Assembly: GCA_016219175.1 (NCBI GenBank)
Contig: JACRCD010000063.1
Location: forward strand, 1-43,767
DNA from: Deltaproteobacteria bacterium
GTDB lineage: Bacteria; Desulfobacterota; Desulfobulbia; Desulfobulbales; SURF-16
DNA: 43,767 nt
Direction of reading: 5' to 3'
Below, piece after piece: positions 1 to 43,767 of the stretch (the first letter of the stretch is position 1; every line of letters begins with the position of its first letter). The position numbers and the translations under genes were made by a program. The notes beneath the pieces were generated by a model. The model saw only the letters and a program-made list of their open reading frames with translations. It ran no database searches and was not told where the DNA came from.

Positions 1-3
1 AAG

Positions 4-181
4 ATGAACTCGTAAAAAGTCGGCGACAAAGCCCGGATGGCTAAGTAACAAAATTCGATATACAAGGCGTAGTGTATTTTTGAGAGTGAGGCTATACATG
101 TGGTATGCCGAACGAACAAAAATGCGCTACAACGCAGTAGAGCGGATTTATGCCCTTCAGGGTATTTTTTACGACGCCATC
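4..181. repeat. MITE-like element with inverted ends
   Basis: The left end (4-21) and the reverse complement of the right end (163-181) match closely: both begin GATG, differ at three bases, then share TCGTAAAAA. About 140 bases with no supported gene lie between them. The right end supplies the last codons and the stop of the permease remnant that follows, so the element abuts or has invaded the 3' end of that gene. No transposase is visible. A small non-autonomous element is the simplest reading, but no other copy lies in the window. Confidence 0.4.
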
Positions 182-1071
182 AAAAAAAACGAGCCGTAAA
201 TCATCCCGCTGAAGGTCGCCATGACAATCACCAGACTGACAAAGACCACGGTTTTCCTGGTGCCCATGATAGTGCGGATCACCAGCATGTTCGGCAGACT
301 AAGCGCCGGCCCGGCCAGCAACAGGGCCAGGGCCGGACCCTGGCCCATGCCGCTGCCGATCAATCCCTGCAGGATCGGCACCTCGGTAAGCGTGGCAAAA
401 TACATGAAGGCCCCGGCAAACGAGGCCACGAAGTTGGCCGTAAACGAATTGCCCCCCACGGCCCGGCTGACCCAGACGGAGGGGATCAGACCTTCCTCTC
501 CCGGACGGCCGAGCAGAATGCCGGAAATGAGCACGCCGAACAGCAAAAGCGGCAGAATCTGTTTGGCAAAACCCCAGCTTTCCGCAAACCACGCCCCTGT
601 TTCATCCTCCCTGGGGCTGATGACGGCACTCAGGCCGATAACCCCGGCCACAAAGGCCAGGGTGGGATAACCGGCAAAGAAAAAGGCAAGGATGACCGCG
701 GGCAGGGCGGCCAGCGCCACCTGCCATTTCGGCAGTCCATACCAGAGCATGAGAATCAGACCCAGGCCTGCGGCAAAGAGGCCGCTGATCTGCCATTTAC
801 TAGCGTAAATCATCTGCCAGAGACCGGCGGGCTCCACGGGTTTTCCCCAGTTGGCAAAGACCAGGATAGCGACCATGGCGGCCAGATAGAGGGTGTTTTG
901 CCACAACGGCCGCGTCACCTCCGGTTCCGGCATGGCGGCCTGGGCCACGACCTTTTCCATCTCTTCCTTCCGGAAAAAGAAATGCATGAGCAGGCCGATG
1001 ATGACGCTGAAGGCGATGGCAGGCATGAAACCTGCCCCTACACCGGGCGGGCATGAAATCCGCCCATCCAT
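169..1071 (-). pseudogene. N-terminally truncated DUF318-type permease
   Basis: The 300-residue product is rich in membrane segments and matches the C-terminal part of DUF318 permeases. It has the conserved LTEVPILQGL stretch, a GPALALLLAGPALSLPNMLV segment and a GNSF/TANF segment. Intact members of this branch are longer and begin with a membrane half carrying a CSC-type metal-linked motif. Here that half is missing: the frame begins with a short non-family stretch translated from REP-like hairpins (1018-1065) and then enters the family around PAIAFSVIIGLLMH. The last residues (MAS) come from the inverted end of the repeat at 4-181. It lies downstream of the Sec-containing BFD-like gene and an intact permease. 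It could still be expressed as a fragment, but without the first half transport seems unlikely. Confidence 0.6.
1018..1065. repeat. Pair of REP-like hairpins
   Basis: Two short palindromes sit in tandem. GGCAGG (1018-1023) pairs with CCTGCC (1031-1036) and GGGCGG (1045-1050) pairs with CCGCCC (1060-1065). Both loops contain CATGAAA. The unit sits exactly where the truncated permease loses homology to its family, so it marks the deletion or insertion junction. Confidence 0.5.
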
Positions 1072-1072
1072 C

Positions 1073-1103
1073 CCTTATGCCTTAGGCCTTATGCCTTATG
1101 CCT
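1073..1103. repeat. Short CCTTATG-type tandem repeat
   Basis: Near-tandem copies of CCTTATG and CCTTAGG run through this stretch. The array overlaps the last codons of the Sec-containing gene, giving it a low-complexity tail. Confidence 0.5.
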
Positions 1104-1333
1104 ATTATCTTTATCTCTTGCCTTCCTTGCAACGCTTCGTCCACCACCTGGCGGACATCGGCCAGGCATCAGCGGCCCCGGGGATTGTTGACCGCACAGT
1201 TGCAGGCCCCGGCCCGGGACTCGGCCATGATCTTTTCCATGATGATGGAACGGCCGTGCTTGAGGGCATCCTCCCGGATCTCCAGTCTTGAGTAGCCGAA
1301 GCAGTAGCAGATCGTTTCCTTTTCTTCGTTCAT
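1082..1333 (-). CDS. BFD-like [2Fe-2S] protein, predicted selenoprotein
   Basis: An 83-residue protein if the in-frame TGA at 1171-1169 (codon 55) is read as selenocysteine. Cys pairs are at 9/11 (CYC) and 44/46 (CNC), followed by NPRGRUCLADV. The family consensus for CopZ-like/BFD-like [2Fe-2S] domains has NPxGRCCLxDV here, so Sec replaces the first Cys of the CC pair, and homology continues on both sides of the TGA. A hairpin at 1139-1156 has the right place and shape for a bacterial SECIS. The ATG is preceded by an AGGAAA ribosome-binding site and lies 9 bases after the permease stop. The tail after about residue 73 is repeat-derived. The family binds a [2Fe-2S] cluster and may hand over metal or electrons; a role in arsenic or metal handling with the flanking permeases is inferred. 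A conventional reading would stop at 54 residues and miss the domain end. Confidence 0.8.
1139..1156 (-). promoter_or_regulatory. Predicted bacterial SECIS hairpin (BFD-like gene)
   Basis: Twelve bases after the TGA on the minus strand, GUCCGCC pairs with GGUGGAC over 7 bp, including one G-U pair. The 4-base apical loop is AGGU. The loop begins 20 bases past UGA and carries the GG that SelB-binding loops such as that of fdhF show. Confidence 0.7.
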
Positions 1334-1341
1334 GACATTTC

Positions 1342-2439
1342 CTAAATAATGAAATTAAAGAGAAAACCGGTCAGCATGATGCCGGCGCCGACCACGGCAA
1401 TAAAGACACCGATCAATGCCGGCTTCAGCACCTTGCGCAGGATCACCATCTCCGGCAGCGACAGGGCGATAACGCTCATCATGAAGGCCAGCACGGTGCC
1501 GAGTGCCGCGCCCTTGCTGAGCAGGGCCTGCACCACCGGCACAATGCCGGCGGCATTGGAGTACATGGGGATGCCGACCAGCACTGCGGCGGGCACCGAC
1601 CACCAGGCCTGTTTGCCCATGATGGAGGCCATGAAATTTTCCGGCACATAGCCGTGGATCACGGCGCCGACGCCAATGCCCGCCACCACGTAAATCCACA
1701 CCCGGCCGACAATATCCTTTACCGCCTCCCCGCCCATCCGCACCCGGTCATGCCAGAAAAGTTTTTCTTCCTCCATGGCGTGCTCAGCCATGCGCAGCTC
1801 CCGCACCCAATCCTCAATATGATGTTCGAGATTAAGCCGGCCGATGACCCAGCCGGCCATGATGGCAATCGCAAGCCCTGTGGCCATATAGAGGGCGGCG
1901 ATCTTCCAGCCCAGCAGACCGTACAGCAGCACCAGGGCGATTTCGTTGACCATGGGGGCGGCGATGAGAAAGGAAAAGGTGACGCCAAGCGGCACCCCGG
2001 CCTGGACAAAACCGATAAAGAGCGGCACGGCCGAGCAGGAGCAGAACGGGGTGACAGTGCCCAGTAGGGCCGACATGACGTTGCCTGCCGACTCCCGTCT
2101 GCCGGCCAGAATCCGGCGCGTCCGCTCCGGGGTGAAAAAGGAGCGGATCATGCCCACCACAAAGACAATGAGGGTAAGAAGCATCATGACCTTGGGCGTG
2201 TCATAGACAAAAAACTGAATGGAGGCGCCCAGATGGCTGGCTTGGTCAAACCCAAGCAGACGATAGGTAAATAAGTTGGAAAACGGCAGCAGCTGGGAAT
2301 AGAGAACATACCAGACAGCCAGGCCAACAAGGCCCAGGCCCAGTTGCGGCACGGTTATTTTCTTCGGCCCATCGGGGGCGCTCAACGGGCAGACCCCTCC
2401 CTCACAGGCGCAGGTGGTTATTTTATCTGTTGATTCCAT
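1342..2439 (-). CDS. ArsP/DUF318-family permease
   Basis: A 365-residue integral membrane protein with about 8-9 hydrophobic segments. TPFCSCSAVPLF at about residues 130-141 is the signature of the DUF318/ArsP permease family, with Cys133 and Cys135. It is followed by the SFLIAAPMVNE segment and, in the second half, a GIPMYSNAAGIVP repeat of the same fold. ArsP members export trivalent organoarsenicals; other members have unknown metal or metalloid substrates. The N-terminal cytoplasmic stretch has three further Cys (10, 12, 17). It lies 36 bases downstream of arsR on the same strand and directly upstream of the Sec-containing BFD-like gene, so an arsR-controlled operon is likely. With arsM in the same locus, methylated arsenic is a reasonable substrate, but this is inference. 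Confidence 0.85.
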   Translation of the reverse strand: MESTDKITTCACEGGVCPLSAPDGPKKITVPQLGLGLVGLAVWYVLYSQLLPFSNLFTYRLLGFDQASHLGASIQFFVYDTPKVMMLLTLIVFVVGMIRSFFTPERTRRILAGRRESAGNVMSALLGTVTPFCSCSAVPLFIGFVQAGVPLGVTFSFLIAAPMVNEIALVLLYGLLGWKIAALYMATGLAIAIMAGWVIGRLNLEHHIEDWVRELRMAEHAMEEEKLFWHDRVRMGGEAVKDIVGRVWIYVVAGIGVGAVIHGYVPENFMASIMGKQAWWSVPAAVLVGIPMYSNAAGIVPVVQALLSKGAALGTVLAFMMSVIALSLPEMVILRKVLKPALIGVFIAVVGAGIMLTGFLFNFII

Positions 2440-2475
2440 GGGTTTTGTTTTCTCCTGTTGACTTCTGGTTAGTAA

Positions 2476-2820
2476 CTACGCGGCGCAGGTTCGCTCCCGG
2501 TTGATCCGGGGCAACTGCGCCACCAGCTCCCGGATCTGGGGCTCGTCCTCAAGCCAGCCCCGCATATTTCCCAGCATGACCCTGGCATAGTCAGAGTCTT
2601 CACCCTTGCTCAGCCGGTAGATGATCCATGACCCTTCCTTGCGGAAGTCTACCAGCCCGGCCTCTTCCAGAATTTTCAGATGCTTGGAAACCGTGGGCTG
2701 GGCCAGACCGAGCAGCTGCCGCAACTCGCAGACGCAGAGTTCTTTCACGCCCAGTATCTTTATAATCTTTACCCGGCTGGGATCGGAAAAAGCCTTCATC
2801 ACACGGATAAATCGTTTCAT
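2476..2820 (-). CDS. arsR: ArsR-family repressor (upstream of permease)
   Basis: A 114-residue winged-helix protein. ELCVCEL places Cys29 and Cys31 in the first part of the recognition region, the classical As(III)/Sb(III)-sensing CxC of ArsR. The helix-turn-helix runs through AQPTVSKHLKILEEAGLV, and the wing follows at FRKEGSWIIYRL. It heads the minus-strand permease operon, with an AGGAGG ribosome-binding site at 2831-2836. It should release DNA on binding As(III). It is distinct from, and divergent to, the second arsR at 2960. Confidence 0.88.
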   Translation of the reverse strand: MKRFIRVMKAFSDPSRVKIIKILGVKELCVCELRQLLGLAQPTVSKHLKILEEAGLVDFRKEGSWIIYRLSKGEDSDYARVMLGNMRGWLEDEPQIRELVAQLPRINRERTCAA

Positions 2821-2855
2821 GTTTTGTTTTCCTCCTGATCTATTATCATATTGCC

Positions 2856-2893
2856 ATATAGCTATATATATTTCGTCATTTCCCGCATGTCAA
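2856..2893 (-). promoter_or_regulatory. arsR/permease promoter and operator
   Basis: On the minus strand TTGACA (2893-2888) is followed by 17 bases and TATATA (2870-2865). The perfect 12-bp palindrome ATATAGCTATAT (2856-2867) overlaps the -10 and the start point, the usual position for a repressor site. ArsR binding here is inferred. Confidence 0.7.
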
Positions 2894-2920
2894 GCAATAG
2901 AATTTTTCTTAAAGAATCGC

Positions 2921-2949
2921 TTGACACGCATCCGCCTATGCGGATAAAC
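2921..2949 (+). promoter_or_regulatory. arsR/acr3 promoter and operator
   Basis: TTGACA (2921-2926), 17 bases, then ATAAAC (2944-2949). The perfect inverted repeat ATCCGC-CTAT-GCGGAT (2930-2945) fills the spacer and runs into the -10. The ATG at 2960 is only about 10 bases beyond the -10, so the transcript would start at or within 4 bases of the start codon. Confidence 0.7.
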
Positions 2950-2959
2950 AATAATTACC

Positions 2960-3307
2960 ATGCATGACATTACCAAACTTTTCAAGGCGCTCTCCGAAGA
3001 GGTGCGGTTGCGGATTCTCGGCCTGCTGATCCACGGCGAGCTTTGTGTCTGCTATTTGATGGCGGCTCTAAATCTCCCCCAGTCCACGGTTTCCCGGCAT
3101 CTCACCTATCTGGTCAATGCCGGCTGGCTGGAAGGAGAGCGACGCGGCGTCTGGATGTATTACCGTTTCAGCGGAAAGTCCGACAACCTGCGCAGGGATC
3201 TGCTGGCTGTATTGACAACACGTCTCATGGAGATTCCCGAAGTGACCAGGGACCATGAAAGGCTCAAGGAATATCTGCGGACAAAACCAACGTCGGCCTG
3301 CGGCTGA
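2960..3307 (+). CDS. arsR: ArsR-family repressor (upstream of acr3)
   Basis: A 115-residue winged-helix repressor, clearly different from the divergent one. ELCVCYL gives Cys29 and Cys31 of the As(III) site, and the recognition helix is in [18 protein letters not shown]. The ATG lies about 10 bases downstream of a good -10 and has no ribosome-binding site, so the mRNA is probably leaderless or nearly so. It leads the acr3-arsM-MOSC-metallophosphoesterase genes. Its presumed operator differs in sequence from that of the divergent arsR, which suggests the two repressors act on separate sites. Confidence 0.88.
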
Positions 3308-3345
3308 TCAAGCACATTTTTTTGGCAAGACAAGGACCAACAAGC

Positions 3346-4434
3346 ATGGCCCAACAGAAAAAAAAGCTTTCCTTTCTCGACCGTTTTCTCACCTTCTGGA
3401 TCTTTCTGGCCATGTTTACCGGCGTGCTCGGCGGCTATCTCTATCCCGGCATCCGTGACATCATCAATTCCTTTCAAGCCGGAGCCACCAATATCCCCAT
3501 CGCCATCGGCCTGATCCTCATGATGTATCCGCCCCTGGCCAAGGTGCGCTACGAAAAGCTGCACGAGGTCTTCCGCAATGGGAAAGTGCTCACCCTGTCG
3601 CTCGTGCAGAACTGGATCATCGGCCCCATTCTCATGTTCGGCCTGGCCATCGCCTTTCTTGCCGGCCATCATGAGTATATGGTGGGACTGATCCTCATCG
3701 GCCTGGCGCGTTGCATCGCCATGGTCATTGTCTGGAACGACCTGGCTTACGGCGACCGGGAATACTGCGCGGGTCTCGTGGCCTTCAATTCCATCTTCCA
3801 GGTCCTCTTTTTTCCCCTGTACGCCTGGATCTTCATCACCATGCTGCCGAAATGGTTCGGCATTGCAAGCGCGGTGGTGGATATTTCCATGGCCGAGATC
3901 GCCAAATCGGTTTTCATCTACCTCGGCCTCCCGTTCATCGCGGGCATGCTGACCCGTTTCATCGGCGTGAAAACCAAGGGGGAAGAGTGGTACCAGGAAA
4001 AGCTGCTGCCGAAAATCAGCCCGCTCACCCTGGTTTTTCTGCTCTTCACCATCCTGGTCATGTTTTCGCTCAAGGGTGAATACATCGTCCAGTTGCCGTT
4101 TGACGTGGTGCGCATCGCCGTGCCGCTCACCATCTATTTTCTGGTGATGTTTCTGCTTTCCTTTTTCATGTCCATGAAGGTCGGGGCCACCTATGAACAG
4201 TCGGCCACCCTCTCTTTTACCGCCGCTTCCAACAATTTCGAACTGGCCATTGCCGTGGCCATCGCCGTGTTCGGCATCGATTCCGGCCAGGCCTTTGCCG
4301 CGGTGATCGGCCCCCTGGTCGAGGTCCCGGTTCTCATATCGCTCGTCAATGTAGCATTCTGGTTCAAGAAAAAATATTTTCCCTTTGCCAAACAAACCCC
4401 AACAGGCGTCTGCCATGTGAGTTGCAAGCCATGA
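3346..4434 (+). CDS. acr3: Arsenite efflux permease Acr3
   Basis: A 362-residue protein with about ten membrane segments, the usual size of Acr3. It exports As(III) by exchange for protons. The Acr3 core is evident: [17 protein letters not shown], then the [18 protein letters not shown] segment with the conserved Cys (about residue 123) known to be needed for transport, and the C-terminal [20 protein letters not shown] stretch. The ATG at 3346 has an AAGGA site about 9 bases upstream and is preferred over the TTG at 3322. The stop overlaps the arsM start by 4 bases (ATGA), so the two are translationally coupled. Confidence 0.93.
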
Positions 4435-5225
4435 AAACAAACGATCAGATAAGAACAGCTGTGTTGAAACGCTACGAAGCCGTTGCCCTGTCGGATAAAC
4501 AAGGTTGCGGCTGCGGTGCGCAATCCTGCTGCACTCCGCAGTCCTCTGCCCCGGAATTATCCGCGCAGCTCGGTTACTCGGCCGAAGAGATGAGCAATGT
4601 CCCGGAGGGCGCCAATATCGGCCTGGGCTGCGGCAACCCCCAGGCCATTGCCAACCTGCGCCGTGGTGAGACAGTGGTGGATCTGGGCAGCGGCGGCGGT
4701 TTTGATTGTTTTCTTGCCGCCCTCCAGGTGGGTGAGGAAGGTCATGTCATCGGCATTGACATGACTCCGACCATGATCAGCAGAGCCAGGGAAAACCTTC
4801 TCAATACACCGCATAAAAATGTGGAATTCCGTCTCGGCGAGATTGAATATCTTCCCGTGGCCGACAACACAGCGGATATTATCATCTCCAACTGCGTGAT
4901 CAATTTGTCGCCGGACAAAAAGCAGGTATTTCGAGAAGCATATCGGGTGCTGAAGCCGGACGGCAGACTGGCTGTCTCTGATGTGGTGGCGACCAGGGCT
5001 TTTCCCGAAGAGCTCAAAAGAGATCTGGACAAGCATGCCGGCTGCGTGGGCGGGGCCGCCCTGGTTGACGATCTGCGGCTGATGCTTGCGGCCGCTGGCT
5101 TCACCGATATCCGTATTACTCTAAAGGCAGGAAGCCGGGAGTTTATCAAAAACTGGTTTCCCGGCAGTGGTCTGGAAAATTATGTTGCCTCGGCGGCCAT
5201 TGAAGCCGTAAAATCAAATAAATAG
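4431..5225 (+). CDS. arsM: Arsenite S-adenosylmethionine methyltransferase
   Basis: A 264-residue class I SAM-dependent methyltransferase. The SAM loop is [15 protein letters not shown] (about 82-96). The three Cys characteristic of ArsM are present: Cys67 in GLGCGNP, Cys155 in [11 protein letters not shown] and Cys205 in HAGCVGGA, the arrangement that binds As(III) in characterised ArsM proteins. An N-terminal Cys cluster ([10 protein letters not shown], 26-34) is also typical. It methylates As(III) to mono-, di- and trimethylated forms. The start overlaps the acr3 stop. Together with an ArsP-type permease across the divergent promoter, it suggests a methylation-plus-export strategy. Confidence 0.92.
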
Positions 5226-5302
5226 CTGCCACCGCTCAGAGGGACGGTTGATTGGTTGAAGCCCAACTAACGAAGCGCTACACAGCAAAGGAGATTACTA
5301 GC

Positions 5303-5764
5303 ATGGCACATGTCGAGGCCTTCTGCATCAGCGAAAAAAAAGGCCAGGTCAAGAGGGAACAGGCCAGAGTCGTACTGAAAACCGAATGGGGCATGGAAAA
5401 TGACGCCCATGCCGGCGACTGGCACCGTCAGATTTCGCTTCTGGCCGGCGAATCCATCGACAACGTTAAAAAGGTCATGCCCACCTTGAAAAAGGGGGCC
5501 TTTGCCGAAAACATCATCACCCGTGGTCTCGATCTCTGCTCCCTGAAAATCGGCGATCGTCTGCGGGTGGGCAAGGAGGTGATTCTTGAAATCACCCAGA
5601 TCGGCAAGGAATGCCACAATCAGGGCTGCGCCATCAAGAAGGCCACCGGCGACTGCATCATGCCGCGCGAAGGTTTATTTGCCAGGGTGATCCAAGGCGG
5701 CGAGGCGCGGGCGGGTGATCCCCTGACGGCTGAGGCCACCAGCACCAACCCGGACGAAACATGA
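5303..5764 (+). CDS. MOSC-domain protein
   Basis: A 153-residue single-domain protein resembling stand-alone MOSC proteins. It has the GDWHRQISLLAGESID segment, the FAENIITRGLDL stretch and a GKECHNQGCAIKKATGDC region carrying several Cys. MOSC domains are linked to molybdenum-cofactor sulfuration and sulfur-carrier roles; small stand-alone members often lie near cofactor genes and have no proven substrate. The ATG at 5303 has a GGAG site at about 5290. The 3' end overlaps the next gene by 4 bases. A role in arsenic metabolism is not shown; its place behind arsM is the only hint. Confidence 0.8.
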   Translation: MAHVEAFCISEKKGQVKREQARVVLKTEWGMENDAHAGDWHRQISLLAGESIDNVKKVMPTLKKGAFAENIITRGLDLCSLKIGDRLRVGKEVILEITQIGKECHNQGCAIKKATGDCIMPREGLFARVIQGGEARAGDPLTAEATSTNPDET

Positions 5765-6891
5765 TTTTTTTTCTTGTTGCCGCCCTATCCGTCTATACGA
5801 CAATGCATGGGCTGGTTTTCTGGGCCATGTATCCCCTGTTCTCCGGCCATCGCGTTCTGACGTACGCTGTTTCACTGCTCATGTCCCTGATGATTACCGC
5901 CCCCGTGGCGGTGAGAATACTTGAGAACGAAGACCAGCCGCGGGCCGCTCGCCTTCTGGCCCTGGTCGGCTTTAACTGGATGGGGTTGCTCTTTCTTGCC
6001 TTCAGCATGTTTGTTGTCATCGGCGCGCTGGAACTTTCTTGCCGCCTGCTGGCCACGATGATGCAGGAGATGCGGCACATCTCCTGCCATAATCCGGCAA
6101 CCGCAACAGGGGTTCTCATTGTGACCCTTGCGGCCGGACTTTATGGCCACTATGAGGCCAAGCATGTCCAGACAGTCACGGTGCCCATCGTCACGGACAA
6201 AAAACTGGGGCGGGAAACGCTGCGCCTGGCCCAGGTTTCCGACCTCCATCTCGGGCTGATAAGCCGTGATGAGACACTCACGCCTCTCATCTCCCGGCTC
6301 AAACAACTGCAACCAGACCTGCTCGTTGTCACGGGTGATCTGGTGGATGCCCAGATCAATCACCTGGACGGGTTAAGTGATATGTGGCGGGAGATCCGGC
6401 CGCCTTTAGGCAAATTCGCTATAACCGGCAACCATGAAGTGTATGCGGGGCTTGAACAGAGCCTCGCCTTTATGCGCCAATGCGGCTTTACCGTGCTGCG
6501 CAATAGCGGGGTCAAGGTTGACGGGTCCGTCATGCTGGTCGGCCTGGATGACGAACAAATCAGCGGGCGGACAGCGCGGGAAGATGAGATTCTGAAATCA
6601 TACCCCTCAGAGCTTTTCACCATCCTGCTCAAACACAGGCCAACCGTATCTGAAAGTTCCCTCGGCCTGTTTGACCTGCAACTGTCCGGCCACACCCATC
6701 GGGGACAGATATTTCCCTTCAACTTTGTCACCGGCCTCAAATACCTGATGCAGGACGGGCTCTATCAACTGACACAGGGAAGCCGGCTTTACGTGAGCAG
6801 AGGAACGGGGACCTGGGGTCCACCCATGCGGGTTTTCTCACCGCCGGAAATAACCTTGTTCGAGATAACGCACAGCAACACCCCGCTCTAG
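5761..6891 (+). CDS. Membrane-anchored metallophosphoesterase
   Basis: 376 residues. The first 135 or so contain about four membrane segments; the rest is a calcineurin-like phosphoesterase domain. Metal-ligand motifs appear in order: SDLHLG (Asp161, His163), VVTGDLVD (about 195-201), ITGNHEVY (about 235) and SGHTHRGQ (about 312). This layout matches YkuE-like membrane phosphoesterases, some of which act on lipid-linked substrates such as UDP-diacylglucosamine. The substrate here is unknown. It is coupled to the MOSC gene by an ATGA overlap and so belongs to the end of the arsenic transcript. Confidence 0.85.
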   Translation: MIFFLVAALSVYTTMHGLVFWAMYPLFSGHRVLTYAVSLLMSLMITAPVAVRILENEDQPRAARLLALVGFNWMGLLFLAFSMFVVIGALELSCRLLATMMQEMRHISCHNPATATGVLIVTLAAGLYGHYEAKHVQTVTVPIVTDKKLGRETLRLAQVSDLHLGLISRDETLTPLISRLKQLQPDLLVVTGDLVDAQINHLDGLSDMWREIRPPLGKFAITGNHEVYAGLEQSLAFMRQCGFTVLRNSGVKVDGSVMLVGLDDEQISGRTAREDEILKSYPSELFTILLKHRPTVSESSLGLFDLQLSGHTHRGQIFPFNFVTGLKYLMQDGLYQLTQGSRLYVSRGTGTWGPPMRVFSPPEITLFEITHSNTPL

Positions 6892-6956
6892 GTTTTTTAC
6901 ATGAAAGTCTTCTGCCTGTCTTGCTGTGTAGGCAGAGACAGAAACACGAATAACCC

Positions 6957-7760
6957 TTAAACCAATGTTATTGCGCCTTGGGGACAGTGCTTACGGCAGA
7001 GACCACAACCATAGCATCTTTGCGGGGTGATCATGGCAACAGAGCCGCCTCCATCCACGACCTGACTGGATAGAGCACTAAACTGGCAAACCTGTTCACA
7101 AAGGCCGCAGCCGTTGCACAGGGTGTGATTTACCTGGGCCACATATTCGCCCCTGGAAAGGGTTTCCACATTCATGGCAAGGGTGCGCAGTCCGAGACAC
7201 TCATGGGAAGTACAATTACAAATCGCCCCGATAAAAGGGGTGACCATGGTCCATATGGTATGGATTGCCCCCTCCTCCTCAAGGCTTTCCATCTGCGCGA
7301 CCGCCTCAGCCCCGGACAAAATTTCGAAACCTTCATCAGGGGTCTTGCCGAAATAACTCATGTCCAAATCCTGGTACCAGTTTTCAGCCGAATAACTCAC
7401 CGAATAACAACAACGTTTCTCTTTTTTGTCAGCCGCCCAACGGCAGGCGCAGGGCATACGAACCACGGAGGCGGCTTTTTCCATGATCGTGCTAACATCT
7501 TCAATGGGTACCACCTGGCCGAAATGTTCCTCTTTGGCCTTACTCACCATGGCCGTTACGAGCCGGTCCGGCAACTTTTTTTTCTTGCCGAAGATAGTCT
7601 CAAGGCGGCCCAGGGCAGAAATACCCTCCCCGATAGTAGATTCAAGAAAATTCTGGACATATTGCCGCCGCACTAAATCAGACATCAGATCGTTAGCGTA
7701 GTTTTTGGCGTTCTTATACCAAATCGCGCCATCGCCATGTTTTGTACATAAGTCGCACAT
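6957..7760 (-). CDS. 4Fe-4S ferredoxin-domain protein
   Basis: 267 residues. The C-terminal part (about 215-262) has two classical [4Fe-4S] motifs: CNGCGLCEQVC and CYGCGLCRKHCPQG. The N-terminal 200 residues include MCDLC at the start, a CACRW segment near 104 and a CNCTSHEC stretch near 185, so further metal sites are possible. It resembles cytosolic iron-sulfur proteins of strict anaerobes that carry a helical N-terminal domain. The electron partner is unknown. It is a single gene, convergent to the arsenic operon and separated from mazEF by a short gap. Confidence 0.75.
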   Translation of the reverse strand: MCDLCTKHGDGAIWYKNAKNYANDLMSDLVRRQYVQNFLESTIGEGISALGRLETIFGKKKKLPDRLVTAMVSKAKEEHFGQVVPIEDVSTIMEKAASVVRMPCACRWAADKKEKRCCYSVSYSAENWYQDLDMSYFGKTPDEGFEILSGAEAVAQMESLEEEGAIHTIWTMVTPFIGAICNCTSHECLGLRTLAMNVETLSRGEYVAQVNHTLCNGCGLCEQVCQFSALSSQVVDGGGSVAMITPQRCYGCGLCRKHCPQGAITLV

Positions 7761-7807
7761 TATTTTATACCCGGTTAAGACTGACCCGCTTTCAGTATAG
7801 CACCCTG

Positions 7808-7936
7808 TCAGTTGTTCGCATTCAGATCAACCATTAAATCTTTTATGCTCTTGAAACGCTCCCCTTTCCCTTCTTCAAGTTCCCGAAAAGCCGCCGCGGT
7901 TTCTCCGTTCGGGATACTTACGTCAATGTCCTTCAT
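7808..7936 (-). CDS. Orphan RelB-like antitoxin stub
   Basis: A 42-residue protein. Its FRELEEGKGERFKSIKDLM segment resembles the toxin-binding end of small RelB-type antitoxins. It begins two bases after the mazF stop and no RelE-type toxin follows. Either it is a decayed remnant or a small accessory antitoxin read with mazEF. The family call rests on pattern only. Confidence 0.4.
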   Translation of the reverse strand: MKDIDVSIPNGETAAAFRELEEGKGERFKSIKDLMVDLNANN

Positions 7937-7937
7937 A

Positions 7938-8261
7938 TTACTGGGCAAACATTTCCTGCAATATATTGAGAATATTTTTTTGGGCATCACTGCTGATTGC
8001 TCCGAGTTTTTTTATAAGTCTTTCTTTGTCTATGGTTATGATTTGATCCAGAACAACCTGCCCTTTTTGTTCCTGGAAAGTGCATGAAATTCGTGTGGGA
8101 TAACTTTTACCCTTGGTTGTCATGGGGGCGACAATGACGGTAGAGGTAAAACAGTTCATTTCATCGGGAGAAATTACGAGACATGGTCTTGTTTTTTTGA
8201 TTTCATGACCAATTGTGGGGTCAAGGTTGACAAGATAGACGTCAAACCGTTTTATTTCCAT
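7938..8261 (-). CDS. mazF: MazF/PemK-family toxin
   Basis: A 107-residue protein of the MazF/PemK/CcdB fold, a sequence-specific endoribonuclease family. It starts MEIKRFDVYLVNLDPTIGHE and continues with KTRPCLVISPDEMN, the conserved strand-loop carrying the catalytic Arg, and IVAPMTTKGK. The ATG at 8261 overlaps the end of mazE by 10 bases and is preferred over an upstream in-frame start inside mazE. Partner and order (antitoxin first) fit a type II module. Confidence 0.88.
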   Translation of the reverse strand: MEIKRFDVYLVNLDPTIGHEIKKTRPCLVISPDEMNCFTSTVIVAPMTTKGKSYPTRISCTFQEQKGQVVLDQIITIDKERLIKKLGAISSDAQKNILNILQEMFAQ

Positions 8262-8503
8262 TCCCACTCTTCCTTGTCCCATCGAGTCTGTGTCTCAGCA
8301 TCCAACAACTTGTCCTCTCCATTCGCGGCCATGACCTTGAATGCATTTTCCCAATCTTGGCGCGGACGCCTCAATGGCTTGATAATCAAATCATGGTTGC
8401 GGACCTCAAATTCTACCTCGTTTTCAAACCCGCATTGATCGATTATCGGTTTAGGGATGCGCACCCCTTGTGAATTGCCGATTTTAATGATGGAAGCTTT
8501 CAT
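8252..8503 (-). CDS. mazE: MazE/AbrB-type antitoxin
   Basis: An 83-residue protein with an N-terminal AbrB-like swapped-hairpin DNA-binding domain, KIGNSQGVRIPKPIIDQCG, the hallmark of MazE. The acidic, Trp-rich C-terminus (RWDKEEWEW) is the probable toxin-binding tail. The start at 8503 follows a GGGTGG site. A palindrome overlapping its promoter is the likely autoregulatory site. Confidence 0.88.
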   Translation of the reverse strand: MKASIIKIGNSQGVRIPKPIIDQCGFENEVEFEVRNHDLIIKPLRRPRQDWENAFKVMAANGEDKLLDAETQTRWDKEEWEWK

Positions 8504-8543
8504 ATGCGCCACCCGGATGTAGATTTTATTTGCAGCTTTTCGA

Positions 8544-8579
8544 TAATTACATTGTAATTACCTGGGTGAAAATTGTCAA
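8544..8579 (-). promoter_or_regulatory. mazEF promoter and operator
   Basis: On the minus strand TTGACA (8579-8574) is followed by 17 bases and TACAAT (8556-8551). The perfect palindrome TAATTACA-T-TGTAATTA (8544-8560) covers the -10 and start region, as expected for a MazE/MazEF-repressed promoter. Confidence 0.72.
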
Positions 8580-8951
8580 ATCAGTTTTTAATGAAGAAGT
8601 TCGCTTGCACAAATCAATGGCAAGTGCAGCATAAAGTTATGTGGTTTCTGCTCTCAAGGCAACCACACCTAGTTCTTAAAGGCTGAAATGCTTGTTTTTG
8701 CGGGGCATGTTGCGCGTTGTTTCCGTCAAATAAACTTTTCTTAGAAAAAAATCGCCACCAATTCCACCACCGGAATTTTTAGGGTTGGAATTCGGTATGA
8801 TGTCCCCCATATTTCGTCCTTCTTTATTAGCCTGGGCGGTTGCCTAGGCTTTTTTTTGTCAAAAAAGTGTGCTCATAACGGCTAAACTTCTCCTTGCCAT
8901 ATTTACGGTAATCAGTGCGCCCCTTTCGGATGCTATTTTGGGGAGCCTTTC
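8580..8951. other. Gene-free AT-rich stretch between two toxin-antitoxin modules
   Basis: No protein-coding frame in this stretch is supported on either strand. The only clear elements are a small hairpin (AATTCC/GGAATT near 8770) and a plus-strand terminator at 8829-8857. That terminator has no annotated plus-strand gene upstream, so a small RNA or a remnant transcript could end here. Confidence 0.4.
8829..8857 (+). terminator. Rho-independent terminator without an upstream gene
   Basis: AGCCTGGGC pairs with GCCTAGGCT (9 bp, one G-T) around a GGTT loop and is followed by a run of seven to eight T. Its orientation is plus, but the nearest upstream genes (mazEF) run on the minus strand. Confidence 0.75.
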
Positions 8952-8989
8952 AAGAATAAGTTGATTTTGGATCAACTTATTCTTATAAT
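8952..8989 (+). promoter_or_regulatory. Promoter with embedded 14-bp inverted repeat
   Basis: AAGAATAAGTTGAT (8952-8965) is perfectly repeated in inverted order at 8971-8984 around TTTGG. TTGATT (8961-8966), 17 bases, then TATAAT (8984-8989) form a good promoter, so the palindrome covers both boxes. The start codon at 8997 is 8 bases after the -10, predicting a leaderless message. Binding by the MqsA-like antitoxin is inferred. Confidence 0.75.
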
Positions 8990-8996
8990 ATAAATC

Positions 8997-9302
8997 ATGG
9001 AATTCGACCCTGTGCAAGAAATTGACATTGAAAAGGCACACTCCATAATCCGTGAGATTGTGGCGAGCGGAGAACTTATTGTCAGCAAACACGCCAAAGC
9101 CCGAATGCGGGAGCGTGGGTATTCAACGCAAGATGTTGAATATATTCTAATCCGGGGAAAGATAACAAACAAAGAATTCAAGGAAAACACACAAAGTTGG
9201 GCCTATACGATAAAAGGCGATGATCTTGAAGGCGATGAAGGCGGGGTTGTCACTGTCATTATCAGCCGGCAGGCTTGCGTCATAATAACCGTTTTGAGCT
9301 AA
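8997..9302 (+). CDS. DUF4258-family putative toxin
   Basis: A 101-residue protein with the DUF4258 pattern ISKHAxxRMxERGxS (here VSKHAKARMRERGYSTQDVEYIL). These small proteins are commonly paired with an MqsA-like zinc-finger/HTH antitoxin, as here, with 12 bases between the stop and the partner's ATG. A RelE/MqsR-like ribonuclease role is assumed from family context only. Toxin-first order matches MqsRA-type modules. The message is probably leaderless. Confidence 0.75.
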   Translation: MEFDPVQEIDIEKAHSIIREIVASGELIVSKHAKARMRERGYSTQDVEYILIRGKITNKEFKENTQSWAYTIKGDDLEGDEGGVVTVIISRQACVIITVLS

Positions 9303-9314
9303 AAGGTGAGCACG

Positions 9315-9842
9315 ATGAATAAATGTTATTCATGCGGGGGAGAAATCAAGGTAATAAAAGACAAGCCATACCATTACAACGAGTCCGGGCTTGATGTTGT
9401 TTTGTGCGGCATTACGCAATATGCTTGCCCGTCATGCGGCGAAGAATATGCCTCTATCCCGAATATGCAAAAGCTTCACAGGCTCATTGGGGCATATATC
9501 TGCCAGAAAAGGAAAGCACTCTTAAAGCCCGAAGAGATAAAATTTCTCAGAAAGGATTTGCACCTTAAGGCAAAAGAGCTGGCTGCCATGCTGGGCGTAA
9601 CCGTTTCAACGGTGTCGAGATGGGAGAACGGGAAAAAAGAAATAGGCGAGGCATATGACCGGCTGTTGAGATCAGTTTACATGATGTACGCATCTGAGCA
9701 GGCAAATCATATGATTTGCGGCGGTGTCCTGAATATGTTCAAAGAATTGCCTGCAAAACGGAAGAAAATTGAACACTCAAAGGAGATTGTTCTTAATCCT
9801 CAAGAATGGCTGAATTGCCTGCCTGATTGCTGCCCGGCTTGA
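9315..9842 (+). CDS. MqsA-like zinc-finger/HTH antitoxin
   Basis: 175 residues from the ATG at 9315, which has AAGG 9 bases upstream. The N-terminal zinc finger has two Cys pairs (CYSCGG and CPSCGEEY), the YgiT-type pattern. An XRE-type helix-turn-helix follows (KELAAMLGVTVSTVSRWENG, about 95-115). The C-terminal 60 residues are longer than in typical MqsA. It probably neutralises the DUF4258 partner and represses the operon at the inverted repeat before 8997. Confidence 0.82.
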   Translation: MNKCYSCGGEIKVIKDKPYHYNESGLDVVLCGITQYACPSCGEEYASIPNMQKLHRLIGAYICQKRKALLKPEEIKFLRKDLHLKAKELAAMLGVTVSTVSRWENGKKEIGEAYDRLLRSVYMMYASEQANHMICGGVLNMFKELPAKRKKIEHSKEIVLNPQEWLNCLPDCCPA

Positions 9843-9875
9843 TTTGCTGAATAGTGGTGAAATACTGTTACGACC

Positions 9876-10337
9876 ATGGAAAAAGTGCAGGTTCGGCGCG
9901 CAGCCGAGGGGGATTACCCTGTTATTAAAGGCCTCGCTGAGAAACACAATTTAATACCAAACAGGTATTTCACAGTGCATACCCCGGATTGTCCAAAATC
10001 TATTCTTGAAACAGAAGATCAAGTAATATTTGTGGCAACCAGAGCGTCCATTGTCATCGGATTCCTAAATTTACATTCAGAGGGAGCACTTAAAGCAAAC
10101 TGCCGCACTGCCGAATTTGAAGTTGTCGTTGACCCAGACCATAGGATAAATGGCGCTGGAAGCGAGTTATTAAATGAGGCAATACAATACATCACCAGCA
10201 GCTCCAAGGCAGAAACTCTTGTCGCGAAAATCAAAAATGGAAATATTGGTTCTGAAAGATTGTGCGAAAAGTTCGGTTTTGCAAAGAGCCGTCAAGACAG
10301 CCTTGGCGCTTTTTGGGAATTGAAAATCAAACGTTAA
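9876..10337 (+). CDS. GNAT-family N-acetyltransferase
   Basis: A 153-residue single-domain GNAT protein. It starts VQVRRAAEGDYPVIKGLAEKH and continues with a FEVVVDPDHRINGAGSELLNEA segment that stands for motif A (R/Q-x-x-G-x-G/A), followed by NIGSERLCEKFGFAK (motif B). The substrate is unknown. It is 33 bases downstream of the antitoxin and could be a third cargo gene of the same unit, since GNAT proteins are frequent in such accessory regions. No unusual features. Confidence 0.72.
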   Translation: MEKVQVRRAAEGDYPVIKGLAEKHNLIPNRYFTVHTPDCPKSILETEDQVIFVATRASIVIGFLNLHSEGALKANCRTAEFEVVVDPDHRINGAGSELLNEAIQYITSSSKAETLVAKIKNGNIGSERLCEKFGFAKSRQDSLGAFWELKIKR

Positions 10338-10520
10338 CAAAGTGCTCGATGGGGATGCACACCGGCGACGCAGCTTTCACCAACAATCACAAGCGGTATC
10401 TTCTCTGGGCAGGTGCCGCTTTTTTTTGTGCTTTGAAGAAAAAGTGGGGACAGAGTGGGGACAAGATTGAGCAACAAACAGAAAAAGGATTTCAACAAAA
10501 ACGCTGAAACCCTTTATTAT
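10338..10520. other. Segment between GNAT gene and tRNA-Leu
   Basis: No gene is supported. A GTGGGGACA-type direct repeat (10444-10462) lies just before the tRNA 3' end. Such motifs often occur near the ends of tyrosine-integrase genes inserted at tRNA genes, so this may be the scar of a lost integrase. This is speculative. Confidence 0.25.
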
Positions 10521-10609
10521 TGGTGCCCGGAGCGAGAATCGAACTCGCACAATCACTAAGGATCGAGGGATTTTAAGTCCCTTGCGTCTACCTGTTCCGC
10601 CATCCGGGC
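10521..10609 (-). tRNA. tRNA-Leu (anticodon UAA)
   Basis: The minus-strand sequence folds as a class II tRNA. The acceptor stem GCCCGGA/TCCGGGC has discriminator A and an encoded CCA (10523-10521). The D-arm GGCGGAACAGGTAGACGC is typical of tRNA-Leu. The anticodon stem GGGAC/TCCC-type encloses TTAAAAT with anticodon TAA. A long variable arm and the T-loop GTTCGATTC are present. Its 3' end faces the accessory genes on its left, the usual side for tRNA-targeting integrases. Confidence 0.95.
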
Positions 10610-10723
10610 AGTAATTTGATTGGTGTTTTTTTAGCACATTGCCGACTTGTTGGCAAGGGGCAAATAGTTAAGGTAAAATGCGAAAATATCCAGACAAGTC
10701 AGCAACGTAATGGCATGAAATAA

Positions 10724-10755
10724 AAAAAACCCTGCCGGTTGTGGCAGGGTTTTTT
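10724..10755. terminator. Bidirectional terminator
   Basis: CCCTGCC (10730-10736) pairs with GGCAGGG (10743-10749) around GGTTGT, extended by six A on the left and six T on the right. It lies 25 bases past the stop of the HesB-like gene and functions on the minus strand for it. Confidence 0.88.
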
Positions 10756-10780
10756 ATTTTTCAGGATTTTTTAAAAAAAA

Positions 10781-11107
10781 TCAACCGCAGGTGCTGCCGC
10801 AGGAACCGCAGGCTGAACCACCTCCCAGCGGCATGCTGGAGGAAATGGCAAAACCGGATCTTGGTCCGGCATCAATGAAATCGACCTTGATGCTGCCGCA
10901 TGTATTTAACAAGCTTGATTCAACCAGAAATTTCAGATTATCCTGATCAAACACCTTATCTGATGCTTTTGGCTCATCCAGAGCCAACCCCAATGAGGGA
11001 CCAGCTCAGCCCCCCTGCATCAGGGCAACCCTGATGGCAGAATCAATATTATTCTGCTCCAGGTATGCTTTCAAATTTTTGATAGCCAGATCCGTTACAT
11101 TCAACAT
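10781..11107 (-). CDS. HesB/IscA-like selenoprotein
   Basis: A 108-residue protein when the in-frame TGA at 11008-11006 is read as selenocysteine. The sequence around it is MQGGUAGPSLGLALDEP, which fits the A-type iron-sulfur carrier pattern GGCxGxxYGLxL with Sec in place of the first conserved Cys. The C-terminus has the paired Cys of the family (SACGSCGSTCG). The start ATG at 11107 has a strong GGAGG site 9 bases upstream, and translation is open up to and beyond the TGA. A hairpin at 10969-10987 is a plausible SECIS. HesB-like selenoproteins of this type are known from deltaproteobacteria. A standard gene caller would report only the 70-residue C-terminal part. The function is probably metal or Fe-S binding; the exact role of Sec is unknown. 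Confidence 0.9.
10969..10987 (-). promoter_or_regulatory. Predicted bacterial SECIS hairpin (HesB-like gene)
   Basis: UUGGCUC pairs perfectly with GAGCCAA over 7 bp and leaves a UGGAU loop. The loop begins about 26 bases after the UGA and contains GG, within the range known for bacterial SECIS elements. A competing hairpin directly after UGA (GCUGGUCCC with GGGGUUGGC) is also possible. Confidence 0.65.
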
Positions 11108-11424
11108 AGCAAAAACCTCCAGGTAAAATAAAGAATATAAAAACAAAAGCGTGGATATTTCTGGTTAATCTTATTTAACAACAGCTCGTTAAACGAAAAA
11201 ACTTTAAAAATTCGCTTGCTTTGTGGTACAAAATCCTCAAAACAATGAGAATAATGCTTGTTGAAATTATAAGTAATAAAATTTCATAAGTCAATAAAAT
11301 GGTAGTTGCAAAATAATGAAAAAAGAGCCGGGAAAATGACAAAAATTTGCATGATCATTGTTAACCATCTATAATTAAAAAAAATTGTTAGTAATTATTT
11401 TCAACAATTAATCAGGTACCCGTA
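11108..11424. other. AT-rich divergent intergenic region
   Basis: About 320 bases without a gene, between the minus-strand HesB-like gene and plus-strand pfk. It is clearly richer in A and T than the flanking genes. It contains the pfk promoter at 11347-11375 and the HesB ribosome-binding site at its left edge; nothing else is recognisable. Confidence 0.6.
11347..11375 (+). promoter_or_regulatory. Predicted pfk promoter
   Basis: TTGCAT (11347-11352), a 17-base spacer and a perfect TATAAT (11370-11375). The start codon follows about 50 bases downstream. No operator is obvious. Confidence 0.6.
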
Positions 11425-12513
11425 ATGAAAAAAATTGTCATTTCAACCGGAGGCGGCGATGCGCCCGGATTAAATGCAGTGATCTATTCAGTCGTCATGG
11501 CCGCCAATTCAAGAGGCTGGGAGGTATACGGCAGCCGCCAGGGATATCTTGGCCTGCTGGACAAGGACCAGCTGGTCAGATTGACCCCGGAGGATGTGGC
11601 GGATATTACCCCCACCGGCGGCACCATACTGGGCTCAACCAACAAGGGGAACCCGTTTGCCATGCCGGTTGAAAATCTGGCGGGCGAGATCCAGATCAGG
11701 GATGTCTCCGACCGGATCATGAAAAATTTCCTGCGCATGAATTTCTCTTGCCACATTGCGGTCGGCGGTGACGGCAGCCTGGAAATCGCCCATCGTTTCG
11801 CCACGGAGAAAGGCATGCCGGTTATCGGCGTCCCTAAAACCATTGATAATGATCTGCTGGCGACCCAAATGACCTTTGGCTTTGACACCGCGGTCTCAAC
11901 CGCGACCGAGGCACTTGACAAACTTCACTCCACCGCCAAATCCCACGACCGGGTCATGGTCGTTGAGGTAATGGGCAGGGATTCCGGCTGGATCGCCTTG
12001 AATTCCGGTATTTCCGGCGGAGCCGATGTTATCCTTATCCCCGAGATCCCCTTTGACCTTGATGTGGTCTGTGAAAAGATTAACGATAACGATCTGCTTG
12101 ACAAGCACTACGATATTGTCGTGGTTGCCGAAGGAGCCAAGGCCAAGGACCAGGAAACCATTTACAAGGCGGACGGCGAAATAGGACGCTCCGAGAAGGT
12201 GCTGGGCGGAGTCGGCGAATGGGTTGCCAAGGAAATCAGCAAACGGACGGGGAAAGACACCCGCTCCCTGGTTCTCGGTCACCTGCAGCGGGGAGGATCG
12301 CCAACCACTTTTGACCGGCTGCTGGCGCTCAGATTTGGCGCTACCGCGGTTCGCCTGGCCGAGAGTGAAAACTTTGACCAGATGGTTGCCCTGGCAGGGG
12401 ACGAAATGCGTTCCGTTCCCCTTGCTGACGCAATAAAGAGCCGGAAAAAAGTCCCGTTGGACAGCGACAAGGTCCTTACCGCCCGTGAAATCGGTATCTG
12501 TTTCGGGGGGTGA
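11425..12513 (+). CDS. pfkA: 6-phosphofructokinase
   Basis: A 362-residue phosphofructokinase, catalysing phosphorylation of fructose 6-phosphate in glycolysis. STGGGDAPGLNAVI (7-20) is the phosphate-donor loop. GGDGS (114-118) and PKTIDND (137-143) are the two diagnostic sites: Gly after GGD points to ATP use, while Lys in PKTIDND is usual in the PPi-dependent and group III forms. VVEVMGRDSGWIAL and GHLQRGGSPTTFDR form the sugar-phosphate site. The length is that of group III bacterial enzymes, longer than E. coli PfkA. The combination suggests an ATP-dependent group III enzyme, but the donor needs an assay. Confidence 0.9.
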   Translation: MKKIVISTGGGDAPGLNAVIYSVVMAANSRGWEVYGSRQGYLGLLDKDQLVRLTPEDVADITPTGGTILGSTNKGNPFAMPVENLAGEIQIRDVSDRIMKNFLRMNFSCHIAVGGDGSLEIAHRFATEKGMPVIGVPKTIDNDLLATQMTFGFDTAVSTATEALDKLHSTAKSHDRVMVVEVMGRDSGWIALNSGISGGADVILIPEIPFDLDVVCEKINDNDLLDKHYDIVVVAEGAKAKDQETIYKADGEIGRSEKVLGGVGEWVAKEISKRTGKDTRSLVLGHLQRGGSPTTFDRLLALRFGATAVRLAESENFDQMVALAGDEMRSVPLADAIKSRKKVPLDSDKVLTAREIGICFGG

Positions 12514-12646
12514 GAAAAAAATTTCCCCGGAATATTGCGCTCTTTCTTGATGCCATCAGACCGGAGTTAAGGCCGTCCATTACTTGTTGTTTGCCCTTTG
12601 GCGCCTGCCCTGTCTGATGGTGTGTTTCCTGATGATGACATACTTC

Positions 12647-12677
12647 TTGACAGATGTTGCGGACAAAGTGATATAAT
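12647..12677 (+). promoter_or_regulatory. Possible promoter of the HD-GYP gene
   Basis: TTGACA (12647-12652) and TATAAT (12672-12677) are separated by 19 bases, two more than ideal. The start codon is 35 bases further on and is preceded by a GAGGTGAG ribosome-binding site. Confidence 0.5.
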
Positions 12678-12711
12678 TTCACTATATAAGCCGATGACGA
12701 GGTGAGCCAAG

Positions 12712-13953
12712 ATGAGCAATCAACAGGATTTCAACTGGATTTTTGACCGTGATTACTGTGGCCGCATCCTTCAGGGTGAGTTCAGCAACGAGCTGAAAAA
12801 AAGGGTGGCGGAATCCATCCTCCTCTTCCGGAATTTCAACGTCAATGTCAATCCCTCCATGCCGTACATTTCCGCCTGGCGCGAGGATGCGGACAAAGCC
12901 ATCTGGTATGAATTCGCCGGCAACAGGCTCCTGTACCTGCTGGGCTGCCAATCCTGCGAAGTCGCTGAAATCTTCCGGGACAGCGTTTTGCAGCGCTGCT
13001 CCTACCAATATGGCTCCGCCGGCGGAAAAATAAAAAAACGAATCCTTGAACATAAAGATCTCTCCTGTATTCAGGATGAACTGCGCAATGAAGGAAAAAC
13101 CAAGGGCACTGTCGAGGCCGTCTACAAGATATCCCTGCCGAACCGCCCGGCCATCTGGCTGAAGGATCAGGCCTCGGTGGAATCTTTTCCCGTTGATCAT
13201 ATCTGTCTCTCCTTTGGCAGTCTGACGGATGTCACCATGGAAATGCAGGCCGAGGAACAGCATCAGCTTGAAGAGCAAGCCTTGCGCTCCCTGCATGCCG
13301 AACTGGAGCTGAAAATCGAAAAACAGAATAAAGAGTTGTGGAAAATGCAGCTGGAAATGATCTACCGGCTGGCCCAGGCAGCCCAATTACGTGACAAGTG
13401 CACAGGGATGCACATCACGAAGATGAGCCATTACTGTGATATTCTTTCCGAGGCTGCCGGACTGAGTGATGAGGAGCGGCTGTTGCTTTTTCATGCCACC
13501 TCCATGCACGATGTGGGGAAACTGGGGATTGCCGAGGCTATCCTGCAGAAGCCCGGCAAGCTCAGCGGTCAGGAATTCGAGATCATGAAGACCCACAGCA
13601 TCATCGGCGCCAAACTCCTCTCCGGCAACGATTCCCCGCTGTTGAAAATGGCCAAAGCCATTGCCCTTACCCATCATGAAAGCTGGGACGGCACAGGCTA
13701 TCCGCACGGGCTTGAACATGAGGAGATCCCCATATCAGGAAGGATTGCCGCCATCTGCGATGTTTTTGACGCCCTCACCTCTGCCAGGCCATACAAGAAG
13801 GCCTGGCAGCCCGAGGAGGCCTTCGCCGAGGTTGAAAGAAGCATGGGAACCAAGTTTGATCCGGAGCTTGCCGCCCTCTTTCTGGAAAAAAAATCAAACA
13901 TCGAGGAAATTCAGCAACGTTTCGCCACAGAGGTTGTTTCAGGTCATGCCTGA
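12712..13953 (+). CDS. HD-GYP-domain cyclic-di-GMP phosphodiesterase
   Basis: 413 residues. The first 175 have no recognised domain and may sense a signal. A coiled coil spans about 176-217. The HD-GYP domain fills the rest: MHDVGK at 265-270 gives the HD pair, and HHESWDGTGYP (321-331) contains the GYP signature. HAT at 261-263 and CDVFDALTSARPYK near 350-365 are further conserved pieces. It should hydrolyse c-di-GMP. There is no receiver domain or membrane segment, so it is cytosolic. It stands alone between pfk and the convergent menaquinone operon. Confidence 0.88.
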   Translation: MSNQQDFNWIFDRDYCGRILQGEFSNELKKRVAESILLFRNFNVNVNPSMPYISAWREDADKAIWYEFAGNRLLYLLGCQSCEVAEIFRDSVLQRCSYQYGSAGGKIKKRILEHKDLSCIQDELRNEGKTKGTVEAVYKISLPNRPAIWLKDQASVESFPVDHICLSFGSLTDVTMEMQAEEQHQLEEQALRSLHAELELKIEKQNKELWKMQLEMIYRLAQAAQLRDKCTGMHITKMSHYCDILSEAAGLSDEERLLLFHATSMHDVGKLGIAEAILQKPGKLSGQEFEIMKTHSIIGAKLLSGNDSPLLKMAKAIALTHHESWDGTGYPHGLEHEEIPISGRIAAICDVFDALTSARPYKKAWQPEEAFAEVERSMGTKFDPELAALFLEKKSNIEEIQQRFATEVVSGHA

Positions 13954-13967
13954 GAGCTCCAGACGAC

Positions 13968-14822
13968 TCACCGGGTAGCAAGCGACAGCCAGGTCACGAC
14001 AAAAAGGGTCAGGCTGATCAGCCCGTTCATGGTGAAAAAGGACATGTTGATCCGGGCAAGGTTCCTGGGATTGACAATGATATGCTGGTAAAAAAGAGCG
14101 CCGGCCGTCAAAACGATGCCCCCATAGTAAAAATAATTCAGCCGGCAGAGTATTCCCGTGACCACAAAAAGGGCAAAGGCCAGCACATGAAAAAAGATCG
14201 CCAGCCTGAAGGCCTTTTCGCGGCCGAAACGGGCGGGAAGTGAAAAAAGCCCGGCCTGCCGGTCAAAATCAGCGTCCATGCAGGCATAAACCATATCAAA
14301 CCCCGTCACCCAGAAGAGAACCCCGAGGGAAAGAACCCAGGGGAACCCCTCCAGGCTGCCCTTTACCGCCACAAATCCCCCCAGTGGTGAAAAGGCCAGG
14401 GCCAACCCAAGCACCACATGACAGAGCCAGGTGAAACGCTTGGTCAGCGAGTAAAAAAGCGTGAGGCTCAAGGCCAGGGGAGAGAGTTTGAAGGTGAGCG
14501 GATTGAGCTGGTAGCAGGCGAAAAAGAAGAGCAGCCCCGCCCCGACGACCATGGCCCACGCCTCCCACATCTTTACTGCGCCGGCAGGGATGGCCCGGTC
14601 AGCGGTGCGGGGATTTTCCTTATCAAAACGCGCATCGGCAATACGGTTAAAACCCATGGCGCAGGTCCGCGCCCCCACCATGGCCAGGACAACCCAAAAA
14701 AAGACCATCCCTCCCGGCGCCCCGCCCTGGGCCAGAAAAGCCCCCATCAGGGCGAAGGGCAGAGCAAAGACGGTATGCTCGAATTTGATCATTTCAAGCA
14801 GGATGGCAATCTTTTTAAACAT
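13968..14822 (-). CDS. mqnP: UbiA-type prenyltransferase of the futalosine pathway
   Basis: A 284-residue membrane protein with about eight membrane helices. The first Asp-rich motif NRIADARFDKENPRT (59-73) and the second, YACMDADFDRQAGLFSLP, are the Mg-prenyl-diphosphate sites of UbiA enzymes. In operons with mqn genes it prenylates 1,4-dihydroxy-6-naphthoate. The start ATG at 14822 overlaps the ubiX stop by 8 bases; an upstream in-frame start inside ubiX is not favoured. It is the last gene of the minus-strand operon. Confidence 0.88.
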   Translation of the reverse strand: MFKKIAILLEMIKFEHTVFALPFALMGAFLAQGGAPGGMVFFWVVLAMVGARTCAMGFNRIADARFDKENPRTADRAIPAGAVKMWEAWAMVVGAGLLFFFACYQLNPLTFKLSPLALSLTLFYSLTKRFTWLCHVVLGLALAFSPLGGFVAVKGSLEGFPWVLSLGVLFWVTGFDMVYACMDADFDRQAGLFSLPARFGREKAFRLAIFFHVLAFALFVVTGILCRLNYFYYGGIVLTAGALFYQHIIVNPRNLARINMSFFTMNGLISLTLFVVTWLSLATR

Positions 14823-15378
14823 CGATACCACTCCACTCTTTGAGTCCGGCAACCCGCAGCCCGATCTGGGCGGCAACCCGGCCGGCAAAATGGCGGGCCA
14901 TATCGGTAAGATTTTCAGGCAGATGGTAAAAAGCCGGCATGGCGGGGCAGATGATGGCCCCGGCCTCCGAGGCGGCCAGCATATTCTGCAGGTGATTTCT
15001 GTTAAACGGGGTCTCGCGCACGGCCAGCACCAGGGGCTTGCGCTCCTTGAGCATCACGTCGGCCGCCCGGTGGATGAGATTGATCGACAGGCCGTTGGCA
15101 ATGGCGGCCAGGGTGCCCATGGTGCAGGGCAGCACGACCATGGCGTCATAGCGGGCGGAACCGCTGGCCATGGGCGCGGCCAGATTGTCAATGCCATACC
15201 ATTTCCGCACACCCGGCAGCCCGGCCGGGGTGAGCCTCTGCTCTAAAGAGAGGACCTTTTCCCCAGCCCTGGAGACGATGCCGTGCACCTCCACATCCAT
15301 GTTCTCCAGCAGTTTCACAAATTCCACCGCATAGAGGGAGCCGCTGGCCCCGGTTATTGCCAGGATGATCTTTTTCAT
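14815..15378 (-). CDS. ubiX: Flavin prenyltransferase UbiX
   Basis: A 187-residue flavoprotein, the family's usual length. AITGASGSLYAVEF (7-20) is the FMN-binding start, followed by VLPCTMGTLAAIANGLSINLIHRAADVMLKE and the TPFNRNHLQNM segment. It makes the prenylated FMN used by UbiD-type decarboxylases, which the futalosine route needs to remove the carboxylate of the naphthoate intermediate. It overlaps menG by 4 bases. The partner UbiD-like subunits are not in this window. Confidence 0.9.
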   Translation of the reverse strand: MKKIILAITGASGSLYAVEFVKLLENMDVEVHGIVSRAGEKVLSLEQRLTPAGLPGVRKWYGIDNLAAPMASGSARYDAMVVLPCTMGTLAAIANGLSINLIHRAADVMLKERKPLVLAVRETPFNRNHLQNMLAASEAGAIICPAMPAFYHLPENLTDMARHFAGRVAAQIGLRVAGLKEWSGIDV

Positions 15379-16082
15379 TTGACACCTATGTAGACGGAGA
15401 CGATGCCGAAGGTGAGCGGGCGGCGGGACACCTGGGCAAAGCCGGCCTCTTTCATCATGCCCATCAGTTCTTCCGGTTCGTAAAATCCAGCGATGGAACT
15501 GGCCAGATACTCGTAGGCCTCCTTGTCGCCGGAGACAATGCCGGCAACCTTGGGCAGCACCTTGTTCAAGTAAAAGGAATAAACAGGCTTGACAATGACA
15601 TTACGGGGTCTGGAAAATTCCAGAATCAACAGCTTGCCCCCTGGTTTCAGCACCCGGTACATCTCCCGCAGACCGTCCTGGGTGCGGCCGAGGTTGCGGA
15701 CGCCGAAGGCCACCGTGATCCCCCAGAAGCTTGCCTCCCGGGCCGGGATCTTTTCCCCGTCCCCGCAGACCGGCATGATGCGCTGCCCGCGGTTATCCCG
15801 GGGCAGGGTCTTCAAGCCAGCCCGCAGCATATCCTCGCAGAAATCGATGGCCACCACCTGTCTGGCCGGGGCCTGCCTGGTCAGCTCCAGGGCAAGGGGC
15901 AAGGTACCGGCACAGAGATCGAGAACCGCCCCCTCGGGAAACATCTTCAACTCCCTGGTGGTGATCCAGCGCCAGTAGCGGTCGATCTGGAAGCTGAGCA
16001 GCGAGTTTAAAAAATCATATTTATGGCTGATGGCGGAAAACTTTTCTTTGACGAATGTTTTCTTTTCATCCGGATTTTGCAT
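15375..16082 (-). CDS. menG: Demethylmenaquinone methyltransferase
   Basis: A 235-residue class I SAM methyltransferase of the UbiE/MenG family. FSAISHKYDFLNSLLSF (16-32) is the family's N-terminal signature. The SAM motif is VLDLCAGT, and VAFGVRNLGRTQDGLREMYRVLKPGGKLLILEFS is the conserved core read in two parts. It carries out the last methylation of menaquinone. It lies downstream of a 140-base repeat array that separates it from mqnA. Confidence 0.9.
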   Translation of the reverse strand: MQNPDEKKTFVKEKFSAISHKYDFLNSLLSFQIDRYWRWITTRELKMFPEGAVLDLCAGTLPLALELTRQAPARQVVAIDFCEDMLRAGLKTLPRDNRGQRIMPVCGDGEKIPAREASFWGITVAFGVRNLGRTQDGLREMYRVLKPGGKLLILEFSRPRNVIVKPVYSFYLNKVLPKVAGIVSGDKEAYEYLASSIAGFYEPEELMGMMKEAGFAQVSRRPLTFGIVSVYIGVK

Positions 16083-16091
16083 TGAAATCAG

Positions 16092-16221
16092 TCCTGTTGG
16101 TCTGGTTGGTCTTACTGGTCTTATTAGTCTGATTGGCCCTATTAGTCTTATCGGTCTTATTAGTCAGACCAGTCAGACCAAGTAAACCAGCAAGACCAGT
16201 CGGGCCAGTCAGACCAGCCAG
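16092..16221. repeat. 9-bp tandem array with fold-back, mqnA-menG gap
   Basis: The gap is almost filled by 9-base units close to TTATTGGTC, which run for about 75 bases and then turn into their reverse complement (GACCAGTCA type) for the rest. The two arms could form an imperfect long hairpin in RNA or DNA. It is the same unit as in the mqnE-mqnC gap at 19304-19476. It is not a CRISPR, since there are no spacers. Confidence 0.75.
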
Positions 16222-16222
16222 A

Positions 16223-17050
16223 CTATTTACATAATTTCACCGGCAAGGCTTCCGCCGGGACATCTCCGCGTTTTATCAAAAAATCAAAGAAAAGCGTGAG
16301 GGCCTGCATTTTCCGCGGGGCCAGGTCGTATTCAATGCCGCACAGATACCTGTAACAGGAATCAACCGGCATGGGAATACGCGGCGCCACCCGGCGGCAG
16401 ACCTCATACAGTTCTTCCTTACCCTGGCGGATGCAGGCCAGCAGCTCCCGCCGGATGTCGCTGACGCACTGAGCATTCAGGCTAAAGAACTCCTCGCGCA
16501 CAGCCCAGACGGCAAAGACAAAAGGCAGTCCGGTGTGCTGCTGCCAGATCTCCCCAAGATCAAGGCAGAACGGGTATTCCCCTTTTGTTTTCAGACGCAG
16601 GGCCTCATCACCGATGGCCAGCACCGCGCTTGGCAGAGCGGTGGCAACCGGGAGAGGGCTGACCTGCCCGGCAAGATAACGTGGAGCAACCCGGTAAAAC
16701 TCCTCCAAGACGATCTTCACCAGGGCCACCGAGGTCTGTGACTGGCTGCTTAATTGCACGTCACAGTCCGTGAGTTGATCCGGCGCCACTCTGGAAAAAA
16801 GAAAAACGCTGCCGACCGGACCCGAGGCGCTGATGGAAATATCCTCCAAAATCCGGTACAGCTGAGGGTGGGCCGCATATTCATGGGAGGAGACAAAGCC
16901 CAGGTCAAGCTCATTGTCGCAGAGCATTCTATTCAAGGTGGTCGGGGCGCCTTCGGTCACCAGCCAGTCAGCCCTTTTCACCCTCTGCTGCCAGATCACA
17001 TAAAGCGGCGCCGTGTTGATAAAGTTGACCATACCGATACGCGCCGTCAT
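16223..17050 (-). CDS. mqnA: Chorismate dehydratase MqnA
   Basis: A 275-residue periplasmic-binding-protein-like enzyme, first step of the futalosine pathway (chorismate to 3-enolpyruvylbenzoate). The N-terminal RIGMVNFINTAPLY is the MqnA signature, and further conserved parts are ELDLGFVSSHEY, SSQSQTSVALVKIVL and IGDEALRLK. The length is usual. Its start lies 13 bases after the mqnX stop. Its stop abuts the repeat array. Confidence 0.92.
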   Translation of the reverse strand: MTARIGMVNFINTAPLYVIWQQRVKRADWLVTEGAPTTLNRMLCDNELDLGFVSSHEYAAHPQLYRILEDISISASGPVGSVFLFSRVAPDQLTDCDVQLSSQSQTSVALVKIVLEEFYRVAPRYLAGQVSPLPVATALPSAVLAIGDEALRLKTKGEYPFCLDLGEIWQQHTGLPFVFAVWAVREEFFSLNAQCVSDIRRELLACIRQGKEELYEVCRRVAPRIPMPVDSCYRYLCGIEYDLAPRKMQALTLFFDFLIKRGDVPAEALPVKLCK

Positions 17051-17063
17051 TTCACCACTCTCC

Positions 17064-18239
17064 TTACGCCCAACGGACCTGCACGTTATTGCCCGCGCTG
17101 GTCAGGAAATCAGCGGCATGGGCGGCCGTGATCCCTGGGGCCGCAACCGCGATGATTTTCGCCTTTTTGCCTGGGGCCAGCGCCCCCGCCTCAGTCACGC
17201 CCAGACACTCGGCCCCGCCCCGGGTGGCCATGGCCAGCACCGCGGCCGGATCAAGCCGGGGATGCTCCTGCCGCAGCAAGCGCATCTCCTCCCAGATGGA
17301 GAGCCGCGGGTTGCTGGCCAGGCTGTCCGTGCCCAGACCAAGCGTGATGCCCGCCCCCATCATCTTTTCCACCGGCGGGCTGCCAACCCCCAGATGGTTG
17401 TTGCTGCCCGGACACAGACACACCTTGGCCCGCCTGGCGGCCAGCAGGGCTATTTCCTCATCCGCCACATGGACGCAATGCACGCACAGGGTCTTCTCGT
17501 CAATTACACCCAGCCGGTCAAGATAGGTGACCGGCCCGCAGCCGGGCGGGACAAAGGAGCCATCCCAGAAGCCGCGCTCCTCGATAAAGGGGCGCAGTGG
17601 ACCGGAGCCGTCCCGTAGAAAATCAATTTCCGCCCGGGATTCCGCCACATGAATGGAAAAAATATGGTTTCTGCTCCTGGCCCGCTCTTTTGCCGCCACC
17701 AGCAGACGGGCATGGTTCGTATAGGGCGCATGGCCGGTGCAGTCCCAGTGGCTCTCCTGCATCCTGGCCAGGGCATTATCCGCCGAACGCTGGGAAAAAC
17801 CCAGCATCTCCAGAAAAAAATGCACCTCAACCCGGCGCCCCGCGCCGATTTTTCCACTCTCCGGCAGGTTACCGATATCGGCCACGCAGCCCACCCCCTG
17901 CTGATAAAAACCGTCCAGGACAGGCCGGGCCGCGGCCAGTCCGTCAGCAGTCGAATCTTGCCGGGCTGTAAGCAGTTCAGCAATCCAGCCCGTCATATCC
18001 CCCAGGCGGGAAGGTCCCTGGCCGAGAGCTGCCAGATGGGAAAGCTCCAGGTGGACATGGCAGTTGATCAGGGCCGGCAGGAGGATTGACTCCGCATGGT
18101 CCTTCACCTCTCCCCTGCCCTTGAGACGGGCGTATGGTCCGGCCTCGATGATCACGCCGTTTTCGCAAAGCACACCCCCATCAACAATGGGCGGACCGCT
18201 GACCGGCAGCACCAGCGGGGCTCTGTGCAGACGTTTCAT
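17064..18239 (-). CDS. mqnX: Aminodeoxyfutalosine deaminase
   Basis: A 391-residue amidohydrolase. NCHVHLELSHL (about 59-69) gives the HxH metal pair, GHAPYT and IFSIHVAES supply the next His ligands, and LGTDSLASN has the catalytic Asp. These are features of the adenosine-deaminase-like amidohydrolases that convert 6-amino-6-deoxyfutalosine to futalosine. It sits between mqnC and mqnA, which favours this role over related chlorohydrolases. It starts 8 bases after the mqnC stop. Confidence 0.85.
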   Translation of the reverse strand: MKRLHRAPLVLPVSGPPIVDGGVLCENGVIIEAGPYARLKGRGEVKDHAESILLPALINCHVHLELSHLAALGQGPSRLGDMTGWIAELLTARQDSTADGLAAARPVLDGFYQQGVGCVADIGNLPESGKIGAGRRVEVHFFLEMLGFSQRSADNALARMQESHWDCTGHAPYTNHARLLVAAKERARSRNHIFSIHVAESRAEIDFLRDGSGPLRPFIEERGFWDGSFVPPGCGPVTYLDRLGVIDEKTLCVHCVHVADEEIALLAARRAKVCLCPGSNNHLGVGSPPVEKMMGAGITLGLGTDSLASNPRLSIWEEMRLLRQEHPRLDPAAVLAMATRGGAECLGVTEAGALAPGKKAKIIAVAAPGITAAHAADFLTSAGNNVQVRWA

Positions 18240-18247
18240 TGACTTTG

Positions 18248-19303
18248 TTACCCCGCAACCAGGGTGTAATCCATGGTGCGCTGCCGCGGGGCAAAACCAG
18301 CCTCAAGAACGATATGACGGATCTCTTCTTCCGACAGCCGGAAGCTCACCCCGGCCGCGGCCACCACGTTTTCCTCGATCATGGTGCTGCCGAAATCATT
18401 GGCCCCGAAGAACAGGGAAAGCTGAGCGATTTTCGGCCCCTGGGTCACCCAGGAGGCCTGGATATTATCGATATTATCTAGAAAGATGCGGGATAGGGCC
18501 AGCATCTTCAGATAAGAAAATGCCGTGGTTTTGGGCAACTGGGCAAACACCGTGTTATCAGGCTGAAAAGGCCAGGGGATAAAGGCGGTAAAACCTTTGG
18601 TCCGGTCCTGCAGATTGCGGACCCGTTCCAGATGCTCAATGCGCTCCTCCAGTGTCTCGATATGGCCGAACATCATGGTCGCGGTGGTGCGCATGCCGAG
18701 ATTATGGGCCTCCTCCATCACAGCTATCCAGGCATCGGCCGAACACTTGCGCGGGGCGGTCTCCTGCCGCACCCGGTCAGCGAGGATCTCCGCCCCGCCG
18801 CCGGGAATGGAATCAAGCCCCGCCTGGCGCAGACGAACGATAACCTCTCTCACGCTTAAACCGGAAAGAGTGGCGAAATGGCAGATCTCCGGCGGGGAAA
18901 AACCATGGATATGGATATTGTACCCCTTGATAAAGCGCAGCATCTCCTCGTAGAACTCCAGCGGCTTGTCGGGATGCAGCCCGCCCTGCAGCAGGATCTG
19001 GGTGCCGCCCAGCGCTTTCGTCTCCTCGATCTTTTTGCCCAGTTCGGCAAAGGTGAGCACGCTGCCGCGCTCGTCCTCGGGAGCCTTGTAAAAGGCGCAG
19101 AACTTACAGGCGGAGATGCAGATATCGGTGTAATTGATATTGCGGTCGACAACATAAGTGACAACAGGCTCGGGATGCAGCCCGCGGCGGATGGTGTCGG
19201 CCAGCCCGCCGAGCTGGTAGAGATCACCGTCACGCAGGAGGGTGAGCCCCTCTCTCGCGTTAAGGCGCTGCCCTGACTCGACTTTCTTGATGATATTTTT
19301 CAT
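18248..19303 (-). CDS. mqnC: Cyclic dehypoxanthinyl futalosine synthase
   Basis: A 351-residue radical SAM enzyme. The cluster motif CISACKFC gives Cys62, Cys66 and Cys69, followed by AFYKAP, typical of MqnC. GGTQILLQGGLHPD and GLDSIPGGGAEIL are conserved pieces. It builds the cyclic intermediate from dehypoxanthinyl futalosine. The start at 19303 matches the family, but no Shine-Dalgarno sequence precedes it: the 9-bp repeat array runs up to the codon. The frame stays open through the array (repeated T-S-K/T-N-K), but that part is not expected to be protein. Confidence 0.9.
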   Translation of the reverse strand: MKNIIKKVESGQRLNAREGLTLLRDGDLYQLGGLADTIRRGLHPEPVVTYVVDRNINYTDICISACKFCAFYKAPEDERGSVLTFAELGKKIEETKALGGTQILLQGGLHPDKPLEFYEEMLRFIKGYNIHIHGFSPPEICHFATLSGLSVREVIVRLRQAGLDSIPGGGAEILADRVRQETAPRKCSADAWIAVMEEAHNLGMRTTATMMFGHIETLEERIEHLERVRNLQDRTKGFTAFIPWPFQPDNTVFAQLPKTTAFSYLKMLALSRIFLDNIDNIQASWVTQGPKIAQLSLFFGANDFGSTMIEENVVAAAGVSFRLSEEEIRHIVLEAGFAPRQRTMDYTLVAG

Positions 19304-19476
19304 TATATTAGTCTTACTGGTCTTACTGGTCTTATTGGTCTTATTGGTCTTATTGGTCTGACTGGTCCTATTGGTCTTGCTGGTCCGACTGGTCCTATTG
19401 GTCTTGCTGGTCCGACTGGTGTGTTGTCTTTGACTAATGACTAATAAGACTAATGAGGCCAATCAGACCAATCAAA
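19304..19476. repeat. 9-bp tandem array with fold-back, mqnE-mqnC gap
   Basis: About twelve 9-base units near TTATTGGTC are followed by a shorter reverse-complement arm (AGACCAATCA type). It fills the entire intergenic space between the mqnE stop and the mqnC start codon, so it is part of the operon transcript. The unit is the same as at 16092-16221. Confidence 0.78.
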
Positions 19477-20577
19477 CTAATACGTCTTCATCACATCATA
19501 GAGGGTGCCGCGCTGCACCGGCGTGCGGCCGGCCTCTTTGATCAGCCGGACGAGCTCGTCAATGGCCATGGCCTGCTCGGTCTCGGCCCCGGCCATGTGG
19601 GTGATGATCTCTTCCTTCACCGTGCCGTCCACATCGTCCGCGCCAAAGGAAAGAGCGACCTGGGCCATCTTGGGGCCGATCATCACCCAGTAGGCCTTGA
19701 TATGGGGGAAATTGTCTAAAAAACAGCGGGCCACGGCCAGATTTTTCAGATCATCCATGCCGGAGGTGCGGGACAGATCGGACAATTGGGTATTTTTCGG
19801 ATGAAAGGCCAGGGGAATAAAGGCCAGAAAGCCGCCGGACTCATCCTGGGCCTCACGCAGGGCGCCAAGATGGTCGATACGCTCCTCAATGGTCTCGATA
19901 TGGCCGTAAAGCATGGTGGCATTGGTTTTCAATCCCAGCCGGTGCGCCGTTTTGGCCACCTCCAGCCACCCTTCGCCGGAAAGCTTGCTCTCACAGGTCA
20001 ATTTTCTGATGCGCGGGCTGAAGACTTCGGCCCCGCCGCCGGGGATGGAGTCAAGCCCGGCCGCCATGAGGATTTCCAGGGTTTGCCCTACCGGCTTAGC
20101 GGCAAGTCTAGCCAGATGATCTATCTCCACGCAGGTAAAGGCCTGGATGTGGACCTGCGGCCGGATCATTTTGATTTCTTTAAGAATATCGGTATAGTAG
20201 CTGAAGGGAAGATCCGGATGGATGCCACCCACCATGTGGATCTCGGTGATGGGCTCGTCAAGTCTCTCCCGCACCTTTGCCGCCACATCCTCCCGGGTCA
20301 TCTCATAGGCCTTATCCGAATCCTTATCCTTGCCGAAGGCGCAGAACTTGCACAGATTGGTGCAGATATTTGAGTAGTTGATATGCTGATTATAGATGAA
20401 GTAGGCATTATCGCCGTTCAGTCTTTCCCTGACGATATTGGCCAGATAGCCCACGGCCAGAAGACTGGGGGACTGATAAAGCCTGATGCCGTCTTCGCAA
20501 CTGATCCTCTCCCCGCTTTTTATTTTTTGCAGGATGTCGCCGAGTCCCGCCTTCTCCACATACGATTCCATGAACAT
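19477..20577 (-). CDS. mqnE: Aminofutalosine synthase
   Basis: A 366-residue radical SAM enzyme that joins 3-enolpyruvylbenzoate and SAM. CTNLCKFC (Cys72, Cys76, Cys79) is followed by AFGKDKDSD, the MqnE form of the motif. EIHMVGGIHPDLPF and GLDSIPGGGAEVFSPRIR follow. It is homologous to the downstream mqnC. A GGGGTG site favours the internal ATG at 20571 (spacing 8) over that at 20577. First gene of the menaquinone operon, 15 bases after the tetR stop on the same strand, so it may be read from the tetR promoter. Confidence 0.9.
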   Translation of the reverse strand: MFMESYVEKAGLGDILQKIKSGERISCEDGIRLYQSPSLLAVGYLANIVRERLNGDNAYFIYNQHINYSNICTNLCKFCAFGKDKDSDKAYEMTREDVAAKVRERLDEPITEIHMVGGIHPDLPFSYYTDILKEIKMIRPQVHIQAFTCVEIDHLARLAAKPVGQTLEILMAAGLDSIPGGGAEVFSPRIRKLTCESKLSGEGWLEVAKTAHRLGLKTNATMLYGHIETIEERIDHLGALREAQDESGGFLAFIPLAFHPKNTQLSDLSRTSGMDDLKNLAVARCFLDNFPHIKAYWVMIGPKMAQVALSFGADDVDGTVKEEIITHMAGAETEQAMAIDELVRLIKEAGRTPVQRGTLYDVMKTY

Positions 20578-20592
20578 TTCACCCCGTTATTC

Positions 20593-21294
20593 TCAAACAT
20601 CATGATTGATAGCGTGCAACCCTGAACCTGTCAGGCCCTCCCGCAGCACCCGCAGGATCATGTTGACCCGGTCAAGCAACTCATTTCTGCCTGTTTTGGC
20701 CAGCCCCATGCCACAGTCCGGATAACTCTGGGCGTAACTCTGCAGAAAGCGGTCCAGGGTCGCATCAAGGACAAAAATCACCACATCCAGAGGAACATCC
20801 CGGCGGATGGCGCCGCTTTTCTGTCCCAGCTGACCCAGGGGACCGAAATATTCCCGTGAAAAAAGCCGCACCTGGGAAAGCAGCTCCTCGCGCCTGGGTA
20901 CATCCTGCTCAAAAAGCACCTTGAGATATATCTGGAAATATTCCGGATAGAGGTCAATAAAGGCAATACCGGCCAACAGCACATTTCTGACCTGGACGAA
21001 AAAATCAGACCCCGCATCTGTTCCAGCCTCAAGAGCGCGTCCTTGCTCCGCGACCGATTTTTTCACCAGCAGGGTGAACCGCTCAAAAATGAAGCAAAAG
21101 AGAACCTCCTTATTGCGGAAGTACTGATAGAGCGATCCCTTGGCAATACCCGCCTCCCTGACAATGGTATTCATACTTGCCTTCCGGTAGCCTTGCCGCG
21201 CGAACTCGCGGACCGCCGCGGCAACAATCTTTTCCTGTTTTTCAGAAGGCAGGTTGCTGAATGTATTTCGTGTTAATGCCGGTGGAATATCCAT
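20593..21294 (-). CDS. TetR-family transcriptional regulator
   Basis: 233 residues. The N-terminal TetR DNA-binding domain is clear: REFARQGYRKASMNTIVREAGIAKGSLYQYFRNKEVLF (about 28-65, quoted in two parts as REFARQGYRKASMNTIVRE and AGIAKGSLYQYFRNKEVLF). The C-terminal ligand domain has no recognised subtype. A TGACCA-GG-TGGTCA palindrome begins 5 bases upstream of its start codon, and a second copy lies before arnB, so it probably represses itself, eptA and the arn operon. The ligand is unknown; membrane-active compounds would be a guess. No Shine-Dalgarno site is visible. Confidence 0.85.
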   Translation of the reverse strand: MDIPPALTRNTFSNLPSEKQEKIVAAAVREFARQGYRKASMNTIVREAGIAKGSLYQYFRNKEVLFCFIFERFTLLVKKSVAEQGRALEAGTDAGSDFFVQVRNVLLAGIAFIDLYPEYFQIYLKVLFEQDVPRREELLSQVRLFSREYFGPLGQLGQKSGAIRRDVPLDVVIFVLDATLDRFLQSYAQSYPDCGMGLAKTGRNELLDRVNMILRVLREGLTGSGLHAINHDV

Positions 21295-21375
21295 GATGTG
21301 ACCAGGTGGTCATACTATTCCGGCCCAAAAAAAATTTCAATAGAAATAATTTCATCTTGTCTTCATGTTGGCAAG
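21235..21375. repeat. Operator-promoter segment, copy A
   Basis: This roughly 140-base segment covers the first codons of tetR, the palindrome and the tetR promoter. It is similar over its whole length to 23273-23411. Shared stretches include AGGTTGCTG, ATGTATTTCGTGTTA-type, GGTCATACTA and GAAATAATTTCATCTT. Confidence 0.75.
21299..21340 (-). promoter_or_regulatory. tetR promoter and operator
   Basis: On the minus strand TTGAAA (21340-21335) is followed by 17 bases and TAGTAT (21317-21312). The palindrome TGACCAGGTGGTCA (21299-21312) sits between the -10 and the start codon. On the plus strand the same site lies about 200 bases before eptA. Confidence 0.7.
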
Positions 21376-21512
21376 GCGCTGCTGCGGGATCGGAAACCCT
21401 GGGCCGGTATCATAAAAATAAGATTTTTTTGGGTGAAAGCGCGGCAATATTATGTTATTTTGATAATTTTTCTCATCGCTAAAAAACGATATCATACCAT
21501 CTCAGCAAACCC

Positions 21513-23141
21513 ATGCCCATACGACTGACCACCAACAAATTAATCCTGGCCACGGCCATCTTTCTGGTACTCTTCGACAACACCGCTTTTTTTCACAACG
21601 TCAGCCAAGTCTATCCGCTGGCCGAAGGAAAAAATCCCTTTTTCCTCGCCTCGCTGGCCCTGGGGGTAACCGGCTTCACCGCCCTGCTTCTGACCCTGCT
21701 CTCCTCGCTGTTTACCACCAAGCCGGTACTGGCCGCCCTGCTCCTGCTGGCCGCGGGCAACAGCTATTTCGCCAACAACTACAGCGTGGTCGTTGACCAT
21801 CTCATGATCCAGAATATCCTGCAAACCAACGCGAGGGAGGCTGCGGATCTCTTTTCCTTCAAGCTGCTTCTTTACCTTTTTTTCCTCGGACTCGCGCCGG
21901 CCCTGCTGGTCTTTCTGCTCCCGGTTGAGCGGCAATCCCTGCGCCAGGCAACTCTGTCCCGGCTCAAGATGGCCGGGCTCTGCCTTCTCATCATCCTGCC
22001 CCAGCTCTTTCTCTGCAGCCGCTTCTACGCCTCCTTCTTCCGGGAGCACGAGAACCTGCGCTATTACGTCAATCCTACCTTCGCCCTCTATTCGGTGCAC
22101 AAATACCTGAAAAAGAGCCTTGGCGACGCTGTGGTGACGGTGCAAACCATCGGCATGGACGCCAAGATCCCAGAGTCGGACAAAAACCGGGAATTGATCA
22201 TCGTGGTGGTGGGCGAGGCGGCCAGGGCCGACCGCTTTTCCTTAAACGGCTATGAGCGTCCGACCAACCCCCTGCTCAGCAGGGAGGACGCCATCTTCTA
22301 TTCTGACGCGCACGCCTGCGACACCTCAACCGCCACCTCCGTTCCCTGCATGTTTTCCAATCTGACCCGCGACGGATTCAGCAGCAAAAAGGCCAAGGCC
22401 AGGGAAAACATCCTCGACATCGCCCAGCGGGCCGGGGTAAACGTCCTCTGGCGGGACAATAACTCGGACTCCAAGGGAGTAGCCGTGCGCGTGCCCTACG
22501 AGGATTACCGGAGTCCCGCCAAAAATCCCCTCTGCGATGTGGAATGCCGGGACGAAGGCATGCTGCTCGGACTGCAGGAATATATCGATGCACGGCAGAG
22601 TGGCGACATCCTCATCATCCTCCATCAGATGGGCAACCATGGGCCCGCCTATTACAAGCGATACCCTGAAGCCTTTGAACGCTTTACCCCGGTCTGCCGG
22701 AGCAATCAACTGGACCAATGCAGCCAGGAGGAAATCAGCAACACTTACGATAACGCCATTCTCTACACCGATTATTTCCTGAGCAAGATCATCGCCCTGC
22801 TGAAACAGAACGACAAACGCTTCGAAACCGCCATGCTCTACATGAGTGACCACGGAGAATCCCTCGGCGAACTGGGGGTCTACCTGCACGGCCTGCCCTA
22901 CGTGGTGGCCCCGGAGACCCAGACGCACATCCCTGTCATCCTGTGGCTTGGCCAGGAGTTTCCGGTTGACAGGGAAATTCTCCGGCAACAGGCCGGGCGG
23001 GAACTCTCCCACGACAACCTGTTTCACACCCTGCTCGGTTGCATGGAGATCCACACCGCAGCCTATAATGCCCAACTGGACATCCTGCGTGACGCCCACA
23101 GAGACCCGGCCCGGAATGACCCTCAGCCACAGGGCTACTGA
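21513..23141 (+). CDS. eptA: Lipid A phosphoethanolamine transferase
   Basis: A 542-residue protein with five N-terminal membrane helices (to about 175) and a periplasmic alkaline-phosphatase-fold domain. VVVGEAARADRFSLNGYERPTNP (about 231-253) gives the metal-binding Glu. CDTSTATSVPCMF (269-281) contains the Thr nucleophile, and MSDHGESLGELGVYLHGLPY carries the later metal ligands. It moves phosphoethanolamine onto lipid A phosphates, lowering the negative charge and giving polymyxin resistance. The length matches EptA. The start has no clear ribosome-binding site. The TetR-type operator upstream suggests inducible expression. Confidence 0.92.
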   Translation: MPIRLTTNKLILATAIFLVLFDNTAFFHNVSQVYPLAEGKNPFFLASLALGVTGFTALLLTLLSSLFTTKPVLAALLLLAAGNSYFANNYSVVVDHLMIQNILQTNAREAADLFSFKLLLYLFFLGLAPALLVFLLPVERQSLRQATLSRLKMAGLCLLIILPQLFLCSRFYASFFREHENLRYYVNPTFALYSVHKYLKKSLGDAVVTVQTIGMDAKIPESDKNRELIIVVVGEAARADRFSLNGYERPTNPLLSREDAIFYSDAHACDTSTATSVPCMFSNLTRDGFSSKKAKARENILDIAQRAGVNVLWRDNNSDSKGVAVRVPYEDYRSPAKNPLCDVECRDEGMLLGLQEYIDARQSGDILIILHQMGNHGPAYYKRYPEAFERFTPVCRSNQLDQCSQEEISNTYDNAILYTDYFLSKIIALLKQNDKRFETAMLYMSDHGESLGELGVYLHGLPYVVAPETQTHIPVILWLGQEFPVDREILRQQAGRELSHDNLFHTLLGCMEIHTAAYNAQLDILRDAHRDPARNDPQPQGY

Positions 23142-23272
23142 GCCCGGTTCCGGCAGTTAATCCCGCCCGCTTTCGCGCAAGAGTCAGCCGCACCTCCAGG
23201 TTCAGGAATCCTGCCTGCTATGATTTGGCATTTGAGATTCCCGATCCTCTCCATTTAAGCACATCATTTCCT

Positions 23273-23411
23273 CCTGTTTTTCAAAAGCCAGGTTGCTGCA
23301 TGTATTTCGTGTTACTGCCGGCTGATCGCCCACAACATGACCAGATGGTCATACTACTCCGACATTTTTTTCCCCCACGGAAATAATTTCATCTTTTCTT
23401 CATGTTGGCAG
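23273..23411. repeat. Operator-promoter segment, copy B
   Basis: A diverged duplicate of 21235-21375, in the same orientation, placed just before arnB. The tetR reading frame is not maintained in it, but the palindrome is. It retains ATGTATTTCGTGTTACTGCC and GGTCATACTACTCC. Confidence 0.75.
23338..23351. promoter_or_regulatory. Second TetR-type operator before arnB
   Basis: TGACCA-GA-TGGTCA is a perfect 6-bp inverted repeat with a 2-base centre, extending to 7 bp (ATGACCA/TGGTCAT). It differs from the site next to tetR by a single centre base and lies 112 bases before the arnB start. Confidence 0.68.
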
Positions 23412-23462
23412 GATAGAGTCTTAAAAATTCTCCAATACCACCCAATAATAAGGAAATTCCCG

Positions 23463-24614
23463 ATGCGAGCGACGTTTCTCCCCTTTTCACAACCTTCCAT
23501 CAGCGAAGAGGAAATTGACGCTGTGACCCAGGTGCTGCGCTCCGGCTGGATCACCACCGGCGCGAAAGCCGCCGCTTTTGAAGACTCCTTCAGCCGTTAC
23601 TGCGGAGCCGGGGGCGGGGTGGCTCTCTGCTCGGCCACGGCAGGCATGCATCTTCTGCTAGAGGCCCTGGGCATAGGCCTGGGGGATGAGGTGATCACCC
23701 CGTCCATGACCTGGGTGTCCACCGTCAACATGATTGTACTGCGCGGCGCAACGCCAGTCTTTGCCGATATCGACCGCCATACCCTGATGGCGACGGCCGA
23801 ACACATCGAACCATGCATCACGGAGCGCACGAGACTCATAGTGCCTGTTCATTTTGCCGGGGCAGCCGCAGATATGGACCCCATCCGCCGCCTCTGCACC
23901 GAAAAATCAATCACGCTGGCGGAAGATGGCGCCCACGCTGCTGGCGCCGAATATAAAAAGACAAAAATCGGGGCTTCCGGCACAGCCATCTTTTCCTTTC
24001 ACCCCATCAAAAACATGACCACCGGCGAAGGAGGCATGTTCTGTTCGAATGATCCGGCCCTGCTTAACACCATTCGGCGCCTGAAATTTCATGGCCTGGG
24101 CGTTGACGCATATGACAGAAACAGCCAGGGCCGCAGCCCCCAGGCCGAGGTTCTTGAGCCGGGATTCAAGTACAACCTCACCGATATGGCCGCGGTACTG
24201 GGGCTTGGCCAGTTGCAGCGCCTCGATGGTTTCATAGCCAGACGAACCGCACTTGCCGCCCGCTACCACGAACTGCTGGCTGGGGTGGATGAGATTTCTC
24301 CTCTTGCCGTACCGTCCTATGACATGCGCCATGCCTGGCATCTCTTTATTGTTCGCCTTGATGCGGAACGGGCGGGCATGAGCCGCAACACCTTCATGGC
24401 AGAGCTCAAAAAAAGAAACATCGGCACCGGCATCCATTTCCTGGCCGCGCACTCGCAGAAATATTACCGCGCGACCATGCAGCATGTGCAGGGAACTCTA
24501 CCTAACACGGAATGGAATTCCGAAAGAATCTGCTCGCTTCCCCTTTTTCCGGCAATGACGGAAGAAGATGTGGATGATGTTGTGGAAACAATAAAGGAGG
24601 TATTGAAAAAATGA
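23463..24614 (+). CDS. arnB: UDP-Ara4O aminotransferase ArnB
   Basis: A 383-residue PLP-dependent aminotransferase of the DegT/ArnB family. It starts [20 protein letters not shown], as ArnB does. [14 protein letters not shown] contains the PLP-binding Lys, and [12 protein letters not shown] has the Asp of the cofactor site. It transaminates UDP-4-keto-arabinose to UDP-Ara4N. The ATG at 23463 follows AAGGA and matches the family start. A longer open frame upstream runs through the duplicated operator and is not coding. It overlaps arnC by 4 bases. Confidence 0.93.
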
Positions 24615-25684
24615 ACAAGCCCGCTTTTTCCGTGGTCATTCCCGTCTATAACGAATCAGCCTGTCTGGATGAGCTGGTCAGCCGCTGCCTGTCTGCCTGC
24701 CGGGGCACAAAGGAGAGTTTCGAACTGATCCTCGTTGATGACGGAAGCCGTGATGCCTCCGCCGAAATGATCCGGCAGTCCGCTGATCGCTACCCTGAAG
24801 TTGTCGGCGTGCTGCTTAATCGCAATTACGGTCAGCATGCCGCTGTTTTCGCCGGTTTCAACCAGAGCCGGGGAGATATCATCATCACCCTTGACGCCGA
24901 TCTGCAGAATCCGCCCGAGGAGATTGCCAGTCTGCTGCGGGAGATGAACACGGGTTATGACGTGGTGGGCACGGTACGCATAAACCGCCAGGACAGCATG
25001 TTCAGGAGGATGGCATCCGCTCTGGTCAACAAGGCGGTGAGACGGGCCACCGGAGTGATGATGCACGATTACGGCTGCATGCTGCGGGCCTATCGCCGCC
25101 ATATTGTCGATGCCATGCTGCAGTGCAAGGAGCATTCCACTTTCATCCCCATTCTGGCCAACAGTTTTGCGCAAAAGACAACCGAGATCAAGGTGTCCCA
25201 TGCCGAGCGCAGCAAGGGAGAATCAAAGTACAGCCTGTTCAAACTCATCTCCCTGCAGCACGATCTCCTCACCTCCATGTCCACCTTTCCCCTGCGGCTC
25301 CTCTCCATCTTGGGCACGGTCATTGCCGCTCTGGGAGTAGGCTTCGGCATCTTCCTCATGGCCATGCGTGTCATCCATGGAGCGGTCTGGGCCGCTGAAG
25401 GTGTCTTCACCCTTTTTGCCGCCCTCTTCGTGCTGATCGGGGCCCTCTATCTCGCCCTGGGCCTTCTGGGAGAATACATCGGCCGCATCTACCATGATGT
25501 GCGCAGCCGCCCACGTTATTTTATTCAGGAGGTCCGGGGGAACTGCAATCAGAAGCATGCTGAAAACCTGAGGCATGCGAATACGGCTGAGAATCAATCA
25601 CCATTGAAAGGGCGTGAGCATTATGCGGATCCCTTGATCCCTTTGCCTGCAGAGAAAAATAATCGCATTTTCCTCTTACATTAA
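24611..25684 (+). CDS. arnC: Undecaprenyl-phosphate Ara4FN transferase ArnC
   Basis: A 357-residue GT2 family glycosyltransferase. [18 protein letters not shown] (6-23) starts the nucleotide-binding fold, [13 protein letters not shown] has the DxD metal site, and [19 protein letters not shown] is conserved. Two C-terminal membrane helices lie at about 235-300. It transfers Ara4FN from UDP to undecaprenyl phosphate. The last 40 or so residues are a hydrophilic tail that makes it longer than the E. coli enzyme. Confidence 0.93.
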
Positions 25685-25706
25685 TTTATCCCTCGAGAGT
25701 TATATC

Positions 25707-27692
25707 ATGAAAGCAATCGTACTTGCCTATCACAACATGGGTTGCGCCGGCATCAGGGCGCTTCTGGCCTGCGGTTATGACATTCAGGCCGTCTTCACCC
25801 ACCCCGATGATCCCAAGGAAAATCATTGGTTTGAATCCGTGGCTGAGCTGGCCGCCGAAAAAAACCTGACTGTCTTTGCCCCGGAAAACATCAACCACCT
25901 CCTCTGGGTGGAAAGAATCAAAGAGATGCAGCCGGACTTCATTTTTTCCTTTTACTATCGCCATATGGTTGGCCCGGCCATCCTGGAAATTCCACGGTCC
26001 GGCTGTCTCAATCTGCACGGCTCTCTCCTGCCCCGCTACCGGGGCCGTTGCCCGGTCAACTGGGTTCTGATTCACGGCGAGAAACAAACAGGGGTCACCC
26101 TGCATTACATGACGCCCAAACCCGACGACGGAGACATTGTCGGTCAGAAAAATGTTGACATCAGCCCTGGGGATACCGCTCTTACCTTGCACGAAAAAAT
26201 GACGGTTGCCGCCAAGGAACTGCTGACCGATGTTCTGCCAACGATCAGGGAAGGGAAAGCCCCTCGTGTCGCCCAGAACCACCTTCTCGCCAGCTACTTC
26301 GGCGGCCGCACCCCGGCTGACGGCGAAATCGACTGGCGCCGTCCGGCTGCTGAAATCCACAATCTGGTGCGGGCTGTAACCCGCCCCTATCCAGGGGCCT
26401 TCAGCTATCTGCGCAACAGGAAAACATCCTTCTGGGCGATACGCCCGGTGGCAAACGAGGATGACCTCAGCCCCGGCACGGTCATCTCCCGCGATCCGCT
26501 CATTATCCGCTGCGCAACCGGAGCGGTGCAGGTGCTGGCCGGGCAAAGTGAGAACGGAGTTTATGTCAGCGGCGCCCAGCTTGCCGCCGAGCTCAATCTG
26601 GTGGCAGGCCTGCGTTTCGGCAGAATGATCGCCGGAGAAACCGAGCTGAAACGCAAAAAACATGTACTCATTCTCGGGGTGGACGGCTTTATCGGCAATC
26701 ATCTCAGCGAACGACTGCTTGACAGCGGCAACTACGAGGTGCATGGCATGGACTTAAGCGCCACGTCCATACAGCGTCTGCTTGACCGTCCTGGGTTTCA
26801 CTTCAGCGAAGGCGATATCTCCGTCCACCGGGAATGGATCGAATACCATGTGCGCAAATGCGACATCATCCTGCCTTTGGTAGCCATCGCCACACCAGCG
26901 GAATACGTCCGTAATCCGCTGCGGGTCTTTGAGCTTGATTTCGAAGAGAACCTGCGCATCGTCCGTTACTGCGCAAAATACGGCAAACGAATCCTCTTCC
27001 CCTCAACATCCGAGGTGTACGGCATGTGCCAGGACCAGGAATTCAACGAGGAGACCTCCAACTATGTGCTCGGCCCCATCCATAAACAGCGCTGGATTTA
27101 CTCCTGCAGCAAACAGTTGCTGGACCGCGTCATCTGGGCCTATGGGGCGACCAAGGGGCTGAGGTTCACCCTGTTTCGGCCCTTCAACTGGGTGGGCCCC
27201 CGGCTGGACAGCCTGATGTCCGCCCGCATCGGCAGTTCCAGGGTCATTACCCAGCTTATCCTGAACCTGGTGGAAGGCACCCCCATCAGCCTGGTTGATG
27301 GTGGCAGCCAGAAGCGTTGCTTTACCGATGTCAAGGACGGTGTTGAATGTCTGTTCCGCATCATCGAAAATCCCGGAAACTGCTGCGATGCAAAGATATT
27401 CAATATCGGCAATCCCATGGGCGAGGCAAGCATCAGTGAACTGGCCGCTATCCTGGTGGAAAAATTCGAGAAGCACCCCTTGCGTAAACAGTTCCCGCCC
27501 TTTGCCGGCATTCGTTCCGTTGAAGCCCGATCCTTTTACGGCAAAGGTTATGAGGATGTCCTGCACCGCCGGCCCTCGATACGCCAGGCCAACCGGCTGC
27601 TAGCCTGGCAGCCGAATGTTCCCTTAGAACAGTCCATTGAGGAAACCCTGAACTATTTTCTGCAGCACGAAACAGGACAAAACAGCCAATGA
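25707..27692 (+). CDS. arnA: Bifunctional UDP-glucuronate decarboxylase/formyltransferase ArnA
   Basis: A 661-residue two-domain enzyme, the same length as E. coli ArnA. The N-terminal formyltransferase (1-300) has [19 protein letters not shown] with the catalytic His and PDDGDIV with the Asp. The C-terminal oxidative decarboxylase (from about 315) has [16 protein letters not shown] for [11 protein letters not shown], the YSCSK catalytic pair, and [19 protein letters not shown] with the conserved Arg. It makes the 4-keto sugar and later formylates Ara4N. The stop overlaps the arnD start by 4 bases. Confidence 0.95.
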
Positions 27693-28594
27693 GTTCCCAT
27701 TTCAGCACCGCAGGACTGCGCATTGATGTTGATACCCTGCGCGGCACAAAAAATGGTGCACCCGCACTGCTGCCCCTGCTGAAAAATCACGGCATCAAGG
27801 CCAGCTTTTTTTTCTCCGTGGGCCCGGACAACATGGGCCGCCACCTGAGGCGTCTCCTGCGTCCCGCCTTTCTGGTCAAGATGCTGCGCAGCAGGGCGGC
27901 AAGCTTATACGGCTGGGATATCCTGCTCAAAGGCACCCTGTGGCCAGGCCCCGTAATCGGCAAAAAGGCCGCGGCCGAGATTCGCCGGACAGCTGACGAG
28001 GGTCATGAAATCGGCCTGCATGCCTGGGACCATCACCGCTGGCAGACCAGGATAGCGAAGCTGAACCAAAAGAAGGTGGTGCAGGAAATGAAGCGCGGCA
28101 TGGATCTCCTCGCGTGCATCATCGGCCGGCCCGTTGATTGCGCCGCGGCCCCGGCCTGGAGAATCAGCCCGGCAGCCCTCCTTGCCAGGGAAATGTTCCC
28201 TGTCCGCTACAATTCCGACTGCCGGGGCCACTCCATCTTTTTTCCACTGACTGAAAACGGCCTGCTCTCCCGGCCTCAGATACCGACGACCCTGCCCACC
28301 TACGATGAAGTCATTGGCAGAAACGGCATTGACGCCGGAAACTATAACGATTTCCTGCTCGGGCTCTTCAAACAGGACGAACTCAATGTCCTGACCATCC
28401 ATGCCGAGGCCGAGGGCGGGGTCTGTCGTGCCATGTTCGCCGACTTTCTGGAAAAGGCCAGGATGAGGAAGATACATTTCCGCCCCTTGGGCGATCTGCT
28501 GCCCAGCTGCCAACATATCGATCAAAACGAAATCGTCACCCGGCGGCTGCCGGGCCGCGAGGGCTGGACCTCCTGTCAGGAAAAACTGGACTGA
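27689..28594 (+). CDS. arnD: Ara4FN deformylase ArnD
   Basis: A 301-residue polysaccharide-deacetylase-fold protein (NodB family). [13 protein letters not shown] (about 11-23) carries the metal-binding Asp. [15 protein letters not shown] has the two metal His residues. It removes the formyl group from undecaprenyl-P-Ara4FN so that the sugar can be flipped. The [19 protein letters not shown] segment is typical. The next gene starts one base after its stop. Confidence 0.92.
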
Positions 28595-28595
28595 T

Positions 28596-30308
28596 ATGCC
28601 AAACGCCAAGCAGAGCCATGCCTTTACCAATCATCCGCTTTTCCCTGTCATCTTGTCGGCCGCACCCTTTCTTGCTTATATCTGGGCAAGCCCGCTGCGA
28701 GATCTCTATGGACTGGAAACCAGAAACGGACTGTTCGCCAAGGTAATGCTGACGGATGGCCCAGGCCTGATACCCGCCATCATGGGCAAGCCGTATCCGG
28801 ATTATCCGCCTCTCTATTTCTGGTTTTCCTGGCTGTTTTCCCTGCCCGCCGGACAGGTAAGCACTTTTTCCGCAGTGCTGCCAAGCGCTCTCGCCGCCGG
28901 GGCCATGGTCGGACTGACCTTCCTGCTGGGAAAACATACAAGCTTCAGGACCGGCCTCATTGCGGCGCTGGTTCTGGCGGCATGCCCTGACTACTGGTTA
29001 AAAGCGGAACGCGCCACCATAGACATGCTGCTTGCTCTATGGGTGAGCCTTGCCGTTTTTTTTCTCTATTGCCGTCACAACGGCCATCAAAAAACGCAGG
29101 GCAACCTACCGGAAACAGCAGCGTTTCTCATGATGTTTCTGGCTTTCTTGACCAAAGGCCCCGTCGGACTGGTTCTCCCCATGGGCATCTGGTCTACTTT
29201 TCTGCTGGTTGAAAAAAAATGGCGGCAGCTGCTCTATTTTTCCCTGAAATCCCTTGTGCTGGCAGCATGCAGCATAGGGGTTGAACTTCTTTTCCTGCGG
29301 CAAGCGGGGGACAGCGTGCTGGTAAAAAATGTCTTCGAAATGCAGTTTGCCGCACGAGTAGGCCAAAAAGCCAACGAGCCGGTTTTTTATTATATTCTCT
29401 ACCTGCTACGCGGCGCTGCGCCATGGTGGATACTGGCCTGTTTCGGCTTGGCCCCGGGCTACAGAAAAGATGCAGCGGGAAACAAGCTGAAAGACCTCGC
29501 CTCCGATTTCTTTTCCAGGCAAACCATGCGCCTGGCAGCATGCTGGTTTTTTTTCGTGCTTGTGCTGTTTAGCGCCGCCTCCACCCGACACAGTCGCTAT
29601 CTTCTGCCGCTTTTCCCCGCCCTTTTCCTGATGATCGGCGGAGGAATTGAACTTGCTTTTGAGAAAAGAATCTTTCATCTCAAGCGAAACAGCACATCTT
29701 TTTTAAAATATCTGTTCTTTCTCATTACAGCTGTAGCAACAGCTGTATATGTTGCTGCGCCTCTGTCGTACAGACCGCCGCTTTTATACTGGCTGATCTG
29801 GTTTTCTCTGACAATCAGCGCCTTTATTCTGATACACCGCAAAGCCGGTCAAAATTTTCTTTTTCTCAGCCTCGCCCTGCTCTGTATCGTGTCAGCCATG
29901 ACTGCCGAAGGCATGCTTGTTGAGCCATGGATTTCCCACCAGGAGTCCGGCCGTCAATTTGTCCGGGAAACAGAAGCAAAAGTTGAGAACAACATCCCCA
30001 TTGTTTTCTATAAAATTGATTCCGACGGAGACGGCATCAAATATGCCCTTTACTCTCACAGGCGCAGTGAGTCGCTCTCTTTTACGGAAAGTCCGACCGG
30101 GCTTGCCGGGATTGCTCTTCCTTTTGTCCTCGTTGCATTTGAAAATGCGAAAAACGAACTCTCTTTTCTTGACCATGGAAAAACCGCGAAAGAACTCTCC
30201 CAGGGCCTTCTCCACAACAGCAGGATAAGGTCGTGGCTGATTGAGGACAGCGGGCCGGGCCGTCATGAAAATCAAACCACGGATAATTTCTCGCTTCCCA
30301 GGGAATAA
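28596..30308 (+). CDS. ArnT-like membrane glycosyltransferase (paralogue)
   Basis: A 570-residue membrane protein with about 12 helices, related to the PMT/GT83 family of ArnT. The catalytic first periplasmic loop reads GLETRNGLFAKVM where ArnT has the DExRYAEI motif: the acidic-x-Arg core is kept but the rest differs. PYPDYPPLYFWFSW corresponds to the KPPLxYW-like segment. The second half is rich in Phe/Leu and poorly conserved. It lies between arnD and arnT, with one base after the arnD stop, so it is cotranscribed. It may transfer Ara4N or another undecaprenyl-linked sugar to a different site. Confidence 0.7.
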   Translation: MPNAKQSHAFTNHPLFPVILSAAPFLAYIWASPLRDLYGLETRNGLFAKVMLTDGPGLIPAIMGKPYPDYPPLYFWFSWLFSLPAGQVSTFSAVLPSALAAGAMVGLTFLLGKHTSFRTGLIAALVLAACPDYWLKAERATIDMLLALWVSLAVFFLYCRHNGHQKTQGNLPETAAFLMMFLAFLTKGPVGLVLPMGIWSTFLLVEKKWRQLLYFSLKSLVLAACSIGVELLFLRQAGDSVLVKNVFEMQFAARVGQKANEPVFYYILYLLRGAAPWWILACFGLAPGYRKDAAGNKLKDLASDFFSRQTMRLAACWFFFVLVLFSAASTRHSRYLLPLFPALFLMIGGGIELAFEKRIFHLKRNSTSFLKYLFFLITAVATAVYVAAPLSYRPPLLYWLIWFSLTISAFILIHRKAGQNFLFLSLALLCIVSAMTAEGMLVEPWISHQESGRQFVRETEAKVENNIPIVFYKIDSDGDGIKYALYSHRRSESLSFTESPTGLAGIALPFVLVAFENAKNELSFLDHGKTAKELSQGLLHNSRIRSWLIEDSGPGRHENQTTDNFSLPRE

Positions 30309-30319
30309 ATATAACAATT

Positions 30320-32011
30320 ATGACAGCTCAAAAAAAATACGGATTCACCGTTCTCGTGCTCGTTGCGTTTCTCTACATCCTGCCACTCGGCGTACGTCCC
30401 ATGTTCGTGCCTGATGAATCACGCTATGCCGAGATTCCGCGGGAGATGATAGCAACAGGCAACTGGGTGTCACCCCATCTCAACGCTATCCGCTACTTTG
30501 AAAAACCGGTTTTTGGCTACTGGGCTACAGCCGCATCCCTCATGGCATTCGGAGAAAACAATTTCGCCATCCGCTTTCCCTCCGCTTTATCTGTCGCCCT
30601 TTCCGCTCTCTTTATCTTCTGGCTTGTCAGCAAAGAAGCAAGAGAGGATGAAACAACCGCTCCTCTGGCTGCCCTTATCTTTATCACCACCCTGGAAGTA
30701 TATGCCGTCGGCACCTTCTGCGTGCTCGACAGCCTTTTGTCCTTTTTCATAACTGGAACCATGGCGTTCTTTTACCTGGCAACCCTGTCCCCTTCCGGTT
30801 CAGGCAAGGAAAAAAAATCACTGCTGCTGGCCGGCATCTTCTGCGGACTGGCCTTCCTGACCAAGGGTTTTCTGGCCTTTATCGTGCCGGTTCTGGCCAT
30901 TGTCCCCTATCTGCTGAGCCAGCGACGCTTTGCCGACATTCTACGCATGGCCTGGCTGCCATTACTGGCGGCATTGCTGGTTACGTTGCCATGGAGCATT
31001 CTTATCCATCAGCGAGAGCCTGAGTTCTGGAATTTCTTTTTCTGGAACGAACATGTCCGCCGTTTCCTGGCCCATGACGCGCAGCACCGGGAATCATTCT
31101 GGTATTTTTTCCTCATTTCTCCCCCCATGTTTCTACCCTGGATTTTTCTTGCTCCAGCCGCCGGGCTTGGGCTTTTCGTCAAAGCTCATCCTGGAGAACC
31201 CGCGCGTAAAAAGCATACTCCTCTTATCACTTACTGTCTTTGCTGGCTCATCTGCCCTTTTCTTTTTTTCTCGGTCTCAAGCGGCAAACTGCTGACCTAT
31301 ATCCTTCCCTGCTTTCCGCCCTTTGCCATCCTCTTGGCCGCAGGCCTGCAACGCCTTTTCAAAAAAGGGGGCAGCCGCTCCTTCCAGCTAGGCGCGACAG
31401 GCGCGGTCATCACCTCTGCCCTATTTTTTATCGCCATTATCGCCATTCTCATCGCTACCCGGCTTCTGGGCATCGACATAACTCTCCTGCCGGAAAACCC
31501 GAGCTGGAAATGGCTCACGGCGGCAAACGGGCTGCTCATGATGATGCTTTTTCTCATTGTCTCTATCCGCAGCAAAGAAGGCAGCCGGAAAATTTTTCTT
31601 TTCGGCCTGGCCCCTGCCTGCCTGCTTTTTGCCGCCAATTTCATCATGCCTGATTTGACCCTTGAAAAAAAGGCGCCCGATCTTTTACTGAAACGTCATC
31701 ACCAGGAGGTCACAGCGGATTCACTCATTTTCTCCAGTGAAGAAACCGCACCCAATACCTGCTGGAATTTCAAGAGGGATAATGTCTACTTGGTCGATTC
31801 TCCGGGAGAATTAGAGTTTGGGGTCCAGTTTGCCGATGCAAAATCCAAACTTGTCGATCTCTCCCAGGCCCGCCGGCTCATCGAACGGAACCAGGGGAAA
31901 GCCATACTGATCGCCACGGCAAAAGATTATGAACAATGGCAAAAACAACTTCCTGAACCCGCCTTACTGGACAATAACGGGGAAAAGGGCTATGTTTTTG
32001 TCAAGTTTTGA
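30320..32011 (+). CDS. arnT: Lipid A Ara4N transferase ArnT
   Basis: A 563-residue GT83 glycosyltransferase, close to E. coli ArnT in length. PDESRYAEIPREMIATGNWV (about 30-49) is the ArnT catalytic-loop signature. FEKPVFGYWATAASLMAFGENNFAIRFPSAL follows (quoted as FEKPVFGYWATAA and then FGENNFAIRFPSAL). AFLTKGFLAFIVP is a further family marker. About 12 membrane helices precede a periplasmic C-terminal domain. It moves Ara4N from undecaprenyl phosphate to lipid A on the periplasmic face. Confidence 0.9.
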   Translation: MTAQKKYGFTVLVLVAFLYILPLGVRPMFVPDESRYAEIPREMIATGNWVSPHLNAIRYFEKPVFGYWATAASLMAFGENNFAIRFPSALSVALSALFIFWLVSKEAREDETTAPLAALIFITTLEVYAVGTFCVLDSLLSFFITGTMAFFYLATLSPSGSGKEKKSLLLAGIFCGLAFLTKGFLAFIVPVLAIVPYLLSQRRFADILRMAWLPLLAALLVTLPWSILIHQREPEFWNFFFWNEHVRRFLAHDAQHRESFWYFFLISPPMFLPWIFLAPAAGLGLFVKAHPGEPARKKHTPLITYCLCWLICPFLFFSVSSGKLLTYILPCFPPFAILLAAGLQRLFKKGGSRSFQLGATGAVITSALFFIAIIAILIATRLLGIDITLLPENPSWKWLTAANGLLMMMLFLIVSIRSKEGSRKIFLFGLAPACLLFAANFIMPDLTLEKKAPDLLLKRHHQEVTADSLIFSSEETAPNTCWNFKRDNVYLVDSPGELEFGVQFADAKSKLVDLSQARRLIERNQGKAILIATAKDYEQWQKQLPEPALLDNNGEKGYVFVKF

Positions 32012-32053
32012 TGAAAAATTCCCCAATACATCAATTTCACCACAAAACAACCC

Positions 32054-32425
32054 ATGAACAAATATCTGCCTCTTATCCTTGCCGGAGTTCTACTGAACGC
32101 CTTTGCCCAGCTTGCCCTTAAACAGGGCATGCGTACAATCGGCCACTTCGCCTTCCGGCTCGAAAACGCCACGCAGGTCCTTCAGTCTGCCGCCTCCAGC
32201 CCCTTTATCCTCACAGGCCTTACGTTTTATGTCGTCAGCGTGCTGATCTGGCTGTTGGTGCTTTCCCGGGTGGATGTAAGTTATGCATACCCTTTGCTTT
32301 CAGTAGGCTATATCGTTACCGCCCTGGCAGGTCATTTCTTTTTTAGTGAAATGATCAGTCTAACGCGCTGGTCCGGCATTATGGTCATCTGCCTGGGTGT
32401 CTGGCTGATTACCCGCACCGCTTAA
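32054..32425 (+). CDS. ArnE/ArnF-like SMR-family flippase subunit
   Basis: A 123-residue protein with four membrane helices, of the EmrE/DMT type. LAGVLLNAFAQLALKQGMR (about 8-26) and SRVDVSYAYPLLSVGYIVTA are typical of ArnE/ArnF. In enterobacteria a heterodimer of ArnE and ArnF flips undecaprenyl-P-Ara4N; only one gene is present here, so it may work as a homodimer. It is 17 bases upstream of the response-regulator gene. Confidence 0.82.
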   Translation: MNKYLPLILAGVLLNAFAQLALKQGMRTIGHFAFRLENATQVLQSAASSPFILTGLTFYVVSVLIWLLVLSRVDVSYAYPLLSVGYIVTALAGHFFFSEMISLTRWSGIMVICLGVWLITRTA

Positions 32426-32442
32426 GTCCCCTGGAGGCGCTC

Positions 32443-33120
32443 ATGAGGATACTTGTGGTTGATGACGAACAGGAGATGCGCAAAAGGCTTTGCCAGACTC
32501 TCAGGCAGGAGAACTACATGGTGGAAACGGCGCAAAACGGCGATGAAGCCCTGGACAAAATTACAGACGACAGCTTTGACCTGATTATCCTTGACATCAT
32601 GATGCCGGAAAGGGACGGCCTGAGCGTGCTGCGGGAGATTCGGGAGGAAGGCATCAATACGCCGGTTCTCATGCTCACCGCCTTAGGCGATATTGATGAC
32701 CGCATCAAGGGACTTAATCAGGGGGCTGACGATTATCTGGGCAAACCATTTTCCATGTCTGAACTGCTCGCCCGCATCCGCGCCATACTGAGACGGGGCA
32801 AAGAACGCAATCCTGTTCTCGTCTGCGGACCTGTCAGCCTCAACACCGTCAACCGCTGCGTTTTTCTGGACGGCGCCCCTGTCACTCTCACCGTCAAGGA
32901 ATTTGCTATTCTTGAATTTCTGCTCTATAACAAAGGCAGAGTCATCTCCAGATTCAGTCTGGCCGAGCATGTGTGGGGCGACAACTTCGACCCGTTCACC
33001 ATGTCAAATTTTATCGATGTCCACATGAAAAATCTGCGCCAGAAAATAAAAAAAGAAGGCGGGGACTCCGTCATCCGCACCGTCCGAGGCGCAGGATACA
33101 TTATTGACGAGCCGCGATGA
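32443..33120 (+). CDS. OmpR-family response regulator (PmrA-like)
   Basis: A 225-residue protein with an N-terminal receiver (phospho-acceptor Asp51 in LIILDIMMPERDGL, Lys in LGKPFSMSELL) and a C-terminal winged-helix effector (VTLTVKEFAILEFLLYNKGRV and VIRTVRGAGYIID). It follows the arn genes by 17 bases and overlaps the kinase by 4 bases. A role like that of PmrA in turning on lipid A modification is likely from context. Confidence 0.88.
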   Translation: MRILVVDDEQEMRKRLCQTLRQENYMVETAQNGDEALDKITDDSFDLIILDIMMPERDGLSVLREIREEGINTPVLMLTALGDIDDRIKGLNQGADDYLGKPFSMSELLARIRAILRRGKERNPVLVCGPVSLNTVNRCVFLDGAPVTLTVKEFAILEFLLYNKGRVISRFSLAEHVWGDNFDPFTMSNFIDVHMKNLRQKIKKEGGDSVIRTVRGAGYIIDEPR

Positions 33121-34517
33121 AAATCCGCCACAAGATCACCCTGTGGATTTCCGCCACAACCCTCATTGCTGCTGTTTCCTTCTCTGTCTTCGTTTATCTG
33201 GAAATGCTCGAACAGCCTTACCATCTTATCGACACGGAATTGAAACATGTGGCTGCTGTCCTGCTGAAACAGCAACAGAACGATTCCGGCCAACCACTGC
33301 CGGCCGATACGAAATATCTCCCCGGTCCTCTGGACAATTACTGGATCAGGGTCACCGACAGCAGTGGGACGATGCTCTATTCCTCCGCCATGACCCGTTA
33401 CGTCGACCTCTCTCTTCCTGGAACCAAAAAAGCCTACAATGTGGAAAAAACCATACCAAGGGATCAGATTCAGCTTGGCCAGGATGAGCACGACGAGGTG
33501 ATGTTCAGGGTGCGTGTGGTCAGGGCGGATATCAACAACATTGCTTACACTGTTGTGATTGCCAAGCCCATTGAATATCTTGAGGAAGAAATGGTTGATC
33601 TGCTGCTGGAGCTGGGAACTATCCTGACAACATTTTTTATCATTGTGGTGCTGGTCAGTTACAACCTGGCCGGCAGGATTCTACAGCCGATTGTCGCCAT
33701 CAACCTGCTCGCCAAAGAGATCAGCGGGAAATCGCTGGATACCCGCATTCCACTGGGAGCAAGCAAAGACGAACTGTATACGCTCTCCTTGTCTTTAAAC
33801 CAGATGTTTGACCGGCTGCACCATTCCTTTAAGCGGCAGAAGGACTTTATTGCCAGCGCCTCGCACGAACTAAAAAGCCCCATCGCCCTTCTCATGCTGT
33901 CCCAGGAAGAGTTGCTGCAATCTCCGGACCTTCCCGCTCATGTACGGGAGGATCTGAACAATCAGCATAACAGTCTGCACCGCATGAACAGGCTGATCCG
34001 TAATCTTCTTGACCTGTCCGGCCTTGAGCGGCAGACTGCCCTGGCAAGTGAACATGTCAATCTGGCCGAACTGACAAATCAAGTACTGGACGATTACCGG
34101 GATGTTCTTGCCGGGGCGGGGATCTCCGTGGAAACAGCATACGAATCCGATCTGATTATCCAGGGAAATCAGGAAAAGCTGCTTCGTCTCCTTATTAATC
34201 TGATTGATAATGCCATCCGTTATAATAAAAAAATCAATGGACGAATTCGCATTGAGGGGCATAAAGAGACTGATACGGTCCGGATATCCGTGGCAAACAG
34301 CGGCATGCACGTCGGCCGTGAGGATATCAGCCGCATCTTTGAACAATTTTACCGGGTGGAGAAATCAAGATCAACCCAGTTCGGAGGATCCGGGCTTGGG
34401 CTTGCCATAGCAAAAAGAATTGTCGAGCTACATGGAGGGGATATACGATTCACCAGCAGTGATGAGGGTTGGAACACCGTGACGGTGAATTTGCCGGACA
34501 AAGAAAAGAACGTTTAA
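33117..34517 (+). CDS. Sensor histidine kinase (PmrB-like)
   Basis: 466 residues. Membrane helices lie at about 9-28 and 165-185, with a periplasmic sensor of about 135 residues between them. A HAMP segment follows, then HisKA with His250 in FIASASHELKSPIALL and a HATPase domain with the N-box LINLIDNAIRYN and GGSGLGLAIAKRIVELHGG. The periplasmic part has an acidic patch (QDEHDEVMF, 122-130), but the ExxE iron sites of enterobacterial PmrB are not obvious, so the signal may differ. Confidence 0.87.
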   Translation: MKIRHKITLWISATTLIAAVSFSVFVYLEMLEQPYHLIDTELKHVAAVLLKQQQNDSGQPLPADTKYLPGPLDNYWIRVTDSSGTMLYSSAMTRYVDLSLPGTKKAYNVEKTIPRDQIQLGQDEHDEVMFRVRVVRADINNIAYTVVIAKPIEYLEEEMVDLLLELGTILTTFFIIVVLVSYNLAGRILQPIVAINLLAKEISGKSLDTRIPLGASKDELYTLSLSLNQMFDRLHHSFKRQKDFIASASHELKSPIALLMLSQEELLQSPDLPAHVREDLNNQHNSLHRMNRLIRNLLDLSGLERQTALASEHVNLAELTNQVLDDYRDVLAGAGISVETAYESDLIIQGNQEKLLRLLINLIDNAIRYNKKINGRIRIEGHKETDTVRISVANSGMHVGREDISRIFEQFYRVEKSRSTQFGGSGLGLAIAKRIVELHGGDIRFTSSDEGWNTVTVNLPDKEKNV

Positions 34518-34518
34518 G

Positions 34519-34539
34519 CGTTCAAGCCGTTTGAACGCC
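34519..34539. terminator. Hairpin between convergent genes
   Basis: GCGTTCAA pairs with TTGAACGC around GCCGT, starting two bases after the kinase stop. No T-run follows on the plus strand, so termination would be weak or factor-assisted. Confidence 0.4.
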
Positions 34540-34540
34540 C

Positions 34541-35485
34541 TCAACTCCCGCTGTCAAGAACAACCATGTTTTTCCCCTGGGCCTTTGCCAGGTAAAGGGC
34601 CTTATCCGCCCTGTCGATCATGCGGGCTACGTTCGCCGGCCAGGACAGGGTTTCATCGCGGGTGCAGCGCACCAACCCCACGCTCAGGGTGGTTCCGGAA
34701 AAACCCGCCTGCTGGAAATTATGGAGTACCCTTTCCATGATTTTCACGGCCTGCTCTTCCCCGATCTGGGTCAGAATCGCGGCAAACTCATCGCCGCCAT
34801 AGCGAAAGGTGAAATCCACATTATGGCGGGTGCAGTCATTTAGGATCATCCCCACCGCGTTCAACACCTTATCTCCGGCCGGATGGCCGAAGGTATCATT
34901 ATATCCCTTGAAATTGTCAATATCGATCAGGGCCAGATAGACTTGGAAGTCCTGGCGATGAGCGCGCTGCACCTCCTCAGCCAGTCGCAGATCAAAGGAT
35001 CTGCGATTATAAAGCCCGGTCAGGGAATCACACAGGGAAAGCTTCTCCAGCCGGCGGATCATGTTGCGTTCCCGCTCCGCCCGGTTCAGCTTGGCCTCAA
35101 GTTCATCACGCTCAAAGGGTTTTTTAATGAAATCGATGGCCCCAGCCCGGATCACGTCGGCATAACTGGCCTTATCCGTATAGCCGGTGGCCACGATCAC
35201 ATCCGTGTCCGTATAATTATCCTTGATATAGGAGAGTAATTTCAGACCATCCATCTCCGGCATATCCACATCGGTGACAACGATATCAATGACATCAGAC
35301 TTGAGCTTTTCAATGGCATCAAGACCATTGACCGCCGTGTAGCACTTGTAGCCGAACAGCTCCACCAGCAGACTTATTGCTTCAAGAACCAGCTGGTCGT
35401 CATCCACTACAAGAATTTTTATATCGTGGTTTTTTGTGAGCTTCATCCTGTCGTCGTGCAGTATCTGTTTCTCTTCAAGTTCCAC
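34541..35485 (-). CDS. Response regulator with GGDEF domain
   Basis: 314 residues. A receiver domain (about 23-140; Asp in VVTDVDMPEMDGL) is fused to a GGDEF domain with RYGGDEFAA and LSVGLV. It should make c-di-GMP when phosphorylated. An RxxD inhibitory site is not evident in the expected place, so product inhibition may be lacking. The start is a GTG at 35485; the ATG at 35446 is an alternative, and neither has a strong ribosome-binding site. The partner kinase is not adjacent. Confidence 0.86.
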   Translation of the reverse strand: MELEEKQILHDDRMKLTKNHDIKILVVDDDQLVLEAISLLVELFGYKCYTAVNGLDAIEKLKSDVIDIVVTDVDMPEMDGLKLLSYIKDNYTDTDVIVATGYTDKASYADVIRAGAIDFIKKPFERDELEAKLNRAERERNMIRRLEKLSLCDSLTGLYNRRSFDLRLAEEVQRAHRQDFQVYLALIDIDNFKGYNDTFGHPAGDKVLNAVGMILNDCTRHNVDFTFRYGGDEFAAILTQIGEEQAVKIMERVLHNFQQAGFSGTTLSVGLVRCTRDETLSWPANVARMIDRADKALYLAKAQGKNMVVLDSGS

Positions 35486-35513
35486 AGTGGCGGATACACG
35501 TCACCGTCACTAA

Positions 35514-35672
35514 TAGCTACCCGGGGAAATAGACTGAAGGCTTCAAGGCCGCCGGTACCGACATTATTTTTTCAAGGCGCCCATATGTCTCTTATCGTCT
35601 GCCCTTTAGCCTTCAGCCTTCAGCCTTTAGCCTTCAGCCTTCAGCCTTCAGCCTAACCCACCGGGCAGTTAC
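35514..35672. repeat. Intergenic TIR element, copy 1
   Basis: The left end has TAGCTACCCGG followed by ATAGACTGAAGG. The right end, reverse-complemented, gives GTAACTGCCCGG followed by TTAGGCTGAAGG. The right half contains tandem CCTTCAG units (about 35610-35655). It is related to 38951-39086 and 41038-41148. Confidence 0.65.
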
Positions 35673-35730
35673 CTTATCATACCACATCCTCTTCTCAGGC
35701 AAAAACAATTTCTCATCACTCATGTAAGGA

Positions 35731-37989
35731 TCAGGCGCACTCGGAATAACCGCACGAATGACAGACACAGCAGCCCCCTTCATGCTCGATGACGCCACCG
35801 CACTCCGGACAGGCGCCGAACATGGTTTTCTCGGACAGGGTCTCATCCTTGCAGCCGTTGTTTCTCTCCAGATGCTGACGAATGGCCTGGGCAATGGCGT
35901 CGGCGCAGGAAACCACCTTGTTCTGGCCGAATCCGGCGGGCTTGTGACAACTGATGCCGATGAGCTGTTTGACAATGGGCTCGGGCGGCAACCCGCTCCG
36001 CCAGGCCAGGGAAACCAGACGGCCGATGGCCTCGCACTGGCTGGCCGCGCAGCCACCCGCCTTGCCGACGGTATTGAACAGTTCAAAGAACTGCTGCTGG
36101 CTGTCTTCATTGATGGTCACGTACATCGGCCCGCAACCGGTGGTCATCTGATAGGTTGAGCCGTTCAGCCGGCGCGGCCTGTCTTTTTTAACCGGCCGGA
36201 GAACGTCGGCCTGGACGCTTTTCTTCTTATCCGTCTTGCCGATATTCAGCACCTGGTTTTCCCGGCAGCCGTCCCGGTAAATGGTCACACCCTTGCAGCC
36301 CAGCTTGTAGGCGAGCATGAAGGCCTCCTTCACGTCATCAACGGTGGCGGAGTTGCTGAAATTGATGGTTTTGCTCACCGCGTTGTTGGTGCTTTTCTGA
36401 AAGGCCGCCTGGATATCAATATGATTTCTCGGACTGATGTCATGGGCGGTTTCAAAAAGACGCCGGTATTTCAGGGGGATCTCCTCAATGCCCTGCACAC
36501 TGCCGCTGTGGGAAACCTTTTTGAGAAGCTCGGGCGAATAAAAACCGTTGGCCTTGGCAATCTCCTCAAACACGGGATTCACTTCAAAAAATTCATCATT
36601 GTCCATGACGCGCCGCACATAGGACACGGCAAACAGAGGTTCAACGCCGCTGGAGCAGCCGGCAATGATGCTGATGGTTCCCGTGGGGGCGATCGTGGTG
36701 CGCGTGGCATTTCTCACAGGCACATCGGGATTTTTATGCCCATAGATACTCCTGGGAAAGTTGGGGAATGCTCCGCGCTGCTCTCCAAGATGGACAGAGG
36801 CCTGATAGGCCGAGGTATCGATGTATCGCATGACCTTTTCCGCCACCTCGAGCGCCTCCGGGGCGGAATAGGGGATGGAGAGCCTGAGCAGCATATCGGC
36901 AAAGCCCATGACGCCAAGGCCGATCTTGCGATTCTGTTTGGTTTTTTCTTCAATCTCCGGCAAGGGATAGCGGTTCACATCCACCACGTTATCAAGGAAG
37001 TGCACGCAGTTTGCCACGGTAGCGCCCAGCTTCTGATAATCAACCTGACCATCAATAATCATATTGGCCAGGTTGATTGAGCCGAGGTTGCAGGATTCAT
37101 GGGGCAGAAGCGGCTGCTCCCCGCAAGGATTGGTGCTCTCGATCATCCCCACTTCAGGGGTGGGATTATCCGCATTCATGCGGTCGATAAAGACGATGCC
37201 GGGCTCCCCTGAGTACCAGGCCTGCTTGACGATCTGCCTGAACACCTTGACGGCGTTCTGTTTTTTTACCGCCTCATTGTTGCGGGGATTAATCAATTCA
37301 TACTCTTCGTCGTTTTCAACCGCCTCCATGAAGGAGTCGGTGATGGCCACGGAGATATTGAAGTTGTTGAGCACGGACAGATCGGATTTGACCTTGATAA
37401 AATCCATGATATCAGGATGGTCAACCCGGAGAATGGCCATATTGGCGCCTCGGCGGGTGCCGCCCTGTTTGATGGTTTCGGTGGCGCAGTCAAAGACGGA
37501 CATGAAGGAGAGCGGTCCGCTGGACACGCCCCGGGTTGAGTGGACAACATCGTTATGGGGTCTGATGCGGGAAAATGAGAATCCGGTACCGCCGCCGCTT
37601 TTGTGAATCAAAGCCGTCTGCTTGACCGCTTCGAAGATGCTGTCCATGGTGTCTTCAACCGGCAGGACAAAACAAGCGGAAAGCTGGCCAAGGTCACGGC
37701 CGGCATTCATCAAGGTGGGAGAATTGGGCATGAAATCCCGGTTTGCCATCATCTCATAAAACGAGAGAGCCAGGCCCTCTATATCCGCGTCCTTATCATA
37801 GAGCCTGTCAGCCACGGCAATGGAGCTCGCCACCCGCCAGAGCATCTCAGCCGGGGTTTCAATGACATTCCCCTCCACATCCTTCATCAAATAACGTCTT
37901 TCAAGGACAGACAGTGCATTGTCGGCAAACGTCGGCTGCATGATTACGGCAGGCATCTTCATTTCACCTAATTCCATTTTTCTCCCCAT
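35731..37989 (-). CDS. nrdJ: Vitamin B12-dependent ribonucleotide reductase (class II)
   Basis: A 752-residue adenosylcobalamin-dependent reductase that makes deoxyribonucleotides without oxygen. GQLSACFVLPVEDTMDSIFE has the first redox Cys, HKSGGGTGFSFSRIRP the substrate loop, NPCGEQPLLPHESCNLGSIN the thiyl-radical and base-binding region, and PTGTISIIAGCSSGVEPLFA the phosphate site. The C-terminus carries a zinc ribbon (CPECGG, CVCHSCG). The GTG/ATG choice is settled by AGGAG 8 bases before the ATG at 37989. Probable NrdR boxes lie about 100 bases upstream. Confidence 0.94.
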   Translation of the reverse strand: MGRKMELGEMKMPAVIMQPTFADNALSVLERRYLMKDVEGNVIETPAEMLWRVASSIAVADRLYDKDADIEGLALSFYEMMANRDFMPNSPTLMNAGRDLGQLSACFVLPVEDTMDSIFEAVKQTALIHKSGGGTGFSFSRIRPHNDVVHSTRGVSSGPLSFMSVFDCATETIKQGGTRRGANMAILRVDHPDIMDFIKVKSDLSVLNNFNISVAITDSFMEAVENDEEYELINPRNNEAVKKQNAVKVFRQIVKQAWYSGEPGIVFIDRMNADNPTPEVGMIESTNPCGEQPLLPHESCNLGSINLANMIIDGQVDYQKLGATVANCVHFLDNVVDVNRYPLPEIEEKTKQNRKIGLGVMGFADMLLRLSIPYSAPEALEVAEKVMRYIDTSAYQASVHLGEQRGAFPNFPRSIYGHKNPDVPVRNATRTTIAPTGTISIIAGCSSGVEPLFAVSYVRRVMDNDEFFEVNPVFEEIAKANGFYSPELLKKVSHSGSVQGIEEIPLKYRRLFETAHDISPRNHIDIQAAFQKSTNNAVSKTINFSNSATVDDVKEAFMLAYKLGCKGVTIYRDGCRENQVLNIGKTDKKKSVQADVLRPVKKDRPRRLNGSTYQMTTGCGPMYVTINEDSQQQFFELFNTVGKAGGCAASQCEAIGRLVSLAWRSGLPPEPIVKQLIGISCHKPAGFGQNKVVSCADAIAQAIRQHLERNNGCKDETLSEKTMFGACPECGGVIEHEGGCCVCHSCGYSECA

Positions 37990-38086
37990 TGTTCATCTCC
38001 TGTTCCCAGCTTACAAATGGCTCAACTTATTGAAACCACCCTATTCATTTATAAAGATACCGCCCGTAGACAAAAAAAAAGACAGA

Positions 38087-38134
38087 CCACAAAATGTTGT
38101 GTGTCAGAAAAGATGAAAACACAACATAAGCTGA
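38087..38134 (-). promoter_or_regulatory. Probable tandem NrdR boxes upstream of nrdJ
   Basis: CCACAAAATGTTGTGT (38087-38102) matches the NrdR-box consensus acaCwAtATaTwGtgt at 13 of 16 positions. A second, half-conserved site starts at 38119 (ACACAACATA). The 32-base start-to-start distance is the three-helical-turn spacing typical of paired NrdR boxes. Confidence 0.6.
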
Positions 38135-38282
38135 AAGTCAAAGAAATTAATCGCAAATAAAATGAGCTTTTAAGACTTTTTTTTGAAATCAAGGAGATAG
38201 GCCATGATTTTTCTGCCGCGAGAAAAAATCATAAAAACCAAAGGAAAACTACCGGCAATCAAAGGCGGATTTCAGGGGACGC

Positions 38283-38939
38283 TCAGGGCGTGGGCAGGAT
38301 ATATCCTTTACGGATGGCATACTTGATTAAATCAGCAGTATTGCTGATATTCAATTTCTTAAGGAGGTTGGCCCGGTGATGCTCAACGGTTCGTGTGCTG
38401 ATTGACAGCAACTCGGCAATATCCCTGCTGGTTCTGCCCTCGGCAACCATTTTCAGAATCTGTCTTTCCCTGGGGGTCAAGGATTCGGAAGAAAAATTCT
38501 TTGATTTTCGGCAGGAATCCACATCCTCGCTGGAAAATTCCTTGGACAGGACAGGTGAAATAAAAATATTTCCCTTCAGCACCTGTTCGATTGCCGTCAG
38601 CAGTTCGCTATCCGAATCCTCTTTCAGAACATAGCCGTCCGCCCCGGCCGACATGGCATGACAGAGATACTGTTTGCTATTATGCATGGTAAGGATGACA
38701 ATCTTAACCAGCGGGCAAAGCTTTTTAGCCTCACCTATCGCTTCAATGCCGCGCAGATTAGGCATGGAAATATCGAGAAGCACCACATCAGGGGTCGCCT
38801 CCTTCATGAAATTCAACAGCTCCAGACCATCCCCCACCTGACCGATAACCTCAAGAGATGGTTCGGATTCAATAATTTTCTTAATGCCGTGACGAATCAG
38901 AACATGATCATCCGCGAGTAAAACCTGATACACTTTCAT
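38283..38939 (-). CDS. NarL/LuxR-family response regulator
   Basis: 218 residues from the ATG at 38939, which has AGGAG 7 bases upstream. The receiver domain has the phospho-acceptor Asp56 (VVLLDISMPNLRG), and the C-terminal LuxR-type HTH is SLTPRERQILKMVAEGRTSR then VEHHRANLLKKLNI. It pairs with the HisKA_3 kinase just upstream, from which it is separated by a repeat element. The target genes are unknown. Confidence 0.9.
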   Translation of the reverse strand: MKVYQVLLADDHVLIRHGIKKIIESEPSLEVIGQVGDGLELLNFMKEATPDVVLLDISMPNLRGIEAIGEAKKLCPLVKIVILTMHNSKQYLCHAMSAGADGYVLKEDSDSELLTAIEQVLKGNIFISPVLSKEFSSEDVDSCRKSKNFSSESLTPRERQILKMVAEGRTSRDIAELLSISTRTVEHHRANLLKKLNISNTADLIKYAIRKGYILPTP

Positions 38940-38950
38940 CGTGTTCTCCT

Positions 38951-39086
38951 GTAACTGCAAGGTGTTAGGCTGAAGTCTGAAGTCTGTTAGCAAAAGAGGC
39001 CAGACAACGAGCCGGCAAAAGTATTTTCTTCTATACAGTCAATACCGCCAGCCCTTCAGCCTAAAAGCCTTCAGTCTATCTACCTG
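38951..39086. repeat. Intergenic TIR element, copy 2 (inside the two-component operon)
   Basis: The left end GTAACTGCAAGGTGTTAGGC resembles the reverse complement of the right end of copy 1; the right end has CCTTCAGTCTATCTACCTG. It fills the gap between the kinase stop and the ribosome-binding site of the response-regulator gene. Confidence 0.65.
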
Positions 39087-39092
39087 AAAATG

Positions 39093-40979
39093 TCAAACCG
39101 GCAGACTAACAGTAATCGTTGTGCCTTTACCCTCTTCACTTTCTATATCCATGACCCCTTCCAGGATACGTACTCGTTCAGCCATGGCCGCCAGACCCAT
39201 CCCGCCTTCCGACTTTTTCCGCAACGAAATTTCTTCCGTATTAAACCCAGTTCCGTTGTCTTTCACAATGAGAAAGATACGATTTTTTATTTTTTCAATT
39301 CTGATGCCGATATGCGTGGCATAGGCATGCTTGCCGATATTGTTGAGAGATTCCTGCACGATCCGGTAAATCAACCTCTGCGCGTCCTGGGAAAAGAGAT
39401 GATTGATCTCGATCAGATCAAGGGAAATCTCAATGCCATGCAGTTTGGCGAAATTGGTGATCAGATATTCCAGGGCGGCATCAATGCCGAGATCATCAAG
39501 GGCCACCGGGCTGAGATCCCGGGAGAGACGCCGGACATTTTCAATAATGAGGTTGATGCTCTGGCGCAGTTCATTGCACCCCCCCTGCACAATCTCGGGA
39601 GTCCCCTTGGCCAGCTGTTTTTCAAGGGAGCCCACCTGCAGCTTCAAGGCCGCGAGCGACTGCCCCAGCTCATCATGCAATTCCAGGGAAATCCGGCGCC
39701 GCTCATTTTCCTGAACCGTGAGCAGATTCACGGACAGCTGATGCAGGGTCTCCTCCGAGTCGCGCAGGGCTTCCTCTACCTTGGTCCGTACATGAATCTC
39801 CCCTTTCAGCTTTTCATTGGCGGTGATCAGTTCGTGGGTGCGTTCCTCGACCAGCACCTCAAGCATCTGTTCCGCCTTCTTGCTTTTGTAAGTCACCACG
39901 GACAGAATGATAATCGTCGCCTCCAGGGCCAGGGCGATGCCCAGCACGGTCAGGCCGATCTTCTTGTATTTCCAGAGAATGGACTGCGGCTCATCCGTGA
40001 CAATGCTGCCCTCGGGCAACGACTTGTAGGGGATATTGAAACGTTTCATCTGATTATAGTCAAATATCAACTGATTGGCCGTGGTTCCCTGGGCCGCGAA
40101 ATTCTCTACCGGTTCTCCCATGAGAATATCAACAACCATTTTGGCCACCGCCACCCCCTGGGACCTGGCGTCAACCATCATTCCACCCAGCACGCCGTTA
40201 CCAAGGTAAAAACGCCACATGGACAAAATAGGCACCTTGCATTTTGCCGAAATAAGCCCCAGGCTTCTTTCGTAGGAAAAGGATTTACCTTCCCGATCGC
40301 TGGTAAAGTTCACCAGCAGGACAAGGCTGTTGTCCTTGATCTCCCGTACCTTGGCGAGCAACTCATCCATGGGCAGATTCTCCAGGAGATGAATGGCAAG
40401 GCGACCGGCAAAAAACTCAGCGCTCTCGCTGATGATGTTGTCATAGATGAGCCCGTCAGCTGTGCGGTCATTAATAATAAAGACATCCTTTGTCGCCGGG
40501 TAAAGATGCAGTCCGGCCTCAATGGTGGCTGTTACATCCACCTTTTCGCAGATGCCGATAAAACTTGAGGTTGCCTGATCTTCTCTCTCGTCCTGGCAGT
40601 TTACTCCGCAGTACAGGACAGGGGTCAGGGGAAAAAGCTGGGCATGAAACCGCTGAAGAAAATTGACGGCAACAATGTCAACGCCTATGACGGCGTCAAA
40701 ACGCCTGTCTCCGTACTTTTCATTAAGATATCGCGATACACGCAAAAAGTTATCAGGGTCCGGTTGCCGCAGGCTGTCCATGTATTCAATATGCAGCTCA
40801 ATATCCTGCCGGTCCTTGGCCAGCAGTATCTCCTTAATGCCGCTGTTGACATTTTCAGTCCAGGGAAGACCGCTGTGATAGGAGTGCAGAACGAGAATAT
40901 CGTGGAGATGCGCTGAACCGGTGCGGGCGGATGCCGGGCAGGCAAGCAGAAGCAGAAGAGCCAAAGGGAAAAAAATCAT
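39093..40979 (-). CDS. Sensor histidine kinase with substrate-binding-protein sensor
   Basis: 628 residues from the ATG at 40979; a TTG at 40994 is also possible. A signal peptide (FFPLALLLLLACPASA) precedes a periplasmic domain of about 310 residues that looks like ABC-type substrate-binding proteins (VLHSYHSGLPWTENV, AVIGVDIVAVNF, VDILMGEPVENF). A membrane helix (about 341-363), a coiled coil, then HisKA_3 with the phospho-His in ISLELHDELGQSLAALK (His435) and a HATPase follow. It should sense a small ligand outside the cytoplasm and phosphorylate the NarL-type regulator encoded next. Confidence 0.88.
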   Translation of the reverse strand: MIFFPLALLLLLACPASARTGSAHLHDILVLHSYHSGLPWTENVNSGIKEILLAKDRQDIELHIEYMDSLRQPDPDNFLRVSRYLNEKYGDRRFDAVIGVDIVAVNFLQRFHAQLFPLTPVLYCGVNCQDEREDQATSSFIGICEKVDVTATIEAGLHLYPATKDVFIINDRTADGLIYDNIISESAEFFAGRLAIHLLENLPMDELLAKVREIKDNSLVLLVNFTSDREGKSFSYERSLGLISAKCKVPILSMWRFYLGNGVLGGMMVDARSQGVAVAKMVVDILMGEPVENFAAQGTTANQLIFDYNQMKRFNIPYKSLPEGSIVTDEPQSILWKYKKIGLTVLGIALALEATIIILSVVTYKSKKAEQMLEVLVEERTHELITANEKLKGEIHVRTKVEEALRDSEETLHQLSVNLLTVQENERRRISLELHDELGQSLAALKLQVGSLEKQLAKGTPEIVQGGCNELRQSINLIIENVRRLSRDLSPVALDDLGIDAALEYLITNFAKLHGIEISLDLIEINHLFSQDAQRLIYRIVQESLNNIGKHAYATHIGIRIEKIKNRIFLIVKDNGTGFNTEEISLRKKSEGGMGLAAMAERVRILEGVMDIESEEGKGTTITVSLPV

Positions 40980-41037
40980 TTTCAAGGTCGACAAGCTGTT
41001 GCCTCGGCACCGTTTAGAAAAAAAAGGAATGTTTTTT

Positions 41038-41148
41038 CGTAACTATCCAGGTAGATAGACTGAAGGAAAAACGCCTAAAATATCTGATACGACAGTACCG
41101 ACAGCCCTATAGCCTTCAGCCTACAGTCTAAACAGCTGGGTAGTTACG
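41038..41148. repeat. Intergenic TIR element, copy 3
   Basis: CGTAACTATCCAG (41038-41050) is matched by the reverse complement of the right end, CGTAACTACCCAG, with one mismatch. Inside both ends lie AGACTG-AGG motifs. It is the best-preserved of the three copies. Confidence 0.7.
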
Positions 41149-41193
41149 TTTTTTCATTTGTCGCCCAAACCGGCGTACTGTATTGTGCACATC

Positions 41194-42330
41194 ATGTTGA
41201 AAAATAGCGATTATAATCAGCAACGAATTGATCCGGCAAGACATATCCGTAAAATTTTCCTTGAGGAAAGCTGCCGGGATCTGGCCTATACCAGGGAAAT
41301 CCTTGACCGGGCCCGGGATATTGAGGTTGAAATCATCGGTGATCGCACGGTTCCCGACATTCAGGCCGGACCATATCCGCGCAGCCTGACAAAAGGCAAA
41401 CAGTATCTTCTCCTCTGCAAAAACCGCGGCAGTTTCTTCAAACCCTGTCCCGGCACCAGGGAATACTGCTGCTGCGATTACCAGGTCTTAAACATCGGCA
41501 TGAACTGCCCCATGGATTGTGTTTATTGCATCCTGCAGGCCTATCTCAATAATCCCTGGATCTCCTTTTTTGTCAATATCGAGGATTTGCTCTCGGAACT
41601 CGATCTGGCCCTGGCCCACAAAAACCAATTCTGGCGGATCGGCACCGGGGAGTTCACGGACAGCCTGGCCCTGGACTCGCTTACCGGACTGAGCAAGGTG
41701 CTGGTTGCATACATGCGGGATAAAAAGTCCGCCGTCCTGGAACTGAAAACAAAAAGCGTCTCCGTGGAAAATTTGAAAGATCTGGACCATGGCGGCAGAA
41801 CCATTGTCGCCTGGTCGTTGAACAGCCCGGCCATCATGGCCGGCGAGGAGTTGAAGACAGCAAGCCTCGACCAGCGGCTGCAGGCCGCGGTCAAGTGCGC
41901 CCAATGGGGCTACCGGCTGGCCTTCCACTTTGACCCGATCATTTATCACCCGGGCTGGCGGGAAGGCTATGCCGAAACCATCAAGAAGCTTTTTGATGTT
42001 GTGCCCGCCGAGAAAATCGCCTGGATCAGCCTGGGGGGTTTGCGTTTCCTGCCCAGCCTTCGCCCCACGGCCCTGACCCGTTTTCCCAACTCCAGATTTT
42101 TCCATGAGGAATTCATCATGGGACTGGATGGTAAATGCCGTTATTTCCGCTCCCTGCGCGTAGAGCTGTATCGGCATCTGCTTTATCACCTCAGACAGCG
42201 GGCCCATCCCGCCACCTGCCTTTATTTATGCATGGAGAGCGAGGAGATATGGCAGGAATGCGGTTTCGCGCCGGGCCAGGCCGGGCGGCTCCCCCTGGAT
42301 CTTGACCGGGCTGTTTGCGATTCATTATAA
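41194..42330 (+). CDS. Spore photoproduct lyase-family radical SAM protein
   Basis: 378 residues from the ATG at 41194 (a TTG at 41158 would add 12). The radical SAM motif is CPMDCVYC. SPL-family pieces follow: FFVNIEDLLSELD, RIGTGEFTDSLALDSLTG, LELKTKSVSVENLKDLDHGG and FHFDPIIYHPGWREGYAETI. In spore formers the enzyme repairs the thymine dimer of UV-irradiated spores; in a non-sporulating host the substrate is unclear and may be another DNA or nucleotide lesion. It stands alone. Confidence 0.8.
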   Translation: MLKNSDYNQQRIDPARHIRKIFLEESCRDLAYTREILDRARDIEVEIIGDRTVPDIQAGPYPRSLTKGKQYLLLCKNRGSFFKPCPGTREYCCCDYQVLNIGMNCPMDCVYCILQAYLNNPWISFFVNIEDLLSELDLALAHKNQFWRIGTGEFTDSLALDSLTGLSKVLVAYMRDKKSAVLELKTKSVSVENLKDLDHGGRTIVAWSLNSPAIMAGEELKTASLDQRLQAAVKCAQWGYRLAFHFDPIIYHPGWREGYAETIKKLFDVVPAEKIAWISLGGLRFLPSLRPTALTRFPNSRFFHEEFIMGLDGKCRYFRSLRVELYRHLLYHLRQRAHPATCLYLCMESEEIWQECGFAPGQAGRLPLDLDRAVCDSL

Positions 42331-42450
42331 ACACTCAGCCATTTTTTTTTTTGCCTCTTTGCCGCATTGCGGTAAATTCAACTTTCGTGTAATCTGTTTT
42401 TCTCAGCTACTAACACCCATCCGGCACAGCCGTCTGTAAGGAGTTTTACC

Positions 42451-42858
42451 ATGATCAACAAGGCTATTTTAATCGGCAACCTGGGCTCGGACCCGGAAAT
42501 GCGCTACACCCAGAGCGGCACGGCAGTGGCGAATTTCAATGTGGCCACCACGGAAAAATGGAAAGGCCAGGATGGCCAGATGCAGGAGCAGACGGAATGG
42601 CACAAAATTGTGGCCTTTGCCCGTCTGGCGGAAATCTGCGGGGAATATCTATCCAAAGGCTCCAAGGTGTATATCGAAGGACGTATTCAAACCCGTTCCT
42701 GGGAAGACAAGGACGGCAACAAGCGTTACACCACGGAGATCGTGGCCAAGGATATGAAGATGCTCTCCGCCAAGGGAGGCGGCTCATCAAGCGGCGGTGG
42801 TTTTGCCGATGAGCCTCCGCCACCTGAACCGCGCATGGGCGATGATGTGCCGTTCTGA
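42451..42858 (+). CDS. ssb: Single-stranded DNA-binding protein
   Basis: A 135-residue protein. It starts [20 protein letters not shown] as SSB does, continues with the OB fold ([35 protein letters not shown]), then a short Gly/Ser-rich linker and the acidic DDVPF tail that binds replication partners. It is shorter in the linker than E. coli SSB. A GTAAGGAG ribosome-binding site precedes the ATG. Confidence 0.95.
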
Positions 42859-42898
42859 GAGTCAATCGACAGTTTGGCATTACGAATTATTGTCATAA

Positions 42899-42953
42899 GC
42901 GGCAAGGGTTTGCCGGCCCACTTCTCTCTCGTAGGGCGGCAAACCCTTGCCGC
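42899..42953. repeat. 17-bp perfect inverted repeat after ssb
   Basis: GCGGCAAGGGTTTGCCG (42899-42915) and its exact reverse complement (42937-42953) are separated by 21 bases. Each arm is itself partly symmetric. No T-run follows. It is REP-like, or possibly an unusual terminator for ssb. Confidence 0.6.
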
Positions 42954-43064
42954 CATCCCTTTGCAACTTACCTCCCGAAACCGACGGCAATATACTGTTA
43001 CGCATTCGCTTTCTTCAAACTTTCGGGGCATAATGCAAAATTTATGTACGATTATCGGGATAAA

Positions 43065-43359
43065 TTATACCAGCCTGTCCTGCCAATATGCAGGATGACG
43101 CTTCATGTGCATGACAGCAACGACAAGAATGAAATCTTGACGAATTTGATAAATAATCCCGAAAGGAAACTTGTTGGTCATGCATCTTCGAGCACGAGGA
43201 GACAATTCAGGCCAGGCTTGGGGGGAAAAAGGAAATCCGATCAAGGGTATTCTTCACCTCAGCCGCAAATTCGTACCCAAGCCCCGGGCACTGTTCAGTA
43301 TAAAAATTCACAGCCTCAATAAGCTCTTGCTCAGCGCAAGAAAGTACGAAAATTTTCAT
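43065..43359 (-). pseudogene. ParE/RelE-family toxin, frameshifted
   Basis: The frame starting at 43359 (MKIFVLSCAEQELIEAVNFY) runs to FFPPSLA and stops. Removing one C from the run of six in TTTTTCCCCCCAAG restores the family sequence, FFPQAWPELSPRARRCM, then FPFGIIYQIRQDFILVVAV and MHMKRHPAYW, ending at 43065. The whole protein would have about 97 residues, normal for the family. It overlaps its antitoxin by 4 bases. It is a pseudogene, a slippage-controlled gene, or a homopolymer sequencing error. Confidence 0.75.
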
Positions 43360-43580
43360 TTTCCGTTTACCCGCACAAAAACAGCTTCAGAAGGTTTCGC
43401 TTGTAATTTCCCAGCGTCGTAGGCATCAATTCGCGATTCCACTTCCTTTGCCCAGACAGAGTCAATTTCTTCCTGTTTGCCGGCGTCGAAACTGAGAAAC
43501 AATCTTTCAATAAGTTCAGCTTTTTCAACCGGCGACAATCGTAAGGCCTTTGAGAAAATTTGTTGTGCGGATTCAGCCAT
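43356..43580 (-). CDS. Addiction-module antitoxin (TIGR02574-type)
   Basis: 74 residues from the ATG at 43580; a GAGG site lies about 6 bases upstream. LRLSPVEKAELIERLFLSFD is the conserved core of this antitoxin family, and VWAKEVESRIDAYDAGKL its toxin-binding end. The stop overlaps the toxin start (ATGA). The pair belongs to the RelE/ParE group, but the toxin is frameshifted, so the antitoxin may be functionally alone. Confidence 0.83.
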   Translation of the reverse strand: MAESAQQIFSKALRLSPVEKAELIERLFLSFDAGKQEEIDSVWAKEVESRIDAYDAGKLQAKPSEAVFVRVNGK

Positions 43581-43633
43581 ATAAAACCTCCATTGCATCC
43601 GGAAAACAAGTTTATATCAGAATTTTCACTCAA

Positions 43634-43716
43634 CAACCACCGTCTAAAAGACGGTGGGTTGAAATAATGGACTGAAAGTCCGGATACGGGTCATGTAGAC
43701 CCGTCATTATCAGTCC
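43634..43716. mobile_element. Possible end of an IS200/IS605-like element
   Basis: CAACCACCGTC (43634-43644) pairs with the following GACGGTGGGTTG around TAAAA, with one bulged G: the type of imperfect end hairpin bound by IS200/IS605 transposases. Further hairpins follow (GGACT/AGTCC at 43669-43681, CGGGT/ACCCG at 43687-43703). GGACTGA can alternatively pair with TCAGTCC at 43710-43716. No transposase is inside the window. Confidence 0.35.
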
Positions 43717-43767
43717 TGAAATCATCGTCTTTTTTGGGTTCAAAATGATGATCGAGATAATTTTTTA

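Follow-up and report, generated by a model that had tools for sequence, protein, structure and literature searches.

A short gene near the start of the window, by which we mean the whole 43,767-nucleotide stretch of a Deltaproteobacteria contig that was analysed, is a real selenoprotein gene and not a pseudogene. There is very little doubt that SelA, SelB, SelC and SelD, acting through a downstream hairpin, insert selenocysteine at its UGA codon 55, a reading that comes from comparing the codon, the hairpin and the decoding genes across related genomes. Read through, the frame gives the product MNEEKETICYCFGYSRLEIREDALKHGRSIIMEKIMAESRAGACNCAVNNPRGRUCLADVRQVVDEALQGRQEIKIIGIRHKA, with the motif NPRGRUCL around codon 55. 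The ATG lies 8 nt past the stop codon of the ArsP_1 permease gene that precedes it, and AGGA is, from the sequence, its likely ribosome site (Table 1). The gene run contains an ArsR regulator and an ArsP_1 permease, and beside it lie a divergent ArsR, an SBF permease that we take to be Acr3-like, and an ArsM that scores above its cut-off. This is therefore an arsenic locus, as the earlier note had said.

Table 1. Features of the selenoprotein locus and its surroundings in the window.
Feature	Position	Strand	Basis or remark
Second ArsP_1-like permease, without about 154 N-terminal residues relative to congener counterparts	169..1071	-	Pfam; alignment to congeners
CCTTATG tandem repeat containing the stop codon of the selenoprotein ORF	1073..1103	not assigned	
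Predicted CopZ/BFD-like selenoprotein gene, 83 aa with U55	1082..1333	-	ATG at 1333, stop TAA 1082-1084
Predicted SECIS hairpin, 7 bp, loop AGGU	1139..1156	-	Bacterial SECIS rules and comparison of homologues
In-frame TGA, predicted selenocysteine codon 55	1169..1171	-	Same codon in 79/79 translated Sec-form loci; Cys in distant homologues
ArsP_1 (PF03773) permease, substrate putative	1342..2439	-	Directly upstream; Pfam E=2.5e-75
ArsR/SmtB-type regulator, head of the same-strand gene run	2476..2820	-	HTH_5 62 bits; NCBIfam HTH_metalloreg above cut-off
ArsR-type regulator, divergent	2960..3307	+	
Acr3-like arsenite permease	3358..4434	+	Pfam SBF
ArsM, arsenite methyltransferase	4422..5225	+	NF008823, 343 bits against a cut-off of 263

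Further along the window there is a MazF/PemK-like toxin gene (7938-8512, minus strand) with a MazE-like antitoxin upstream, and short tandem repeats with units of 7-27 bp are found at 16097-16223, 19311-19420 and 35603-35654.

Conservation of the in-frame UGA and its hairpin

We searched two sets, 257 genomes from the class and 395 sampled from the phylum, with a profile of the protein in which the TGA site was scored as Cys. Because of this scoring the search was neutral between TGA and TGC, and a Cys version would score at least equally high. Matches at E <= 0.001 were found in 119 of the 257 class genomes and 83 of the 395 phylum genomes. By hand count, all 116 class rows of at least 77 bits and all 56 phylum rows of at least 84 bits had an in-frame TGA, giving strong matches at 165 distinct places, 7 of them common to both listings. 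No Cys form was present among these 165. The phylum rows without any stop started lower, at 70 bits (L180) and then 65 bits (L181, which is a CopZ N-terminal protein of full length), and below about 64 bits both listings were a mixture of rows with and without stops.

The earlier note had placed the TGA where the family has the first Cys of a CC pair, and had proposed looking for TGA or TGC at this codon in homologues. Both points were borne out: TGA was found in 165/165 strong matches, and Cys-Cys occupies the site in aligned distant relatives, namely L180, L181 and four plasmid relatives (L227-L230). A plasmid-borne TGA form was sought among 21 plasmid records with relatives and rejected; all were below 60% identity, and the four of the 21 that were examined all had Cys. 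As Cys forms occur only as distant, differently built relatives, with none among the strong matches, the pattern suggests strong selection for selenium at the codon 55 site.

For closer comparison 80 loci were picked by hand from the matches, mostly one or a few per genus, which with the window made 81. A single TGA at the identical codon was found in 79 of the 81, followed by TGC (44 loci) or TGT (35). These 79 position-checked loci comprise 78 of the 165 strong matches and the weaker L179. Left out were L043, a chance match, and L031 and L032, which were weak or broken; L033 and L034 duplicate L022 and L023 and were omitted from alignment A2. The L024 row of alignment A1, taken from the wrong strand, and the L164 row of A6, read in the wrong frame, were also disregarded. 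In 21 aligned rows C56 and V60 were invariant past the TGA, and D59 and V63 nearly so. The homology downstream of the TGA is real but short; the claim that the family continues past this codon stands, and homologues do not end before it.

The predicted SECIS element, GUCCGCC-AGGU-GGUGGAC (1156-1139), starts 12 nt after the TGA and has its loop 19 nt from it. The rules for bacterial SECIS elements quoted in section 5 of PMC13188914 ask for 16-37 nt between TGA and loop, a loop of 3-9 nt with a G at its position 1 or 2, and an MFE of -7.5 or lower, and the window hairpin satisfies them as quoted there. The fold of this one sequence is insufficient as proof: on its own it had z = -1.26, and 25 of 200 shuffles folded equally well, which is not significant. 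Its significance comes from the comparison of homologues. At least five consecutive stem pairs were kept in 77 of 79 homologues, against no more than 22 of 79 in each of 500 synonymous-codon shuffles, for which the codon pool was that of this region itself. In 77 of 79, too, one of the first two loop nucleotides is a G, and the mean MFE over the 79 was -13.4 kcal/mol, compared with -9.8 (sd 0.3) in 30 synonymous shuffles.

Covariation pointed the same way. Pair 18-31 was C-G in 54 of the 79 rows, U-A in 18, U-G in 6 and unpaired in 1, the C-G/U-A exchange being a change on both sides of the stem. In the 21 rows, 88.4% of cells were paired, a value that fell to 27-59% when the 3' side was slid and was reached by none of 500 column shuffles, although 28 of the 500 did reach the observed count of pairs changed on both sides. 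The hairpin that had been described from the window alone, 7 bp with an AGGU loop at SECIS distance, thus lies within the published rules and has a stem that is maintained well beyond its controls.

Selenocysteine machinery and the state of the window copy

The earlier note had reasoned that a genome without selA, selB and selC would leave only a truncated pseudogene. We found selA, selB, selC and selD all present in the window genome, which rules out missing machinery: SelA scored 541 bits, SelB 365 bits (above its cut-off) and tRNA-Sec 68.9 bits (above gathering), with ARAGORN concurring on the tRNA and its anticodon, TCA. The SelD gene has an in-frame TGA of its own (G000:C88:161448-162374, L222), and SelD may itself be a selenoprotein.

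The TGA form was present in 110 class genomes, 100 of which had a SelA match (only marginal in G139), and tRNA-Sec was found in 7 of the other 10. Neither SelA nor tRNA-Sec was found in the remaining three TGA-form genomes, G177, G144 and G080, which are 94, 87 and 74% complete. SelA co-occurred with the TGA form (p=0.005), but this is a weak test because 215 of the 257 class genomes have a SelA match. Replacement of the unfound SelA by an archaeal-type SepSecS was rejected, with PF05889 matching in 0 of 12 genomes. Nor did tblastn find a match to SelA or SelB in the 20 kb around tRNA-Sec (8.4 kb in G192) in G135, G148 and G192, which have no SelA match, or in G139. The near-complete genomes G135 and G148 (L240, L241) have tRNA-Sec and a TGA-form gene, yet no SelA or SepSecS match, and neither SelA nor SelB to about 10 kb from tRNA-Sec; a missed gene or another enzyme may account for their Sec-tRNA.

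The 3' end of the window copy differs from that of its relatives. In the congener loci L104 and L105 the order is ArsP, CopZU, second ArsP, the last being 430-431 aa long, and it is the first 154 or so residues of this protein that are lacking in the window. Alignment of the window DNA to L105 breaks at 1137 and resumes at 1012, and alignment to L104 breaks at 1135 and resumes at 1020, while alignment to L103 extends to 1087. The selenoprotein tail is poorly conserved past about codon 66. Since the TGA, the SECIS element and the conserved domain all lie intact upstream of the repeat and the breakpoints, a functional window selenoprotein whose tail is variable is to be expected.

The reading of the TGA as a true stop, leaving a truncated pseudogene or a product that naturally ends after codon 54, could draw on the truncated adjoining permease and on the ORF's 3' end lying inside a repeat, but it is scarcely credible. 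Across 79 translated loci the TGA, the protein beyond it and the hairpin have all been kept, residues past the codon are conserved and the Sec machinery is present; conservation together with the synonymous-codon control on the SECIS element rules this reading out.

Within the stretch from 1020 to 1115, which includes the CCTTATG repeat, segments 45-50 bases long are similar to two other sites in the genome (C44, 83%; C6, 78%), and the stretch is possibly a small interspersed repeat.

Protein family and predicted cluster

The assignment of the protein as BFD/CopZ-like, also made in the earlier note, holds by NCBIfam, Pfam, the PDB and fold ranking, with scores below the curated cut-offs. The protein matched NF047645 (CopZ_Nterm_CC) at 59.1 bits (E 5e-16; cut-off 100) over profile positions 83-137 of 138, Pfam Fer2_BFD at 20.7 bits (gathering 26), and NF045877, the Csac_0668 family, at 26 bits (cut-off 190). 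The best PDB sequence match was 2hu9 (E=0.0027), the CopZ N-terminal domain of Archaeoglobus fulgidus, with CYC aligned to CYC, C46 to C109 and U55-C56 to C118-C119. An AlphaFold2 model of the window protein had a mean pLDDT of 87.8, and in structure searches with it Bfd ranked first but weakly (best Foldseek E=1.5; VIA-align Z 5.2, rmsd 2.1 over 53).

Invariant positions in the 21 rows include C9, C11, C44, C46, U55 and C56. In the 79 rows C46 was present in all, C44 in 78 (not L174) and the N-terminal CxC in 78 (not L179). If the cysteines that we take to be the cluster ligands of 2hu9 are carried over to the window protein, C9, C11, C46 and C56 are predicted to hold a [2Fe-2S] cluster. U55 is directly beside C56, one of these predicted ligands, and C44 is one further conserved Cys.

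The window protein differs from its described relatives in build. The CC pair of NF047645, named as a putative iron-sulfur cluster-binding metallochaperone, aligns with the window's UC, but the window protein lacks the zf_CopZ-type N-terminal half and has Sec in place of the first Cys. It likewise lacks the N-terminal half of CopZ by comparison with 2hu9, which for its part has no Sec and no equivalent of C44. The Csac_0668 family (CopZ_Nterm_CU, 'form 2') has a related domain with Sec in the same region, its motif being CU where the window has UC. NF045683, the MerT/CopZ fusion-like heavy metal transport selenoprotein, resembles the window in being a curated CopZ-type Sec domain tied to metal transport, so that this tie is already recognised in NCBIfam. 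It differs in being fused to MerT and of mercury type, and the NCBIfam matches of the window protein at E <= 1, two families in all, did not include it.

The closest described protein is the '(2Fe-2S)-binding protein (copper chaperone Copz family) form 1', a predicted selenoprotein of cd10141 (PMC9312934, PMC13188914). Its motif is given as GxUC for WP_245779778.1 (PMC13188914), and the window protein has GRUC. With Sec right before Cys in this motif and, it appears, the same domain class, the window protein is almost certainly of the same family. The earlier note knew of no described selenoprotein of the family linked to arsenic permeases, and here a correction applies: the Sec form is already listed as predicted in the relevant entries of both reviews. 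The window protein thus adds a member to a predicted family that had been catalogued before. The form 1 entries in the two reviews give no genomic context or function; the main text of PMC2398784, which both cite for form 1, does not contain 'CopZ', '2Fe-2S' or 'copper', and the form 1 selenoprotein is not named in the available portions of PMC5029168 and PMC12013277.

Metal gene neighbourhoods and possible roles

We compared the surroundings of the 81 loci, to a reach of about 5 kb, with 40 control regions placed by hand at round coordinates in the sampled genomes. ArsP, ArsR, Acr3 and ArsM were taken as families from the window, whereas LMW-ArsC, Trx3 and MerR were chosen after the clusters had been seen. 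At least one of ArsP, Acr3, LMW-ArsC and ArsM was found at 23 of 81 loci against 1 of 40 controls (p=3e-4), or at 22 of 80 without the window, which matches itself. The figure was 18 of 63 among full-length loci (p=4e-4) and, with the window's own family set aside, 14 of 69 (p=0.007). The sampled loci are related to one another. By family, the 81 loci had ArsP in 18, ArsR in 19, LMW-type ArsC in 17, Acr3 in 11, small thioredoxin-like genes in 14 and MerR in 6, each with none in the 40 controls. ArsM showed no enrichment: among the 81 loci it occurred in the window alone, and one of the 40 controls had it too.

An ArsP_1-type permease was the next gene upstream on the same strand, 5-130 nt away, at 11 of the 81 loci. 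The neighbour sets A4 and A5 held same-strand genes within 350 nt, leaving aside the window's own; L180 was omitted from 56 upstream, and L180 and L181 from 43 downstream. ArsP_1 led the families found directly upstream, with 10 of the 55 scanned, and LMWPc came next with 4. On the gene tree the arsenic label required 12 changes; the tree, built on 66 columns, is poorly resolved, and its well-supported branches force only 3.

Mercury genes also recur. In two Sec-form loci (L113 and L137) the next downstream gene is MerT and MerR lies upstream; in a third (L176) the gene is preceded by an HMA protein and followed by MerF. Among the Cys relatives, L227 has a MerR-type gene on one side and merB on the other, L228 adjoins merF and L229 is near merB, though not adjacent. 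In L180 (3531-5426, minus strand) a CopZ-type CC domain is fused to mercuric reductase MerA in one open frame (TIGR02053 above cut-off), and in L230 (2189-3424, plus strand, plasmid CP036351.1) a CopZ domain (NF047645, above cut-off) is fused to MerT and HMA.

On this context we think it rather probable, if by no means assured, that a selenol/thiol protein with a predicted [2Fe-2S] site binds As(III)- or Hg(II)-type species and hands them on for transport. The proposed protein is small and stand-alone, of BFD/CopZ type, its UGA 55 read as Sec through SelA, SelB, SelC and SelD and the downstream hairpin. The CxC (C9, C11), C46 and C56 would hold the cluster, with U55 beside C56. In arsenic and some mercury operons the selenolate/thiol would bind soft metal(loid)s such as As(III), methyl-As(III) or Hg(II), or, alternatively, electrons from the cluster would keep metal(loid) species reduced. 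The metal(loid) would then be passed to the co-encoded transporter, and at loci without a nearby metal gene it may be that the protein acts likewise, but in trans. Selenium would make the site more nucleophilic than Cys and easier to re-reduce. The arsenic link recurs in other genomes, yet the redox relay or metalloid-binding site that the earlier note had envisaged is something that we infer.

There are limits to the metal role. Core arsenic genes were absent within about 5 kb at 58 of the 81 loci, and same-strand neighbours were mixed, so arsenic is not demonstrable as the sole role. Permeases of PF03773 need not carry arsenic, and the nearest NCBIfam names for the window permease 1342-2439 are SaoE (the best match, 141 bits, cut-off 325) and the SO_0444 Cu/Zn efflux family (101 bits, cut-off 300), both below cut-off. 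SaoE belongs to the Sec-assisted organometallic (SAO) system, in which, as described in PMC13188914, selenium is used near a PF03773-like efflux permease.

The many loci without arsenic genes fit a different account, in which the protein is a general redox or electron-transfer selenoprotein, a Bfd-like ferredoxin or a peroxide/thiol partner, that sits in the arsenic operons of some lineages merely because thiol-redox genes accumulate in such operons. The weakly Bfd-like predicted fold and the frequency of small thioredoxin-like genes agree with it. The spacing of the Bfd cysteines is C-x-x-C, which is not seen in the window protein, and a general role does not account well for ArsP_1 as the commonest direct upstream family or for Cys relatives that are fused to MerT-HMA or MerA. 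We regard this account as possible but doubtful. It is improbable that the protein is instead a metallochaperone for iron or copper, as the name CopZ would have it. NCBIfam does describe the related family of full-length proteins as putative metallochaperones, the top PDB sequence match is 2hu9 and one of the permease names is a Cu/Zn exporter, though below cut-off; against this, the zinc-binding N-terminal half is absent, and the recurrent clusters and the first 25 neighbour families listed contain arsenic and mercury genes but no copper ATPase or bacterioferritin.

The preferred reading of a metal(loid)-binding selenoprotein can be extended, tentatively, to a lineage. In Desulfobulbales-like anaerobes a stand-alone BFD lineage with Sec throughout could be a dedicated metalloid carrier or reductant for ArsP- and MerT-type transport, which would make arsenic and mercury detoxification partly selenium-dependent through a selenolate beside an Fe-S cluster ligand; this broader picture is conceivable, and we would not lean on it. 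The recurrent arsenic and mercury link may reflect selenium taking part in metal detoxification. Were this so, the availability of selenium would affect how sediment anaerobes detoxify metals, and an Fe-S protein of 80 residues with Sec next to a cluster ligand would offer a tractable model of selenolate-cluster chemistry. The recurrent arsenic context of a CopZ-family selenoprotein is new to us and apparently new, the family itself being already catalogued; no link of a CopZ-type selenoprotein with arsenic genes was found in the literature as far as its accessible text goes, and work on selenoprotein neighbourhoods by Haft and co-workers may hold one.

The fused plasmid relative L230 also bears on annotation. 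It matches NF045683 weakly, and as its domains are CopZ-MerT-HMA by Pfam and NCBIfam, its annotation as "mercuric reductase" (merA) looks wrong.
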